A stretch of 64,000 nucleotides of DNA from Nitrospira lenta (GTDB lineage: Bacteria > Nitrospirota > Nitrospiria > Nitrospirales > Nitrospiraceae): NCBI RefSeq assembly GCF_900403705.1, contig NZ_OUNR01000016.1, forward strand, positions 186,001-250,000. Reading direction: 5' to 3'. Made by a program: the position numbers and the translations under genes. This document shows, piece after piece, positions 1-64,000 of the stretch. Below the pieces are notes generated by a model. That model was not told where the DNA came from and did no database searches. It saw nothing but the letters and a program-made list of their open reading frames with translations. The stretch's first letter is position 1, and the number at the start of each line of letters is the position of its first letter.

Positions 1-810
1 CTTCCCTATCCACATATTGATCCGGTATTTCTCGACCTCGGGCCGCTCCAGTTCCGCTGGTATGGCTTGATGTATCTGATCGGGCTGACAGCCGCCTATT
101 TCATGATTCGTCGCAGAGTCCGCGAACAACACATTCCGCTCACTCCGGATCAGATCTACGACATGGTCGTGTACGCCGCATTCGGCGTGTTTATCGGCGG
201 ACGCATCGGATATACCCTGTTCTATAATTTCTCCTACTACGCTCAGAATCCGTTGAAAGTCTTCGCCGTGTGGGAAGGCGGTATGTCGTTCCACGGCGGC
301 CTCATCGGAGTCATCATCGCGTTAATTTGGTTCAGTAAGCGGCAAGGCCTGCCCGTGTACACCATTGCCGACCTGGCTGCCGCGGTGACGCCGATTGGGC
401 TGGGATTCGGCCGGCTCGGCAATTTTATCAATGGAGAACTGTACGGGCGCGCCACCGATGTGGAGTGGTGCATGGTGTTTCCCGCAGGAGGGCCGGCATG
501 CCGGCATCCCTCTCAGCTCTATGAAGCAGGGCTGGAAGGCGTTCTCCTCTTCACGATCCTCTGGCTGCTCGCGCGCACGTCGCCGCCGCCCGGATCGCTG
601 TGCTGGACATTCCTCGCCGGCTACGGCATCAGTCGTATGATTGTGGAATTAGTGCGAGAGCCCGATCAGCACATCGGTTTTGTGCTTGGGCCGATCACGA
701 TGGGGCAGATGCTTTCGGCTCCCATGGTGATGTTGGGCCTGTTCATGCTGGTATGGGGCTATCACAAACGTTCGCTGGAACGCGCACGTTCAGTTCCGCA
801 TCCTCAATAG
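1..810 (+). CDS. lgt: Prolipoprotein diacylglyceryl transferase, 5' end cut by window edge
   Basis: Inner-membrane enzyme that moves diacylglycerol from phosphatidylglycerol to the lipobox cysteine of prolipoproteins, the first step of lipoprotein maturation. The frame is open from base 1 and begins LPYPHIDPVFLDLGPLQFRW, which matches the usual Lgt N-terminus, so only a few codons lie outside the window and the ATG at 67 is internal. The Lgt signature (GRLGNFINGELYGR) is at about 416-457, and several hydrophobic membrane segments are visible. The gene ends at 810 and overlaps the convergent metalloprotease gene by 7 bp. Lnt and LolC/LolD are encoded further along the window. Identification is firm; only the start is missing. 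Confidence 0.96.
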   Translation, partial: LPYPHIDPVFLDLGPLQFRWYGLMYLIGLTAAYFMIRRRVREQHIPLTPDQIYDMVVYAAFGVFIGGRIGYTLFYNFSYYAQNPLKVFAVWEGGMSFHGGLIGVIIALIWFSKRQGLPVYTIADLAAAVTPIGLGFGRLGNFINGELYGRATDVEWCMVFPAGGPACRHPSQLYEAGLEGVLLFTILWLLARTSPPPGSLCWTFLAGYGISRMIVELVREPDQHIGFVLGPITMGQMLSAPMVMLGLFMLVWGYHKRSLERARSVPHPQ

Positions 811-1184
811 GGCATCTCGTCGTCATCTAAGCCGACGTGGTGCCCTAACTCATGCACGAGCGTGTCGCCTATTTCCTGAACCATCTCCATCTCCGTGTCG
901 CATTGCCGAAGAATCGGTCCGCGATAGAGCGAGATCTGCGGCGGGGCCTGACCTCCGGCACGAAAGAACGACTCATCATTGAGGGGGAGGCCATGGTACA
1001 GCCCAAGCAGGTCTTCTCCCTCTTCAAGCTCAAGCTCTTTCAGCACACTCAAAGAGGGTTCGTCCTCCACGACGACCGCCACGGTATCGAGCAAGCGCGC
1101 ATACTCGACGGGCAAGTCCGCGATGGCCTGCTGAACGACCCTGGCGAACGACTCCGCCGACATTCGGTAATGAGCGCCCGTCAT
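804..1184 (-). CDS. Zincin-like metallopeptidase (PF06262-type)
   Basis: A 126-aa protein with a zinc-protease motif HELGHHVGLDDDEM near its C-terminus: two metal-binding histidines, the catalytic glutamate and a downstream acidic cluster. Size and the motif's position fit the small 'metallopeptidase family' of bacterial zincins (PF06262), whose physiological substrate is unknown. No signal peptide is seen, so it is probably cytoplasmic. It starts 3 bp after the TPR lipoprotein gene ends and is the last gene of the minus-strand addB-addA cluster. An alternative start (MSAES) lies 21 bp downstream. The family call is good; the function is not known. Confidence 0.8.
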   Translation of the reverse strand: MTGAHYRMSAESFARVVQQAIADLPVEYARLLDTVAVVVEDEPSLSVLKELELEEGEDLLGLYHGLPLNDESFFRAGGQAPPQISLYRGPILRQCDTEMEMVQEIGDTLVHELGHHVGLDDDEMPY

Positions 1185-1186
1185 TC

Positions 1187-1600
1187 TTAGAATCGTTGGC
1201 CAGGAGCGGGATCGAGAAAGGATTTTTGCCGTAAGTTGTGATTCAGTCCAGTCTCCCTGAGCGGCGGTGAATCCCAGATCACTTTGTTGCCGGGAGCCAG
1301 ATTCGCGGCCTCCAGATAGTGCTTCTTCGCTTCCGTCTTGTCCCCCATGCGATCCAGCGAGACCGCCCAGTTATAGTGCGCTTCCGCCAATGCCGGTTGC
1401 TGGACGGCTGCGGCCTGATACGCCTGAGCCGCCCCGGCCCAATCGCCCGACCGGAACAATCGCTCCCCTTCGGTCATGGCCGCAGCGGCCTGTGCCGAGG
1501 TATCGATAGGACTCGTCAGAATGGTGGTCCGATATTTTACCGGACTCGCGCAACTTGCAAGCAACCCACAGAGCAATACCAGCGTGAGGTAGCGTCGCAT
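1187..1600 (-). CDS. Small TPR lipoprotein
   Basis: A 137-aa exported lipoprotein. It starts MRRYLTLVLLCGLLASC, a short lipoprotein signal peptide with the lipobox cysteine at residue 17. Two to three tetratricopeptide-like helices follow (AAMTEGERLFRSGDWAGAAQ, then a motif with ALAEAHYNWAVSLDRMGD). TPR units usually mediate protein-protein contacts. The start at 1600 is preferred over the upstream ATG at 1630 because a GAGAGGAGA ribosome-binding site lies just before it and the longer version would spoil the signal peptide. The gene begins 13 bp after addA ends, so it is probably in the same operon. The partner is unknown. Confidence 0.82.
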   Translation of the reverse strand: MRRYLTLVLLCGLLASCASPVKYRTTILTSPIDTSAQAAAAMTEGERLFRSGDWAGAAQAYQAAAVQQPALAEAHYNWAVSLDRMGDKTEAKKHYLEAANLAPGNKVIWDSPPLRETGLNHNLRQKSFLDPAPGQRF

Positions 1601-1613
1601 GGTCCGTCTCCTC

Positions 1614-4600
1614 TCAAAGTTCATACCCAACCGCGCAGCGAAGGAACAGCAGCTGCGCGGATATCGCCGACACCCCTAAGCTTTTCTCCGCAGCAGCCTT
1701 ATAGAGCATCATCTGAGCTCGATAGCGCTCAGCCCGCTCAGGCACGTCCTGCGCCAGCACCGCGTCGGTTTTATAGTCCCCAATCCAGATCCGGCCGTCA
1801 AGACGGTAGATCACATCCATCACGCCGTGCACAATCTGGCCCTCTTCCCACGCCATCGCAAATGGCACCTCACGGCCGAGAATCGTCGCTGACGCCAACC
1901 GCTGATACAGCTCGGATTGTATGAAACCACCGAACAGCTCCAGGAGCGATTCGGTCACAGCAGACGCGACCTCCGCGTCGTCCGGCATGAGCTGCTGCCG
2001 AATCATCGGTTCGATTCGCTCCAAGAACGTGTGGGCTGGCAGATGAAAATCCCATTGCTCCAGCACGCGATGGGTCACGATCCCGACGAGCCTCCCGACG
2101 GCTTGATCTGCGCCACTCCCAGAGTGGTAAACCAGGCCGGGCGGGTCACCTTGCCCTATCGTACTGGGAGTGAGCTGGCGAGGCGTCCGGCAGGCCGTCT
2201 TCCAGCGATCCTCACGCGCACTCCATAGCTTTGCGATGACCGCCGCATCGAGCGCTCCAGCGCCCGGTCCCACCGCGCCGGGCCGGCTTGAATGTTTGCG
2301 GGGGGGCGCAATCGCCGTTCTGTGCGGTATGACCGACGCGCCGACCGTCAGCGTCTCTGTTTCTGACGCCCCCACCACACCCTCCCCGATCTCTTGCAAC
2401 ATGCCGAAGACGGTTTCCCCCGCTGCACGGCCAGTCATTCCGCCGGACAGCACCAGCATATCCTTCGCCCTGGTCATGCCGACATAGAGCACCCGCCGCC
2501 GTTCGGCCTCTTCTCTGACTTTCTGTTTCTCCTGCACCAAGACCGCCCCGAAATTGTGCACCCCGCCGAGCGAGAGGCCATACGATCCACTGGACCAATC
2601 AAAGGTCACGAGGGGCAATCCTCGCTCCTTCCCACTCCCTTGGTGTAACCCGGGCAAGACGACAATGGGAAACTCCAGTCCCTTGGCTTTATGAATCGTC
2701 AAAACCTGGATGGCATTGGACGATTCCTCGGATAAGGGACTGTCCGCCTCATCCGGTTGCTCTTCGAGCCTGGCCACCATCAGATCCACAAACCCGCTCA
2801 ACGTCAGATGCGGCCGATCGGACAAGACGGCGGCGGTGTGTTTCACCTTGAGAAGATTGGCCACAGCCTGTTCGCCCTGCACCGAAGCGGCGGCGATTTC
2901 CAAAATCGGAAGACGGTCGAAGATCAATTCCAGCGCCTCGGCCAGCGGCAGGGCTCCGACCTGACCATGCAGCCAGGCGAAGTGTCCATACAGGAGACGA
3001 ACCGCAACGGCGTCAGGATGCATCCACGCCGAGAGGGATTCGGAGCGAAGATATTCAAACCCGTCGGCCTGGCGCAGTTCATAGAGTGTGCGGTCTGACA
3101 AGCCGCCTAACGGACTACGCAGGACACCGGCGAGCGCCACGGTGTCATGGGGATGGTCCAGCACCCGCAGGACATTCATCAGATCGATGACTTCCTGCCG
3201 CCGGTAAAAATGTTTTTCCCCTTCGATCACATAGGGAAGGCCATACCGGCGCAACGCATCCACATAGGTATCGGCCTGCGTCAGCTTTCGAAACAGCAAG
3301 GCGATATGCCCGGGTTTGACCTGCGGACGGATCAGCACCTCTTCAGTAAGCCAGCGCGCCAGCGTTTCCCCTTCCGCCCTGGTCGCACCCGCCGCATCGA
3401 ACGCCCGCTCGTCCGGAGCCGGCAGCGTCACTTGCACGCGCACACCGGCGTCGAAGGCTGATGGACGCCGCTGCGGTTGTACCTCCAACCGGACATTGGC
3501 CGGTTGAACGAGGAGACGCCGTTCGAACAGGCGGTCGAACACATCGTTGACCGGTCCCAGAACTGCCGCATCACTTCGAAAGTTTGTCGTGAGGGTCTGA
3601 ATGACTCCCCCATCCTCTTCAATCTTCTGGACGACGCGGTCGAACGCTTCGATATCCGCCCGCCGGAACGCATAGATCGACTGCTTGGGGTCGCCCACGA
3701 TAAAGAGCTTGCCCGGCTCTAAGACCATCTCCTGCCATGTCGAGGCCTGCGCCCCTAAGCCTTCTGAAATCGCGAGGATCAATTCATACTGCACAGGATC
3801 GGTGTCTTGGAATTCATCCACCAGCACCGCACGATAGTCCTGCTTAATCCGCTCGCGAATGGCCCGATGATCCCGCAACAACGTTCGTGCCCGGGCAAGC
3901 AGCCCATCGAACGAGACCCATCCTTTCAGTCTGAAGGAGAGGCGAATGTCAGCCACCAGCGGCCCAAGAAGCGTCAAGGTCTGCCTAAAGAACTCGGTGT
4001 TCACCACCAGATATTGCTGCGCCGTGTTGATGATCGACTCGGCTTCACGAAATTCATCTTGCTCCCATCCCGCGACGGGATTGCCCAGATCCTTCTTCAG
4101 CCAGTCGAGATCGGCGGCGGAGAGGGCGTGAATGCCCGCCGCCCCTTGATCCAGAATCTCCTGCATAAGGTTCACCGCCGCCGCTAGCATCTGCTCGATC
4201 TTCCGCCGCTTGGGTCGATCGTGCGCATCGAGAAGCACGCGCCCGCGCTGATGCGTATGCCGAACCCACTCGACGAGCACAGGACTCAGCTGCTCGTCAT
4301 GGATCTGAGCCTGCAACACTTCCACATCGACCAACTCACTGCACAGGGCTCGAGCCAGCGCGCGCACATCGTCCAGCGTGGCGAGACTCAATACCTTGCG
4401 CCACAGGTGATGATGAGCTCCCTGCCGGCTCAACTCCCGATCGATCCAGATCTCCCACGCCGCCGCAAAGTGCTCTTCGAAGCGGAGCCCGTCATCTTCC
4501 TGAAACGCCGGATCCACGCCACCTTCAAGCGGATAGAGCCGCAGCAGATGGGCCGCAAAACTGTGGAGCGTGCCGATCTGGCCCTTCTCCAGATCATGGA

Positions 4601-4949
4601 GCGCGGCCTTAGCTCTGCGGACAACTTCGTCGGTGGAGAGACCGTACCGTGCCCGTAAGTCCGCCAGCGACACCGCCCCGCCGTCTATAACCCGCCCCGC
4701 TTCCGGATCGGCCAAGACCATCAGCCGTTCACGCAGCCGGACCTTCATCTCCGTGGCCGCCTTATTCGTAAAGGTCAACGCGACGATCTGGGCGACCGTC
4801 ACCGGACGAGGCTCCTTGATGAGGAGATGCACCAGGCGATTGACGAGCAAGGTTGTCTTGCCGGTGCCGGCGCCGGCTACGACCACGACATTTCGGTCGA
4901 ACGTCGTCTCCGCCAGATTGCGGGCCAGGCGATCAGGAATCAGTTCCAC
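1614..4949 (-). CDS. addA: UvrD/RecB-type helicase-nuclease, AddA-like
   Basis: Predicted ATP-dependent SF1A helicase with a C-terminal RecB-like nuclease, for resection of double-strand breaks in recombination repair. From the N-terminus: Walker A (GAGTGKTTLL), motif Ia (LTFTNKAATEMK), motif II region (VLVDEFQDTDPVQYELIL), motif III (IVGDPKQSIYAFRRAD), the C-terminal helicase motifs (VLTIHKAKGLEFPIVVLPGL and RVLYVGMTRAKD), and the PD-(D/E)xK nuclease core (GVMDVIYRL and IWIGDYKTD). The frame is open to 5282, but the true start is taken as GTG at 4949: GGAGGAG precedes it and the protein then begins VELIPDRLARNLAETTF, typical of the family. That gives 1111 aa, overlapping addB by 17 bp, which suggests translational coupling. 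Confidence 0.9.
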   Translation of the reverse strand: MELIPDRLARNLAETTFDRNVVVVAGAGTGKTTLLVNRLVHLLIKEPRPVTVAQIVALTFTNKAATEMKVRLRERLMVLADPEAGRVIDGGAVSLADLRARYGLSTDEVVRRAKAALHDLEKGQIGTLHSFAAHLLRLYPLEGGVDPAFQEDDGLRFEEHFAAAWEIWIDRELSRQGAHHHLWRKVLSLATLDDVRALARALCSELVDVEVLQAQIHDEQLSPVLVEWVRHTHQRGRVLLDAHDRPKRRKIEQMLAAAVNLMQEILDQGAAGIHALSAADLDWLKKDLGNPVAGWEQDEFREAESIINTAQQYLVVNTEFFRQTLTLLGPLVADIRLSFRLKGWVSFDGLLARARTLLRDHRAIRERIKQDYRAVLVDEFQDTDPVQYELILAISEGLGAQASTWQEMVLEPGKLFIVGDPKQSIYAFRRADIEAFDRVVQKIEEDGGVIQTLTTNFRSDAAVLGPVNDVFDRLFERRLLVQPANVRLEVQPQRRPSAFDAGVRVQVTLPAPDERAFDAAGATRAEGETLARWLTEEVLIRPQVKPGHIALLFRKLTQADTYVDALRRYGLPYVIEGEKHFYRRQEVIDLMNVLRVLDHPHDTVALAGVLRSPLGGLSDRTLYELRQADGFEYLRSESLSAWMHPDAVAVRLLYGHFAWLHGQVGALPLAEALELIFDRLPILEIAAASVQGEQAVANLLKVKHTAAVLSDRPHLTLSGFVDLMVARLEEQPDEADSPLSEESSNAIQVLTIHKAKGLEFPIVVLPGLHQGSGKERGLPLVTFDWSSGSYGLSLGGVHNFGAVLVQEKQKVREEAERRRVLYVGMTRAKDMLVLSGGMTGRAAGETVFGMLQEIGEGVVGASETETLTVGASVIPHRTAIAPPRKHSSRPGAVGPGAGALDAAVIAKLWSAREDRWKTACRTPRQLTPSTIGQGDPPGLVYHSGSGADQAVGRLVGIVTHRVLEQWDFHLPAHTFLERIEPMIRQQLMPDDAEVASAVTESLLELFGGFIQSELYQRLASATILGREVPFAMAWEEGQIVHGVMDVIYRLDGRIWIGDYKTDAVLAQDVPERAERYRAQMMLYKAAAEKSLGVSAISAQLLFLRCAVGYEL

Positions 4950-7900
4950 GCGGCTCCTCCGACGGACGTTGCAGACGCAGATTCTTGAGGGCTTTGACCT
5001 CGTCCGATCGATACGACCGCCACCACGACGGCTGGTGTTCGCGGCGGCAGATGACACGGAATTCACATTGCTCACAATAGGTGTCGGGCAGAATAAAAAA
5101 CCGTCCGGCCTGAAGTCCGGTGACCAGCATGCGCAGTGTCTGTTGGATTTGCCGGCCGGACTCGCCCGACAGCACGCTGGCCTCGAACGTTGAACGTGCG
5201 ATGGACGGCTCCCACAGCGGCGCCAGAAACATGAACTGCACCTGGCTTGGCGCAGGCTTTCCGGGCAGGAGCAGGCGAGCATAGAGCGGAGGCTGGAGCC
5301 GATACCCCCGCATGGCGGACTGCAGCAGATTGCGATCCTCCGACTTCATTGATCCGCCGGTTTTGAATTTGTAGTCGATGATGCGAATGGCTCCAGTATC
5401 CCGATGCCGGTCGATCCGATCGACGCGTCCTCGAATCTTCAGCGCCGCAGTCGGATCGGGCAGCACTTCGGCAATCGTGCCTTCGGCATCCAGCTCGAAT
5501 GCTACGGGCAGAAACGGCGTCTCCGTATACGCGTCCATATCCGCATCGACCGCAGCGGTGATCAGCGTGACGACATGTTCCTTCGCCAACTCCCACAGTA
5601 AATAATGACCGGTCCGCTGGCCCGCCTCGCAATCCTGCGCCGCCAGATCCACGGCCGAGCGAATACACCACTCCATCGTGTCATCGGTGACCGGCTCGGC
5701 CGGCCAGCCGGTCGGGAGAAGCTGCTCGTAACAGCACTTCAAGGCCGCATGGCAGAGGGTGCCCAACAATGCGGCATCCGGCTCCTGCGAAACAGACCAT
5801 CGCACCGGCTCCAGCCGTAATACATCGGCGGCAAAATACTGGAAGGGGCAGCGCGCATACCGCTCTAACGGCGTCGGAGCCAACCCGCGCTCACGCAAGC
5901 GAGACCAGTACGCATCAAGCGGGCCGGTCAATCCATCATACTCATTCAGTCCGGGAGCAGTGTTCTCTATTCCCATTAAGGCAGTGGCCGCATGCCGAAA
6001 CCCTTCCGCCTCGCGACCGACCGCCTGGAGCAACACCGTCGGGTCCTGCCCGGTCATCGCCATCCATTGAGCGAGCTCAGCCGGCGGAAGGAATCGTTGC
6101 ATGGTGGGACGCTGCGCCACGCGATCCGTCAATCGTCGCGGCACCGCCTCCACCGATCGCCCGTCGAGCCCGGCCTGCTTGAGCAATGCGTCAAGAAACG
6201 GCGAGACCGCGAGCACACGACCGGCCTCATCAGCCCGTTGATAGGACAGATCTAAGCGGCGGCTCGCCCCCTGCGCGATCAGGTCACACAGCAGCGTTTC
6301 TTCTTCATACCCACCGAGCTTTTCATCGATCTTGAACCCAAGCGTCGCGTCGAGCACCCGCCGATGCCGGTCGCGAAGAAACGCGTCCTCTCGGATATAT
6401 CGGGGAAATAACTTTTCGTTCAAGCCCAACACGCACACGGCTTTGAATGTCAGCCCGCGCGCCGCCATCGCGTCAACGACGGTCACGCCCCGATGAGCGG
6501 TCTCATCCGATGGAATCATCGCACGCTCGCAGGTATGGGTCAGGAGCTCCACAAAATCCGCCCAGGACATCTCCTCCCCAAGTAGATCTAATTCCTCCAA
6601 CTTGGTCATAACCCCGTCGATGGCAGTCCAGACCGCCGTCAACCTGATCTGAAGCGGATCCACATCCTGCGCTTCCAGACGACGTGGGTCTGCCAGATGC
6701 CGGCGGCCCAGTTGCCGAGTGGCCGTGACCAACTGACCGACAGTCCCCCGCTGAGGGAGCGCCAAACAATCGGTCAATAGTTCAGACACCACCTGCCAGA
6801 GCAGCAGCAACACGTCAGGGGCGATATCCAATCCATCGATCGCATGCCCCTGCTCTTCGCCTTCCGCCAATTCCAGCGTCATTCGGGAAGCCGATTCCAA
6901 TCGCTTCCATTCTTCGACTCCGCGAGTGATCTGGAGGCCCGGCACGGCCATCTTCCATTGTTCCGGACGATAGCCGACGGCTTCACGATCGAGCAGATCC
7001 GAAGCGAAGAGCGGAGAGGTCACGACGTCCAGCATCGTCGTGCGGTAGAAATCGTTGAGCGGCAAGGCGAGCAACTGCAGCAGGATCTTGCACAGGGGTT
7101 CCTGCATCAGCGGTTGCCCGGCCGTTGAAACAAAGGGGATCCGATATCGATCGAAGACGCTCGACAGGAGCGTCCGATAGGGATCCAGCGTGCGAGCTAC
7201 CACACCAATGTCGTCAAACTGATACCCGTTCGTCTCGACCAGATCCAGAATCCTTCGGCAAGTCGCTGCTAACTCCTCTTCCGCCCCAATGACGCTGTGC
7301 ACGGATATCGCGATCGGCTCAGCGGAAGGTGGCCGGCCAGGATCCGCCAGTCTCGTGACCATGTCGGGGTTGGCCGCACGGGGCTGAATACAGCGATCGA
7401 AGAACCGCCGGGCAAATCCCCAGCGCGGTCCCTGTTCAAGGGGGAACAGCAGCGTGGTAGGCACGGCGGTGCTGACCGCCTCGAACAAAGACAGCTGCAC
7501 CTGGGTCAGGTCGTAGAATCCATAATAGAAGGCGTGCCGCAGCGAGGCTAAAAACGGAGACTGAGCCACCTCCGGAATGAGCGACTCGGCCAGATCGTCC
7601 GGAGTGCCGACACCTAACGTCTTCCCCACGTCCCGAACGGCCGCGTGCAATGAGAATAACGCCGTCAGCCAGGCATGATCCTCCTGATCGAAGCAGCCCT
7701 CTTCAACTCCGCGCAAGGCGACGGCAGGATCGACGCCGGCATCTTTTAAGTCGCGAATGGTCGACCACAGCGCACCCCACATGCCGGATGACTGCCCAAG
7801 CTGTTGCAACGGCGCCAAACTAGGGAGCCGGACCTGCACAATCTGCCGGACCAATTGTTCAAAGAAGATATCGTCGACGACATGCAGCGGCGACTGCGCC

Positions 7901-8139
7901 AAACGGCTGCGCCGCTCATCCGCCAGACGGAGCGCCAGCTGATGGAAGGTCATGAAGTGGATATTGAGCGTGGCGTGCAGCTCAGCGGCCAACACCTGCC
8001 GCACGCGGGCCAGGAGCGGCGCGGAGGGAACAAGGACCGCGATGGGAGCGAACGGGTCCGCCGCCTTCGCCTGGCTCACCTGAGCGACCAGCGCGGATTC
8101 GAGCGACGGATGGAAACGGCCGGCAATGACGTGAAGCAT
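4933..8139 (-). CDS. addB: AddB-like nuclease subunit with Fe-S nuclease domain
   Basis: Predicted partner of AddA in an AddAB-type helicase-nuclease. The N-terminus (MLHVIAGRFHPSLESALVAQ) aligns in position with AddB, but the Walker A glycines and lysine are absent, so this subunit should not hydrolyse ATP. The C-terminal nuclease core (IRIIDYKFKTGG) is flanked by the cysteines expected for a 4Fe-4S cluster: one in RYARCPFQYFA, and C-x2-C-x5-C in YCEQCEFRVIC. Length is about 1068 aa, normal for AddB. The frame extends to a GTG at 8226, but the extra 29 residues look like non-coding sequence; the start remains uncertain because no clear ribosome-binding site precedes 8139. Confidence 0.83.
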   Translation of the reverse strand: MLHVIAGRFHPSLESALVAQVSQAKAADPFAPIAVLVPSAPLLARVRQVLAAELHATLNIHFMTFHQLALRLADERRSRLAQSPLHVVDDIFFEQLVRQIVQVRLPSLAPLQQLGQSSGMWGALWSTIRDLKDAGVDPAVALRGVEEGCFDQEDHAWLTALFSLHAAVRDVGKTLGVGTPDDLAESLIPEVAQSPFLASLRHAFYYGFYDLTQVQLSLFEAVSTAVPTTLLFPLEQGPRWGFARRFFDRCIQPRAANPDMVTRLADPGRPPSAEPIAISVHSVIGAEEELAATCRRILDLVETNGYQFDDIGVVARTLDPYRTLLSSVFDRYRIPFVSTAGQPLMQEPLCKILLQLLALPLNDFYRTTMLDVVTSPLFASDLLDREAVGYRPEQWKMAVPGLQITRGVEEWKRLESASRMTLELAEGEEQGHAIDGLDIAPDVLLLLWQVVSELLTDCLALPQRGTVGQLVTATRQLGRRHLADPRRLEAQDVDPLQIRLTAVWTAIDGVMTKLEELDLLGEEMSWADFVELLTHTCERAMIPSDETAHRGVTVVDAMAARGLTFKAVCVLGLNEKLFPRYIREDAFLRDRHRRVLDATLGFKIDEKLGGYEEETLLCDLIAQGASRRLDLSYQRADEAGRVLAVSPFLDALLKQAGLDGRSVEAVPRRLTDRVAQRPTMQRFLPPAELAQWMAMTGQDPTVLLQAVGREAEGFRHAATALMGIENTAPGLNEYDGLTGPLDAYWSRLRERGLAPTPLERYARCPFQYFAADVLRLEPVRWSVSQEPDAALLGTLCHAALKCCYEQLLPTGWPAEPVTDDTMEWCIRSAVDLAAQDCEAGQRTGHYLLWELAKEHVVTLITAAVDADMDAYTETPFLPVAFELDAEGTIAEVLPDPTAALKIRGRVDRIDRHRDTGAIRIIDYKFKTGGSMKSEDRNLLQSAMRGYRLQPPLYARLLLPGKPAPSQVQFMFLAPLWEPSIARSTFEASVLSGESGRQIQQTLRMLVTGLQAGRFFILPDTYCEQCEFRVICRREHQPSWWRSYRSDEVKALKNLRLQRPSEEPRGTDS

Positions 8140-8249
8140 CAGAAACCGTGGCGTGTGAAGAGTGCTGCGTGGCGCAGCGAGTACCGGATGGAGAGGCAGG
8201 CGGCTCACAGCAATGCTCGAACGCACTGCCCCTCACTATTCGCGCAAGA

Positions 8250-8417
8250 CTAGCCCGTCTCAGGCCCCAGCAATTCGCCGTTACAATCAACACAGGCCCA
8301 ATCGCCATCGATAAACTTCATCGGGTCGCCGCAGATCGGGCAATCCGGCGGCGGGCCCTTGTCGTAGATGGGCAAATCAGGCAATTCAAAGTTGTCGTCG
8401 TCGTCTTCATCAACCAT
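8250..8417 (-). CDS. 55-aa zinc-ribbon protein
   Basis: A very short gene read directly from the sequence. It encodes MVDEDDDDNFELPDLPIYDK, then a four-cysteine zinc ribbon (CPICG and, 16 residues on, CVDCN). A GAAGGA ribosome-binding site lies about 10 bp before the ATG. It sits between the thioredoxin-like gene (24 bp upstream) and addB (about 110 bp downstream), all on the minus strand, so it is probably co-transcribed. The acidic N-terminus followed by a single zinc ribbon is typical of small accessory proteins, but no specific function can be assigned. Confidence 0.72.
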   Translation of the reverse strand: MVDEDDDDNFELPDLPIYDKGPPPDCPICGDPMKFIDGDWACVDCNGELLGPETG

Positions 8418-8441
8418 TGGCTATCTATCCTTCTACCGCGC

Positions 8442-8705
8442 TTACTCGCGCGGCTTCATCTTCAACAGTAGCGCCTTTTCGGCGCTTTCCCGGCTCGGCA
8501 CACCGACAAACGTCAGCCGTCCGTCGATAATCGTGGCAGGCACCGCCCGCACCGAATGACGATTGGCCAACTCCGCACCATCCGGTGTCGTGATGTCGAC
8601 TTCCCGGTAGGAAAAACTATATTTCACTCGCAGCTGCTTCCATAGACTTTTGGCCGAGGGACAGGCTCCACAGCTGGGCGAAACCAATAACATAATGCTT
8701 GGCAT
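8442..8705 (-). CDS. Thioredoxin/glutaredoxin-like protein
   Basis: An 87-aa single-domain thioredoxin fold. It has the redox motif CGAC in the N-terminal beta-alpha position (LLVSPSCGACPSAKSLW) and the cis-proline loop (VRAVPATIIDG) in the expected place. Such small thioredoxin-like proteins reduce or isomerise disulphides in the cytoplasm; the partner here is unknown. It appears to be the first gene of the minus-strand run leading into the zinc-ribbon, addB and addA genes. Confidence 0.82.
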   Translation of the reverse strand: MPSIMLLVSPSCGACPSAKSLWKQLRVKYSFSYREVDITTPDGAELANRHSVRAVPATIIDGRLTFVGVPSRESAEKALLLKMKPRE

Positions 8706-9045
8706 AGTGTATCTCCAGAAGAGTCAGCGGCGAATCTTAACACCCAGCGGAATGAGGGGGCAAGCCGCGTCGGGACCGCTACGGCCCGGTCAAAGCCGGA
8801 GGATCAGACCAGCTGCGTTCCAGTTTGACTTCCCATACCGGAAAGCGCAGCATGCGCGTAATTTCAAGCTATGAGGCGCTCTGTGCATCCTTGCTAACAA
8901 CAGCCAGTCTTTTCATAGAATACGGCTCACGCCCCTTGCTACGCCCTCGTGGTTTCCGTTGCCATGAGGGCGTTGTTGTTTCTGCACCCACACCGTTCCT
9001 CAGTCCATTCCCCGTCTCGCCACTATCTTCTGAAAGGAGATTTCG
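8706..9045. other. Intergenic region between divergent genes
   Basis: The stretch separates the minus-strand thioredoxin-like gene from the plus-strand membrane-protein gene. No gene is supported. The only marked structure is the long hairpin at 8942-8972. Promoters for both directions presumably lie here, but no convincing -35/-10 pair was found. Confidence 0.5.
8942..8972 (+). terminator. Strong hairpin followed by T-rich run
   Basis: An 11-bp stem (CGCCCTCGTGG with CCATGAGGGCG, one G-T pair) closes a 9-base loop and is followed by TTGTTGTTT. This has the shape of an intrinsic terminator on the plus strand, yet no plus-strand gene is visible upstream, so it may instead be a leader attenuator or an mRNA 5' structure for the gene at 9046. 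Confidence 0.4.
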
Positions 9046-9270
9046 ATGAAACGTCTCGCGATCATCACTGCAGCCGGAATCCTGGCATCACCGAGCCTCG
9101 CCCTTGCCGTCGAACACAATGCGAGCTACCAGGGTATCGCCCAGATCTATTTCGTGTTTATCGGAGCCGTCCTGATTTACGGTGTGTACGACTCCTTTGG
9201 AAAGACCGCGATGTATGTGGCGACGCCCGCGATTCTCGCCTGGTGCTATTGGATGCTTCCTCCTGCCTAG
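9046..9270 (+). CDS. Small membrane protein of unknown function
   Basis: A 74-aa protein with an N-terminal signal-like segment (MKRLAIITAAGILASPSLAL) and one or two further hydrophobic stretches (IYFVFIGAVLIYGVY and YVATPAILAWCYWMLPPA). An AAAGGAG ribosome-binding site sits just before the ATG, so the gene is probably real. It is unrecognised. Its last ~45 bp recur in degenerate form at about 15195-15240, next to the SF2 helicase, and a decayed piece of that helicase lies directly downstream of this gene, so gene and helicase appear to have been neighbours before a duplication. Confidence 0.65.
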   Translation: MKRLAIITAAGILASPSLALAVEHNASYQGIAQIYFVFIGAVLIYGVYDSFGKTAMYVATPAILAWCYWMLPPA

Positions 9271-9280
9271 GGGGAAGAAA

Positions 9281-9424
9281 CAGACCGCTGCTGGCGGCAT
9301 CGGAACCCTGCTGTTCAGGTGCCGTCAGCGACTCTCCCTCAGATATCGCTTGCCGTCGTATCCCTTTTCCTGCCACCGCTCCAAGAGTTGAATACAGTTC
9401 TGCAGTTGCTCGGTCGTCGCGCCA
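9281..9424 (-). pseudogene. Decayed fragment of SF2 helicase 3' end (copy R1)
   Basis: On the minus strand about 75 bp (9350-9424) match the last codons of the helicase at 15287-16849, including residues LERWQEKGYDGKR; the next ~65 bp match the sequence downstream of that helicase. The helicase stop codon is altered (TAA to TAT) and the rest of the gene is missing. The piece abuts the small membrane-protein gene exactly as the degenerate copy of that gene abuts the intact helicase. Confidence 0.7.
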
Positions 9425-9598
9425 TAGATAGTCTTGCCAATTCATCAAGCCAGCGCATCATGCTGAAAGCTGAGTCAAAGCCGGTCGCGTTGATCCCGAT
9501 CAGTTGATTGCAAGCATTCCAGGTATGCGTCGCCGTGCCGCTGCCGGTCGCACACAGTCAAGCAACGACCCCATTCGGCGCCGTAGACAGACGACTCC
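9425..9598. other. Repeat-derived intergenic sequence
   Basis: Downstream of fragment R1 and of the kelch gene. About 50 bp (9522-9575) recur at about 13363-13412 beside fragment R2, so R1 and R2 share sequence beyond the helicase part; R2 lacks the bases corresponding to 9400-9520. No gene is supported. Confidence 0.5.
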
Positions 9599-10642
9599 TT
9601 ATCGAGGACTGAACTCGAAGATATCGTGGGAGTCTGTCACGACGCGCATTCCGGTGATGCCGGCAGACTGAATGTCGCCGCTCGCAAAGTACAAGCGATC
9701 GCCCACGACGGCGCCGGCGAGACCATGGCGGGGCATCGGCATTTTGGGTAGCTCTTCCCAGCTGTTCGTGGCTGGATCATAGGCTTCTAAGGCTCGGAAG
9801 GCTGCCAACAGATAATTGTCCTGATGTTCGCCGCCACCCACATAGATGCGGTTCTTGTAGACCGCCCAAGCTCCGCCGCTCCGCTCCGTTGGCATCTTCG
9901 CCTTCACGAGACCCCACTGGTCGGTCGCCGGATCATATTCCTCCACGACGTTGGTATTGCTCGCCGTGAAGATAAACGCGCTGCCCAAGCGGCCGCCGAT
10001 GACATAGATCTTGTTGTTCACCGCCCCAATGGCGGCGTGGTTTCTTGCCGTCGGCATCGAGGACCGCTGCGCCCAGCTATTGGTCTTCGGGTCGTACTCC
10101 TCGACGGTGCCGACCGACCGATGGGGTTTGGCAGGCTGTAGAGATGACTCACTCGATCCTGGATGCACGGCGGCTCCGCCAATCACATAGATCTTGCCGT
10201 TCACCGCTGCGGCGACGGCCGAGCCGCGCTTGGAGGGCATGGGCGCTAAGGCCTTCCAGTGGTCGGTCGCTGGATCGTATTCCCAGGCGCTGTTGATGGG
10301 CACCCAGGCCGGCGGGCCGGACTCGGGCGGCACGAACCCTCCGAAGGCGTAGAGCTTCCCGTCCAATTCGGTGATCGCAACATGATGCGAGGGCAACGCC
10401 ATGGGTTGTTTCTTGGTCCACCTATCCGAACCCGGATCGTATTCATAGACCAAACCTTGCGGGATCCATCCCGGACCCAAACCACCAAACACGTAGAACT
10501 TCCCGCCGACCGACGCACCGACGAGTTCCTCGGACGGCTCCGGAAACGGCGCCCCTTTGCTCCACTTCCCCAACAACTCCGCTCCGGCTGGAGTAATCAT
10601 CATGAGTACTGTCACAATGGCGAGCATCATCACAGCTGGCAT
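9599..10642 (-). CDS. Secreted kelch-repeat beta-propeller protein
   Basis: A 347-aa protein with a signal peptide (hydrophobic segment after MPAVMMLAIVTVLMM, ending near PAGAELLG) and about six kelch repeats, recognised by GKFYVFGG, GKLYAFGG, GKIYVIGG, NKIYVIGG, NRIYVGGG and DRLYFASG, each followed by YDPxxxxW-type strands (YEYDPGSDRW, EYDPATDHW, EYDPKTNSW). Six kelch motifs fit a six-bladed propeller, a binding scaffold or, less often, an enzyme such as a galactose-oxidase-like protein; no catalytic residue is apparent. GGAGG lies before the ATG at 10642. It appears to be a single-gene unit and should act in the periplasm or outside. Confidence 0.86.
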   Translation of the reverse strand: MPAVMMLAIVTVLMMITPAGAELLGKWSKGAPFPEPSEELVGASVGGKFYVFGGLGPGWIPQGLVYEYDPGSDRWTKKQPMALPSHHVAITELDGKLYAFGGFVPPESGPPAWVPINSAWEYDPATDHWKALAPMPSKRGSAVAAAVNGKIYVIGGAAVHPGSSESSLQPAKPHRSVGTVEEYDPKTNSWAQRSSMPTARNHAAIGAVNNKIYVIGGRLGSAFIFTASNTNVVEEYDPATDQWGLVKAKMPTERSGGAWAVYKNRIYVGGGEHQDNYLLAAFRALEAYDPATNSWEELPKMPMPRHGLAGAVVGDRLYFASGDIQSAGITGMRVVTDSHDIFEFSPR

Positions 10643-10862
10643 ATCAGTCCTCCATGTTCCGGTGAGCTACATCTGGCCGGGCGATAATACGCTTCATGCC
10701 ATCTCCGCAGATTCACGGATGCTACTCAATATAGACGCTGCGCACACCTGCCGGGCCACCCAATACCAACCACGGCTTTTCCAAAATAGGGTTTCTCCGT
10801 TCATTAATCAAGGCGCAACCATACCGCACGCAATCTACAAAGGATGACGGGAGACCCTCGGC
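10643..10862. other. Intergenic region upstream of kelch gene
   Basis: No coding sequence is supported. The promoter of the minus-strand kelch gene must lie here, but no clear promoter hexamers were identified. Confidence 0.4.
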
Positions 10863-11339
10863 TCAGACAAAACTTTTATGGGGGAAAGATGGGGTCACCG
10901 CCTGGTCGATGCGCCCTCCAGTGCGCGTGATCAGCTCCGCATTAAGGCGCGATGATCCACGCCGGTGCCGTATTAGTGGAGAAAGATGGCCTCGTTTGTT
11001 TGAACCGTAACCTAAAGCCGCATCGAAACTGGAGTCGCTCCGAACGAGTGTGGACCGAGACCGCCCGTTCGGTGAAGAAGCCTGGATGCAGCGGATGGCT
11101 ACGTGCTCCGGCATGAAAGTAATCCTACGACCTCCTGGACGACGGAAAGAATCCTGAACCAACGACTCCCGACCACTTTGATTTCCTCCATGCAAAGCCC
11201 GCTGAAGCCGATCATCCAGCACCTTGAGCAACACGACGCCGCCATCGATGCTGGCAGGGGCCTGATCGAATCGGATCACCACCGGATTCAGTTTGTCATG
11301 GAATTCACACATCACTTGCGGTATACAGCCTGTCGCCAT
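10863..11339 (-). pseudogene. IS1380-like transposase N-terminal remnant fused to helicase fragment R3
   Basis: The reading frame at about 11180-11330 gives MCEFHDKLNPVVIRFDQAPA and then SIDGGVVLLKVLDDRLQ, which resembles the N-terminal 'x-D-GG-LLL-R-LD-RL' region of IS1380-family transposases; a later LVRSDSSFDAALGYG also resembles that family. The catalytic core is missing. At 10902-10965 the frame runs into SSRLNAELITRTGGRIDQA, a third copy of part of the C-terminus of the helicase at 15287. The open frame is thus a chance fusion of two decayed pieces. The transposase assignment is tentative; the helicase homology is clear. Confidence 0.42.
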
Positions 11340-11389
11340 CAGGCCTCCTTTCCGCTATACGTAGCAGCGTCTCGACACCGCTCCTATAG

Positions 11390-11417
11390 CACCGCGTGGA
11401 GCCTCGGTGGCTTTTTT
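11390..11417 (+). terminator. Possible weak intrinsic terminator
   Basis: A 5-bp stem (CACCG with CGGTG) with a 10-base loop is followed after GC by six T residues. It could isolate the Crp/Fnr gene at 11476 from upstream transcription. The stem is short, so this is tentative. Confidence 0.3.
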
Positions 11418-11475
11418 GTTGCCGGAGTCATGACGTATTCGGATGAGGCGACTGGCTAGCTGAGGAGTATTGATC

Positions 11476-12156
11476 ATGAACCATGCCGATGATCTGCAAT
11501 CGCGATTCTTGGCTTCATTACGCAACCTCCACCCTGTCTCTACCCAAGCCTTGAGCCATGGGAAAGTGCTGTACGCGACCTACGTGCCAGGGAAGACGTA
11601 CATCGTGCAGAGCGGGTACGTACGACTGATGGCGATCGGAGAGAATGGGGATCAGTTCACTCGGATGTTGCTGGGGCGAGGATCGATTTTTGGCGATCTG
11701 CCATTCACGCCACCGCTTTCGATGAAGGAAGAATCGGCCGTTACCAGCGGGGCAACGTCTATTCTTGAATGTCAGCGTCACACGATAGAAGCGGTTGTCC
11801 ATCGCGATGAAGTCCTCTGTAAAATCCTGTTAGAGGTGTACAGCCGGCAACTGGGCCTGATGGATCGGCGAGTGCAGTGGCAGTTTGCAGCGCCGTTGCG
11901 TCGGCGAGTGGCGATGATTCTTCTCGATCTCATGGAGTTTGGAAGAGCCCCATGCCCGCATCATGATGGGTTCCTGGTGGATATCCGCATGACTCATGAG
12001 GAACTGTCCGAGCTGGTCGGGGCAGCTCGTCCCAATGTGACGGCGATTCTGAACGAGTTTCGTGACGAAGGCCTCCTACGGTACACAAGGACCTACCTCT
12101 GTGTCCGCAGCCTTTCAGCGCTCGGTCAAATTGTTCAGTCACATGAAGTGCGCTAG
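11476..12156 (+). CDS. Crp/Fnr-family transcriptional regulator
   Basis: A 226-aa regulator with an N-terminal cyclic-nucleotide-binding-like beta-roll (about residues 20-120, including VQSGYVRLMAIGENGDQFTR and the GxxFGD-type turn GSIFGDLPF), a long dimerisation helix, and a C-terminal helix-turn-helix (MTHEELSELVGAARPNVTAI). FNR-type cysteines are not evident, so it is not an oxygen-sensing FNR; the effector is unknown. The ATG at 11476 is preferred to TTG at 11470 because of spacing from GAGGAG. A Crp-type palindrome lies between this gene and the following P460 gene, suggesting that it controls that gene. Confidence 0.9.
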   Translation: MNHADDLQSRFLASLRNLHPVSTQALSHGKVLYATYVPGKTYIVQSGYVRLMAIGENGDQFTRMLLGRGSIFGDLPFTPPLSMKEESAVTSGATSILECQRHTIEAVVHRDEVLCKILLEVYSRQLGLMDRRVQWQFAAPLRRRVAMILLDLMEFGRAPCPHHDGFLVDIRMTHEELSELVGAARPNVTAILNEFRDEGLLRYTRTYLCVRSLSALGQIVQSHEVR

Positions 12157-12542
12157 ACGGTGTTGGCATCGACAGTCGGACACAACACGTTCGGCCTGCC
12201 TGCTAGAGATTCCCCTCCACAATAAGTCCTGATCTTCCTGCGACTTCGTTCCAGCCGCGACTCATCGCACGTGGATGATACGCCATGACATGGCTGTGAA
12301 ATGAACCATTCCATCACGACTGTCATCTGGATGACAGATCATGCCGAGTCGAGTGGCGTATAAGCTCGTGTACGGAACCACACCATACAGAGCGCCCTGA
12401 TCCTCCACGTGTCAGTCGATTCGCAGGACCGGTCGCCTGTGGATGTATGTGAGGGGGCACAGTGATTCCGAGAGTGTACTTAGGGCTGTGATTGGAGTGG
12501 CCGTTGAAGAACTACGAACTGTATCTATTCTGGGAGGCAATC
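12157..12542. other. Regulatory intergenic region upstream of P460 gene
   Basis: The 386-bp space between the regulator and the cytochrome gene holds no supported gene. It contains the palindromic operator at 12321-12336. The remainder shows no RNA gene or repeat. Confidence 0.55.
12321..12336. promoter_or_regulatory. Crp/Fnr-type operator TGTCA-N6-TGACA
   Basis: A perfect inverted repeat, TGTCATCTGGATGACA, extended by one more pair on each side (C at 12320 and G at 12337). The 5-6-5 layout is that of dimeric Crp/Fnr-family sites, and the half-site TGTCA resembles those of CooA-like members. It lies 165 bp after the regulator gene and about 207 bp before the P460 start codon, a plausible site for activation or repression by the product of the gene at 11476. 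Confidence 0.6.
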
Positions 12543-13163
12543 ATGAAGAAAAAGATCGCGTTCTTAATCGTAGGAATGGTGCTGCTCGTGACCGCACAGG
12601 CGATCACAAGCTCATTCGCCGAGGACAGCAAGCCCTTTGTACCGCATGTGGTGGATGCATCCACCGGCAATATCCGTGTGCCTGAGGGTTATCGACTGTG
12701 GCCCACACTCGGCACGTGGGCGCATGCGAAGAAAGACACCACGCTGAAAACGAATGGCGTAGCGGTGCACGAGTACCACGTGGTGTACACGCAACCGGAG
12801 ACGATTGCGCATTACCAGAAAACTGGGCAATTCCCCGATGGGGCCGTGCTCGTGAAAGAACTGCTTCATGCCAAGACCATGGCTATGAGCACCGGCCCAG
12901 TGGTAGGTCACGCGACGACAACCAAAGGGTGGTTTGTGCTCGTCCGCGACACCCAGGGCCGCTACAAAGACTCCGGGCTCTGGGGAGAAGGATGGGGATG
13001 GTCATTTTTTAGTGCGGAAGATTCGGTGCATACAACCTCGAAGAATTTCAAAGCCGAGTGCATTCCCTGCCATATGCCCGCAAAACCACTGGCTCCGGCC
13101 AATAGCGTGGAAGAGGATAAGTGGATCTATGCGCTCGGATATCCGGTTTTGCAGAAGAAGTAA
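12543..13163 (+). CDS. Cytochrome P460-family c-type haem protein
   Basis: A 206-aa exported protein: signal peptide MKKKIAFLIVGMVLLVTAQA, a P460-type domain (VPEGYRLWPTLGTWAHAKKD, later YHVVYTQPETIAHYQKTGQF and GAVLVKELL), and one CxxCH haem site close to the C-terminus (AECIPCHMP), the usual place in this family. Known P460 proteins oxidise hydroxylamine and/or bind NO in the periplasm, with a lysine cross-linked to the haem; that lysine cannot be assigned here, so the protein could equally be a non-cross-linked cytochrome c'-beta. The start follows GGGAGG; longer frames upstream are rejected. The Crp/Fnr gene and operator lie directly upstream. Confidence 0.85.
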   Translation: MKKKIAFLIVGMVLLVTAQAITSSFAEDSKPFVPHVVDASTGNIRVPEGYRLWPTLGTWAHAKKDTTLKTNGVAVHEYHVVYTQPETIAHYQKTGQFPDGAVLVKELLHAKTMAMSTGPVVGHATTTKGWFVLVRDTQGRYKDSGLWGEGWGWSFFSAEDSVHTTSKNFKAECIPCHMPAKPLAPANSVEEDKWIYALGYPVLQKK

Positions 13164-13244
13164 CACGGGCTCGTTCACGATGGAAATACTCGGGTCAGGT
13201 TGAGATGGCCAGGATTTGATCACCTTATTAGACTGCGGAAAGAA

Positions 13245-13412
13245 AAGAGACCGCTGCTGGCAGCATCGGAACCCTGCGGTTCAGGTGCCGCCAGCAACTC
13301 TCCCTCAGGTATCGCTTGCCGTCGTATCCTTTTCCTGCCACCACTCCAAGAGTTGAATCCGTTGTATGCGTCGCCGTGCTGCTGCCGATGGTACACAGTC
13401 AAGCAACGCCCC
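13245..13412 (-). pseudogene. Decayed fragment of SF2 helicase 3' end (copy R2)
   Basis: Similar to fragment R1 at 9281-9424: the same sequence downstream of the helicase, then the minus-strand codons for the helicase tail (GYDGKR), then an internal deletion, then ~50 bp shared with 9522-9575. R1 and R2 are closer to each other than to the intact helicase, so one was probably copied from the other. No function is expected. Confidence 0.68.
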
Positions 13413-13414
13413 CC

Positions 13415-13900
13415 TTAGGCTGACGCACCGGCGAGCGGCGTCAGGGTGCCAGATTCAAGGAGCGCCACGTTGAAGGCGTCCTGGTGACGAGTCAGGGGAC
13501 TGGCTCCGACCACGTCGGTGCCTGTCCCCGGTTCTGTCGATGATGCAACTGGACCAAGATCCAGCGCTGAGGGCAATCGCCGGACGCCGGGATCAATGGA
13601 ACCAGCCATGAGGCGCGTGCCGTCTACGGCGGAGCTGACGTGGTCCAATCCCATGACATGCCCGAGTTCGTGCATGAGCACGGTCATGAGATCGATCGTG
13701 CCGGCAGCCGCACGGCCTTCCAGCGCGGTGAACTGCCAGGGGTTCGCGCCGACCGCAAACTCTTCGTCAACGGGGTCGAATCGATGAACCACCCATACCC
13801 GGCGGCATCGGTGTCGAGCGTGATCGTGGTCCCCGACGTGAGTGCCAGGTAGCCATCAGCCCAGTGAAACCACTGCCAAATGCATCGACTTGATTGACCA
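13415..13900 (-). pseudogene. Matrixin-type adhesin pseudogene, copy 1
   Basis: A minus-strand remnant of a large secreted protein. It holds the matrixin-like zinc-protease motif (MTVLMHELGHVMGLDHVSSA, zinc ligands HExxHxxxxxH) followed by LMAGSIDPGVRRLPSALDLG. Compared with the copy at 53.6-55.0 kb it has a 4-bp deletion near 13767, which shifts the frame, and a deletion of about 65 bp near 13855-13878, so it cannot make the ancestral domain. The 3' part ends abruptly at fragment R2. The preserved metal site is probably a relic. Matrixin domains of this kind occur in giant LEPR-XLL/cadherin-type surface proteins; that parent is inferred. Confidence 0.68.
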
Positions 13901-13943
13901 CATTCCGATCAGTCGGTACAGTTTGGCTACCGAAGGAGAGATG

Positions 13944-14597
13944 ATGCTCAAGCGAACGTTGATTCTGTTGGTTCTGGCTCTGGCTCAATTCGGATGCAGT
14001 CAGTATGGGGAAAATGTCCCTCCCTACGATGTTCCTGTCTTGCCCGAAGAGGGACGATTCCAACGAGAGGCTGCCAAGCGTGATCACCTCCAAATTGAGG
14101 ATCTCACCATTGGAAGTGGCTCGGTCGCCGCTCGAGGTCGACGTCTGACCGCTGATGTTGAAGTTCGATACATTGATGGCACCGTTGTTTATCGCGGCAC
14201 CATAATCACTTACCCCGGATTTGGTGTTGACCTCCTCAATGGTATTAGCGATAGCAGGCTCCTCAGCACGACTCAGGAAGGAATTGATCTTGGATTGAAT
14301 GGCATGGCTGTCGGAGGCCGCCGACGTATCACCATCGACCGAAGTCTTGTATGTACCGATATCCCCGAAGGTTCCCCCCTCAATGCCTTTTGCTATTTGA
14401 CTCGTGCCCCCAAGGATCGCATCGAAGTCCGCAAGCAGACCTTGATTGTTGAAGCGACTCTGAATGAATCCTGTAATCCCGTTCTCATCTGGCAAGGCAT
14501 CTATATGTTCGGCGGATACTTGATCCACTGGCCCGCCTGTCGCAATGAATCTATCCCCCCAATTGCCCCCGGCACTCCCATCTGGCATTACTACTGA
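13944..14597 (+). CDS. FKBP-like lipoprotein, copy 1
   Basis: A 217-aa lipoprotein: MLKRTLILLVLALAQFGCS with the lipobox cysteine at residue 18. A divergent FKBP-type peptidyl-prolyl isomerase domain follows: IEDLTIGSGSVAARGRRLTA, VEVRYIDGTVVYRG and LGLNGMAVGGRRRITIDRS, matching the family's 'GxGxxAxxGxxVxxxYTGxLxDG' and 'GLxGMxVGGKRRLxIP' blocks. Several aromatic active-site residues differ, so it may bind rather than isomerise. The second ATG is chosen because AAGGAG is 5-6 bp before it. A paralogue lies at 55028. Between the two, changes fall mainly at third codon positions of this strand, so this gene, not the long opposite frame, is under selection. Confidence 0.78.
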   Translation: MLKRTLILLVLALAQFGCSQYGENVPPYDVPVLPEEGRFQREAAKRDHLQIEDLTIGSGSVAARGRRLTADVEVRYIDGTVVYRGTIITYPGFGVDLLNGISDSRLLSTTQEGIDLGLNGMAVGGRRRITIDRSLVCTDIPEGSPLNAFCYLTRAPKDRIEVRKQTLIVEATLNESCNPVLIWQGIYMFGGYLIHWPACRNESIPPIAPGTPIWHYY

Positions 14598-15286
14598 AAG
14601 ATTGCCGAGACCTAACCAGTTGCCAATGGCCACTTGAAGGGCTTGCTGTAAGGATGCATCAGTCAGTGCATCGGCAGAACTATCTTCGAGAAATCCGACT
14701 TCAGTGACTAGCGGTAAACTCGGCCCAAAGTTTCGATCACCGGGCAGACGAACAAACGCAATGGCATCAATCCAAATCTTGGCGGTTCCGAAGAAAAGAG
14801 AGGGGGGCGTTGCTTGACTTTGCATCTCGGCAAACGACCTTCCCTTACGCTCAGGTGAACCATACCTCCGCTGCGACGACTGCGAGGCAAGTATGCGAGG
14901 TCCAGCAACCTCTCCGCCAGCTAGTACTAACACCAGATCGGTGTGCACCAGGCTCAAATTCCCCGTGAACGGCGCCACACTTTCTTGTACCTGCTGAAAG
15001 ATGGCCTGAGTCAAATTGGCTAAGAGCTGGCTGACATCTGTCGGGCCGTACGGCCATTTCTGCCCATACACGTCGGATTGGGGGGGTCTGGATTTTTTCT
15101 TCAGAGACCTTTCGGCCATCCTCGTGGACGGAGCGTCGATTCCATCCACAATCGCTTGTATCAGGCCAAAGACTCTCGCCCCTTTTGTCGTAACGCGATG
15201 CATGTGGCGACGCCCAAGATTCTCGGCTGGTGCTGCTGGCGGCATGGAAATCCTGCTGTGCAGATGCGTCAGCGAGTTCGCTTCCG
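14598..15286. other. Degraded region between FKBP copy 1 and helicase
   Basis: The minus strand is open over this whole stretch, with protein-like pieces such as LLANLTQAIFQQVQESVAPF (about 15000) and WIDAIAFVRLPGDRNFG (about 14740), so it may hold wreckage of a minus-strand gene, perhaps the adhesin. No start, ribosome-binding site or recognised domain supports an intact gene. At about 15195-15240 a degenerate copy of the 3' end of the membrane-protein gene at 9046-9270 is present on the plus strand. Confidence 0.45.
15195..15240 (+). pseudogene. Remnant of the 9046-9270 membrane-protein gene
   Basis: About 45 bp, with a handful of mismatches, match the last codons of the small gene ending at 9270 (block around VATPAILAWCYW, here VATPKILGWCCW). 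The upstream part of the gene is not recognisable. The remnant converges on the intact SF2 helicase in the same geometry as the intact small gene does on helicase fragment R1. Confidence 0.6.
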
Positions 15287-16849
15287 TTATCGCTTACCGT
15301 CGTATCCCTTTTCCTGCCATCGCTCCAAGAGTTGAATTCGTTTCTGCAGCTGCTCGGTCGTGGCTTGATCGACGCGCCCTCCGGTCCGCGCGATCAGCTC
15401 CGCATTGAGGCGGCGATGATCCACACCCGTTTTCCGCGCAACGGACGCCACCAACAGGCGATGCGTATCGCGCAGATCCAGTTTCTGCTCGTGCAATGAA
15501 ACTGCGATGTCTCCCGCAACGACGCCTCCGCCCTCCCCTCGCGGGTCTTCTTCCCCGATGAGCGAGTCGAGCTTGGCCACGGCGTTCAACGGCATGTATT
15601 CTTTCGTGCTGGACACGGTGATGCGTCCGAACAAATCCCGCTGCCCGGCCGGCATGATGTCTTCCAAGACGTGATCGCGTTCCGCTTTGATCTGCCTGGC
15701 GTAGTGCACCAGAATCGGATCTTTGGGCAAGTAGAGCCAGGCACGTTGCGGCTTAGGCATGCCGTCCTGCATGCGCACGAATCGCCCGACGACCTGCCTG
15801 AAGTACATTTCCGTCAACACGTTGGTCCCGTACACCCCCACCCGCAACCGAGGGATGTCCACGCCTTCGCTCACCATGTTCACAGCGACCAGCCAGGCCT
15901 GGGTTTTATGGTCTGAGAATGACGCGATGGTCCGCGAGGCCCCCGGGTCGTCCGATACGGCCACGACCGCCTTTGTCCCGGTGATTTTTCCGATCAATTC
16001 GGACACCCATCGGGCATGGTCCTGATCCATAGCGACGATCAATCCGCCGGCATCGGCCTGCTCTTCCTTGCGCAGTCGAGTCAGTTGCTTGTGCGCATCC
16101 GTAATCACCGGACCCAGCCACGTCTCTTGCAGCAGTGCCGTCTTCAACCGTTCACGTTGGAGATCAAACTTTAATCCATCCTCGAAAGTCGCCGTATGCT
16201 CACGCCCGTCGGAGAGCCAGGTCAATTCACCTTCATAGCTGGGAAACACAATCGGCCGGCACACACTGTCTTTGATCGCCTCCGTGTAGCCATAGGCAAA
16301 GTCCGCGTGGCTCTCGCCTTGTTCGTAGCGGATGAAGGGAATCGGATTATTGTCGGAGCGAAAGGGCGTGCCGGACAGGATCAGGCGAAACACCGCCGAA
16401 TCGAATGCGGTGCGCAGCGCTTTTCCCCAGTGCTTGCCGTCTCCCGCGTGGTGCAACTCATCCAGAATGAGGAGCGTGCGCTTCCCGGTGCAGGTGCGTT
16501 GAAAAATCGCCGGAGCGAGACTGACCTGCTGATAGGTCACGACGGCGCCGTGATAGTCGGAAGCTTCGTTGGCTTGGTCGTTCGTCAGCGCCGGATCGAG
16601 TTGCAGACCGATTTTTCCAGCGGCCTCCGACCATTGCGTGCGCAGGTGGTTGGTCGGGCACACGACCAACACACGCACCGCGGCCCCTCTGGAAAGGAAC
16701 TCATGCGCGATGCGCAGGGCAAAGCGGGTTTTCCCGGCCGCCGGCGTCGCCATGGCAAGGAAATCCGCGGTCTGATGACTTTGGACCGCGGTAAGGGCAC
16801 GCTGCTGCCAGTCGCGCAGCGGGGCTGTCCAAGGAGGTAGCGTCTTCAT
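15287..16849 (-). CDS. Superfamily II DEAD/DEAH-box helicase
   Basis: A 520-aa SF2 ATPase: Q-motif-like start (PLRDWQQRALTAVQ), Walker A (ATPAAGKTRFAL), motif Ia (VLVVCPTNHLRTQW), motif II DELH (LLILDELHHAGDG), motif III (LILSGTPFRSD), motif V (AVNMVSEGVDIPRL) and motif VI (YFRQVVGRFVR). This resembles RAD25/ComFA/type III-restriction-like translocases; the substrate is unknown. The C-terminal ~130 residues are unassigned, with a helical tail (TEQLQKRIQLLERWQEKGYD). The start at MKTLPPW is chosen from family-like sequence, without a strong ribosome-binding site. The gene lies ~106 bp downstream of top6A on the same strand. Fragments of its 3' end recur at 9.3, 10.9 and 13.3 kb. Confidence 0.86.
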   Translation of the reverse strand: MKTLPPWTAPLRDWQQRALTAVQSHQTADFLAMATPAAGKTRFALRIAHEFLSRGAAVRVLVVCPTNHLRTQWSEAAGKIGLQLDPALTNDQANEASDYHGAVVTYQQVSLAPAIFQRTCTGKRTLLILDELHHAGDGKHWGKALRTAFDSAVFRLILSGTPFRSDNNPIPFIRYEQGESHADFAYGYTEAIKDSVCRPIVFPSYEGELTWLSDGREHTATFEDGLKFDLQRERLKTALLQETWLGPVITDAHKQLTRLRKEEQADAGGLIVAMDQDHARWVSELIGKITGTKAVVAVSDDPGASRTIASFSDHKTQAWLVAVNMVSEGVDIPRLRVGVYGTNVLTEMYFRQVVGRFVRMQDGMPKPQRAWLYLPKDPILVHYARQIKAERDHVLEDIMPAGQRDLFGRITVSSTKEYMPLNAVAKLDSLIGEEDPRGEGGGVVAGDIAVSLHEQKLDLRDTHRLLVASVARKTGVDHRRLNAELIARTGGRVDQATTEQLQKRIQLLERWQEKGYDGKR

Positions 16850-16955
16850 GATATGGCTGAATCCGGGTTGGCACAAAGGTCGGCAGCCGCGGCGCACGCG
16901 CGGGCTCCCTGATCTGGTGACTCCTGATTATCGAACGGTGGACCCGGGGCGACGG

Positions 16956-18059
16956 CTAATCGATCCAATCTTTTTCTTTGAGCTTCCTCGGCAGATATTT
17001 CTTGGTCAGATATTGAAAGTCTTTATTGGCCAGCGAATCCAGCTCGTACTTGAGCCCACTGGTCAGCATGCGCTTGATCTCCGCCTGCCAGGCCGGCTTC
17101 TGGAACCATTGGTAGTTCAGCAGCTCTTTCGCCCGCGCGATATCTTTCTCGTTCAACTTGATCCCCACGTTTCTGGGCAATTCGTAACGTTCCGGATCGG
17201 CACTCGATAGGCCGATAAACTTCGCTTTGGGTATGGCCATGCGCTGGCTCTCGAAGGCGAGATTGATCGACCCCTGCTTGATTACGGAATAGATGTAGTA
17301 CCCCCAGGGATCGTTATCGACCAGTACATACACCGGCAACTTATGCTCTTCGTGCAGCCGCCGAGCCAGCCGGCGGACGCCGCGCGGCGGCTGGCCGTTA
17401 CCGGTCAGCAGCACGCAGTTATACCGCCGCCAGAACTTGTCTTCCGAGAGGCGGTTCCACTGCGTCCCTTTTTCAACGAGCAACAGAAAGTCGGCCGTGC
17501 ACCGGCGGATCTCCAGATACTCCGGCTCGACGATCGATGGAACTGAGTAGCCGCCTTTGCCGAGCTTGGCGCAATCCACCCGGTCACCGTCATCGCCGAA
17601 TACGACCGGGCCGACGATGCTGCCACTGTTTTCCGCGCGCACATGCAGCTCTTCACGCAAAGCCGCGAGCGACACCTCCAGGTCTTCGATGACCGGATCC
17701 GATTCATCCTGCGTGTCGAAGGTGTTCTCATGGGAATCTTGAATGGTGTGTTTCGTCCGGTAGTAAATTTCTCGCAACGAGGTCGTCAGATCCGCACGCT
17801 GCAATTCGGAAAGGGCATCGGCGACCAGCACTGTCTGCATAAACTTCTTGGCCATGCCGACGTTGAAGAAGGACCGGGCCTGTTTCTTACTCCCCATTTC
17901 AATGAGACCTTTGCGCTCATTGAAGGACACGTTCGACAAGGCGCGAATGGGAATCGCAAAGGTCGGATCTTTCGACCGGTCAGCCGCCGCGATCACAATA
18001 TCCGCCAGGCTGATGAGCTTCTTCTCAACGGCGGTCGTTTTCTTCTGTTTGGTCGCCAT
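16956..18059 (-). CDS. top6A: DNA topoisomerase VI subunit A (Spo11-like)
   Basis: The 367-aa catalytic subunit of a type IIB topoisomerase, which makes ATP-dependent double-strand breaks with 2-base overhangs to relax and decatenate DNA. The winged-helix CAP-like domain carries the catalytic tyrosine in TTSLREIYYRTKH; the Toprim fold has its glutamate in FLLLVEKGTQWNRL and the DxD metal site in VYVLVDNDPWGYYIYS. The length is typical of Top6A. It starts 6 bp after top6B ends, so the two subunits are co-transcribed. Topoisomerase VI is mainly archaeal and plant, with scattered bacterial examples, so horizontal origin in the lineage is likely. Identification is firm. Confidence 0.95.
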   Translation of the reverse strand: MATKQKKTTAVEKKLISLADIVIAAADRSKDPTFAIPIRALSNVSFNERKGLIEMGSKKQARSFFNVGMAKKFMQTVLVADALSELQRADLTTSLREIYYRTKHTIQDSHENTFDTQDESDPVIEDLEVSLAALREELHVRAENSGSIVGPVVFGDDGDRVDCAKLGKGGYSVPSIVEPEYLEIRRCTADFLLLVEKGTQWNRLSEDKFWRRYNCVLLTGNGQPPRGVRRLARRLHEEHKLPVYVLVDNDPWGYYIYSVIKQGSINLAFESQRMAIPKAKFIGLSSADPERYELPRNVGIKLNEKDIARAKELLNYQWFQKPAWQAEIKRMLTSGLKYELDSLANKDFQYLTKKYLPRKLKEKDWID

Positions 18060-18065
18060 GTGGTG

Positions 18066-20096
18066 TTATTTCTTTCCTCTAGGCGCAGCCTTCTTACCCG
18101 GTTTCGCCGGTTTCCCCTTGGGCTTCTTGTCCGTGGCTCCCCGATCAACCACCACCGCCGGCTGTGACGCCTTCCCCTTCTTGCCTTTGGGAACTGCAGG
18201 ATCAGCCTTATGCGGCGCTGCAATTGCAGTCTGTGCCGCCGGTGCAACGGAAGCCTGTACCTGTGTGGCCAACTCAACTTCGCCTTCCACGCCGTCGGCT
18301 GTCACAATAATCGAATGGGGCAACCCTTCCGGCCCGGCACCGGTTTTCCCCAAGGCTTCATCCGTCTTGAGCCCGCCCGTGCGCGATGTGGCGATCTTCT
18401 GCAGCTGCGCTTTCAGCTTTTCTTTTGCCAGCGTGCCGCCCTTGAGGCGATTGCAGGCTTCCACCACTTCTTCGATGTAGAGCTCAAAAATATTGCGCCG
18501 CCGAAATTCGCTGGCCGCGCGTTCCCGTCGCCGCAGGAACAGCCCCAACCGCCGGCCGCACTCCCGCAGCGCGAGGGTAATTTCTTTCTGAATCTCATCG
18601 TAGTCCGCAATGGCTTCCTTGGATTCACTCGTGAACGGCACCCACACCGAGGCCATGTGCACGAAGATCACCATCGGCCCGCCCGGCAAGGCGCCGCGTG
18701 ACTGCGTCACACCATAGTTCTTCCACCCCGTGCTGAGGACGGCCTTGAAGGTGGAACAGGCGGACTGCTGATAGAGCAAGGGAACCCGGTTGGCGTAACG
18801 AATCACTCGCGCGAGTTCAGAATCCCTGTCGTCATCCTCGCCTTCCGCTTTCGGCATGGCGGGCTGCTTCGGTTTGGTCTGATCCTCCGGTCGATGGCCG
18901 AAGGCCAACCCGGCTTCGATGATAAAGGGATTGCCTCGATAGACCGCCGGCGGCCGGCTCACCGCCGTGTAAAATTCGCCTTTGATCTGCTTATAGAGTC
19001 CCGAAAGAATGGCCCGCTCGCCGATCGGCGAAAGACAATTCGTCGGCGGCGCCATGATCTTAGTGTTTTGGATGGTCTGATAAAGAATCTCTGCGGCTGG
19101 CCCCTTCAAGTCTCGCGGCTTCATGTTGGGAGAAACCTTGGCGGCCTTGCAGATCTCGTCCGCCAGTTGCGGCGACACTCGGCAGAAATCGCCGGAAAGG
19201 AAGCTGGAGACCGAGTGGCCTTTGGTATCCTGCAACATTTTCAGCAACATGCCGAATTCGATCCCGTAGGGATGCGGCATGATCTCTCGCGGGGATGGCG
19301 GCAATTCGTGATAGGTGCGAGGATACTCCTTCACCTCGCCTTCCGGCGGAGAGTAGATCAGGCGGACATGCGGATTGGCGATGGAGGTCTGCTCCAGCCA
19401 TTCGTCGACTGAGGCCCGGCCCTTTTGATATTTTCCCTCGACCTCGATCGCGACTTGCGTTCCTTGCGGCTGATTCCATTCAATCTGCTTATTCTCATGA
19501 ACGAGCGGCTCATTTTTCTTCGTATCGATCTGCACTTCGAAGTAATGGGCCGTCGCCTTCGGACCCGTACGGGAAATAATCTTCACCGGCTTCCCGGTCG
19601 TCAACTGCCCGTACATCCCCGCCGCCGAAATCCCGATGCCCTGCTGGCCCCGGCTCATCCGCATGCGGTGAAACTTTGAGCCATAGAGTAGCTTCGCAAA
19701 GATCCGCGGAATGTGCTGACGGACGATACCCGGCCCGTTGTCCGTGACCGTGATGCGAAATCTGGTTGCCTGGCTCGGAGCGACCGGCTCCCCGGGTGAG
19801 ACCACTTCAAGCTTGACGGTCACTTCAGGAAGAATCCCGGCTTCTTCACAGGCATCGAGCGCGTTATCGACCGCTTCCTTCACACAGGTCAACAACGCCT
19901 TACGCGGGTTGTCGAACCCGAGCAGGTGCCGGTTCTTCGTAAAGAATTCAGAAACGGAAATTTCCCGCTGACGCGCGCCCATCTCAGCCGCCGTGACCTG
20001 TTGGACCGGCTTGGCGGCAGCCGTCTTCGCACCGGCTGATTCAGAAACGGGTTGAGCGATAGAAGCGGACTTCGAAACAGCGCGCGCGATGGCCAT
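18066..20096 (-). CDS. top6B: DNA topoisomerase VI subunit B (GHKL ATPase)
   Basis: The 676-aa ATPase subunit of topoisomerase VI. The GHKL fold is shown by the N-box (CVKEAVDNALDACEEAG), the D-x-G-x-G box (TVTDNGPGIVRQHIP) and the GxxGxG lid (MSRGQQGIGISAAGMYGQLT). A transducer domain follows. The last ~60 residues are a low-complexity Lys/Ala/Pro tail (KGKKGKASQ, KPKGKPAKPGKKAAPRGKK) like the basic tails of DNA-binding proteins; it could add non-specific DNA affinity and is not part of the core fold. An N-terminal ~35-residue Ala/Ser-rich extension precedes the core. It is followed 6 bp on by top6A. Confidence 0.95.
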   Translation of the reverse strand: MAIARAVSKSASIAQPVSESAGAKTAAAKPVQQVTAAEMGARQREISVSEFFTKNRHLLGFDNPRKALLTCVKEAVDNALDACEEAGILPEVTVKLEVVSPGEPVAPSQATRFRITVTDNGPGIVRQHIPRIFAKLLYGSKFHRMRMSRGQQGIGISAAGMYGQLTTGKPVKIISRTGPKATAHYFEVQIDTKKNEPLVHENKQIEWNQPQGTQVAIEVEGKYQKGRASVDEWLEQTSIANPHVRLIYSPPEGEVKEYPRTYHELPPSPREIMPHPYGIEFGMLLKMLQDTKGHSVSSFLSGDFCRVSPQLADEICKAAKVSPNMKPRDLKGPAAEILYQTIQNTKIMAPPTNCLSPIGERAILSGLYKQIKGEFYTAVSRPPAVYRGNPFIIEAGLAFGHRPEDQTKPKQPAMPKAEGEDDDRDSELARVIRYANRVPLLYQQSACSTFKAVLSTGWKNYGVTQSRGALPGGPMVIFVHMASVWVPFTSESKEAIADYDEIQKEITLALRECGRRLGLFLRRRERAASEFRRRNIFELYIEEVVEACNRLKGGTLAKEKLKAQLQKIATSRTGGLKTDEALGKTGAGPEGLPHSIIVTADGVEGEVELATQVQASVAPAAQTAIAAPHKADPAVPKGKKGKASQPAVVVDRGATDKKPKGKPAKPGKKAAPRGKK

Positions 20097-21162
20097 TCAC
20101 CCTCTCACAGCATCACATTGGAAAAGTGGGCGGCATTGTACACAGTTTGCCACACTGAGCAAACCCTCGGCACAGGATCGACTGCGACCTGATGTCAAAG
20201 AGGAGATTCGCAGGAGGGCAACCAGCCGCCGCAACTGTATAGGGTGGGAGGAGCACGCACCTACCGAGGAGTTAGTAGGTACGGCGGAGATCTCGGGAGA
20301 GCATTAGGCTTCCCAGTACAAGCTGGTCCTGCACACCGCTCTCACTCTCAACCCCCTTATGGACCATATTCCCCCGGGGCGTTAACTCCCCCCACACGTT
20401 AAGAGTAGGCCCGCAGTCGGAGTGAGTCAAGGGCTCTCTTTCTTGCCGAGAAAATAATTCAGCTGGAGCCGGCGAACATCGCCGGAAAGCCTACCCGCTT
20501 GTTTCACACCATGAGGCGCCGATGACGATTGCTTCCATGATTCTTCCTTCGCACTGAGCCACAACCTATTTCAAAAAATAGCAAGGGCCGAATCGGGCAA
20601 CGATGCGTTTTTCATCGGTGCGTGGAAAATATTTCCTCACGCTGGAAGAAAAAATATATGACAGCTCGCCGTTCTTCTCATTGGACGAACATGAATCTGC
20701 CAGACCTCTCAAAAACCAAGCACTTCCATTACCGAAACTGTGATTCACGACGGTGTTCCTCCGCGACTCCCCAGCTTCTGTGGATAACTCTGTGTATGAG
20801 TGAGATCCTATCGCTGAAATGGCTGCTCTCAACAGTCATGCGAGCAGATTGCCTAATAAATAGGCATAGTGCTCCCACGAACCAACCCACTATATTTAGC
20901 GGCTTGACGGATGATTCTTTTTCTTTTCCACAATCCCTGGGTCGGTATAAAGCTGAGGATGACGGGCTGATCGAAACTATCGCGTCTAGAGCCAAATAGA
21001 CCCTATCCGTCCAGACTTATGCACAGCAACGCGGTCTTACTGTGGAGAAACCGGTCACATTTCATGAGTATTTGCGTGTTTTTTGGGCGAAAAACACCCT
21101 CAATCATGGAGCGGTCTCTTCTTCCCTTTCATCCATCGTTCCGCTCGGGCAGAAGGGCCCTG
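20097..21162. other. Long gene-poor, partly AT-rich region
   Basis: About 1.07 kb upstream of top6B. From about 20550 to 21110 the base composition is visibly more AT-rich than the surroundings. Several short open frames exist on both strands, but none has a good ribosome-binding site, recognisable domain or typical codon use. No tRNA, rRNA or known riboswitch was seen. It may be degraded foreign DNA or hold an unrecognised non-coding RNA. Confidence 0.5.
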
Positions 21163-21339
21163 CTATTTTTTGCGGTAGACGTTCAGTCCGATCTTTTCTT
21201 CACGACCTGGAATCGTCACATTGCCTTCCGTTGACGCAATGATCGTGGTCTTCCCCGATGCCGACGGGCCAAACTCTTTGGACAGATCGACCCTGATCGT
21301 CAGCATCGTTCCTTCAATTGCCATCTCGACATTTTTCAT
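21163..21339 (-). CDS. Conserved 58-aa protein of unknown function
   Basis: The protein runs from MKNVEMAIEGTMLTIRVDLS to a lysine-rich end (GLNVYRKK), with a central KEFGPSASGKTTIIASTEGN. AGGAG lies six bases before the ATG at 21339, so the longer frame up to 21468 is rejected. The SASGKT string looks like a P-loop, but the protein is too small to be an NTPase, and the surrounding beta-rich pattern suggests a small sandwich or binding protein. No signal peptide or membrane segment. It appears to be a stand-alone gene, divergent from the gene at 21503. Confidence 0.72.
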   Translation of the reverse strand: MKNVEMAIEGTMLTIRVDLSKEFGPSASGKTTIIASTEGNVTIPGREEKIGLNVYRKK

Positions 21340-21502
21340 GATCAGCTCCTTTTGTGCAGAATTGATTGCCGGACCTCTATTGCTCTGATGTCCGCCGACA
21401 ACGCGAGCCATGACACTGACAGGCGCCATTAAGAGATGACGGCCTAATACCGATAGGATTATTATCACCTAACAAGCCGCTATGTGCGAGAGGATCTGGA
21501 CG

Positions 21503-22009
21503 ATGACTGAGTCAATGCCCAATGAAGCGGTACGCGACGCGTGGATAGCACTGACGCAGGACGTGCGAACCGGCGTGCTCCTCACGATGCGAAACGGGAA
21601 GCCCTTCGGTTCGCATGTACCCTATGTGCTGGGCGACAATTGGACGAGAGTGTATCTACACCTCAGCCAACTTGCCCTGCACACCCAGCATCTGCGTCAG
21701 GACCCACAGGTGTCGCTCTTTCTTTCTGAGCCTGATCACGCTGAGAAAAACCCGTTGGCGTTGCGCAGAATCAATCTACAGGGCACAGCCACAATTCTGT
21801 CGCCGGACGCGCCTACCTATGCACAGATGAAAGCGCGCTATCTCGCGCGATTTCCAAAATCTGCCATGACGTTTGGATTTGCGGATTTTTCGCTGTGGGA
21901 GCTGCAACTGCAGGACGCCCATCTAGTCCTAGGGTTCGGCCAAGCCTATCAGGCAACCGCTCCCTCCCCCGACCACTGGATCCATCAACAACCTGAGCGG
22001 AACAAATAG
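21503..22009 (+). CDS. Pyridoxamine-5'-phosphate-oxidase-like flavin/haem-binding protein
   Basis: A 168-aa protein with a split-barrel fold pattern: TGVLLTMRNGKPFGSHVPYV, YLHLSQLALHTQHLRQDPQV and LSEPDHAEKNPLALRRINLQ, then a GTA-type strand, and near the end SLWELQLQDAHLVLGFGQAY. This is the layout of the HugZ/PNPOx-like superfamily, whose members bind FMN, F420 or haem; the cofactor cannot be told from sequence. The ATG at 21503 follows GAGAGGAT at suitable distance; the ATG at 21482 has no ribosome-binding site. Function unknown. Confidence 0.75.
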   Translation: MTESMPNEAVRDAWIALTQDVRTGVLLTMRNGKPFGSHVPYVLGDNWTRVYLHLSQLALHTQHLRQDPQVSLFLSEPDHAEKNPLALRRINLQGTATILSPDAPTYAQMKARYLARFPKSAMTFGFADFSLWELQLQDAHLVLGFGQAYQATAPSPDHWIHQQPERNK

Positions 22010-22010
22010 C

Positions 22011-22132
22011 AGGCTGCTGAAAAAATCTGCCAGCGGCGTTCTCGCTTCGTTCAGAGGCTCAACGTGCCACAAGGGTACGCCTCGCCGCTTCACCCGCTGC
22101 GGCCTTGCTGAACAGCCTTTTTGAGCAGCCTG
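22011..22132. repeat. Palindromic intergenic element
   Basis: A ~122-bp element with near-perfect terminal inverted repeats (CAGGCTGCTGAAAAA at the left, TTTTTGAGCAGCCTG at the right; one mismatch) and a GC-rich interior with further self-complementarity. It sits between two convergent genes, a common place for MITE- or REP-like repeats, and could also act as a bidirectional terminator. No second copy was seen in this window. Confidence 0.6.
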
Positions 22133-22154
22133 ATAAAGCGGGAGCGGGGTCAGA

Positions 22155-22403
22155 CTATGACCGCATCTTGCGCAAAAGGCTGGACGTAACCGTTCCCAAA
22201 GCAAGGCCGCCCAGGAAGGTGAGGCCAAGAATCGTGAGGGCGAGGCCCGGGGTATTCCGTTCTGTCTGACACACATGCCGGCGGGCTTGAGTGCCCACTG
22301 ACGCCTCTCCGCCCATCCAAAAGCCTGAGTCATCCACCGGCGCGGCGTCCGCTCTGGTGAATGGGGTGATGCGGATCCTGCGTGTTGGAGTCGACTCGTC
22401 CAT
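22155..22403 (-). CDS. Small single-pass membrane protein
   Basis: An 82-aa protein starting MDESTPTRRIRITPFTRADA, with one C-terminal transmembrane segment (PGLALTILGLTFLGGLALGT) and a short basic tail (SSLLRKMRS). GAGGGAGACT precedes the ATG at 22403, so the longer frame to 22481 is rejected. It lies 25 bp after the TIGR04073-like gene on the same strand and may be co-transcribed. Unrecognised. Confidence 0.6.
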   Translation of the reverse strand: MDESTPTRRIRITPFTRADAAPVDDSGFWMGGEASVGTQARRHVCQTERNTPGLALTILGLTFLGGLALGTVTSSLLRKMRS

Positions 22404-22428
22404 AGTCTCCCTCGAATAGGTTCTGTAT

Positions 22429-22815
22429 CTACTTGCCGTCAACTGCCGTCGAGTCTGAGGGATCATCGGATTCCCATGCATATGCCGGTGTCACCATGGG
22501 TTCGTAGGTCGGCAGCGGAACGGCGAAGGTCGCTGTTTCCACGACGCCGGCGACGGTGCGCGCGAAAAACATTCCGATGCCGTCGAACGGACCGCGCAGC
22601 AGGCCGCTCACCCACCCCTCATGAGTCCCGACTTCATAAATCTGCCGCGGGACCTCGATCCATCCGGTCGAAATATTCGCCACCCCACGGATGAGCTTCT
22701 CGGAAATCCGGTCGCCGAGTGTCGACGGCTCATCCGCATGGACTGGAGCATTCGTCACAAGGCTTGCAACCAGCACCGCCAGCACCGCCCAACACTTCGC
22801 ATCCGGCCGATTCAA
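22429..22815 (-). CDS. Exosortase-associated protein, TIGR04073-like
   Basis: An exported protein of about 128 aa. After a hydrophobic signal segment (AVLAVLVASLVTNAPVHADE) comes the motif block KLIRGVANISTGWIEVPRQI, GPFDGIGMFFARTVAGVVET and PLPTYEPMVTPAYAWE, which matches my recollection of the TIGR04073 family linked to exosortase-containing genomes. Its role is unknown; the amphipathic glycine-rich block suggests envelope association. The start is uncertain: the frame is open to 22917, overlapping the start of lnt on the other strand; a TTG at 22815 gives a normal signal peptide and avoids most of that overlap. Confidence 0.68.
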   Translation of the reverse strand: MNRPDAKCWAVLAVLVASLVTNAPVHADEPSTLGDRISEKLIRGVANISTGWIEVPRQIYEVGTHEGWVSGLLRGPFDGIGMFFARTVAGVVETATFAVPLPTYEPMVTPAYAWESDDPSDSTAVDGK

Positions 22816-22876
22816 CAATCTGCCCCGTCTACCGGTTCCTTGCAAGTCGAAATCGCTTTCGTTATGGTACCGCACG

Positions 22877-24505
22877 ATGGATCGAATGCGTGTGCGCCAG
22901 CTTATTCTTGCCTGCATAAGTGGTCTCCTTCTCCCATTGTGCTTCCCGAAATTCGATCTGGGCCTGCTCGCATGGGTGGCCCTGATCCCCCTTCATATCG
23001 CTCTAGACTCGGCGACGAGACGACGCGCCTTTTGGATCGGATGCCTGACGGGAACGATTGGATTCACCGGGATTATGGTCTGGGTCGTGACCGTCATGAC
23101 CACCTATGGGAAAGTCCCGCTCCCCGTCAGCTCTGTTATTTTGCTCCTGCTCACAGCCTACCTTGGACTCTACGTCGGAATCTACAGCTGGAGCGTCGTC
23201 TGGTTGCGTGAATTCTTACCACGGTACGGAATTTTTTTCTCCCCCTGTGTGTGGGTCTCGCTTGAGCTGCTGAGGACCTACGCCTTTTCAGGATTTCCCT
23301 GGAGCCTGCTGGGCTATTCGCAATATCGCGAGCTGGAGATTATCCAAGTCGCCGACCACCTCGGTGTGTATGGCGTCTCCTTCCTGATTATCCTCGTGAA
23401 TCTCACGCTTGCCGAAATGCTGTTGTGGCTGATGCCCTTCTTCCGCGGATTCCGCCCGAAAAAGCTGCCCTGGGAACTCGCTACCATCACCAGCCTGCTC
23501 ATGCTCCTGACGTACGGCTATGGAGAATCGCTTCTAACCGGATCCGCACTGCCCACGCCGAAAGGGGTCGTAACCGTCGGATTGGTTCAACCCAATATCG
23601 ACCAGGTGATGAAATGGGACAGCGCCTATCGAGACGAAACGATGCATCGATTCGATCGCCTGACCGGCCAATTTGGCGAGACGACCGACTTGATCGTCTG
23701 GCCCGAAGCTGCCACGCCATTCATATTCGAACGGGAGAAAGACTATCAGCTCCAACTCATGGCCCTGGCCGACCGGGCCAAAGCCCCGATCCTGTTCGGC
23801 AGCCCGGCATTGCGCTTTTACCCGGATCGCCGCCCCTACTTATTAAACAGCGCCTATCTGCTGTCCGCAGATGGAACCATCCTCGGACGGTACGACAAAC
23901 ACCACCTAGTCCCGTTCGGAGAATACATTCCACTGAAATCATCGTTGCTATTTTTCCTCGATAAACTGGTTGAAGGCATCGGCGATTTTGAAGCCGGTCC
24001 AGGCGGAACCACGTTGTCGTTGACGCCCAAAGCAACGATCCGGGAAGATGGAACCTCCGTTCCGTCACGCCCCGTCAAGTTCGGCGTAGCTATTTGCTAT
24101 GAAGTGATCTTTCCGGATCTGGTCCGGCAACTCGCGGTCAACGGCGCGGAATTCCTGGTAACCATTACGAATGACGGATGGTTCGGGCACTCATCGGCGC
24201 CCGCCCAGCACTTTTCTATGGTGGTCTTCCGCTCGGTAGAAAATCATCTGGCCTTTGCGCGCTCCGCCAACACCGGGATCACCGGCGCCGTCGATCCTTA
24301 CGGACGGATTCTGCACGCCACCGGACTCTATACGGAGGAGTCGGTTCGGGTGACGATCCCCGTCTGGCAACCGCGCACCTTCTACAGCCGGTACGGGGAT
24401 GTGTTTGCCTACGGCTGTGTGGTAATCTGCGCGCTGTTGTGCCTGATCAGTCTCCTCCGGCCCAAAGAGCCGGTTCACGGCACCACCGCCATCACCCCGG
24501 TATGA
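22877..24505 (+). CDS. lnt: Apolipoprotein N-acyltransferase
   Basis: Inner-membrane enzyme that adds the third acyl chain to lipoproteins, completing maturation before Lol transport. The N-terminal half has several membrane helices (LILACISGLLLPLCFPKF and others); the C-terminal half is a nitrilase-like domain with the expected catalytic triad: Glu in IVWPEAATPF, Lys in YDKHHLVPFGEY and Cys in GVAICYEVIF. The product is 542 aa. The start at MDRMRVRQ is chosen because the 62 residues encoded upstream resemble non-coding sequence; MRVRQ nine bases on is an alternative. LolC and LolD follow after prfB and lysS. The last ~106 bp are tandemly duplicated just downstream. Confidence 0.93.
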   Translation: MDRMRVRQLILACISGLLLPLCFPKFDLGLLAWVALIPLHIALDSATRRRAFWIGCLTGTIGFTGIMVWVVTVMTTYGKVPLPVSSVILLLLTAYLGLYVGIYSWSVVWLREFLPRYGIFFSPCVWVSLELLRTYAFSGFPWSLLGYSQYRELEIIQVADHLGVYGVSFLIILVNLTLAEMLLWLMPFFRGFRPKKLPWELATITSLLMLLTYGYGESLLTGSALPTPKGVVTVGLVQPNIDQVMKWDSAYRDETMHRFDRLTGQFGETTDLIVWPEAATPFIFEREKDYQLQLMALADRAKAPILFGSPALRFYPDRRPYLLNSAYLLSADGTILGRYDKHHLVPFGEYIPLKSSLLFFLDKLVEGIGDFEAGPGGTTLSLTPKATIREDGTSVPSRPVKFGVAICYEVIFPDLVRQLAVNGAEFLVTITNDGWFGHSSAPAQHFSMVVFRSVENHLAFARSANTGITGAVDPYGRILHATGLYTEESVRVTIPVWQPRTFYSRYGDVFAYGCVVICALLCLISLLRPKEPVHGTTAITPV

Positions 24506-24618
24506 GCAAGTCTGTGCTTGTCTGCCGCTGTATGGTACGCTGTGCGCGTTTGTGCCTGATCAGTCTGCTCCGGCCGAACGAGTCAGCCTATGGCACCATC
24601 GCCATCACCCCTGTGTAA
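24400..24618 (+). repeat. Tandem duplication of the lnt 3' end
   Basis: The last ~106 bp of lnt (24400-24505) are repeated at about 24513-24618 with a period of 113 bp. The first copy ends CLISLLRPKEPVHGTTAITP, the second CLISLLRPNESAYGTIAITP, each followed by V and a stop. The second copy is in another frame and forms a 38-codon frame whose ATG (24502) overlaps the lnt stop as ATGA. The copies have diverged, so the duplication is not recent. Whether the second copy is translated is unknown. Confidence 0.75.
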
Positions 24619-24636
24619 GTCGAAAGGACACGAGTC

Positions 24637-25777
24637 ATGTTAGACGAGGTGCGGAGTCGCGTGCAGACAGTCGGCGTGCAGGTCTCGGAACTACGGGGGC
24701 ATCTTTGACCTCGCTCGCATGACCGCTGAGCTCGAAGAGCTCGAAGCCAAGATGGGCGTCCCGACATTCTGGAACGACACCAAATCAGCCGCATCGACCA
24801 GCAGAAAAAAAGTCACGATTGAGCGCGAGCTGATCCAATGGCGCGAGATCGAGGCGAAGCTCGGCGATCTTCACGCCTTGCTGGAATTAGCGGAGGAAGG
24901 TCAGGACGCCTCCCTTGAACAAGAACTGACGACCGAGCTTCATCGCCTTGAAACCACGCTGGCCACGCTCCGCGTCGAGATGCTCCTCTCCGGAGAACTT
25001 GATTCGAACAATGCGATTATGGCCATTCATCCCGGCGCCGGCGGCACCGAGTCGCAGGATTGGGCGCAGATGCTCCTGCGCATGTATGTTCGATGGGCTG
25101 AAACCAAAAAGTTCAAGGTAGAAACATTGGATCTGCTCCACGGCGACGAAGCCGGCATCAAAAGTGTGACCATCTCTGTGACGGGCCCCTATGCATACGG
25201 GTACTTGAAGGCTGAAGCCGGCGTGCACCGCCTGGTGCGCATCTCTCCCTTTGATGCCAACAAGCGGCGCCACACCTCCTTTGCCTCGGTCTTCGTCTAT
25301 CCGGAACTCAATGATGACATTGATGTCGTCATCGACGATAAAGAGCTGAGAATCGATACGTTTCGAGCCGGCGGCGCCGGCGGCCAGAACGTGAACAAGG
25401 TTGAGACGGCGATCCGGATTACGCACATTCCCACCAACATCGTGGTGCAATGTCAGAACGAGCGATCGCAACTTCAGAATCGCAACGGCGCGATGAAGAT
25501 TCTCAAAGCCCGTCTTTTCGAAGTGGAGCAGAAAAAGAAAGAGGCGGAATTCAACGCCATCGTCGGCGAGAAGAAAGAGATCGGCTGGGGCAGCCAGATC
25601 CGCTCCTATGTGTTCCAGCCCTATCAAATGGTCAAAGACCACCGGACGGCTCATGAAACCGGGAACGTGGCGGCAGTCATGGACGGCGATCTGGATACAT
25701 TTATTGAAGCGTATTTGAAGAAGAAGATGGCCGGAGCGCTCCTCGCCCCGACCACGGCCGGCACGGATGAGGATTAA
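24637..25777 (+). CDS. prfB: Peptide chain release factor 2, programmed +1 frameshift
   Basis: RF2 recognises UGA and UAA stop codons and triggers peptide release. The gene begins with a 23-codon frame (MLDEVRSRV...) ending in an in-frame TGA at 24706; a +1 shift joins it to the main frame at GAC (24707). The full product is about 379 aa. The stop-codon-reading tripeptide SPF is in VRISPFDANKRRH and the catalytic GGQ in GAGGQNVNKVETA. The start is preceded by AAAGGA. The gene lies between lnt and lysS; prfB-lysS is a common pairing in bacteria. Annotations that start at 24719 miss the N-terminus. Confidence 0.96.
24694..24709 (+). promoter_or_regulatory. RF2 autoregulatory frameshift site
   Basis: CGGGGGCATCTTTGAC contains a Shine-Dalgarno-like G run, the slippery CTT codon and the TGA stop followed by C, the classic layout of the prfB recoding site. 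When RF2 is scarce, ribosomes pause at TGA and shift +1 from CTT to TTT, making more RF2. Seen directly; the mechanism is known from E. coli. Confidence 0.95.
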
Positions 25778-25794
25778 CAGGACACGGAACGACC

Positions 25795-27276
25795 ATGGAT
25801 GAATTGAACGAACAACGACAGCAACGCATCAAGAAACTCGATCAATTGCGCGCCGGCGGCGTGGCCCCCTACGGCACTCGCTTTGAGATCAAAGACCGCG
25901 CGGGCATGCTCATCAAGCTGCATTCCGAGAAATCCAAGGAAGTCCTGGAAGAGGAAAAGATCAGCTGCACCTTCGCCGGCCGCGTCGTCGCACTGCGCCG
26001 GTTCGGGAAAGCCGGCTTTGCCGTCATACAAGACGGCGCGGACCGCTTGCAGGTCTATCTCAAAAAAGATCTCCTCACCGAACAGTCGTACATGGTAACG
26101 GAACAGCTCGACCTGGGTGACTGGATCGGCGTCACCGGCACTCTCTTCCGCACCAAGACCAATGAATTCACCGTAGAAGTGCGCGAACTCACGTTCTTGA
26201 GCAAAGCCCTTCGGCCATTGCCTGAAAAGTGGCACGGGCTCACTGACGTCGAAACGCGCTACCGGCAACGCTATGTCGATCTGATTGCGAATCCGGACGT
26301 CCACAGTATCTTCGCCACTCGCAGCAAAATCATCGCGGGCATCCGGTCCTACCTGATCGAGCGCGGATTCCTGGAAGTCGAAACCCCGATGATGCACCCC
26401 ATCCCCGGCGGCGCGGCGGCGAAGCCTTTTGTGACCCATCACAACGCGCTCGGCATCGATCTCTACTTGCGCATCGCGCCGGAGCTGTACCTCAAACGCC
26501 TCATCGTCGGCGGCTTTCCCCGCGTATTCGAAATCAATCGCAATTTCCGCAACGAAGGCATCTCCACAATTCACAATCCTGAATTCACCATGCTGGAGTT
26601 CTACGTCTCGTACGCCGACTATCAGGACTTGATCGTCCTGACCGAGGACATGGTCTCCAGTCTGGCTCAGCAGCTGCTCGGCAAAACTGTGATTGAGTAC
26701 CAGGGCAAAGAGATTACTCTCACACCACCCTGGCGACGCTGGTCCTACCACCAGTCCATTCTGGAAGTGAACAAACTGGATCCATCGGTTCTGCAAGACA
26801 GGGACAAGGCCGCCGCTGCCGCAAAATCGCTCGGGCTCCAGGTCGATCCCAAGGCCACGCTCTTCAATATTGTGAATGAGATCTTCGAGGAAACCGTCGA
26901 GCCGAATCTGATTCAACCGACCTTCATCACCGACTATCCGATCGAAATCTCTCCCCTCGCCAGGCGGAAAGATTCCAATCCCGCGCTTACCGACCGGTTT
27001 GAGCTCTATATCGCCGGGCGGGAAATCGCGAATGCGTTCTCAGAGTTGAACGACCCGCTCGATCAGCGAGAACGGTTCGAAGGCCAGGCCGCGCAGCGTG
27101 AAGCCGGTGACGAAGAAGCGCATCTCGTCGATGAGGATTTCCTGCGCGCATTGGAATACGGCATGCCGCCGACCGCCGGCGAAGGGATCGGCATCGACCG
27201 CCTGATCATGCTCTTCACGAATCAGGCGTCGATCCGCGATGTAGTCCTCTTTCCTCAACTCCGGCCGGAGAAATAA
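25795..27276 (+). CDS. lysS: Lysyl-tRNA synthetase, class II
   Basis: Charges tRNA-Lys with lysine in the cytoplasm. The 493-aa protein has the N-terminal OB-fold anticodon-binding domain (CTFAGRVVALRRFGKAGFAV) and the class II core: motif 1 region (RSYLIERGFLEVETPMMHPI), motif 2 (FRNEGISTIHNPEFTMLEFY) and motif 3 (GEGIGIDRLIMLF). Length and motif order are normal for bacterial LysS. It starts 17 bp after prfB and is followed 6 bp later by lolC, so it probably lies in one transcription unit. Confidence 0.97.
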   Translation: MDELNEQRQQRIKKLDQLRAGGVAPYGTRFEIKDRAGMLIKLHSEKSKEVLEEEKISCTFAGRVVALRRFGKAGFAVIQDGADRLQVYLKKDLLTEQSYMVTEQLDLGDWIGVTGTLFRTKTNEFTVEVRELTFLSKALRPLPEKWHGLTDVETRYRQRYVDLIANPDVHSIFATRSKIIAGIRSYLIERGFLEVETPMMHPIPGGAAAKPFVTHHNALGIDLYLRIAPELYLKRLIVGGFPRVFEINRNFRNEGISTIHNPEFTMLEFYVSYADYQDLIVLTEDMVSSLAQQLLGKTVIEYQGKEITLTPPWRRWSYHQSILEVNKLDPSVLQDRDKAAAAAKSLGLQVDPKATLFNIVNEIFEETVEPNLIQPTFITDYPIEISPLARRKDSNPALTDRFELYIAGREIANAFSELNDPLDQRERFEGQAAQREAGDEEAHLVDEDFLRALEYGMPPTAGEGIGIDRLIMLFTNQASIRDVVLFPQLRPEK

Positions 27277-27282
27277 GCGCCC

Positions 27283-28560
27283 ATGTCGATGCCGTATGAA
27301 ATCTTTGTCGGCCTCCGTTATCTCCGCGCCAAGCGGCGAAACCGGACGATCTCCCTCAACACATTTGTGTCGATCGCCGGGATTACCCTCGGCGTGGCGG
27401 CCCTGATCGGAACCGTCGGCATCATGACCGGTTTCAAAGAGGACATTCAGGCCAAGATTCTCGGGACCACGGCCCACATCATTGTGCAGGACCGGATGAA
27501 AGACGGCATGGCCGACTACGAACCGACCACGAAACAGATTGAAGCCGTCCAAGATGTCGTGGCTGCCACCCCGTTTGTCCTTAAGCAGGTCCTGCTGACA
27601 ACGCCCAACGGCGTCCAAGGCATCGTGCTCCGCGGAATTGATCCGCAGCGGGAAGGGCAGGTCACTGAGATCGCCAAGAACCTCGGCACCGGCGAACTAT
27701 CGGATCTGAGCACGCCCGTCAAAATAAAGCAGCCGCCGGCCGACGATCCTACCGGTCCGGCCGTTGAGATGGAGAAACCGGGAATCATCCTTGGGAAAGA
27801 GCTGGCGATGCGCCTCGGGGCGTTCGTGGGCGACACCGTCACTGTAGTCTCGCCCGTCGGCCCGATCAGCGCCATGGGCATGGTCCCGAAGATTCGCACG
27901 TTTGTCGTCGTCGGCCTCTTTCACTCCGGCATGTATGAATACGATTCGTCGCTGGCCTATATCGATCTCGCCGAGGCTCAGAAGTTCTTCAATATGGGGG
28001 CAACGGTTTCTGGGATTGAAGTCAAAGTGACCGACGTGTTTCGCGCGAACGACATCGCCCACAACATCGAAGGCTCACTGGGATTTGTGTACAGTGCCAG
28101 AGATTGGATGCAGATGAACCGCAATCTTTTTTCAGCGCTGAAGCTGGAAAAGACCATGATGTTTCTGCTGCTGGTTCTGATCACCATTGTCGCCTCATTC
28201 AACATCGTCAGCACGCTCACGATGATCGTCACGGAAAAGCAGAAAGAGATTGCGATCCTGAAAGCCATGGGCGCCACCAGGAAAAGCATCCGGCGCATCT
28301 TCATGCTGAACGGCCTCATCATCGGCTTCAGCGGCACGGCCATCGGCATTCCCTTGGGCTATGCCTTCCTCTGGCTGATCCAGACCTTTTGGACATTTGA
28401 CCCGACCGTCTACTACATCTCCAGAATTCCCGTCCACGTCCAGGCACTCGATGTGCTCCTCGTGGCCGGCTCCGCGATCCTCATTAGTTTTGCCGCGACC
28501 GTCTACCCGTCGCTCCAGGCGGCCAAACTCGAACCAGTTGCGGCCCTGCGCTACGAATGA
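27283..28560 (+). CDS. lolC: Lipoprotein-releasing ABC transporter permease, LolC/LolE family
   Basis: Inner-membrane subunit of the Lol transporter that extracts mature outer-membrane lipoproteins and passes them to LolA. The 425-aa protein begins with the family signature YEIFVGLRYLRAKRRNRTIS and has four membrane segments: one near residue 30, then three in the C-terminal half (FLLLVLITIVASFNIVSTLT, LIIGFSGTAIGIPLGYAF, VLLVAGSAILISFAATVYPS), with a large periplasmic domain between. The stop overlaps lolD by ATGA. Only one permease gene is present here, so the transporter may use a homodimer (LolF-like). Confidence 0.93.
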   Translation: MSMPYEIFVGLRYLRAKRRNRTISLNTFVSIAGITLGVAALIGTVGIMTGFKEDIQAKILGTTAHIIVQDRMKDGMADYEPTTKQIEAVQDVVAATPFVLKQVLLTTPNGVQGIVLRGIDPQREGQVTEIAKNLGTGELSDLSTPVKIKQPPADDPTGPAVEMEKPGIILGKELAMRLGAFVGDTVTVVSPVGPISAMGMVPKIRTFVVVGLFHSGMYEYDSSLAYIDLAEAQKFFNMGATVSGIEVKVTDVFRANDIAHNIEGSLGFVYSARDWMQMNRNLFSALKLEKTMMFLLLVLITIVASFNIVSTLTMIVTEKQKEIAILKAMGATRKSIRRIFMLNGLIIGFSGTAIGIPLGYAFLWLIQTFWTFDPTVYYISRIPVHVQALDVLLVAGSAILISFAATVYPSLQAAKLEPVAALRYE

Positions 28561-29261
28561 CCACCACGCCTACACCCATGACCGAAGAGAACTATCCGAT
28601 GATCCGAATCACGAACCTGCACAAATCCTTCACCATGGGGTCGCAAGAACTCACGGTGCTCAAGGGAATCGATTTGGAAATCCCTCGCGGGCAAATGGTG
28701 GCGATCGTCGGAGCGTCAGGCGCCGGTAAAAGCACCATGCTCCATATCATGGGCATGCTCGACCGGCCTACCACCGGAACCGTCTACTTCGACAATCAGG
28801 ACCTTTTCAAGATGTCCGAGGCGCAGCAGGCCGAATTCCGCAACCGCCGCATCGGCTTTGTCTTTCAATTTCATCATCTCTTGCCCGAATTCACCGCGCT
28901 GGAAAACGCCTGCATGCCAGCGCTCATTCAGCGGCGCCCCATTGAGGAGATTGAGCAGGAGGCCACGACCCTGCTGCAGGAAGTGGGATTGGGACAGCGG
29001 CTTCATCATAAGCCCGGCGAGTTATCCGGCGGCGAACAGCAACGAGTGGCCGTCGCCCGGGCCCTCTTGCAGAAACCCGACCTCGTCCTCGCCGATGAGC
29101 CGACTGGAAATCTTGACACGCACACAGGTGAATCTCTCTTCGGCCTGCTCCGGGATTTGAACCGAACCCGCAAAACGACCTTCGTGATTGTGACCCACAA
29201 CGACAAGCTCTCCGCCCAATCCGACCGCATCATTCACATGCAAGATGGAATGATCGTCTAA
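28557..29261 (+). CDS. lolD: Lipoprotein-releasing ABC transporter ATPase
   Basis: ATPase that powers lipoprotein release by the adjacent LolC/E permease. The 234-aa ABC protein has Walker A (GASGAGKST), Q-loop (IGFVFQFHHLLPEF), signature (LSGGEQQRVAVARAL), Walker B (LVLADEPTGNLD) and H-loop (FVIVTHNDKL). The first ~14 residues (MTTTPTPMTEENYP) precede the usual start MIRITNLHKSF, so an internal ATG at 28599 is a possible alternative start. Translational coupling with lolC is suggested by the 4-bp overlap. Confidence 0.95.
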   Translation: MTTTPTPMTEENYPMIRITNLHKSFTMGSQELTVLKGIDLEIPRGQMVAIVGASGAGKSTMLHIMGMLDRPTTGTVYFDNQDLFKMSEAQQAEFRNRRIGFVFQFHHLLPEFTALENACMPALIQRRPIEEIEQEATTLLQEVGLGQRLHHKPGELSGGEQQRVAVARALLQKPDLVLADEPTGNLDTHTGESLFGLLRDLNRTRKTTFVIVTHNDKLSAQSDRIIHMQDGMIV

Positions 29262-29264
29262 GTC

Positions 29265-29293
29265 TTGACGGACATGGTCGAGATCCCTAGACT
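29265..29293 (+). promoter_or_regulatory. Possible sigma70 promoter for the outer-membrane protein gene
   Basis: TTGACG at 29265-29270 and TAGACT at 29288-29293, with 17 bp between them, in the short space between lolD and the gene starting at 29339. A GCGGAG/CTCCGC hairpin (29305-29320) lies in the expected leader. Hexamers fit only moderately. Confidence 0.42.
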
Positions 29294-29338
29294 GCAAAAT
29301 TATTGCGGAGTGCGCTCCGCTTCATGCGAGACAAAGCT

Positions 29339-30460
29339 ATGAAACATCTATTGATTCGCACTTTGTGGTTGGCAACACTCGTGCTGATTTCGAGTCCGGT
29401 CCTCGCCGGAGAGTTTGTCGTGGTCGGCCCGCGAGCCGCCGGCATGGGTGGCGCCGGAGTGGCGATTACGACAGATGCCCTCGCTACCTATTGGAATCCG
29501 GCCGGCCTGGCCATGACGCAGACGGTGGATATCCGGCTGCAAGCCACCGCGCAAGGCACGGATCGCCACGGTCTTGTCCGGGCCCTGAAGGATATAGAAG
29601 ATCTTGATTTGAGCAATGCGGCCAATGCCGGGCGAGCGAATGACTTGGCCAATCGACTCAATCGCCCCGGCGCTTCGCTGTCGGCAAGCGGCGCCGCCGG
29701 CCTCTATTTTAAAGGCCACTTCGGAGAGCATGCCTTCGGATTCAATGTGTCGGATGTGGCGACGAGCGGAGGATTTATTTCGCGGCCGGTAACGGCCACC
29801 GGAGCCGGGCCGATCACCGTCGACGGGCAAATGGCGCTTCGCGGACTTGAAGCAAGGCAGGCGGCTTTTTCTTATGCCTATGCCTTTGCGGATAAGACCT
29901 TCGCGATTGGAATCACGGCGAAAGCTATTCAAGGTGCAGCCTACTCCGGGTCCGCAACCATCAACGGCCAAGACGTGACGCTCTCCGACAATTTCGGTAA
30001 ATCCAAGCTCTCAACGGCTTTTGGAGTCGACGTTGGTGCGATCTACCGTCCGGCATCATGGCTCCGGTTGGGCATCGTGGCGAAAGACCTCAACCAACCG
30101 GAATTCGATGCCCCGGACGGCACAAAGCTCAAAATCGTCCCGCAAGTCCGCGGCGGCGTGGCCGTCAACCCCTATTCGAGCCTGACGCTTACCGCCGACA
30201 TGGATGTCACTTCGAACAAGACGTTTGTCCCAGGCCTGAAGAGCCAAGTGCTCAGCGTGGGATTGGAACAGACGATCTTAAATGAGTTTCTGTCCTTGCG
30301 TGCCGGTGCTTACAAGAACGTGCAGGATGCGGGATCGACGATCACTCCGACTGCAGGGTTTGGTCTGCGCATCTTCGCCTTTCGAATGGATTTCGGCGCA
30401 GGGTATGACTTCCGCGAACAAGGGATATTGGGCTCTCTCTCCCTCTCTTTGACATTCTAA
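29339..30460 (+). CDS. Outer-membrane beta-barrel protein, TraF_2/OmpP1-like
   Basis: A 373-aa exported protein. The signal peptide is MKHLLIRTLWLATLVLISSPVLAGE; the mature N-terminus (RAAGMGGAGVAITTDALATY, then WNPAGLA) is the 'AGMGGAGVA...YWNPAG' motif of FadL/OmpP1-type and TraF_2 (PF13729) barrels. The remainder alternates strands and ends in an aromatic residue (SLSLSLTF), as outer-membrane barrels do. The natural substrate is unknown; FadL relatives carry hydrophobic compounds. The start at MKHLL is chosen over upstream codons by its signal peptide. The lipoprotein gene at 30477 follows closely. Confidence 0.8.
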   Translation: MKHLLIRTLWLATLVLISSPVLAGEFVVVGPRAAGMGGAGVAITTDALATYWNPAGLAMTQTVDIRLQATAQGTDRHGLVRALKDIEDLDLSNAANAGRANDLANRLNRPGASLSASGAAGLYFKGHFGEHAFGFNVSDVATSGGFISRPVTATGAGPITVDGQMALRGLEARQAAFSYAYAFADKTFAIGITAKAIQGAAYSGSATINGQDVTLSDNFGKSKLSTAFGVDVGAIYRPASWLRLGIVAKDLNQPEFDAPDGTKLKIVPQVRGGVAVNPYSSLTLTADMDVTSNKTFVPGLKSQVLSVGLEQTILNEFLSLRAGAYKNVQDAGSTITPTAGFGLRIFAFRMDFGAGYDFREQGILGSLSLSLTF

Positions 30461-30476
30461 TGGTATACTGAACGTT

Positions 30477-31097
30477 ATGATGTTGTTGAATAAGCCCCTT
30501 CGACAGGTTTTGCTCGCGAGTGCAGTGCTTCTCACGCTGGCCGGCTGCGGTGGTCTTCAGGAAACGTGGGAAGGCCCCGGCGCCCGAGTGTTTCGCCCTC
30601 AGTCCATCGCGGTGTTGCCTCCCATGGCCAGCCAATACGACAGCGCGCGTGAGGATATTCAAGAAGTCCTCGCGGGGTCGCTCAGCAAGACAGGACGGAT
30701 CGAACGAGTCGTCCCGGCCGAGCAAGTCACTGATATCTTTCAGGGATCAAAAGAAGCGTTTGACTCGCTGGTGTTCTATTTCTCTCGGCTTGAAATGACC
30801 GGTCAATCGGACAAGGAATCGGCGATCAAGCTGGGCAAGTCGCTCAATGTCGAATCATTTCTCGTGATTCGAATCAATGCCTGGGAGTATTCGAGAAAAG
30901 AAGGCGACAATGTCGGTCGTGTCGGTCTGAGCATGCGTCTCATCGATGCCACAACCGGAACGACCGTCTGGAAGGCCAGACACGAGAAGGCCAGCAGTTA
31001 TATGTTCTTCAAGCCGAATCTGAAGGACGTCGCGGCTGAATTGACCGATGAGATGATCAAGTACATGCCGCCATCGACAAGCTCCGGCAAGCGGTAG
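30477..31097 (+). CDS. Lipoprotein, GNA1162/DUF799-like
   Basis: A 206-aa lipoprotein: signal LRQVLLASAVLLTLAGCGGL with the lipobox cysteine at residue 24. The mature part (RPQSIAVLPPMASQYDSARE, later SFLVIRINAWEYSRK and LSMRLIDATTGTTVWKARHE) has the alpha/beta pattern of GNA1162/DUF799 and CsgG-type proteins, which act in outer-membrane-associated assemblies. The gene starts 16 bp after the barrel-protein gene and is probably co-transcribed with it. It converges on trpA. Two adjacent ATGs (30477, 30480) are possible starts. Confidence 0.72.
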   Translation: MMLLNKPLRQVLLASAVLLTLAGCGGLQETWEGPGARVFRPQSIAVLPPMASQYDSAREDIQEVLAGSLSKTGRIERVVPAEQVTDIFQGSKEAFDSLVFYFSRLEMTGQSDKESAIKLGKSLNVESFLVIRINAWEYSRKEGDNVGRVGLSMRLIDATTGTTVWKARHEKASSYMFFKPNLKDVAAELTDEMIKYMPPSTSSGKR

Positions 31098-31150
31098 ACC
31101 CTCGCTTATCCAACAGACTCGTCCAAGAACCAGTCCCCATCCTAGACACT

Positions 31151-31948
31151 CTAGTTCATCGCCGTTTTCAAAGATGCGACAAAGCGGCCGACTTTCTCCG
31201 GCATGTCTGAGGATTGCTGGTGCGCCGCAATTTGCTTCACGATCGCACTTCCGACGATGACTCCATCCGCCATGGCCGACACCGTGGCAGCATCTTCCGG
31301 CGTTGACACACCGAATCCGACTGCGACCGGCGTCTTGGTCACCTTCTTGATCTTGCCGACGTTCTTACCGACTTCCGCCATGTTTTGAATCTTGGCTCCG
31401 GTAATCCCGGTGAGCGAGACATAGTAGAGAAATCCTTGAGATTCCTTGGCGACATATTCCCGCCGTTCCGTCGTACTGGTGGGCGCCAAGAGGAAAATCA
31501 GTCGCAAGCCAGCTACCGCCGCCGGACCTTTCAACGGACCCGCTTCATCGGGCGGCATGTCGGGCACGATCAGCCCATCAACTCCCGCCTCCCCTGCCGC
31601 ACGGCAAAATGGCTCCACCCCCATGGCATGGATCGAGTTGTAATAGACCATGAGCACGATCGGAACCTGGGTTCGCATCCGGAGCGACTTCATCATGGCC
31701 AAGATCTTCTTGAGCGACGTCCCGCTTCGCAGCCCTCGTTCTGCCGCCAACTGGATGACCGGACCATCGGCGATCGGATCTGAAAACGGGACGCCAAGCT
31801 CAATGATGTCGGCTCCTGCTTGCTCGATCTCCACGACCAGCCGCTCGGTATCAGCCAAGGTCGGATCGCCGGCCATCAGATAGGCAATCAACGCTTTCTT
31901 ATTTTCCTGGCGCAAGCGCTGGAAGGTCGATTCAATCCGTCCGGTCAT
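31151..31948 (-). CDS. trpA: Tryptophan synthase alpha subunit
   Basis: Cleaves indole-3-glycerol phosphate to indole and glyceraldehyde-3-phosphate; the indole is channelled to TrpB. The 265-aa TIM barrel shows the catalytic Glu in [19 protein letters not shown] and the catalytic Asp in the same segment, plus the phosphate-binding loop region ([22 protein letters not shown]). Its start overlaps the trpB stop by 4 bp (ATGA-type coupling), as usual for this pair. Last gene of the trp operon. Confidence 0.97.
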
Positions 31949-33138
31949 AGCGTCACCCCCCGCATCCGCGCCACCTGCTGAACATCCTTGTCTCCACGCC
32001 CGGAAAGATTGGCAATGATGACGTTGGATTTCTTGAGCTTCGGAGCCAGCTTCACAACCTCGGCGATAGCATGCGCACTTTCCAGCGCAGGCACAATCCC
32101 CTCCACTGTCGCCAGCAGATCGAAGGCGGCCAATGCTTCATCGTCAGTGGCATAGGTGTATTGAACACGTTTCAAATCGTGATAGAGGCTGTGCTCCGGT
32201 CCCACGGCTGCATAGTCCAGCCCCGCCGACACCGAGTGGGTCAAATTAATCTGCCCGTCTTCATCTTGCAGGAGATACGTCATCGTCCCCTGGAGTACGC
32301 CAGGCTTTCCGCCGAAAAAGCGCGCGGCATGTTTTCCGCTTTCGATGCCGGTGCCTCCCGCCTCGACGCCGATCATCTTGACCTTCTTATCGCCGAGAAA
32401 GGCGTGGAACAATCCGATGGAATTGCTTCCCCCGCCGACACAGGCCACCAGATAGTCGGGCAACTTGCCTTCCGCAGCGAGAATCTGTTTACGGGCTTCC
32501 TGTCCGATGATCGCCTGAAAATCTCGGATCATCATCGGATAGGGATGCGCGCCCAGCACCGAGCCGAGAATATAGTGAGTTGTACGCACGTTCGTGGTCC
32601 AGTCTCGCATGGCCTCGCTGATAGCGTCCTTGAGCGTTCGGCTGCCGGCGTCGACGCCGGTGACTTTCGCACCGAGCAAGCGCATCCGAAAGACATTCAG
32701 CGCCTGCCGCTGCATATCCTCCGTGCCCATGTAGATTTCGCACTCCAGGCCGAACATCGCGGCTGCCGTCGCCGTGGCCACACCATGCTGCCCTGCGCCA
32801 GTTTCGGCAATGATCCGGGGCTTCTTCATCCGCATCGCCAGGAGTACCTGGCCGATGGCATTGTTAATTTTATGCGCGCCGGTATGGCAGAGATCTTCTC
32901 GCTTCAAATAAATTTTGGCGCCGCCAAGTTTCTTGGTCAGCCGCGAGGCAAGATACAGCGACGTCGGCCGCCCGACATACTGCTTGAGATAGTAGGCCAA
33001 CTCCTGGCGGAACCCGCGATCTTTCCGAGCCGCCGCATATTCCTGCTCCAGTTCAAGCAGCGCCGGCATGAGCGTTTCCGGAACATAGCGGCCGCCGTAG
33101 GGGCCGAATCGTCCATGGCTGTCAGGGACCTTCTTCAT
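31945..33138 (-). CDS. trpB: Tryptophan synthase beta subunit
   Basis: PLP enzyme that condenses indole with serine to form tryptophan. The 397-aa protein has the PLP lysine in [18 protein letters not shown], the phosphate-binding glycine loop [15 protein letters not shown] and the substrate region [17 protein letters not shown]. The length is typical of the TrpB1 class that forms a complex with TrpA. It lies between trpF (45 bp upstream) and trpA (4-bp overlap). Confidence 0.97.
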
Positions 33139-33183
33139 CGCAGTCCGATCCTTTCAGATGATCGCGAAGTATAATGTGACGTC

Positions 33184-33810
33184 TCAAGCCGAGACAAGCC
33201 TGGCGGCCTGGATAAACGCTTGCACCTTGGCATGATCCTTCTGTCCCGGCCGTACCTCGACACCGCTGCTGACATCGACGCCATAGGGGCGCACCTGGCG
33301 AATCGCCTCCGCCACGTTGTCGGGCGTGAGTCCTCCGGCAAGAAGAATTCTGGACGCACGAGCCGCTTCGGCCGCCAAGGCCCAATCGACGGTCTGTCCC
33401 GTGCCACCGTAGGCCTGATCGGAAAAGGCGTCCACCACGAATGCGCGGACGTTCGCGCGCCCTTGAAACTCAGCCAGCGCCAGAAATGTTCCACGGTCTT
33501 TGAGCCGCAGGGCTTTCATGGACGGACGCCCCAGTCCTTCGCAATAGACCGCGGACTCGTCGCCATGCAATTGAGCCAGCGCCAATCCGCACTCGTCCAT
33601 AAGTCGCCGCACAACCGTGGCCTCTTCGTTGACGAACACGCCGACCGTCGCAACAAACGGCGGCAATCCATCAATGATCCGCTTGACCACCGCCGCTTCG
33701 ACGAAGCGCGGGCTCTTGCGATACATGATGAACCCGAGCGCATCGGCCCCGGCCTCAACAGCTACCCGCGCATCTTCCTCGTTGGTGATCCCGCAGATTT
33801 TGACTTTCAC
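33184..33810 (-). CDS. trpF: Phosphoribosylanthranilate isomerase
   Basis: Converts N-(5'-phosphoribosyl)anthranilate to CdRP in tryptophan synthesis. The 208-aa TIM barrel begins MKVKICGITNEEDARVAVEA, with the catalytic Cys in KICGIT and the catalytic Asp in AFVVDAF; the phosphate loop is in LAGGLTPDNV and GVDVSSGVE. The start codon is GTG at 33810. It lies 16 bp after trpC as a separate gene, not the trpC-trpF fusion seen in enterobacteria. Confidence 0.95.
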   Translation of the reverse strand: MKVKICGITNEEDARVAVEAGADALGFIMYRKSPRFVEAAVVKRIIDGLPPFVATVGVFVNEEATVVRRLMDECGLALAQLHGDESAVYCEGLGRPSMKALRLKDRGTFLALAEFQGRANVRAFVVDAFSDQAYGGTGQTVDWALAAEAARASRILLAGGLTPDNVAEAIRQVRPYGVDVSSGVEVRPGQKDHAKVQAFIQAARLVSA

Positions 33811-33826
33811 GTGGAACGCATCACTT

Positions 33827-34651
33827 TCACTGGGTATTGACTGACTCCGTTGTCCCGCGAAGCTCCGCGATCTTCTTCTCGATACTCTCGGATTTAATCA
33901 GCGACTCACCGACCAGCATGGCATGCACACCGGCTTCTACCAGCTTCACTACGTGCTCGCGCGTATGAATGCCGCTCTCGCTGATAATGATCTTGTCGGA
34001 CGGAATGCGTTTGGCCAGCCGGAACGTCACGCCCAGATCCGTCGTAAACGTCTTCAGATCCCGATTGTTGATGCCGATCATGCGGGCCGTCGGGATCCAC
34101 TCCAGGACCGTATCCAATTCCCGTTCATGATGCGTTTCAAACAGCGTATCCATCTTCAGTTCGGTGGCCAGCGCATGAAAGTCGATGAGCTGACGCTTTT
34201 CCAATGCGGCCACGATCAGCAGCACCGCATCGGCGCCATGAGCCCTGGCTTCATAGAATTGGATATCCCCCACCATGAATTCTTTGTCCAACGCCGGCAT
34301 GGGTAGCGCCTTCTTGATCTCTGCCAGATACCGCAGATCACCCTGGAAGAAATCTTTATCGGTCAACACCGACAAGGCCGAAGCTCCGTGTTCATGGTAC
34401 GCGCGCGCAATACGGAGATAGTCAAAGTTGTCGGAAAACTCGGGACGCAGCAGACCGAGACTCGGCGAAGCTTTTTTCACCTCGGCAATCAGGGCCGGAC
34501 TTGTCGCCGTCCGCGTCGCATCAAGCGTCACGGCAAATCCGAGCGGCGGCGACGCATCCCGAATGGCGGATTTGAGATCGGCCAGGTAGCCGCGACTCTG
34601 CTTGTGCCGAAGTTCTGCTTTCTTATGCTCGAGAATCTGATCCAGGATCAT
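33827..34651 (-). CDS. trpC: Indole-3-glycerol phosphate synthase
   Basis: Closes the indole ring from CdRP. The 274-aa TIM barrel begins MILDQILEHKKAELRHKQS; the catalytic Lys is in LIAEVKKASPSLGLLRPEF, a second in LDKEFMVGDIQF, and the phosphate region is in SESGIHTREHV and AMLVGESLIKS. The length is normal for a monofunctional enzyme. It starts 3 bp after trpD ends, so the genes are tightly linked. Confidence 0.96.
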   Translation of the reverse strand: MILDQILEHKKAELRHKQSRGYLADLKSAIRDASPPLGFAVTLDATRTATSPALIAEVKKASPSLGLLRPEFSDNFDYLRIARAYHEHGASALSVLTDKDFFQGDLRYLAEIKKALPMPALDKEFMVGDIQFYEARAHGADAVLLIVAALEKRQLIDFHALATELKMDTLFETHHERELDTVLEWIPTARMIGINNRDLKTFTTDLGVTFRLAKRIPSDKIIISESGIHTREHVVKLVEAGVHAMLVGESLIKSESIEKKIAELRGTTESVNTQ

Positions 34652-34654
34652 GCG

Positions 34655-35692
34655 TTACGACACTTTCTTCGTCCAAGCCACCAGCCGATCGAGTTTCTCT
34701 GCTGCGGCGCCGGTATCGAGCGCCTCCTTGGCGACTCGCAGCCCGTCTTTCAACGTCTTCGCCCGCTGGCCTGCGACAATCGCAGCCGCCGCATTCAGAC
34801 AGACAATGTCGCGCGTCGGCCCCTTCTTCCCTTGCAGAATGTCTCTCGTGATCCGGGCATTCTCTTCGGGCGTTCCACCGGCGATTTCCTTCTTGTGCAC
34901 ACGGGGCAGATCGCATTCCTCCGGCGTCACAAAATAGTTGGACACGACCCCGGCTTTCCCTTCGGAGACTTTCGTACGGTCGCAGACCGTGAGCTCGTCG
35001 AGCCCGTCCATGCCATGCAAGACAAAACAATGTTGGGAACCCAATTGCACCAGGACTTTCGCCATCACCTCGGTCAGTTTCGCATCATAAACTCCGAGGA
35101 CCTGGTGTGTGGCCCCAGCCGGGTTGGCCAGCGGGCCGAGGACATTTAAGAGGGTGCGAATCCCCATTTCCTGTCGCGGCACCGCGCAATGTTTCATGGC
35201 ACCATGAAAGAGCGGCGCATACAGAAAACCGATGCCCACCTCATTGATACAATTCGCGACGCGCTCCGGCTGAAGATCGATCTTCACGCCCAATGCGCTC
35301 AGCACGTCCGCGCTTCCCGACCGGGACGACACCGACCGGTTCCCGTGTTTCGCCACCGTGAGTCCGGCGCCGGCTACCACAAACGCCGCGGTCGTCGAAA
35401 TATTGAAGGTGTGTCCGCCGTCACCGCCCGTTCCGCAAGTGTCGAGCACGATCGAACTGCCGACTTGGATTCGCGTGGCCCGGGCGCGCATCGCACGAGC
35501 CGAGCCGGCGATCTCATCCACCGTTTCACCTTTTTGGCGAAGCCCCATCAGATAGGCGGCGATCTGCGCCGAGGTGGCCGCGCCGTCCATGATTTCTGAC
35601 AGCACCTCCTCCGCTTCCTGTTCGGAAAGGTCTGTGCGGTCGGCCAATTTCGCGATTGCGTCTTTGATCATGGGAAACGGACAGTCCGGCAA
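34655..35692 (-). CDS. trpD: Anthranilate phosphoribosyltransferase
   Basis: Transfers phosphoribose from PRPP to anthranilate. The 345-aa protein shows the PRPP/anthranilate-binding motif DTCGTGGDGGHTFNISTTAA and the metal/PRPP region KHGNRSVSSRSGSADVLSAL; the N-terminal helical domain carries LSEIMDGAATSAQIAAYLMG. A standard bacterial TrpD without a fused glutaminase. It starts 2 bp after trpG. Confidence 0.97.
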   Translation of the reverse strand: MPDCPFPMIKDAIAKLADRTDLSEQEAEEVLSEIMDGAATSAQIAAYLMGLRQKGETVDEIAGSARAMRARATRIQVGSSIVLDTCGTGGDGGHTFNISTTAAFVVAGAGLTVAKHGNRSVSSRSGSADVLSALGVKIDLQPERVANCINEVGIGFLYAPLFHGAMKHCAVPRQEMGIRTLLNVLGPLANPAGATHQVLGVYDAKLTEVMAKVLVQLGSQHCFVLHGMDGLDELTVCDRTKVSEGKAGVVSNYFVTPEECDLPRVHKKEIAGGTPEENARITRDILQGKKGPTRDIVCLNAAAAIVAGQRAKTLKDGLRVAKEALDTGAAAEKLDRLVAWTKKVS

Positions 35693-35694
35693 GA

Positions 35695-36258
35695 CTAGAG
35701 TTTCAAGAAGTTTCTCAGCAGATCTTTCCCGGCCTTCGTCAAAATCGATTCCGGATGGAATTGCACACCCTCGACCGCGAGCGTCCGGTGACGCAGTCCC
35801 ATAATTTCACCGTCGGCGGTCTTGGCCGAAATCTCCAGACAGTCGGGAAGATTCTTGGGATTCACCAGCAGCGAGTGATAGCGTGTCGCCTCAAAGGGAT
35901 TCTGTAATCCCTGGAAGATCGTTTTTCCGTCGTGCGAAATCATCGACGTCTTCCCATGCATCAACCGCTGGGCCCGGATGACTTCACCGCCGAACGCCAC
36001 GCCTAACGACTGATGGCCGAGACAGACGCCGAGAATCGGCATGCGTCCGGCGAATTGGCGGATCGTCTCGACGGAGACGCCGGCTTCTTTCGGCGTGCAG
36101 GGACCCGGTGAAATCACAATACGACTGGGCCGAAGATCTTCGATCTGCTGCACGGTGATCTTGTCGTTCCGATGCACCTGCACATCCTCACCTAACTCAC
36201 CGAGGTATTGCACCAGGTTGTAGGTAAAGGAGTCGTAATTGTCGATCATCAAGAGCAT
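35695..36258 (-). CDS. trpG: Anthranilate synthase glutamine amidotransferase subunit
   Basis: Supplies ammonia from glutamine to TrpE; in many bacteria the same subunit also serves aminodeoxychorismate synthase. The 187-aa class I amidotransferase begins [20 protein letters not shown], has the nucleophile Cys in [11 protein letters not shown] and the His/Glu pair in [11 protein letters not shown]. It sits 4 bp after trpE. No second pabA-like gene is seen in the window, so a dual role cannot be judged. Confidence 0.96.
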
Positions 36259-36262
36259 GACG

Positions 36263-37759
36263 CTACTCCAGCCCCTGTTCGGCCAACTCGATGGCTTTCA
36301 TCATGGCGCGCGCTTTATTGCAGGTCTCTTCGTATTCGTGTTCGGGATTCGAGTCCGCCACGATACCCGCGCCGGCCTGAATGAAAGCTCGCCGCTTGGC
36401 GACCACGACCGTGCGGATATTGATGCACATGTCCATATTACCGGAGAAGCCGAAGTAGCCGACCGCGCCGGCATAGGGTCCTCGCCTGGTCGGTTCCAGT
36501 TCTTCGATGATTTCCATCGCGCGAATTTTCGGGGCCCCCGACACCGTGCCGGCCGGGAAACAGGCCTGCAACACATCGTAGATGGTCTTCCCTTCGGCCA
36601 GTCGGCCGCTCACGTTGGACACAATATGCATCACATGTGAGTAACGCTCGACGTTCATCAGCGATTCGACTTTGACGGAGCCGCTCTCGGCCACCCGCCC
36701 GACATCGTTCCGCCCTAGGTCCACGAGCATAATATGCTCGGCCCGCTCCTTCTGGTCGGCCAGCAGGCGACGCTCCAGTTGCTCATCCTCATCGGCGGTG
36801 GCGCCGCGACGGCGCGTGCCGGCGATCGGGCGAACCGATATCTGCCCGTCTTCGCATCGCACCAGAATCTCCGGCGATGACCCCACCAATTCGACACCCG
36901 CAATCCTGAGGTAGTACATGTACGGGGACGGATTGACGACCCGGAGTGCGCGATAGAGCTGAAACGGCGTCGCATGAAGCTTCGTCTCCCAGCGTTGCGA
37001 GAGCACGCACTGAAAGATATCGCCGGCCTTGATGTATTCCTGCGTCAGGCTGACCATTTTCTCGAAGTCGGCCTGGCTCATATTCGGGGTAAAGGTGATC
37101 GGCGTCCGCCGACGCTTGGGCGTTGCCCGTCGCAGCGGCCGGCGCAACCGGGCGATCATCCGTTCAATCCGCGCGGTGGCTTGACGATAAGCCTGCCGGA
37201 TGGCCCGCTCCGATTGCGATGCAACATGGGCATTCGCGACCACTTTAATCTTCTGCGCGACATTGTCGAAAATCAGCAGCGTGTCGGTCAGGAGAAAGGC
37301 AAACTCCGGAAGATTCAAACTCTCCTTCCGGCGAAACGAAATACTCTCAAACGTACGGACCATGTCATACCCGAGATATCCGACGGCTCCCCCGACAAAC
37401 CGGGGAAGCCCGGGAACGGTCACGGGGCGATACGTCTCCATAAACTCCCGCAGGCGATCCAGCGGGGCGCCATGGCAGGCGATGCGGCGGGTGCGCTTCC
37501 CGTCCTTGATCAGAAGATCTCCGCGATCTTCCATCATAAGGATCGGCGACCCGCTGCCCAAGAAGGAGTAGCGGGCCCACTTCTCCCCTCCCTGCACGCT
37601 TTCCAGCAGGTATGCCGACGGACCGTGGTCGATCTTCGCAAAGGCCGAGACCGGCGTCTCATAGTCCGCGAGAATTTCCCGGTACAAGGGAATGAGGTTG
37701 CCCTCCTTCGCGTACCGGCGAAACTCGTCCAAGCTAAGCGAATACGTTGGCGTTGCCAT
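36263..37759 (-). CDS. trpE: Anthranilate synthase component I
   Basis: Converts chorismate to anthranilate, the committed step of tryptophan synthesis. The 498-aa chorismate-binding enzyme has the N-terminal tryptophan-binding element ([20 protein letters not shown]), which predicts feedback inhibition, and the catalytic core ([23 protein letters not shown]-like [37 protein letters not shown]). It lies 10 bp downstream of the LysM lipoprotein gene, so the operon promoter is probably the one upstream of that gene. No leader peptide rich in Trp codons was found. Confidence 0.97.
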
Positions 37760-37769
37760 ACCTGCGGAA

Positions 37770-38405
37770 TTACTCCATCCCGACGGTGAGTTTCTGCCCC
37801 ACTTCGATAATATCGTCCGGCAGTTTGTTCCACTTTTTCAGCTTATCGATCGACACCCCGTACAGGCGGCTGACGCGAAACAACGTTTCCCCTGGCTTGA
37901 CCACGTGAATCGTGGCTCCTGCTTTGACGCCTGGTTTGGTCGCTTCCGCCCGGGGAAGCAAGTCGGCCATCTCTTTCGTTGAATCCTTCAGGAGCGCCTC
38001 TGTCTCACGTGAGAGCGCCGCCAATTCATCGACCTTCTTGGACTTGGCCGCTGCGGATGGGACCGACTTCCGCATGTCCAGCATCGCCTTCCGCTCCAGC
38101 ATGGCCGACTCCTTCACCGCCTCGGTTTCCTCCTGGAGCCTGCCCATCTGCTCGCGCGCCGACTGAACTTGCGCAGCCAACTCGCGGTTCCTCGCCTCGA
38201 ATTCCACTAATTCTTTTTTCGTTCGCTTGGCTTCGCTGTCGAGCTCGGCCGTGCGTTTTTCTTCTTGCGCCAACAAACGCTGGAAATTCAGACTCCGCGC
38301 CTTCTCCGCATTGTACTTTTCTTCCAACACCACGCAGCCGTTGAGCAACAGAGTGCCGCACAATACGAGAACACCGGAACCCACCATCTTGTAAGTCTGA
38401 TTCAT
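37770..38405 (-). CDS. LysM-domain lipoprotein with coiled coil
   Basis: A 211-aa lipoprotein. It starts MNQTYKMVGSGVLVLCGTLL with the lipobox cysteine in LLLNGCVVLEE. A long charged coiled-coil region follows (roughly residues 30-140, heptad-rich in E, K, L and A), then a C-terminal LysM domain (IHVVKPGETLFRVSRLYGVS, later KKWNKLPDDIIEVGQKLTV). LysM binds peptidoglycan, so the protein probably bridges outer membrane and cell wall. GGAGG lies before the ATG at 38405; the frame to 38429 is rejected. It is the first gene of the run leading into trpE, an unexpected partner for tryptophan synthesis. Confidence 0.85.
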   Translation of the reverse strand: MNQTYKMVGSGVLVLCGTLLLNGCVVLEEKYNAEKARSLNFQRLLAQEEKRTAELDSEAKRTKKELVEFEARNRELAAQVQSAREQMGRLQEETEAVKESAMLERKAMLDMRKSVPSAAAKSKKVDELAALSRETEALLKDSTKEMADLLPRAEATKPGVKAGATIHVVKPGETLFRVSRLYGVSIDKLKKWNKLPDDIIEVGQKLTVGME

Positions 38406-38639
38406 CACTCGACGCTCCTCCCTCTTCATTGTCCACTTTTGCCGCCGAAGCCTGTCGCTCCTGAATCGGCCATCCCGCCCCTCTTAATACCCTCTCCGTA
38501 CACAACCGGGGAGTCACTAAGAATACGGTTCAACGCCGTGAAAGTCAAAGCGAATTGGGGCGGAACAGGGGTTTGACCCACTCCCGGTGCTATGTTACCG
38601 TCCGGTCCATGAAGATGCCTCATCAGAAATCGTGCAGCC

Positions 38640-39593
38640 ATGGATAATCGCGCACAAACCTCCCCCGCCAGAACCATCTCGGTACAGGGGATTACGCTGC
38701 ATCTGGCGCAGCCCATTACGACATTGCAAGAATGGATCGGAAGCCGAGAGCCGCTGCAACAGCTCCTCGCCTGCTGGCTCAAAGTCGATCCGCGAGATCT
38801 TCCTCTGTCGCCGCGTATTACCGGTCCCCCGGGCATCGGCAAAACCACCTTGGCAATGTCAGGAGCTAAGGAACGCAAGCAGGACCTGTACGTCTTTCAA
38901 TGTACCGCCGATACACGCCCGGAAGACCTGCTGATTACACCCGTCCTGGCAGAATCGGGATCGATCGCCTACCACGCGTCGCCGCTGGTGACGGCGGTGC
39001 TAACCGGAAGTATCTGCGTTCTGGATGAAGGCAATCGGATGAACGAGAAGAGCTGGGCATCCCTGGCCTCTTTGCTCGACCATCGCCGCTGTGTCGAATC
39101 GATCATCGCCGGCATTCTGATCGAAGCGCACGAAGACTTCCGCTGCTGCGTCACCATGAACGAGGATGCCTCCACCTATGAAGTGCCGGACTACATGCTC
39201 TCCCGTCTGCAACCGACCCTCGGCCTCGGATTCCCGTCGCGCCAGGATGAAATGGCAATTCTCCGCTACCATCTTCCTTTTGCAAAGGAAGATATCCTGA
39301 GCATCGCCGTCGGCTTCCTGCAGGATGCCCATCAGCTGAACCTGGAATATTCGATCCGCGACGGCTTGCATCTCATCCAATACGCCGTCAAACGGCTCGC
39401 CCAGGATTCGTCCCATCCGGTCGCGCTCGATCGCATGTGGCAAGAAGCCCTCTTGAAAGTGCTCGGAGCCGAGTCGCTTGATTTGGAAGAGCAGTCGAAG
39501 CGAAGGAAGCGGGCGATGGGTGATCAAGCGCTCCCTAAAGGCTTCGGGGATTTCTTTTTTGAGGAAGACGACCCTCTACACCCGGGACGCTGA
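38640..39593 (+). CDS. MoxR-type AAA+ ATPase
   Basis: A 317-aa AAA+ ATPase: Walker A ([14 protein letters not shown]), Walker B ([20 protein letters not shown]), sensor 1 ([16 protein letters not shown]), arginine-finger region ([17 protein letters not shown]) and a helical lid. The LDEGNR Walker B is the AAA_5/MoxR-like variant. MoxR ATPases act as chaperones or metal/cofactor loaders, usually with a VWA-domain partner; here the next gene, 0 bp away, encodes a 641-aa protein without a recognisable VWA domain. The start has no strong ribosome-binding site. The partner and target are unknown. Confidence 0.87.
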
Positions 39594-44836
<5,243 letters not shown>

Positions 44837-45115
44837 TGGGGCTCTTGATTAGGGACGACTAGCCACGAAGGCTAGCCTGATAGAACGAACCGCGTGGATT
44901 CTGTCGCGGAGAGGAGGCAGAGCCTCCCCTGACTGAACAGATTCAACCGACCATGTGGGAGCTAGGATGATCATCGGATGATAGATCTATCACACCCACT
45001 GGGAAGGGGCAAGAGATTCAAAGAAACTGACAGGAATATCAATCAGTTCGAATAGGCCGAGTCGTGAATGGACGTGAAGACGATCGGAAACAATCTACGT
45101 TTGACTACGTATGAT

Positions 45116-45796
45116 CTAGTTATCATCTCTCACCACAAAGGACTGGATATGATGTTGAGCATCCAGTCTAGATGAGGCGGTCTGCGCATCGGCCTCAGTC
45201 AAAAACTGTCCCACCTGTACCCGATACCGCCGGCCTTCAGGTAATTCCACCTGCACCACACGCCCGCCAGGATACTGAGCCCCGACCTGCTCGAATAACC
45301 CTCTGGCATTCAGAGGATCAGCGAAAGCCCCCACCTGAATGCGCAAAACCCCCATCCCTTCGGGTCTGGCCTGGTATCCGATTACCTGAAGCTCAATCTG
45401 ATCAGTCCCATTTCCGGTCATTCCGATCGCTTCAGCCCCGGCCAACGAGAGATCAAGCACCCGTCCCTTGGCAAACGGACCACGATCGTTGATACGTACG
45501 GTCACCTGCCTCCCGGTGGAAACCGATCGCACAACAGCGATAGAACCCAGCGGTAATGTTCGGTGAGCCGCCGTGAGTTTGTGCATGTCATACTGCTCAC
45601 CGTTCGCGGTTTTGTTTCCGTGAAATCCAGGACCGTACCAGGACGCAACTCCTCGTTCATGGAATCCGACCGGATATCCAGGGAATCGGTGAACAGGAGG
45701 CGGTTGGGACTGGCACGAGACCAAAACCGTGCAGACCAACAGCGCAGCGGTGAAGGCGAGAGGAGAACGGACGGACACGGGCCTGAAGCCCTTCAT
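45116..45796 (-). CDS. rlpA: RlpA-type septal ring lipoprotein with SPOR domain
   Basis: A 226-aa lipoprotein: signal FTAALLVCTVLVSCQSQP with the lipobox cysteine, a double-psi beta-barrel (RGVASWYGPGFHGNKTANGE, VTVRINDRGPFAKGRVLDLS) and a C-terminal SPOR domain (LRIQVGAFADPLNARGLFEQ, YRVQVGQFLTEADAQ). RlpA proteins cleave peptidoglycan lacking stem peptides; the SPOR domain targets them to the division septum. The catalytic aspartate region NDRGPF is intact. It starts 3 bp after the ACT-domain gene stops, so the two probably share a transcript. Confidence 0.93.
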   Translation of the reverse strand: MKGFRPVSVRSPLAFTAALLVCTVLVSCQSQPPPVHRFPGYPVGFHERGVASWYGPGFHGNKTANGEQYDMHKLTAAHRTLPLGSIAVVRSVSTGRQVTVRINDRGPFAKGRVLDLSLAGAEAIGMTGNGTDQIELQVIGYQARPEGMGVLRIQVGAFADPLNARGLFEQVGAQYPGGRVVQVELPEGRRYRVQVGQFLTEADAQTASSRLDAQHHIQSFVVRDDN

Positions 45797-45799
45797 GGC

Positions 45800-46210
45800 C
45801 TAGAACTCATCAAGTGATTGATCTTGAAGCAGCGCCAACGCCTTATTCGTATTCGAGACGGTTAATACAACGATGGCGCGCTTCCCTTCGCGCGAGGGCG
45901 TGCAGTAACCGCATTTGATATTGATACGGTTTTGAGTCAGCAGTTCCGCCACGTCCATCAGGGCGCCGGGCTTATTTTTCAAGCTCAAGAGAAGCGCGGT
46001 TTCTTCCTTAAACTTAATCTTCGCGGCCTTCAATGCCGCTCGAGCCCCGTCGAGATCCGCAACAAGTAAGCGCAGCTTTCCGGTTCCTGTCACCTCGGGC
46101 GCCGAGAACGCCTTGATGTTAACCCCCGCCTCACCTAAAACAGCCGCCACCTGAGCCAGCACGCCTGGCTTGCTCTGTCCGCTAATGACTACTTGTGTTG
46201 TTGTCGGCAT
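45800..46210 (-). CDS. Tandem ACT-domain protein
   Basis: A 136-aa protein made of two ACT domains (TQVVISGQSKPGVLAQVAAV, and ALLLSLKNKPGALMDVAELL). ACT pairs bind amino acids and regulate metabolism; stand-alone two-ACT proteins are widespread and mostly uncharacterised. No catalytic domain, signal or membrane segment. It is directly upstream of rlpA on the minus strand. Confidence 0.88.
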   Translation of the reverse strand: MPTTTQVVISGQSKPGVLAQVAAVLGEAGVNIKAFSAPEVTGTGKLRLLVADLDGARAALKAAKIKFKEETALLLSLKNKPGALMDVAELLTQNRINIKCGYCTPSREGKRAIVVLTVSNTNKALALLQDQSLDEF

Positions 46211-46643
46211 TGGGGTTACTCCTCGTTGCGGTCGAAATCAAAGAATAGTGACGATGCTGTTGTACTTGAAATACTCGATAGAGATCAATTTTCGTGCTCA
46301 TCCAACCCGGAGTCTTTCAAAGGAGACCAAGACCGATAGAGATGCTTGATGCGCGAGCAGGATGCGGTCTTTCCTGGAGCTCTTCTGCCACAGTCATACC
46401 GTAGTGAGCGCCGGATGTTCGTATTCGATGGCCTCAACGCCCCCCGCTTTCCCTGACAGCAGACACGCCAGGGCTTCCAACTATTCATCATCAGCCTGCT
46501 CCTTTTGTCTATCTTCGATCCGCGAGTTCAACTGATCCGCAGAGCACTGGGCCGACATGGAACATCTTTCCCCATGAACCGCATCAATAAAACGCTGACT
46601 TGCAGCGTCGATTCACAACGCCTCAGGAGACACAACGAAGCCG
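46211..46643. other. Intergenic region, nothing identified
   Basis: 433 bp between the ACT-domain gene and the nuclease-fold gene. Short frames on both strands lack ribosome-binding sites and family resemblance. No RNA gene or repeat was recognised. The ACT-domain gene promoter must lie at its left end. Confidence 0.45.
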
Positions 46644-47051
46644 TTAGAGAATTTGCACCACGCCATTCACAAAGCCGTACTCATAGATACTGCTGAACCG
46701 GAGGTCCACTGACGCGGCAATCCTTTCGGCCTGCGCCCGGTTCCCCCGCGGGATCAGCAAATACATCGGCACGCCGGCGACAGCGGTACGCTTCCATTTA
46801 TACTGGGTATCGGGATTCTGAAGCGAGTCCTCGGTCTCGACTTCAGCCATCCATTGCATACTATTGCCGCGCGGGCTAAACGACCATCCGGCAATATCCG
46901 ATTGCTGGCCAGGATCAGCCCAAGGATTATGATCCGATGTCGTCCTAATGGTGACCTTGCAGTGAAACGCACGTGCCCATCGCTGAGCGGCTTCACTAAC
47001 GACCTGGTCGTGAATCGTCTCAATCCCCGTTTCACGTAAAATCGCATTCAT
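46644..47051 (-). CDS. Hypothetical protein with PD-(D/E)xK-like pattern
   Basis: A 135-aa protein. The core PGQQSDIAGWSFSPRG followed by QWMAEVETEDSLQNPDTQYK has the order of the restriction-endonuclease-like fold (an Asp, then E-x-E/K on a strand, then Q-x-KW on a helix), as in many small uncharacterised nuclease-fold proteins. Whether it is active is uncertain, since the last catalytic position is Thr rather than Lys. GGGGAGG precedes the ATG. It lies 17 bp after nrdJ on the same strand, so it is probably co-expressed with the reductase. The assignment is by pattern only. Confidence 0.6.
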   Translation of the reverse strand: MNAILRETGIETIHDQVVSEAAQRWARAFHCKVTIRTTSDHNPWADPGQQSDIAGWSFSPRGNSMQWMAEVETEDSLQNPDTQYKWKRTAVAGVPMYLLIPRGNRAQAERIAASVDLRFSSIYEYGFVNGVVQIL

Positions 47052-47068
47052 GGATGGCCTCCCCTACA

Positions 47069-50000
47069 TCACGAACATCCATTCGTCGCACCGCAGCTCA
47101 CACACTTCAGGCAGGTGCCGTTCCGCACCATCGTAAACTGCTTGCACTCCGGACAGGGATCGCCTTCATAGCCCTTGACCTTGGCGCTCTGCACCTCTGT
47201 CAGAGTCAGCGTCTCACGGATCAGCTCGACTTTACGCGCCGCTAGCGAATGACCGTTTCCGCTCCCATTCTCTTTTGTTCCATTTCGGCGAATCGGCAGA
47301 TGCTCCATACTCACCGATGATTTCGCCAACGCAGCAAGATCGGCTTCTTCATCCACACATTCGGGATCCTGCTCATCCATCTTCATCGAATCCATCCGAA
47401 GATCGTCCTCTTTGACCTGCGCCAAATCGTATCGATCCAGGTAGGTCACGGCCAATTCACGGAAAATGTAGTCGATGATCGACGTCGACATCTTAATGCG
47501 ATCATTCAGCTTGACCGGCCCATTCGGCTCAAAACGGGTAAACACAAAGGCTTCGACGAATTCCTCCAGCGGAACTCCATGCTGCAAGCCCAAGGAAATC
47601 GCGATCGCAAAACAATTCATCAGACTGCGGAATGCGGCGCCTTCCTTATGCATATCCAGAAAAATCTCGCCGACCGTGCCGTCTTCGTATTCGCCGGTGC
47701 GCAAATAGAGTTTATGTCCGCCGACAATGGCTTTCTGGGTATAGCCGTTCCGCCGTCCCGGCAACGGTCTCCGCTTGGCCAAATAGCGGACCAGCACACG
47801 TTCGGTAATCTTCTCTGCGGCCGCCGATATCCTGTTGACCGATGCCTCGACAGTCTTCTCTCCGTCGCTCGACGAACTCAGCGGCTGACTTAATTTTGAG
47901 CCGTCCCGATAGAGCGCGACCGCCTTCACCATGCTCTTCCACGCAAACTGGTAGGCGGACTTAACTTCCTCCAGCGTCGCCTCTGCCGGCATATTGATCG
48001 TCTTACTGATGGCGCCGCTGATAAACGGTTGCGCCGCAGCCATCATTCGAATATGGGCATCGACATGAATAAAACGCTGGCCGATCCGTCCGCAACGATT
48101 GGCGCAATCGAAAACCGGCAAATGCTCGGCTTTCAAATGCGGAGCCCCCTCGACCGTCATTGTGCCGCAGCAATATCCGTTAGCTGCGGCAATTTCCTCC
48201 TGCGTGAACCCCAGCGCTTTGAGCATATTGAAATTCGACTCGGCCAACTGAGCATCGTCCAGGCCGAGTTTTTCAATGCAAAACGTTTCGCCCAAGGTAA
48301 ATTTATTGAACACGAAGGCGATCTCAAACGCCTGAACCAGATTGCGTTCCAGCCGTTCCAGCGCAGCATCGTCAAACCCTTTATTCCGCAACGTCACGTG
48401 ATTGATAAAGGGCGCCCCCTTGAGCGTCTGAGCGCCGACGCAATAGCGGATGATGTCCTGAATCTGGCTCTCGGAGTACCCCTGCGTGGTAAGGGCCTGA
48501 GGAATGCTCTGGTTGATGATCTTAAAATATCCGCCACCGGCCAGCTTCTTGAACTTCACCAAGGCAAAGTCCGGCTCGATCCCGGTGGTATCGCAATCCA
48601 TCACCAGCCCGATGGTGCCGGTTGGCGCAATCACCGTCACCTGTGCATTGCGATAGCCATAGGCTGTCCCAAGCTCCAACGCCCGATCCCAAGCCCGGCG
48701 GGCGGCAATGAGCAGATCCGGCGGACACTGCTCCGGCTGAATGCCCATGGGAACGATCGACAACCCCTCATATTCATCTGCCGCGGTATTATAGGCCGCA
48801 CGGCGGTGATTGCGGATCACCCGCAACATCTGGTCGCGATTTTTCGTGTATCCGGGAAACGGCCAGAGCTCCGCAGCCATTTCCGCCGAGGTGCTATACG
48901 ACTCTCCGGTCATGATCGACGTAATCGATCCGCAAATTGCCATCGCTTTGGGGGAATCGTACGGAATCCCCTGCCGCATCAATACCGTCCCGAGATTGGC
49001 ATAGCCCAACCCCAATGTGCGGAACTGATAACTTCTCTCTGCAATCGATTTACTCGGAAACGAGGCCATTAGAACGCTGATCTCCAGCACGATCGTCCAG
49101 AGACGCACGGCATGACGAAAGTTCTCCAGCTCGAATTGCCCGTCCGCCGTATAGAACAGCGCCAGATTCAGCGAAGCCAGATTGCAGGCCGTATCGTCAA
49201 GGAACATATATTCGGAACAGGGATTGGAGGCGTTGATCCGACCATCCTCCGGACAGGTGTGCCATTCATTGATCGTCGTGTCGTACTGCGTCCCGGGATC
49301 GGCGCAGATCCACGCGGCCCAGGCAATCCGATCCCAGAGATCGCTCGCCTTCACGGTCTTGCAGACCTTGCCATCAATCCGACGTTTCAACTGCCAATCG
49401 CTGTTGTTTTCGAGCGCTTCGAAAAACTCATTCGGGATTCTGACGCTGTTATTCGAATTCTGCCCGGAGACCGTCTGATAGGCTCTCCCATCCCAGTTCG
49501 TGTCGTACTCATGGAACACAAAATGGGTAAATCCCTGTTGGGCGTAAGCATACATACGCTGAACGTAGGATTCCGGCACCATATCCCGGCGAGCCTCAGC
49601 CAGCGCTTCCCCTAAGATAGGATTCTTCTTGGGATCAATCTCGGTCTTCGTCTGGCCCATGCTATCGACGACATGGCAGGCCTTCAACACAGCATTCAAC
49701 CGCTGTGCGCAGATCTTCGATCCCGTGACCATCGCGGCCACTTTCTGCTCTTCAATGACTTTCCAATCGATAAATTCTTCAATATCGGGATGGTCGAGAT
49801 CCAAACACACCATCTTGGCCGCACGCCGAGTCGTGCCGCCGGACTTGATGGCGCCGGCCGCACGATCGCCGATTTTGAGGAACGACATCAGGCCGGACGA
49901 CCGGCCGCCGCCGGATAAGCCTTCACCGTCTCCCCGCAACCGCGAAAAGTTGGTTCCGGTTCCAGACCCATACTTAAACAACCGGGCTTCCCGCACCCAC

Positions 50001-50602
50001 AAATCCATGATCCCGTTTTCGTTGACGAGATCATCATCGACCGACTGAATAAAACAGGCATGTGGCTGGGGGTGTTCGAATGCGTTGACCGACTTCACCA
50101 CTTCACGGCTTTTGGGGTCTACGTAATAGTGCCCCTGCGCCGGGCCTGAAAGCCCATAGGCGTAATGCAACCCCGTGTTGAACCATTGCGGCGAATTGGG
50201 AGCGGCCATTTGCCGGGCCAACATGTAGCCGACCTCATCCTGGAAAGCCTCGCTATCCTCCGGCGTCTTAAAGTAGCCGTACTCTTTGCCCCAATGCGTC
50301 CAACAACCGGCCAGCCGGTCGAAAACCTGGCGGGCATCGCGCTCACTACCCAAGACCGGCTTCCCATCAGCACCTACCAGAGGATTGCCCGCTGCATCCT
50401 TCTGAGGCACACCCGCTTTCCGAAAATACTTCTGGGCGAGAATATCGATCGCCAATTGAGACCACTGTTCAGGCACATCAATATTCTCAAGTTTGAATAC
50501 CGTGGACCCATCTGGATTACGAATCTCCGACGACCGCTTGACGAAGGTGAGCCCCTCGTAGGGACCCTGGCCACGACGGGTAAATCTTCGCTCAATTCTC
50601 AC
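47069..50602 (-). CDS. nrdJ: Adenosylcobalamin-dependent (class II) ribonucleotide reductase
   Basis: Makes deoxyribonucleotides with a B12-generated radical and works with or without oxygen. The 1177-aa protein has the 10-strand barrel with the active-site C-x-E ([20 protein letters not shown]), an early conserved block ([14 protein letters not shown]), a TSCPD domain in the C-terminal third ([20 protein letters not shown]) and a terminal redox-active zinc-ribbon tail ([20 protein letters not shown]). The start is GTG at 50602 with an AAGGAGGAGG ribosome-binding site. A consensus promoter and two NrdR-like boxes lie upstream. Confidence 0.96.
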
Positions 50603-50712
50603 AATAGTCCTCCTCCTTCAAGAGGGTGCTGTAGCTGTATACGAATAGGGGCATAATTGAGGGTCTTTTCTCTGGTACGGGACGACCGTGATGTGAGACA
50701 TCCATCGCGGAT

Positions 50713-50728
50713 GGACTACATATAGCTA
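50713..50728 (-). promoter_or_regulatory. Putative NrdR box, promoter-proximal
   Basis: GGACTACATATAGCTA matches about 10 of 16 positions of the palindromic NrdR consensus (ACACTATATATAGTGT). It covers the -10 element of the nrdJ promoter and is separated by exactly 16 bp from a second box, so the two are 32 bp apart, the three-helical-turn spacing typical of paired NrdR sites. Confidence 0.5.
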
Positions 50729-50745
50729 TTCAGAATTTTTGTCAA
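50717..50745 (-). promoter_or_regulatory. Sigma70-type promoter of nrdJ
   Basis: On the minus strand a perfect TTGACA (-35, 50740-50745) and TATGTA (-10, 50717-50722) are 17 bp apart. The start site would fall near 50710, giving a leader of about 108 nt before the GTG at 50602. Both elements are touched by NrdR-like boxes, as expected for a repressed nrd promoter. Confidence 0.65.
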
Positions 50746-50760
50746 CACCAAGTATAGTGG
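50745..50760 (-). promoter_or_regulatory. Putative NrdR box, promoter-distal
   Basis: ACACCAAGTATAGTGG matches about 12 of 16 positions of the NrdR consensus and touches the -35 element of the nrdJ promoter. NrdR is an ATP/dATP-sensing repressor of ribonucleotide reductase genes; its own gene is not in this window. Confidence 0.55.
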
Positions 50761-50895
50761 TTCAGGCGTGATATGAGGGGAAAACCTGGGGACAACCAAT
50801 GTGCGTGTCTGATCGCTAGCTTGTGACGATTTTGAGGTACTTATCCACAGAAACAGAGCTCCAAAATAGCAGGAAATTGATCGGTACGCCCTCCC

Positions 50896-51267
50896 CTAAA
50901 ATGCCAATTGTCCAATTTTAATGGTCGCCTCCTCCACCCCTTCGATAGGAATGAAGTGCCCAGCCACACCGATCACAACAATCTTCGTACTCACTGCCTG
51001 GGTAACATACCTACTCGCTAGTCCCCAATTCTGCCGCATGGTATGGGGGCGAACCACCTCTTGGAGAATCTTCTTACTCTGACTCTGGAAGATCTGCCGG
51101 ATAAATTGCTGTTCGCGGCTGGGAGCACTGCGATCCATTCGATCAATCGCCTTTCCTAATTCGCTCTCTACAAACTGGAGATAGTCGTCCATCGTCGGAT
51201 TGGACAAAGCCAGCCCCACCGCCACGCCCAAGACCAGCACAATGCTCGCGAGACGAAGCAGGCTCAT
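50896..51267 (-). CDS. Small exported protein, DUF4359-like
   Basis: A 123-aa protein with an N-terminal signal or anchor (MSLLRLASIVLVLGVAVGLA) followed by NPTMDDYLQFVESELGKAID, the 'NP...DYxxF' opening seen in DUF4359 proteins. The remainder is helical, then a beta pair (STKIVVIGVAGHFIPIEGVE). GGGGGA four bases before the ATG at 51267 decides the start against 51291. Likely periplasmic or membrane-anchored; function unknown. Confidence 0.65.
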   Translation of the reverse strand: MSLLRLASIVLVLGVAVGLALSNPTMDDYLQFVESELGKAIDRMDRSAPSREQQFIRQIFQSQSKKILQEVVRPHTMRQNWGLASRYVTQAVSTKIVVIGVAGHFIPIEGVEEATIKIGQLAF

Positions 51268-51405
51268 ATCATCCCCCATGAGATCCACCAATCACCTAGC
51301 ACAGAACAACCTCGCAGTTTGACAAACCGAAACCGGCTGATTAGCCTAGCTCCCCACCACCGCTCCCGATCGCGATAGGGCGGCCACATCTCACAGGAGG
51401 ATCTC

Positions 51406-51699
51406 ATGTTTGTTTGGAGTAAACGCCTGGTTGCCGCTCTGCTGGGAAGCTTCATGCTCTTGCTCATGATCTTCCTTTTTCAAGGCGCACCGGATAGCAC
51501 AAGCGGCCTGAAGATCCACACCACCCGCTGGATGGCCCTCAACTATGCCGGCCTCATGATCTGGATCTTCGTCTGGATGATCGACCAGGCCCGCGTCCGT
51601 GGAAAGAATGTCTGGCTCTGGCTCGTGCCGTTCCTCTTTGCTCCGCTGGTGACCCTTATGCTGTTCGTGCTCTTCCTCCAGCGCAAACTGTCATCTTAG
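51406..51699 (+). CDS. Small membrane protein with three hydrophobic segments
   Basis: A 97-aa protein with membrane segments at about residues 7-27 (RLVAALLGSFMLLLMIFLF), 43-60 (ALNYAGLMIWIFVWMI) and 70-92 (LWLVPFLFAPLVTLMLFVLF). CAGGAGGATCTC precedes the ATG, so the gene is probably real. It overlaps the convergent permease gene by 4 bp. Not recognised. Confidence 0.65.
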   Translation: MFVWSKRLVAALLGSFMLLLMIFLFQGAPDSTSGLKIHTTRWMALNYAGLMIWIFVWMIDQARVRGKNVWLWLVPFLFAPLVTLMLFVLFLQRKLSS

Positions 51700-53000
51700 C
51701 GAGTACCGGCCGGCTGAACCGGTACGACAGCTGGGACAACCGGCGCAACTGGACCGGTCGGGCCAAAGGAAATTCGTTCGCGCACGCGCCATACCGCCCA
51801 GAGACCGGGCAGCGCCACCACAAAGGTCAGCAGAAAAAACTGGCCCCACCCGACCGCCGCGACGACATCGGCAGAAGGACGCCCGGCAAACACACGACCG
51901 AGAGCTTCGAGCGAGGACAGCAGCGCAAACTGCGTCGCCGTATACCGCGGATCACAGAGCGACATCACCAAGGCGACAAACGCCGCGGTGCCCATCCCTC
52001 CAGTAATATTTTCAACCATCACCACGCCGGCAAGCAACGCTGCACTCTTCCCCGCCCAGGCCAACACCACAAATCCGAGATTAGACACCGCCTGCAGCAG
52101 GCCGAATAGCAAGAGCGCCTGCACAAGCCCCATCCGTGCCATCAAGAGACCGCCGAACAGTGCCCCCAACAACGTCGCCAGAATCCCGATACCCTTCACG
52201 TACCCGACTTCTCCGGCAGTAAAGCCGATGCCACCGATGAGAAACGCGGTTTGGAGCGACGACGCAAAAGCATCACCAAGCTTATAGAGCACAATCACCG
52301 CCAGAAATCCGACCGCATGGGGACGCGTAAAGAATTCGGCAAGCGGCGCACCGATCGCTTCGCCCATCGTCTTGGGAGCCTCGGCAACGCGGCTCGGCTC
52401 CGGACTCAGCACAATGACAGCGGTTCCGATCACCATGAGCCCTGCCAACAACAGATACGTCGTTTGCCACCCCACGAGATCCGCGACGACCAGCGCCCCA
52501 GCCCCGGCCACTAACAACGCAATCCGATATCCGTTCACCCAGACGGCTGCACCGAATCCCCGCTCCTGCGACTCCAACGTCTCAGTCCGATAGGCGTCGA
52601 AGACAATGTCGAGCGAGGCCGCGAGAAAGGCCACGAGCAGTGCAAAGGCCGCCAGCAACTCCGGATGCTGCCGCGGACTCGTCACGGCCATCAGGACCAC
52701 GCCGAGTGCGACGCAGAGCTGCGTCAGCACCATCCAGCCGCGCCGACGACCCAGCCAGGGAGGAACCAACCGATCAATAACCGGCGCCCAGAGGAACTTG
52801 AGCGTATAGGGCAATCCCACCAGCGTGAAAATGCCGATGGTTTTCAGATCCACCCCCTCTACCGTCAACCAGGCTTGCAGCGTCCCGGCCGTAAGCGCCA
52901 GGGGAAGTCCGGACAAAAACCCAAGAGGGAACATGACCGCCAAACGGCGGTTCAACAAAACAAGCGGTATGAACTTAGAGATATTCATTCGATTCGTCAT
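51696..53000 (-). CDS. MFS transporter, AmpG-like muropeptide permease
   Basis: A 434-aa protein with about 12 membrane segments. The N-terminal part (VMFPLGFLSGLPLALTAGTL, GIFTLVGLPYTLKFLWAPVI, then DRLVPPWLGRRRGW) matches the AmpG family, which imports GlcNAc-anhydro-muropeptides for cell-wall recycling. The motif after helix 2-3 (LGRRRGWMVLTQ) is the AmpG/MFS signature loop. The substrate is inferred from family only. The Met at 52988 (MNISKF) is a possible start. The gene converges on the small membrane-protein gene. Confidence 0.86.
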   Translation of the reverse strand: MTNRMNISKFIPLVLLNRRLAVMFPLGFLSGLPLALTAGTLQAWLTVEGVDLKTIGIFTLVGLPYTLKFLWAPVIDRLVPPWLGRRRGWMVLTQLCVALGVVLMAVTSPRQHPELLAAFALLVAFLAASLDIVFDAYRTETLESQERGFGAAVWVNGYRIALLVAGAGALVVADLVGWQTTYLLLAGLMVIGTAVIVLSPEPSRVAEAPKTMGEAIGAPLAEFFTRPHAVGFLAVIVLYKLGDAFASSLQTAFLIGGIGFTAGEVGYVKGIGILATLLGALFGGLLMARMGLVQALLLFGLLQAVSNLGFVVLAWAGKSAALLAGVVMVENITGGMGTAAFVALVMSLCDPRYTATQFALLSSLEALGRVFAGRPSADVVAAVGWGQFFLLTFVVALPGLWAVWRVRERISFGPTGPVAPVVPAVVPVQPAGTR

Positions 53001-53159
53001 TCATGAACTGCGCGCAAGACGCAGATGGCTCCTGCAGATGAACCCGAAAGCAGAATACCATTGAACAGGATCGCTTTCTCAGCAGAATCTCGAATCCACG
53101 CGGACTCGCGAGAGGGGCGAGCCTGCCGCCATTCGCACGACACCGTGAACCGAATGACG

Positions 53160-53567
53160 CTAACAGGGTTGGCCGTTAAACGCACAGGGTTTGTATCGTA
53201 AAATATCGAAATCGATATTTTCCTGATACACGCGCTCGTTGCCGTTCACGCCGTCCTGCTCGGGATCATTCCACATCGTGTGATCCCACCAATAAAAGAG
53301 CGGTTGGTCCTCGGTCTGGTAGAGGGGATTACCGTAGTTGCTCCGCGCATACTCCTGCACAAGCCGGCCGGTCACATAGTCCACCTGCCCGTTCCCCTTC
53401 AAAGAATAGAGCATGATGAACAACCGCGCTTCATGGTCATAGAGTTCATCGAGCCGCGTGGTCAGCTCCGGCTCAACCGGCAAGACTCCGTGGGACGCGG
53501 TATGGGCGGGCACGATCAAGAGAGAGGCCATCAGCAGTGTACGCATCCAGGTCGCTCGTGAGACCAT
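53160..53567 (-). CDS. Exported protein of unknown function
   Basis: A 135-aa protein with a signal peptide (MRTLLMASLLIVPAHTASHG within the first 30 residues). The mature part is acidic and aromatic (LTTRLDELYDHEARLFIMLY, FYWWDHTMWNDPEQDGVNGN) and ends with two cysteines (CAFNGQPC) that could pair. No known domain was recognised. GGGAGG lies five bases before the ATG at 53567. The gene lies just beyond the 3' end of the adhesin pseudogene but is unrelated to it. Confidence 0.65.
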   Translation of the reverse strand: MVSRATWMRTLLMASLLIVPAHTASHGVLPVEPELTTRLDELYDHEARLFIMLYSLKGNGQVDYVTGRLVQEYARSNYGNPLYQTEDQPLFYWWDHTMWNDPEQDGVNGNERVYQENIDFDILRYKPCAFNGQPC

Positions 53568-53589
53568 CTCGACACCTCCCGGCAAGGTG

Positions 53590-55020
53590 GGTCACTTTAT
53601 CGGGCACGAGGCGCACTGTCAATTCAGCAGAAGCGCCACGCGCCGTGGCATTGAACCTCGCCCCTGCCGGCAAGCCGGTCGCGCGGTACCCCAGCGGCTG
53701 TGCCGGGAGGTCCGAATAGGTCGCGGCCATCGTGAGCCGCAACTCAGCCTCTTCGTTGACCACCTTGGGCCCAATCGGATGGAGCGTCGGCGGAGTAGTG
53801 GTCAGTTCTTTCACGTCGACCGTCATGCGGCGAGTCGCGGACAAGACCGGCGTCCCGGCATCCGTCACAATCACGGCTATCGTGTAGCGGCCCACCGTCT
53901 GTGTGCGCGGGACCGCCCAACTCAAGACGCCGATGTTCGCATCAATACTGGTGCCGCTCGAGGCGCCTGGTGCGAGACGGTAGGTCAAGACGGTGGATTC
54001 CGGCGCGCTGTTCGAATCGCCCGGATCCGTGGCCACTACGTGAACCGTCAACGTGCGCCCCTGCTCCACCGTCTGTGCCGCCATCGGCGCGATCACCGGC
54101 GCATCGTTCGTCGGCGTGATGGTGAGCGTGACGGTCGCGCCTTCGGCGACGGTGTAGGCATCATTCACCGCGACGGGCGCCGCCGTCGGGTGCCCGTTCG
54201 TGAGCAGCACGTTGTCGAGGACGATGGTACTGGTGCGGTCCCCAAACCCGAGCAGATCGAACGAGAACCGGGCCCCTGCTCCAGCCGTGATACCGGTCAG
54301 GTCAATGTCGACGAGCACCGGTTGCGTCAGATCCAACGTGGAACCGGAGAGGGCGCCAGTCGAGAGGCTCACACGGTTGCTGAAGCGGACCGTGCCGTCC
54401 TGTTGGAGATTGAACAGCGAATCCGTCTGCGTCAGGCCCGCGGTCACACCGGCGAGCGGCGTCAGGGTGCCGGATTCGAGGGGCGCCACTTCGAAGGCGT
54501 CCTGGGGACGGGTCAGGGGACTGGCTCCGGGCGGAGCCGGTGCCTGTCCCCGGTTCTGTCGATGATGCCACGGCTCCGAGATCCAGCGCCGAGGGCAATC
54601 GCCGGATGCCGGGATCAATGGAACCAGCCATGAGGCGCGTGCCGTCTACGGCGGAGCTGACGTGGTCCAATCCCATGACATGCCCGAGTTCGTGCATGAG
54701 CACGGTCATGAGATCGATCTTGCCGGCAGCGGCACGGCCCTCCAGCGCCGTGAACTGCCAGGGATTCGCGCCGACCACAAACTCTTCGTTCGTCAACGGG
54801 GTTGAATCGATGAACCACCCATACCCAGCGGCATCGGTATCCAATGTGATGGTCGTGCCGGACGTGAGCGCCAGGTACCCATCAGCCAGATCGGCGATGG
54901 TAATCGTGGCCTGGTTGAGCAAGGCAAGTTGATCGGACGTCAGCCCAAGGAAGCCGCTGCCAAATGCATCGACTTGATTGACCAAGTTCCGATCAGTCAG
55001 TACAGTTTGGCTACCGAAGG
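53590..55020 (-). pseudogene. Matrixin/cadherin-type adhesin pseudogene, copy 2
   Basis: A minus-strand remnant of a large surface protein. From about 55000 it reads LGLTSDQLALLNQATITIAD, then DTDAAGYGWFIDSTPLTN and the zinc-protease motif MTVLMHELGHVMGLDHVSSA. A one-base difference near 54530 shifts the frame; the next frame continues with TVRFSNRVSLSTGALSGSTL, a cadherin/VCBS-like stretch (VAVNDAYTVAEGATVTLTIT joined abruptly to PTNDAPVIAPMAAQTVEQG) and Ig-like repeats, stopping near 53600. The upstream end runs into the antisense of the FKBP gene, so there is no real start. Parent type (LEPR-XLL or cadherin giant protein) is inferred. Confidence 0.72.
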
Positions 55021-55027
55021 AGAGATG

Positions 55028-55678
55028 ATGCTGAAGCGCATTCTGATTATCCTGGTTCTCGTTCTGACTCAGGCCGGGTGTGATACCAAATATGGGGAGG
55101 ACCTGTCCCCTTTTGTCCGAGGTAAGCTGGACGCTCAGGGACAACTGGACGTCCAGCGGCAGAAGCGGGAACTGCTTCAGATTGAGGACATCAAGGTTGG
55201 AACTGGTCCCGTCGCCGCTTGGGGACGACGTCTCTCCGCCGATTTGACTGTTCGTTACACCGACGGCACTCTGGTCTATCAAGGCCTGATCTACACTTAC
55301 GTTGGATTCGTCGACATTACCGGCATCGAAAATGATATCCGAATCGGTCCATTTCTCACGGGAATCAACGGAGGCATTCAGTTGGGACTGAACGGCATGG
55401 CCGTTGGTGGTCAACGCCGATTCACTGTCGACAGGAGTTTGGTCTGTTTGAATATCAAGATGGATGCCGGTCCCAACGCTACTTGTGGCCTGATTGAGCG
55501 AATCAAAGTCCGAAAAGAAAAATTGATTGTGGAGGCCGCCCTCATCGAATCCTGCATTCCCTTGAGCTTCCGCGCCATCTATATGAATGGGGAATACCTG
55601 CTGCATTTCCGAGCCGGTTGCCGCAATTCCGATCTGCCTCGACTCGCCCCCAGCGCTCCCATTTGGCACGTTTACTAA
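55028..55678 (+). CDS. FKBP-like lipoprotein, copy 2
   Basis: A 216-aa paralogue of the protein at 13944. Signal MLKRILIILVLVLTQAGCDT has its lipobox cysteine at residue 18. The FKBP-type domain has LLQIEDIKVGTGPVAAWGRR, LTVRYTDGTLVYQG and LGLNGMAVGGQRRFTVDRS, ending VRKEKLIVEAALIESCIP. As in copy 1, several usual active-site aromatics are not evident. The second of two ATGs is chosen because AAGGAG precedes it at 5-6 bp. The ~70 bp upstream are nearly identical in both copies and overlap the adhesin remnant, so the pair moved as one block. Probably a periplasmic or outer-membrane chaperone-like protein. Confidence 0.78.
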   Translation: MLKRILIILVLVLTQAGCDTKYGEDLSPFVRGKLDAQGQLDVQRQKRELLQIEDIKVGTGPVAAWGRRLSADLTVRYTDGTLVYQGLIYTYVGFVDITGIENDIRIGPFLTGINGGIQLGLNGMAVGGQRRFTVDRSLVCLNIKMDAGPNATCGLIERIKVRKEKLIVEAALIESCIPLSFRAIYMNGEYLLHFRAGCRNSDLPRLAPSAPIWHVY

Positions 55679-56010
55679 GTTGTTCCACTGCTCCTGTGCA
55701 GACACAACGAGTGAACCGAGAAAAGAAAATGGGACAGGCTGAGCTAGCCCCACTTTCTTACTTCAGCAATGTAATGTCTGTCTGCGCTATCTGGATGGGA
55801 GCAATACCGGTCGTCACACCAACAGATTCAGCCTGAAGCTGCAAGCCGCCCCTAGCAAGCGAACATTATCGATGTAGATTCGGTCAGTACCCACATCGCA
55901 GGCGACCGTCACGAAAAGGCTCCCGACCATTTTTATCTTCCATCAGCTCCCTTCTCTTGCCCATCTCCCACCTTGCCCCTCTCGCAACCCCTCCCCTATA
56001 ATGCCACCGG
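55679..56010. other. Intergenic region before mtaB
   Basis: 332 bp downstream of FKBP copy 2. The sequence shows no homology to the region beyond copy 1 and no supported gene. The mtaB-miaB promoter should lie at its right end; no clear hexamers were found. Confidence 0.45.
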
Positions 56011-57360
56011 ATGATCACGAACACTGCACAACCACGCGCCTCGCTGCATACGCTCGGCTGCCGGCTCAATCAAGCTGAAACTGCCGTGCTCGGTGAACGA
56101 CTGCGGCAAGATGGCTATCGCCTGGTGGCATTCGGTGAACCCACTGACCTTCTCGTCCTCAATACATGTTCTGTCACGGAAGACGCCGAACGGACCTCCC
56201 GCTATCTCATTCGCAAGACACTCAAACATTCGCCCAACGCCTTTATTGCCGTGACCGGCTGCTATGCGCAGACGGGACCGGAAGGATTGAAGAAACAGGC
56301 TGGCATCGACCTGATCGTCGGCAATCAATACAAGCTCGACCTCCCGACCTTTCTGCCGCCCAGCGATCGTCTGCAGAAGCACGCGGCACCGGTCGTACAT
56401 CGCACCAAGACCATCGCCCCGGAGGATTTTGAACTCCCCGAGTATGGAACGCCAGACTCCACCCGCGCACCACTCAAGATTCAAGACGGCTGCAGCACCA
56501 TGTGCAGCTTCTGCCTGATTCCCTTTGCGCGAGGCCGGGAACGAAGCCGTCTGCTCGACGATCTGTTGCGCGAGGCCGAGCTGCTGGCTGAACAGGGAGT
56601 TCGGGAAGTCGTTCTGACCGGCGTGAACATCGGACAATACCGCCAGGCCGGCGCAGATCTCTGCACTGTAATCGCACGGCTGGAAACCATTCCCGGTCTG
56701 GAACGCATCCGTATTTCCTCCATTGAACCGACGACGGTCACTGATCAGTTGCTGGAGCTGATGGCCTCGTCATCCAAACTTTGCCCCTATCTCCACATTC
56801 CTCTCCAAAGTGGAGACGACGGCATCCTAGCCGCGATGAACCGATCCTATTCCGCACAGGACTATGTTCGGTTGATTGAGCGAGCCTTACACAAGATTCC
56901 CGATCTGGGACTTGGCACAGACATCATGGTCGGCTTTCCCGGGGAAGACGAAGCGGCCTTCGGCAATACGCTGAAGCTGGCCACTGAACTTCCCTTTGCC
57001 TATTTCCATGTGTTCCCATTTTCCCCAAGACCGGGAACCGCGGCGGTGAAGCTGGCCAATCCCGTCGCGGTAACGCAGATGAAAAAACGAACCGCCATCT
57101 TAACGAGTCTGTCGCAAGCCAAACGCCTCGCCTCTCACGACAGGCATATCGGAACGACGATCCCGGTCTTGTTCGAAGCCGGCCTCCATGACGGTTTTGC
57201 GCTGGGTACGACGGCTAACTTTCTGAAAGTCGCCGTCCCGTCTCAGTCCGAACTCACAAACCAGGTCCATCCCGTCACCATTACCGCTGCCAGCGAACGC
57301 TGGGCTGTCGGCCACCTGGCTACGCATCATGCCACGACAACGACATTACAGATGCTATGA
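56011..57360 (+). CDS. mtaB: tRNA t6A37 methylthiotransferase
   Basis: Radical-SAM enzyme that converts t6A37 to ms2t6A37 in tRNAs reading ANN codons. The 449-aa protein has the UPF0004 domain (LHTLGCRLNQAETAVL, NTCSVTEDAE, VTGCYAQ) with three Fe-S cysteines, the radical-SAM CxxxCxxC (DGCSTMCSFCLIPFARGRER) and a C-terminal TRAM-like region. The HTLGCRLN signature separates MtaB from MiaB (FGCQMN). The stop overlaps miaB by ATGA, so both tRNA-modifying enzymes are made together. Confidence 0.92.
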   Translation: MITNTAQPRASLHTLGCRLNQAETAVLGERLRQDGYRLVAFGEPTDLLVLNTCSVTEDAERTSRYLIRKTLKHSPNAFIAVTGCYAQTGPEGLKKQAGIDLIVGNQYKLDLPTFLPPSDRLQKHAAPVVHRTKTIAPEDFELPEYGTPDSTRAPLKIQDGCSTMCSFCLIPFARGRERSRLLDDLLREAELLAEQGVREVVLTGVNIGQYRQAGADLCTVIARLETIPGLERIRISSIEPTTVTDQLLELMASSSKLCPYLHIPLQSGDDGILAAMNRSYSAQDYVRLIERALHKIPDLGLGTDIMVGFPGEDEAAFGNTLKLATELPFAYFHVFPFSPRPGTAAVKLANPVAVTQMKKRTAILTSLSQAKRLASHDRHIGTTIPVLFEAGLHDGFALGTTANFLKVAVPSQSELTNQVHPVTITAASERWAVGHLATHHATTTTLQML

Positions 57361-58691
57361 CGAACAAGACCACGCCACCTCTCGTTCATATTGAAACCTT
57401 CGGCTGTCAGATGAATGAATCTGACAGCGAGCTCGTCCGCTCATTGCTCAAACAGGACGGGTTCGCCTTCACCGAAGACCGTGAGCGGGCCGATGTGATG
57501 CTGATGAACACCTGCGCGATTCGGGAGAACGCGCACAACAAGGTCTACGGCCATCTCGGAGAATTGCAGGCGGTCAAGAAAGAGCGGCCGCTCGTCGTCG
57601 GTGTGTTGGGTTGTATGGCGCAAAGCCTCAAAGATGAGTTGACGAAAAAAGTGCCGCTGATCGACGTGCTCGCCGGTCCCGATGCCTATCGCCAGCTCCC
57701 CATGCTGATTACAAATGCATTGCAGGCGCAGGAACAGGGGTTTGCCAAGAAGTCTTTTGCCCTGGACCTTTCTGAATACGAAACCTACGAAGGGGTGCTG
57801 CCGGATCGTGAAGGCGGGGTCAATGCCTGGATCACCGTCATGCGCGGTTGCGACAATTTTTGCAGTTTTTGCGTCGTCCCCTATACCCGCGGACGTGAGC
57901 GTTCACGCGATCCTCAGAGCGTCCTGGTCGAAGCGCAGCAAGCCGCAGCCCTCGGATACAAACAAATTACGTTGCTCGGGCAGAATGTGAACTCCTATCG
58001 TTCCGGAGACTGGGACTTTGCCGCACTCATCTCTGCCGTGGCCGACACCCCTGGTATCGAACGGGTCCGCTTCACTTCGCCACACCCTAAGGACTACCCG
58101 CGTTCACTGATCGAGGCGATCGCCGCACACCCAAAGATCTGTAAGCACATCCATCTGCCGCTCCAATCCGGGAGCGATCGCATTCTCGACCTGATGGGAC
58201 GCGAGTACACCGCCGCCGATTATTCCAAGTTGGTTGACCAGATCAAGGGAATGATCCCGGATATCGTCCTGACCACCGACATCATCTGTGGATTCAGTAC
58301 AGAGACTGAGCAAGACTTTGAGAGCACCTGTCGACTCGTCGAACAGACCCGATTTCATTCAGCCTTTGTCTTTGCCTACTCTGAACGGAAGAACACCATC
58401 GCCGCCAGAAAGTTTCAGGACGACATACCGGAAGAGGTGAAAGGCAATCGCGTCAAACGGCTTGTGGAGCTTCAGCGCGAGATCGGCGGGGCAAGGAATC
58501 GTGAATATGTTGGCCAGACGCTCCCCGTTCTCGTCGAACGGGAAGCCACCCGTTCACCTAACCGCTGGATGGGTAAAACCGACGGAAACATTGCCGTCAT
58601 TTGGGATAAAGCCCTTGAACCGCTCCAACCTGGCGCACTCACGCATCGTCGGATCACCGACTCATCGGTTGCCGCACTATTCGCTGAGTAG
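57357..58691 (+). CDS. miaB: tRNA-2-methylthio-N6-dimethylallyladenosine synthase
   Basis: Radical-SAM methylthiotransferase acting on i6A37 of tRNAs. The 444-aa protein has the UPF0004 domain (HIETFGCQMNESDSELV, NTCAIREN, VLGCMAQ), the radical-SAM motif (MRGCDNFCSFCVVPYTRGRE), HIHLPLQSGSDRIL and a TRAM domain near the end. Both sets of three cluster cysteines are present. It overlaps mtaB by 4 bp. Confidence 0.96.
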   Translation: MTNKTTPPLVHIETFGCQMNESDSELVRSLLKQDGFAFTEDRERADVMLMNTCAIRENAHNKVYGHLGELQAVKKERPLVVGVLGCMAQSLKDELTKKVPLIDVLAGPDAYRQLPMLITNALQAQEQGFAKKSFALDLSEYETYEGVLPDREGGVNAWITVMRGCDNFCSFCVVPYTRGRERSRDPQSVLVEAQQAAALGYKQITLLGQNVNSYRSGDWDFAALISAVADTPGIERVRFTSPHPKDYPRSLIEAIAAHPKICKHIHLPLQSGSDRILDLMGREYTAADYSKLVDQIKGMIPDIVLTTDIICGFSTETEQDFESTCRLVEQTRFHSAFVFAYSERKNTIAARKFQDDIPEEVKGNRVKRLVELQREIGGARNREYVGQTLPVLVEREATRSPNRWMGKTDGNIAVIWDKALEPLQPGALTHRRITDSSVAALFAE

Positions 58692-59155
58692 TCTCAAGTA
58701 AGCCCTCTGCACATCATCTCAGTTGCCGTCACATCCGCTACTTCTTCATCAGCACACACTCGTCAACATAGGAACATTCTTGCACGTCTGCTTTAGGTAC
58801 TGAACATTTTCTGACACGCTTTCGTCAAAAACCACTCACAATCTCGAAGTATTCTTTGGTATCCACTCCTCTGCCCTGCTTTTCAAAACGCATGAAGCCC
58901 ACTCAGTCACACGCAATATTTTCTATCAATAGATCACGCAAACAATTGTTTTATTTAAAAAGATCATCTACAACATCTCCTAGATCTTTTACGAAGATGC
59001 AGTCCACGCCGTCCCGCGTGAAAAGATTTCCTCATCACACTAAAATATTTTTCCTCTTACTTCTCAATGGCATGCCAATTGCTATCCGAGAAAGAACAGA
59101 CGTGATCAAAAAGAGTTACTCGATATATTCATCATCTAACTAAGCGGATTGACGC
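58692..59155. other. AT-rich intergenic region
   Basis: 464 bp, clearly AT-rich between about 58850 and 59150. A 95-codon plus-strand frame exists (58856-59143), but its Ser/Lys-rich, low-complexity product has no ribosome-binding site or family resemblance. No RNA gene was recognised. The low GC suggests foreign or promoter-rich DNA. Confidence 0.45.
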
Positions 59156-59239
59156 ATGACACTCGAGACAATTATTTCACTGGGCGTTTTGGGATGGATG
59201 ACGGTAGGCATGGTGCTTATGGGCCTCGGCATCTGGTAA
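59156..59239 (+). CDS. 27-aa single-pass membrane peptide (putative)
   Basis: A tiny open frame encoding MTLETIISLGVLGWMTVGMV followed by LMGLGIW. Nearly the whole peptide is one transmembrane helix, like known small membrane-complex subunits. The clean amphipathic start and the stop directly after the helix argue against chance, but the ribosome-binding site is weak. It lies 84 bp before the lipoprotein gene. Function unknown. Confidence 0.42.
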   Translation: MTLETIISLGVLGWMTVGMVLMGLGIW

Positions 59240-59323
59240 CCCTCCAAGCGCCAGTTACGCATCTAGCTAGATAGTCCCCTTGCACACGCCGATACTTTTC
59301 TACCCATCGAAAAAGGAGCAGCC

Positions 59324-60304
59324 ATGCACCCCCTTCGAAACAAGCCGACCCACTATACGACCACAGGATTGCTTCTGGGAGCCGTACTCTTGAGCGGCTG
59401 TTCCATAATCTCGGGATCGCAGTCCATGCATCAGAGCGCCAAAGGCTCCGTCTACCTCGAAGAAGTTTCTGAATGGTCCTTCGAAGCCAACCACCCGACG
59501 ATAATCGATCAGAACACGATGCTGAAAATTGTAAAAGGTGTCGTCACCGAAGAGGCCGTCTCGGCCTCGACCAGAATGCCCGCGAGTGGCAGTAAGCCGA
59601 TGAGAGTATTCAGCGATGGAGATGCCGAGTTTCTCGCTCCCCTGCTAGCCCAAGGATTGTCGCGAGCGAAACCGGAACAGATTGTCGGTTTCCGTGTATC
59701 TTCATCGGCAGGGTCAGGCGCTGCACCCACCGCGGGCACCCTTTACGTGCAACATGGCGCGGCCTATTTCACCCTCTCATCTCCCAAGGGGATGAAAGCC
59801 GCCGGGTTCATGCCGAGATCGGCCGCCCATATCGAGTCGGCGCCCTCATTTGCGGCCAACGGTGCCGCCGGTGCTATGTCGATGGTGATTGACTATGCGG
59901 CATTGGCCAGGGCATCCATGCCGGCTGCGATGCCCGTAGCGGCTGCAGCCCCTGCGCCTGGTGCACAGTCTGCCTTTTCAGCCCCGGTGAAAGTCACCGC
60001 CAGACAAGATGCTCCCGCATCGACTTCGGCTGTCGCGATCAGCGAGATGGCCGCGTCTGCCGACAAACCGACAAGTGATCTGACCACCGAAGATATCCTC
60101 AATAGGAATTTGGAGGAACTACGCCAAGCGAAAGAGGCTGCCGCCCTTAAGGAATCGGAACTCAAAATCCTGCGCAAGGAAACCGAGTGGATGAAGAAAG
60201 AACTGCGGGAACGCACCGCCGAACGCGATGCGATACGAGCCAAGAACGTAGCATCGAAAACAGCGCCTAAAAAGAAGCCCGCGGAGCTTCAGCCGACTCG
60301 ATAG
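59324..60304 (+). CDS. Coiled-coil lipoprotein of unknown function
   Basis: A 326-aa lipoprotein. The signal ends in the lipobox LLSGCSII. A globular N-terminal part follows (VYLEEVSEWSFEANHPTIID, AEFLAPLLAQGLSRAKPEQI, GTLYVQHGAAYFTLSSPKGM), then an Ala/Pro-rich linker (about residues 190-240) and a C-terminal charged coiled coil (ILNRNLEELRQAKEAAALKE and onward), ending with a Lys/Pro tail. AAAAAGGAG precedes the ATG. It probably faces the periplasm from the outer membrane. No family was recognised. Confidence 0.75.
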   Translation: MHPLRNKPTHYTTTGLLLGAVLLSGCSIISGSQSMHQSAKGSVYLEEVSEWSFEANHPTIIDQNTMLKIVKGVVTEEAVSASTRMPASGSKPMRVFSDGDAEFLAPLLAQGLSRAKPEQIVGFRVSSSAGSGAAPTAGTLYVQHGAAYFTLSSPKGMKAAGFMPRSAAHIESAPSFAANGAAGAMSMVIDYAALARASMPAAMPVAAAAPAPGAQSAFSAPVKVTARQDAPASTSAVAISEMAASADKPTSDLTTEDILNRNLEELRQAKEAAALKESELKILRKETEWMKKELRERTAERDAIRAKNVASKTAPKKKPAELQPTR

Positions 60305-60317
60305 GAGCACGCCATAT

Positions 60318-61034
60318 CTACAAGAGCTCCAGCAACTCCGGCTGGAGCAAAACCACTTCACTAGACAGGGGTTGCCGAAAGTTCATTCGACAATAACACG
60401 CATACGTCACATACGTATCTTGCAGACAATACCGGGCCAACTCCTGTCCCTGCCCCTTCTCCCACATCTCTGCCACCTGCGATCCGCTGCCCGACTTGGT
60501 TTCCACATGAAGCGCGCGCGCTAACACATCCAGCTTGACCCACCCCCGCGTGTCCCAGTTACTCCAGATCGCCATCGTGTCATAGACAGGTTCGGCCCGA
60601 AACTTCGCCAGACTGATGTCGTAGCTTGGTTTCACCTGGTGAATTATCGATCGCTTTTTAATAAACGGCAGATCGAATCCGAGGCCGTTATGAGTAATGA
60701 ACAAGGTAGGCCGGTCCTGCGCAATCCTGGCCCAGAACTGACGGAGTAGTTCCTTTTCATTGCTCCCATACCAGGCCACCGCACTGCGCGCTTCCATCTG
60801 ATCGGAAAATTCGAGCAGGCCGATGCAGACAATCTTACTGAAGGTCCCATCGAACGCCGATTTGGCATACTGCTCATCTTCCGCATGACGCGCTTCTTCA
60901 GCGGCACCGGCTTCAAAAAGATCCATCCCCCCGTGCCTGGACGATTCCTCTTCTGGCGGGTGCTCTTTTCCGACCAAATGTGCCCATTCCGCACGCGGCG
61001 CTTGAATCGTCTCAATATCCAATACGACTTTCAT
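60318..61034 (-). CDS. DEDD-type 3'-5' exonuclease, PolB-like
   Basis: A 238-aa exonuclease-like protein. Exo I is MKVVLDIETIQ (Asp and Glu), Exo II lies in ITHNGLGFDLPFIKKRS (Asp), and Exo III is ARYCLQDTYVTYACYC (Tyr/Asp pattern). The arrangement fits the 'predicted 3'-5' exonuclease related to the PolB exonuclease domain' family (PF10108). It should act on single-stranded DNA or RNA ends in the cytoplasm. Its start overlaps the mutT-like gene by 4 bp, placing it in the mutY-mutT operon, which supports a repair role. Confidence 0.85.
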   Translation of the reverse strand: MKVVLDIETIQAPRAEWAHLVGKEHPPEEESSRHGGMDLFEAGAAEEARHAEDEQYAKSAFDGTFSKIVCIGLLEFSDQMEARSAVAWYGSNEKELLRQFWARIAQDRPTLFITHNGLGFDLPFIKKRSIIHQVKPSYDISLAKFRAEPVYDTMAIWSNWDTRGWVKLDVLARALHVETKSGSGSQVAEMWEKGQGQELARYCLQDTYVTYACYCRMNFRQPLSSEVVLLQPELLELL

Positions 61035-61435
61035 CGCGACTCCATAATTGCATCACGCTGCAAAGACTCGAGAATAACTGCGTCAGCAGGTGGAAAGGTG
61101 AACTGATTGAACTCCTCCGGCAACACCCAACGAAGCTCCGCACAATCCAATGCCTCAGCTTCGCCGCTTTCAATCACACAACGAAAGAAATGTAGCTCCA
61201 CGATCTTCTCCGGATACTCATGCCGCACAATCCGATAGGGCAGCGGAATACCGACCACCACGTTTAACTCTTCGCGCAGTTCTCGCCGAAGACAGTCTTC
61301 CAACGATTCTCCGCCTTCACGCTTTCCCCCGGGGAATTCCCAATAGCCGGCGAGATGCACACCGGCCTTCCTCCGGGCAATCAGATACCGCCCATCGCGC
61401 TGAATCAAACCGGCGGCCACCTCGATGACGGTCAT
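61031..61435 (-). CDS. mutT: Nudix hydrolase, MutT-like
   Basis: A 134-aa Nudix protein with a complete Nudix box GGKREGGESLEDCLRRELRE followed by EL (G-x5-E-x7-RE-x2-E pattern). The N-terminus (VAAGLIQRDGRYLIARRKAG, later LAGYWEFPGGK) is that of 8-oxo-dGTP/CTP diphosphatases. It removes oxidised nucleotides from the pool. It starts 6 bp after mutY ends and overlaps the exonuclease gene, so all three are likely one operon. The substrate is inferred from context. Confidence 0.9.
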   Translation of the reverse strand: MTVIEVAAGLIQRDGRYLIARRKAGVHLAGYWEFPGGKREGGESLEDCLRRELREELNVVVGIPLPYRIVRHEYPEKIVELHFFRCVIESGEAEALDCAELRWVLPEEFNQFTFPPADAVILESLQRDAIMESR

Positions 61436-61441
61436 ATCCGT

Positions 61442-62164
61442 CTATTTCCTGTTAGACGCGGCATCGAACGGATACGTCTTGCAGATCGACTTCATCGGAC
61501 ACAGCAAGCAATAGGGATCGCGCGCGGTGCAGACCATCGCGCCGAAATCCATAATGGCTTGATTGAAATCATAGCCCTTGCCTCTCGGAATCAAGGCCTC
61601 GGACAACTCCCACAGCTGCGCCTTTTGCGCTTTGGGGTCGCCTTCGGCGATAAACACGCGATGCAATACCCGGATCACGTTCGTATCGAGAATGGGGGCG
61701 TCTTCGTTGAACGCGAAGGAACGAATCGCCCCGGCCGTATAGCGCCCAATCCCTTTAAAGGACAGCAGCTCTTCCGCATCATTGGGTAACTGCCCGCCGT
61801 ATCGCTCCACCGTTTCACACGCGATGCTGTGGAGCCGCTCCGGCCGGATGTTATAGCCCAACGGATACCAGGTCTTCTTCACATCGGCGACCGGCGCCTC
61901 CGCCAGATGCTCGAAACTCGGATAACGATCAAGAAACTCATGGTACTTGGGAATCACCCGATCGACCTGCGTCTGCTGCAACATCACCTCTGAAACAAGA
62001 ATGTGGTACGGATCGGACGTCTTACGCCAAGGCAAATCACGTCCATGCTCGCCGTACCACTTGAGTAAACGCTGCTGAAACCGGCGTTTCTGTGACGGTG
62101 TGAGTGCGGGACTCTGAGCCTTTGACCGGGTCTTTCTTCGAGGGGATTTGGATGAGGAGGGCAT
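61442..62164 (-). CDS. mutY: A/G-specific adenine glycosylase, short form
   Basis: A 240-aa HhH-GPD DNA glycosylase that should remove adenine mispaired with 8-oxoguanine. The catalytic Glu region is ILVSEVMLQQTQVDRVIP, the HhH is LLSFKGIGRYTAGAIRSFAF, the catalytic Asp is in PILDTNVIRVLHRVF, and the 4Fe-4S loop is CTARDPYCLLCPMKSIC. It lacks the ~120-aa C-terminal NUDIX-like domain of standard MutY that recognises 8-oxoG. The ATG at 62164 (MPSSSKSP, Lys/Ser-rich tail) is preferred over 62209. It heads the mutY-mutT-exonuclease operon. Confidence 0.9.
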   Translation of the reverse strand: MPSSSKSPRRKTRSKAQSPALTPSQKRRFQQRLLKWYGEHGRDLPWRKTSDPYHILVSEVMLQQTQVDRVIPKYHEFLDRYPSFEHLAEAPVADVKKTWYPLGYNIRPERLHSIACETVERYGGQLPNDAEELLSFKGIGRYTAGAIRSFAFNEDAPILDTNVIRVLHRVFIAEGDPKAQKAQLWELSEALIPRGKGYDFNQAIMDFGAMVCTARDPYCLLCPMKSICKTYPFDAASNRK

Positions 62165-62357
62165 ACTCTTTCCGTGTGAACAATGGCACATTCTAGGGGG
62201 GCCGCTCACTCAAAATCAAACGGCTCACAAAGCGGAAAAATGGTCCGGACGTCAACCGATGCAATCCCCATACGTTCATTGAATCATGCGGGACTATTCA
62301 ACGGTACAAACACGTGGTAGCGTATGTGCAAGTCCATTTAGAACGAGGAGGAACACC

Positions 62358-62852
62358 ATGGCCCCTCAGGCGACTGTGATCGTGCCTGCCCGAGCGCAGC
62401 ACTTCGCGCAATCCATCCTCATCGCAGGAGCCGCTGCGGCAGCCTTACTCCTCGCCGCAGGCATCGCTCGCGCAGAAAGCCAATCCGTGCCCTGGGAATG
62501 CTCGACCTATGATGGTGAGGCACAGACTCGCTGTTTGAACATGTTCATCGAGTTGCAACGGGAAGAGATCGGAAAACTAAAAGGGCAGCTTCAAGCTCAA
62601 CAAGGCGCCGTCGAGCAGCTCAAACAGCAAAGCGATCGGCAGGCAGCCGCCACTGCGGAGATGCAACGGCAAATTGCCGCCCCACCGGCTATTATTCCAG
62701 CAGCCCCCTACAGCGCCTACACCTATGCCTATCCGCCGGCTCTTGGACTCGGTCTCTACCTGGGTCGCCCAGGATTTTACGGATATCCCAACTACTACGG
62801 CCCTCACATCTATTGGGGACCGCGGTACTACCGCCATTGGGGCCGGCGCTGA
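62358..62852 (+). CDS. Exported coiled-coil protein with Tyr/Gly/Pro-rich tail
   Basis: A 164-aa protein with an N-terminal hydrophobic signal (ILIAGAAAAALLLAAGIARA), a short cysteine-containing section (VPWECSTYDGEAQTRCLNMF), a coiled coil (LQREEIGKLKGQLQAQQGAV and onward), and a low-complexity tail rich in Tyr, Gly and Pro (LYLGRPGFYGYPNYYGPHIY). GAGGAGG precedes the ATG. Such tails occur in envelope-associated proteins; no function can be assigned. Confidence 0.72.
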   Translation: MAPQATVIVPARAQHFAQSILIAGAAAAALLLAAGIARAESQSVPWECSTYDGEAQTRCLNMFIELQREEIGKLKGQLQAQQGAVEQLKQQSDRQAAATAEMQRQIAAPPAIIPAAPYSAYTYAYPPALGLGLYLGRPGFYGYPNYYGPHIYWGPRYYRHWGRR

Positions 62853-62873
62853 ACATCAACGCATCGCAGACGG

Positions 62874-63095
62874 CTACGGCTCGTTTTTCGCCGACACGGA
62901 GTACAGCCGCACAAGCACCAGTCCCGCGCCGACGGCAATGAGCAATCCCGCCGCTATCCGTACCTCCATCGAAATCGGAGCGACCAGCAGATGATAGAGC
63001 TGCGGAAGCGCTCCTGGACAGACCACCGCCAACCCCAGCGCCAGCACATGGCGCCCTAAATAGATCGGCTCTCCCGGTTTTCTCTTCATAGCCAT
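62874..63095 (-). CDS. Small membrane protein
   Basis: A 73-aa protein with two hydrophobic segments (HVLALGLAVVCPGALPQLYH and MEVRIAAGLLIAVGAGLVLV) and a basic N-terminus (MAMKRKPGEP). GAGGAATC precedes the ATG. It converges on the preceding exported-protein gene. Unrecognised. Confidence 0.6.
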   Translation of the reverse strand: MAMKRKPGEPIYLGRHVLALGLAVVCPGALPQLYHLLVAPISMEVRIAAGLLIAVGAGLVLVRLYSVSAKNEP

Positions 63096-63197
63096 GATTC
63101 CTCAACCGTGAACGTGAGATGCTCTCGCACAGATGAGCGTTTTCATTGACATTCCACCCCCTGCCACATAGCCTTCATAAAGAATCACACCGGACCA

Positions 63198-63578
63198 GTG
63201 AACAGGAAATCGTTTTCCACGATGCGATCACTTACACCTCAATCTAAGCGTGAACGGGAAAAGGACGAATTACGCCAACAAACCCGCTATCGCGTCGAAT
63301 TCCCGATCACAAGCACCGGCGACTGTATCACCACAGGTACCGTGTACAACCTCGGCCTGGGTGGATGCAAGATCATGAGCGCCGCACGAGTCACCTTGGA
63401 AATAGGCGCCATCCTCAAACTGGAACTCCATCCGCCCAAGCTCGCGCCGATCTCTGTCCATGCGGCCACCGTCCGATGGACCATGGAAGATGATTTCGGC
63501 GTCGACTTTCTCGGCATGCAGGAATCAGATCGAGATCGATTGGCGCAATTGATTGAGCAGCTATCAGAGGAGTCCTGA
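63198..63578 (+). CDS. PilZ-domain protein, first of tandem pair
   Basis: A 126-aa protein with the PilZ arrangement: RQQTRYRVEFPITSTGDC (Arg-rich RxxxR box) and VYNLGLGGCKIMSA (the [D/N]xSxxG-type loop, here NLGLGG), then beta strands ending in FGVDFLGMQ. PilZ domains bind cyclic-di-GMP. The loop's usual serine is replaced, so binding may be weak. The GTG at 63198 or ATG at 63222 could be the start. The second PilZ gene starts 2 bp after this stop. Confidence 0.82.
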   Translation: MNRKSFSTMRSLTPQSKREREKDELRQQTRYRVEFPITSTGDCITTGTVYNLGLGGCKIMSAARVTLEIGAILKLELHPPKLAPISVHAATVRWTMEDDFGVDFLGMQESDRDRLAQLIEQLSEES

Positions 63579-63580
63579 CA

Positions 63581-63907
63581 ATGGTCACCCGGAAGTTTCC
63601 CCGATTCCCGACGTCAATCTCGAGCATCCTCGTCCAGCGGGATCGATTGAAGTATAACGCCGCGCTTCGCGATGTTTCCGTCAAAGGCTGCCGAGTCGAA
63701 AGCGTCATTAGACCGTTTACCGGCATGCAATTAGAAGTCTCCCTGCAACTTCCCGGCGAAGCCTCCCCGATCACGATCACGAATGCCGCCGTGCGCTGGA
63801 CCGGCTCGCATGGCATCGGTATTGAATTCCTTACCATTGCGCCCCCGCAACTCGAACGGCTCACTCAATTGATCACTAAGCTCTCATCCGCCACGCACGC
63901 CGCCTAA
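63581..63907 (+). CDS. PilZ-domain protein, second of tandem pair
   Basis: A 108-aa PilZ protein: RKFPRFPTSISSILVQRD (RxxxR box), LRDVSVKGCRVESV (DxSxxG loop with Asp and Ser retained) and HGIGIEFLTI. It keeps the canonical c-di-GMP loop better than its upstream neighbour. GAGGAG lies before the ATG. The two genes, 2 bp apart, probably arose by duplication and are co-expressed; possible roles are motility, biofilm or envelope control. Beyond 63907 no further gene is supported. Confidence 0.84.
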   Translation: MVTRKFPRFPTSISSILVQRDRLKYNAALRDVSVKGCRVESVIRPFTGMQLEVSLQLPGEASPITITNAAVRWTGSHGIGIEFLTIAPPQLERLTQLITKLSSATHAA

Positions 63908-64000
63908 GCCTTATCCGCTCTCACCACGCAACAGTTGCAATTCTTCCGAGCAAGTCCGTATCCTCACGCATTATGGATTTGCCTCAGCTCACGCCTCAAC

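Follow-up and report, generated by a model that had tools for sequence, protein, structure and literature searches.

The locus described here raises the question of what use a gyrase-bearing bacterium may have for a topoisomerase VI of the archaeal family, and of what the basic tail on its B subunit contributes. Within the window (the whole stretch of 64,000 nucleotides that was analysed), the two subunits, Top6A and Top6B, are encoded by adjacent genes (Table 1). We favour, with a probability of about 0.65, the reading that topoisomerase VI works beside gyrase and that the Top6B tail is a tether, which would dock on the sliding clamp in many Nitrospiraceae and from which the docking peptide is absent in the clade of the window.

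Table 1. Coordinates in the window of the topoisomerase VI genes, the parts of Top6B discussed in the text and the neighbouring gene.
Feature	Position	Strand	Size	Remarks
top6B, DNA topoisomerase VI subunit B	18066..20096	-	676 aa	
Top6B N-terminal extension	19995..20096	-	about 34 aa	residues 1-34
Top6B C-terminal tail	18069..18281	-	71 aa	residues 606-676; variable, Lys/Ala/Pro-rich, positively charged
QPAVV in the Top6B tail	18150..18164	-		residues 645-649; place of the relatives' Qxx[LM]F, of which only the Gln is present
top6A, DNA topoisomerase VI subunit A	16956..18059	-	367 aa	
ResIII/DEAD-type helicase gene	15287..16897	-	536 aa	next gene after top6A; not claimed as part of topoisomerase VI

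The topoisomerase VI genes

Top6B consists of a GHKL ATPase domain, an H2TH domain, a transducer domain and a low-complexity tail, while Top6A contains a catalytic-tyrosine domain and a Toprim domain. The preliminary description of this DNA, made from its sequence alone, had reported a complete topoisomerase VI encoded in a single operon. Both points hold, the operon as a two-gene unit on the minus strand in which 6 nt separate the top6B stop from the top6A start, and both subunits pass equivalog cut-offs with their catalytic motifs present. Top6A scored 577 bits against the NCBIfam equivalog NF003333 (cut-off 465) and was above the cut-off for the Pfam models TP6A_N, Topo_VI_alpha, and Toprim. 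Top6B scored 658 bits against NCBIfam NF003218 (cut-off 274), was above the cut-off for TIGR01052 and Pfam Topo-VIb_trans, and also matched PF09239 and PF02518.

Top6A contains a tyrosine pair (YY 99-100), one member of which we take to be the catalytic residue, and the Toprim-fold residues E196 and D248/D250. In Top6B we identified E74/N78, DNGPGI (119-124), GQQGIG (150-155), WKNY (458-461), and Lys 493, which is presumably the switch lysine of the transducer. The features of a type IIB enzyme are thus present, with a DNA-gate A subunit carrying the tyrosine and the Toprim E/DxD residues and a B subunit carrying GHKL and transducer domains. Topoisomerase VIB-like proteins without an H2TH domain exist; in the window's Top6B, the alignment to the Methanosarcina mazei B subunit runs unbroken across the region between the GHKL and transducer domains, and AlphaFold places helices at residues 281-344, in a block with pLDDT values of 70-87 up to residue 340. 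Judged by these sequence features, the two genes most likely encode a functional type IIB topoisomerase with enzymatic activity.

Both subunits and the catalytic motifs are shared with the archaeal enzymes of M. mazei (2Q2E) and Saccharolobus shibatae (2ZBK). Over the aligned stretches, Top6B is 45.6% identical to its M. mazei and 32.5% to its S. shibatae counterpart, and Top6A 32.5% and 40.4%, respectively. The match to the M. mazei B subunit stops at residue 542. The Ig-like C-terminal domain is therefore not recognised by sequence, a variable basic tail being found instead, and the AlphaFold model is poor in the region after the transducer.

The gene pair is conserved in a sample made up of the window and the best 80 of 548 relatives, which leans toward close relatives: in 77 of the 81 loci (L082 counted in the total only), a top6A frame on the same strand opens at most 400 nt from the top6B stop. 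No top6A frame was found at L032, L041, and L070, and in two of these the contig ends right after or within the B gene. Neither the RNA family search (0 matches in the window) nor the promoter and terminator scan (scores no higher than the shuffle mean) added further elements. A homologue of the ResIII/DEAD-type helicase lies downstream in the topoisomerase VI loci of 43 relatives, with a QRDLF sequence in 41 of these.

Distribution of topoisomerase VI and its relation to type IIA enzymes

The genome containing the window (3.76 Mb) belongs to Nitrospira, and its closest relatives among the matches listed are Nitrospira MAGs, in agreement with the Nitrospirota host named previously. The enzyme, which is mainly known from archaea and plants, had been described as only scattered among bacteria. 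Within Nitrospira it is genus-wide instead: top6B was found in 40 of 40 listed genomes of the genus, the window's own counted, and topoisomerase VI has already been published for Nitrospira moscoviensis. Outside the genus, top6B was found in 28 of the 39 other listed genomes of the same family and in four of the same class; one genome of the family (G153) carries it in two pieces, each below the cut-off. Altogether, 72 of 295 Nitrospirota genomes contain a top6B above the family cut-off, 13 match-less genomes among the 295 being absent from the genus and family tally. A wider search found topoisomerase VI in 3 of 118 and 3 of 198 genomes, apparently of one phylum, and in one of three genomes of a class.

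For N. moscoviensis, topoisomerase VI was reported together with gyrase and an absence of topoisomerase IV, according to the portion of that article available (Allen and Maxwell 2024, PMC11302465). The topoisomerase VI of Nitrospira is thus in itself an already known enzyme. The window's genome contains a single PF00521 gene, located on the same contig as dnaN and about 3 kb from it, and inspection by eye placed putative gyrB and dnaA genes between or beside the two. The product of the PF00521 gene carries the sequence QGRGGKG (read by eye), which we take to be a GyrA box. As there is one PF00521 gene and it encodes this GyrA-box-like motif, no topoisomerase IV, and no type IIA enzyme besides gyrase, was found in the genome.

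The proposal that topoisomerase VI is an obligatory stand-in for topoisomerase IV is weakened by the members of the same family (f1) that lack topoisomerase VI, 10 of 10 of which also carry a single PF00521 gene; topoisomerase VI is therefore no strict replacement. All six f3 genomes common to both searches contain two PF00521 genes and no top6B above the cut-off.

A mobile or defence origin of the genes was rejected. No match was found among 50,697 phage-collection records, none of 59 pattern matches in viral contigs was confirmed, and PADLOC gave no match for Top6A or Top6B. Five plasmid records were matched, three of them with at least 80% query coverage (Natrinema, Natronorubrum, and Salinibaculum).

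A basic C-terminal tail on Top6B

In an alignment of 31 proteins, the near-invariant columns of Top6B stop at about residue 605. The Lys/Ala/Pro-rich tail noted in the preliminary description is real; it has no counterpart in the solved archaeal enzymes. Its last 60 residues include 16 Lys and Arg against 3 Asp and Glu and consist to 62% of Lys, Ala, and Pro, the highest value for 60 residues among window frames of at least 250 aa (the next being 52%). The comparison among Nitrospirota relatives called for in that description was made on 115 loci, reduced to 111 by dropping L032, L041, and L070, which run off their contigs, and L069, in which the anchor was not found and which has no strict motif (see below); the 111 loci gave 93 distinct tails. 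The tails vary in sequence, are rich in Ala, Lys, and Pro, and carry a net positive charge in 93 of 93 cases (+1 to +16, median +8).

Comparing the window with four near relatives gave dN/dS values of 0.13-0.37 for the tail vs 0.03-0.05 for the core, about 4 to 9 times the core value. The tail is constrained, but loosely. With the anchor-based measure, all five members of the window's clade have a tail of 72 residues, so the tail is not an assembly artefact, an explanation against which the dN/dS values also speak. Binding of DNA by its basic part is plausible from its composition. The tail is probably disordered; the AlphaFold model of Top6B, with a mean pLDDT of 48.9 and low values in the transducer as well, is no proof of this and says nothing for or against it.

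A QxxLF-type peptide in the tails of relatives

When the tails were compared side by side, the recurring peptides QMALF, QIALF, QQELF, and QLALF were seen. The strict pattern Qxx[LM]F occurs in 56 of the 93 distinct tails (67 of 111 loci), placing a QxxLF-type motif outside the folded core in these relatives of Top6B. Shuffling residues within each tail gave a mean of 0.144 tails with the pattern and a maximum of 2 in 500 rounds. With one tail retained per 60%-identity group, the motif was present in 29 of 49, against a shuffle mean of 0.07 (maximum 2, 1000 rounds), and a looser pattern that also admits QxxLL, QxxFL, and a six-residue form was found in 63 of 93 (shuffle mean 1.76, maximum 7). 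The strict pattern was found in none of 93 Top6B cores and in none of 88 N-terminal extensions, which resemble the tails in composition, though Leu and Phe are less frequent in them. In the window, open frames of 250 aa or more contain four occurrences in 19,274 residues, or 0.016 per 75 residues. The 30 best-scoring loci of the Nitrospirota genome search (L104-L133) include 20 with the strict motif.

Since Gln and Phe are fixed by the search pattern itself, the informative features are the recurrence of the motif, its fourth position, the variable second and third positions, and the codons. Position 4 is Leu in 53 and Met in 3 of the 56 tails. The codons vary synonymously (Phe, TTT 33 and TTC 23; Gln, CAG 49 and CAA 7; Leu, all six codons), and this variation at Gln, Leu, and Phe indicates that selection acts on the peptide. 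Counted from the C-terminus, the motif Gln holds position 32 in 25 of the 56 tails, and Lys precedes it at position -3 in 50. This conserved peptide in the Top6B tails of relatives is the new part of an otherwise known enzyme. Among the literature matches listed, no published link between the tails of topoisomerase VI and QxxLF or the clamp was found, and an earlier report may exist.

The earlier label of a histone-like tail suits the basic part; as a full description it falls short, since the feature best conserved in 56 of the 93 tails is the QxxLF-type peptide. A reading along the lines of that label would make the tail a non-specific, histone H1-like grip on DNA, in which QxxLF has no partner of its own. 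Net positive charge in every distinct tail, while QxxLF comes and goes, is in its favour, as are the known DNA-arm contacts, which lie at the outer edges of the B subunit (PMC13040014, as far as available), and the actinobacterial topoisomerase TopA, whose lysine-rich C-terminal repeats have been likened to histone H1 and linked to high processivity (PMC7398561, likewise). TopA differs in being a topoisomerase I with a repeat-built C-terminus, and the available portion of that article mentions no QxxLF. We nevertheless consider a mere DNA grip unlikely, as it leaves unexplained a peptide kept in 56 of 93 otherwise variable tails with synonymous codon turnover. Phe is also scarce in the tails (69 of 7,796 residues), yet 56 tails place one inside the motif.

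Absence of the peptide in the clade of the window

The strict motif is absent from 37 of the 93 distinct tails. A weaker version (QLALL, QTTFL) is present in six of them, the tail of L079 reads QMTLGF, and other motif-less tails look decayed (QIALV, QVALV, QLAPF). No Qxx[LMI]F was found elsewhere in the Top6B proteins without the strict motif. Among the proteins concerned is that of the window, in which Qxx[LMI]F, and with it a clamp motif, occurs nowhere. The window's clade (L001 and L004-L007, SH-aLRT 99) lacks the motif throughout and keeps the Gln at its place (SQPAVV, SQTALP, SQPVVS, SQTALP, and AQKPVA). The motif is thus dispensable. It could not have been seen in the preliminary description, as the window's own copy lacks it, and the window's protein is to be described as a topoisomerase VI with a basic tail only. 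N. moscoviensis has the same enzyme (locus L054, 80.9% identical in B), with QMALF in its tail where the window's has none. The words 'tail' and 'disordered' are absent from the main text of PMC11302465, which in the portion available mentions no clamp motif.

On a Top6B-core tree (92 rows, one identical core having been dropped; quick method; QMTLGF of L079 scored as motif), the motif requires 11 changes vs 28.8 when shuffled, and it is found, clustered, on several deep Nitrospiraceae branches. An early gain followed by repeated loss is the simplest reading, although change counts of this kind do not separate gains from losses. The absence in the window's clade would then be a loss, and tethering to the clamp has presumably been lost there or is achieved otherwise. 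The motif-less clade offers matched species for comparison.

Possible docking on the sliding clamp

The bacterial clamp-binding consensus, QL[S/D]LF or in its general form QxxLF, depends most on positions 1, 4, and 5 (PMC12309361 and PMC9690074, as far as available). A single DnaN was identified in the genome of the window, with 374 aa and an end-to-end alignment with solved clamps. The Y-family polymerase of this genome contains QADLF and its DnaE contains GQTSIFGD, in which QTSIF is looser than the strict tail pattern; we take these sites to be the homologous places to the clamp motifs of E. coli UmuC and DnaE. A second Y-family gene (L144) has one in-frame TGA. In known bacterial clamp binders (DnaE, UmuC, and MutL, among others), a short peptide of the QxxLF type likewise lies outside the catalytic core, as it does in many relatives of Top6B, for which binding is putative. 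From this resemblance we infer that the motif-bearing Top6B tails dock on DnaN.

A link between topoisomerase VI and a clamp has precedent in Pyrococcus abyssi, where the topoisomerase VI subunits were recovered by co-purification with NucS, along with PCNA and the clamp loader (PMC4929162; also PMC8228993; both as far as available). The table of clamp partners in PMC9690074, in the portion available, lists topoisomerase 1 and topoisomerase II alpha for PCNA and no topoisomerase for bacteria. Lineage-specific C-terminal extensions of Top6B are also found in gyrase-bearing archaea and have been proposed to specialise or sequester topoisomerase VI (PMC9348778). According to the available part of that source, the extension is a folded domain in Euryarchaea group II, whereas in Nitrospira, a bacterium, it is a tail of low complexity in which a peptide suggests a concrete tether.

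We propose that topoisomerase VI would act beside gyrase as a decatenase and relaxase, with the low-complexity tail of Top6B as a targeting tether. The basic stretches would hold DNA, extending the DNA-arm contacts known from the outer edges of Top6B (PMC13040014, in part). In many Nitrospiraceae, the QxxLF peptide would dock into the hydrophobic pocket of the DnaN clamp, and the enzyme would thereby be put on newly replicated DNA, the site of precatenanes. Both the DNA contact and the recruitment to the fork are thus predictions from the tail sequence. In the clade of the window, which has no clamp peptide, only a Gln at its place (SQPAV, SQTAL) and the basic tail are present. On balance it also appears probable that this is a clamp-coupled type IIB enzyme: a topoisomerase VI of the archaeal family that gained a DnaN-binding peptide after entering bacteria and served fork-following decatenation without topoisomerase IV, and in which several lineages, the window's included, have since dropped the clamp contact.

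QxxLF could also be a true docking motif for a partner other than the clamp, such as a different protein of replication or segregation. The ambiguity of short linear motifs speaks for such a partner; we regard it as improbable, since the motif agrees with the clamp-binding consensus in the literature and peptides of this type are found in two polymerases encoded by the genome, at what we presume to be their clamp-motif places. A tail without function, evolving as neutral low-complexity sequence, is very improbable: it is variable in both sequence and length (35-102 residues with the anchor-based measure, and 35 residues in one clade) and its dN/dS exceeds that of the core severalfold, but this ratio is still low in the window's clade, every distinct tail is net positive, and the motif is retained much more often than chance would predict.

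If docking on the clamp is correct, the peptide would give a direct and testable answer to the question raised by this locus, with topoisomerase VI working at the replication fork or behind it. The peptide would provide a mechanism for the confinement of topoisomerase VI via its C-terminus in gyrase-bearing organisms (PMC9348778, as far as available) and a bacterial clamp-tethered topoisomerase, analogous to the eukaryotic PCNA-bound topoisomerases (PMC9690074, likewise).

Origin of the two genes

Of the archaea at hand, the closest to the A subunit is S. shibatae and the closest to the B subunit M. mazei. The A data reject a single clade of Nitrospira with the bacterial loci L145 and L146 (AU p = 3.7e-5), and the B data do not reject a grouping of Nitrospira with S. 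shibatae (p = 0.11). These results suggest that the A gene and the B gene differ in origin, in tests with groups named after the trees had been seen, long branches, a handful of archaea, and L082 left out. Qxx[LM]F and PIP-like patterns are both absent from L147 and L148, which are B proteins of haloarchaea. Among all loci compared, L029 and L079 carry non-Nitrospirota names and may be misbinned. L145 and L146 are more distant bacterial Top6B proteins, about 55% identical and from the phylum group of L079 (labelled Myxococcota). Neither has a C-terminal tail of the kind described here, and L145 begins with a long basic N-terminus of the KKAVKKQ type.

Origin of the topoisomerase VI subunits

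Among the few archaea compared, the nearest relative differs between the subunits, being Saccharolobus for Top6A (40.4% identity; 32.5% to Methanosarcina) and Methanosarcina for Top6B (45.6% identity; 32.5% to Saccharolobus). The A data rejected a grouping of Top6A with L145 and L146, two loci with more distant bacterial Top6B proteins (p 3.7e-5). Since the B data did not reject a grouping of Top6B with Saccharolobus (p 0.11), the two subunits may, but need not, be of mixed origin.

The divergent Top6B of L145 (G393) has a long basic N-terminus of KKAVKKQ repeats and no C-terminal tail; its basic tail is thus at the opposite end of the protein from that in Top6B of the window. Two further Top6B proteins, ~75% (L079, 5.5-kb contig) and ~71% (L082, 8.9-kb contig) identical to that of the window, derive from short contigs of MAGs named Deltaproteobacteria, which may reflect either recent transfer or misbinning. 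The L079 tail contains QMTLGF, which resembles a six-residue form of the clamp motif (QxxLF-type) of DnaN-binding proteins.

Genes downstream of top6A

Features of the topoisomerase VI region of the window
Feature	Position	Strand	Remark
492-aa ORF	13415-15245	-	interval includes overlapping 125-aa ORF
ResIII/DEAD-type helicase gene	15287-16897	-	next after top6A
top6A	16956-18059	-
top6B	18066-20096	-

The helicase shows weak likeness to PbeA and dnd restriction proteins. Homologues were present downstream of top6 in 43 relatives' loci, starting 1.1-1.4 kb from the B stop in 42 of these and 2.5 kb from it in Nitrospira moscoviensis (L054), and were missing from 24 loci with >3.2 kb of downstream sequence. 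QRDLF, a possible clamp motif, occurs in 41/43 homologues and is retained also in the window's clade (L004-L007); because strong conservation extends over the entire helicase protein, the motif may be incidental.

The 492-aa ORF had no match in Pfam, NCBIfam or PADLOC, and in the 125-aa ORF the region of HELGHVMGLDH weakly matched matrixin (Peptidase_M10). The two ORFs possibly represent a single secreted metalloprotease gene, broken or frameshifted.
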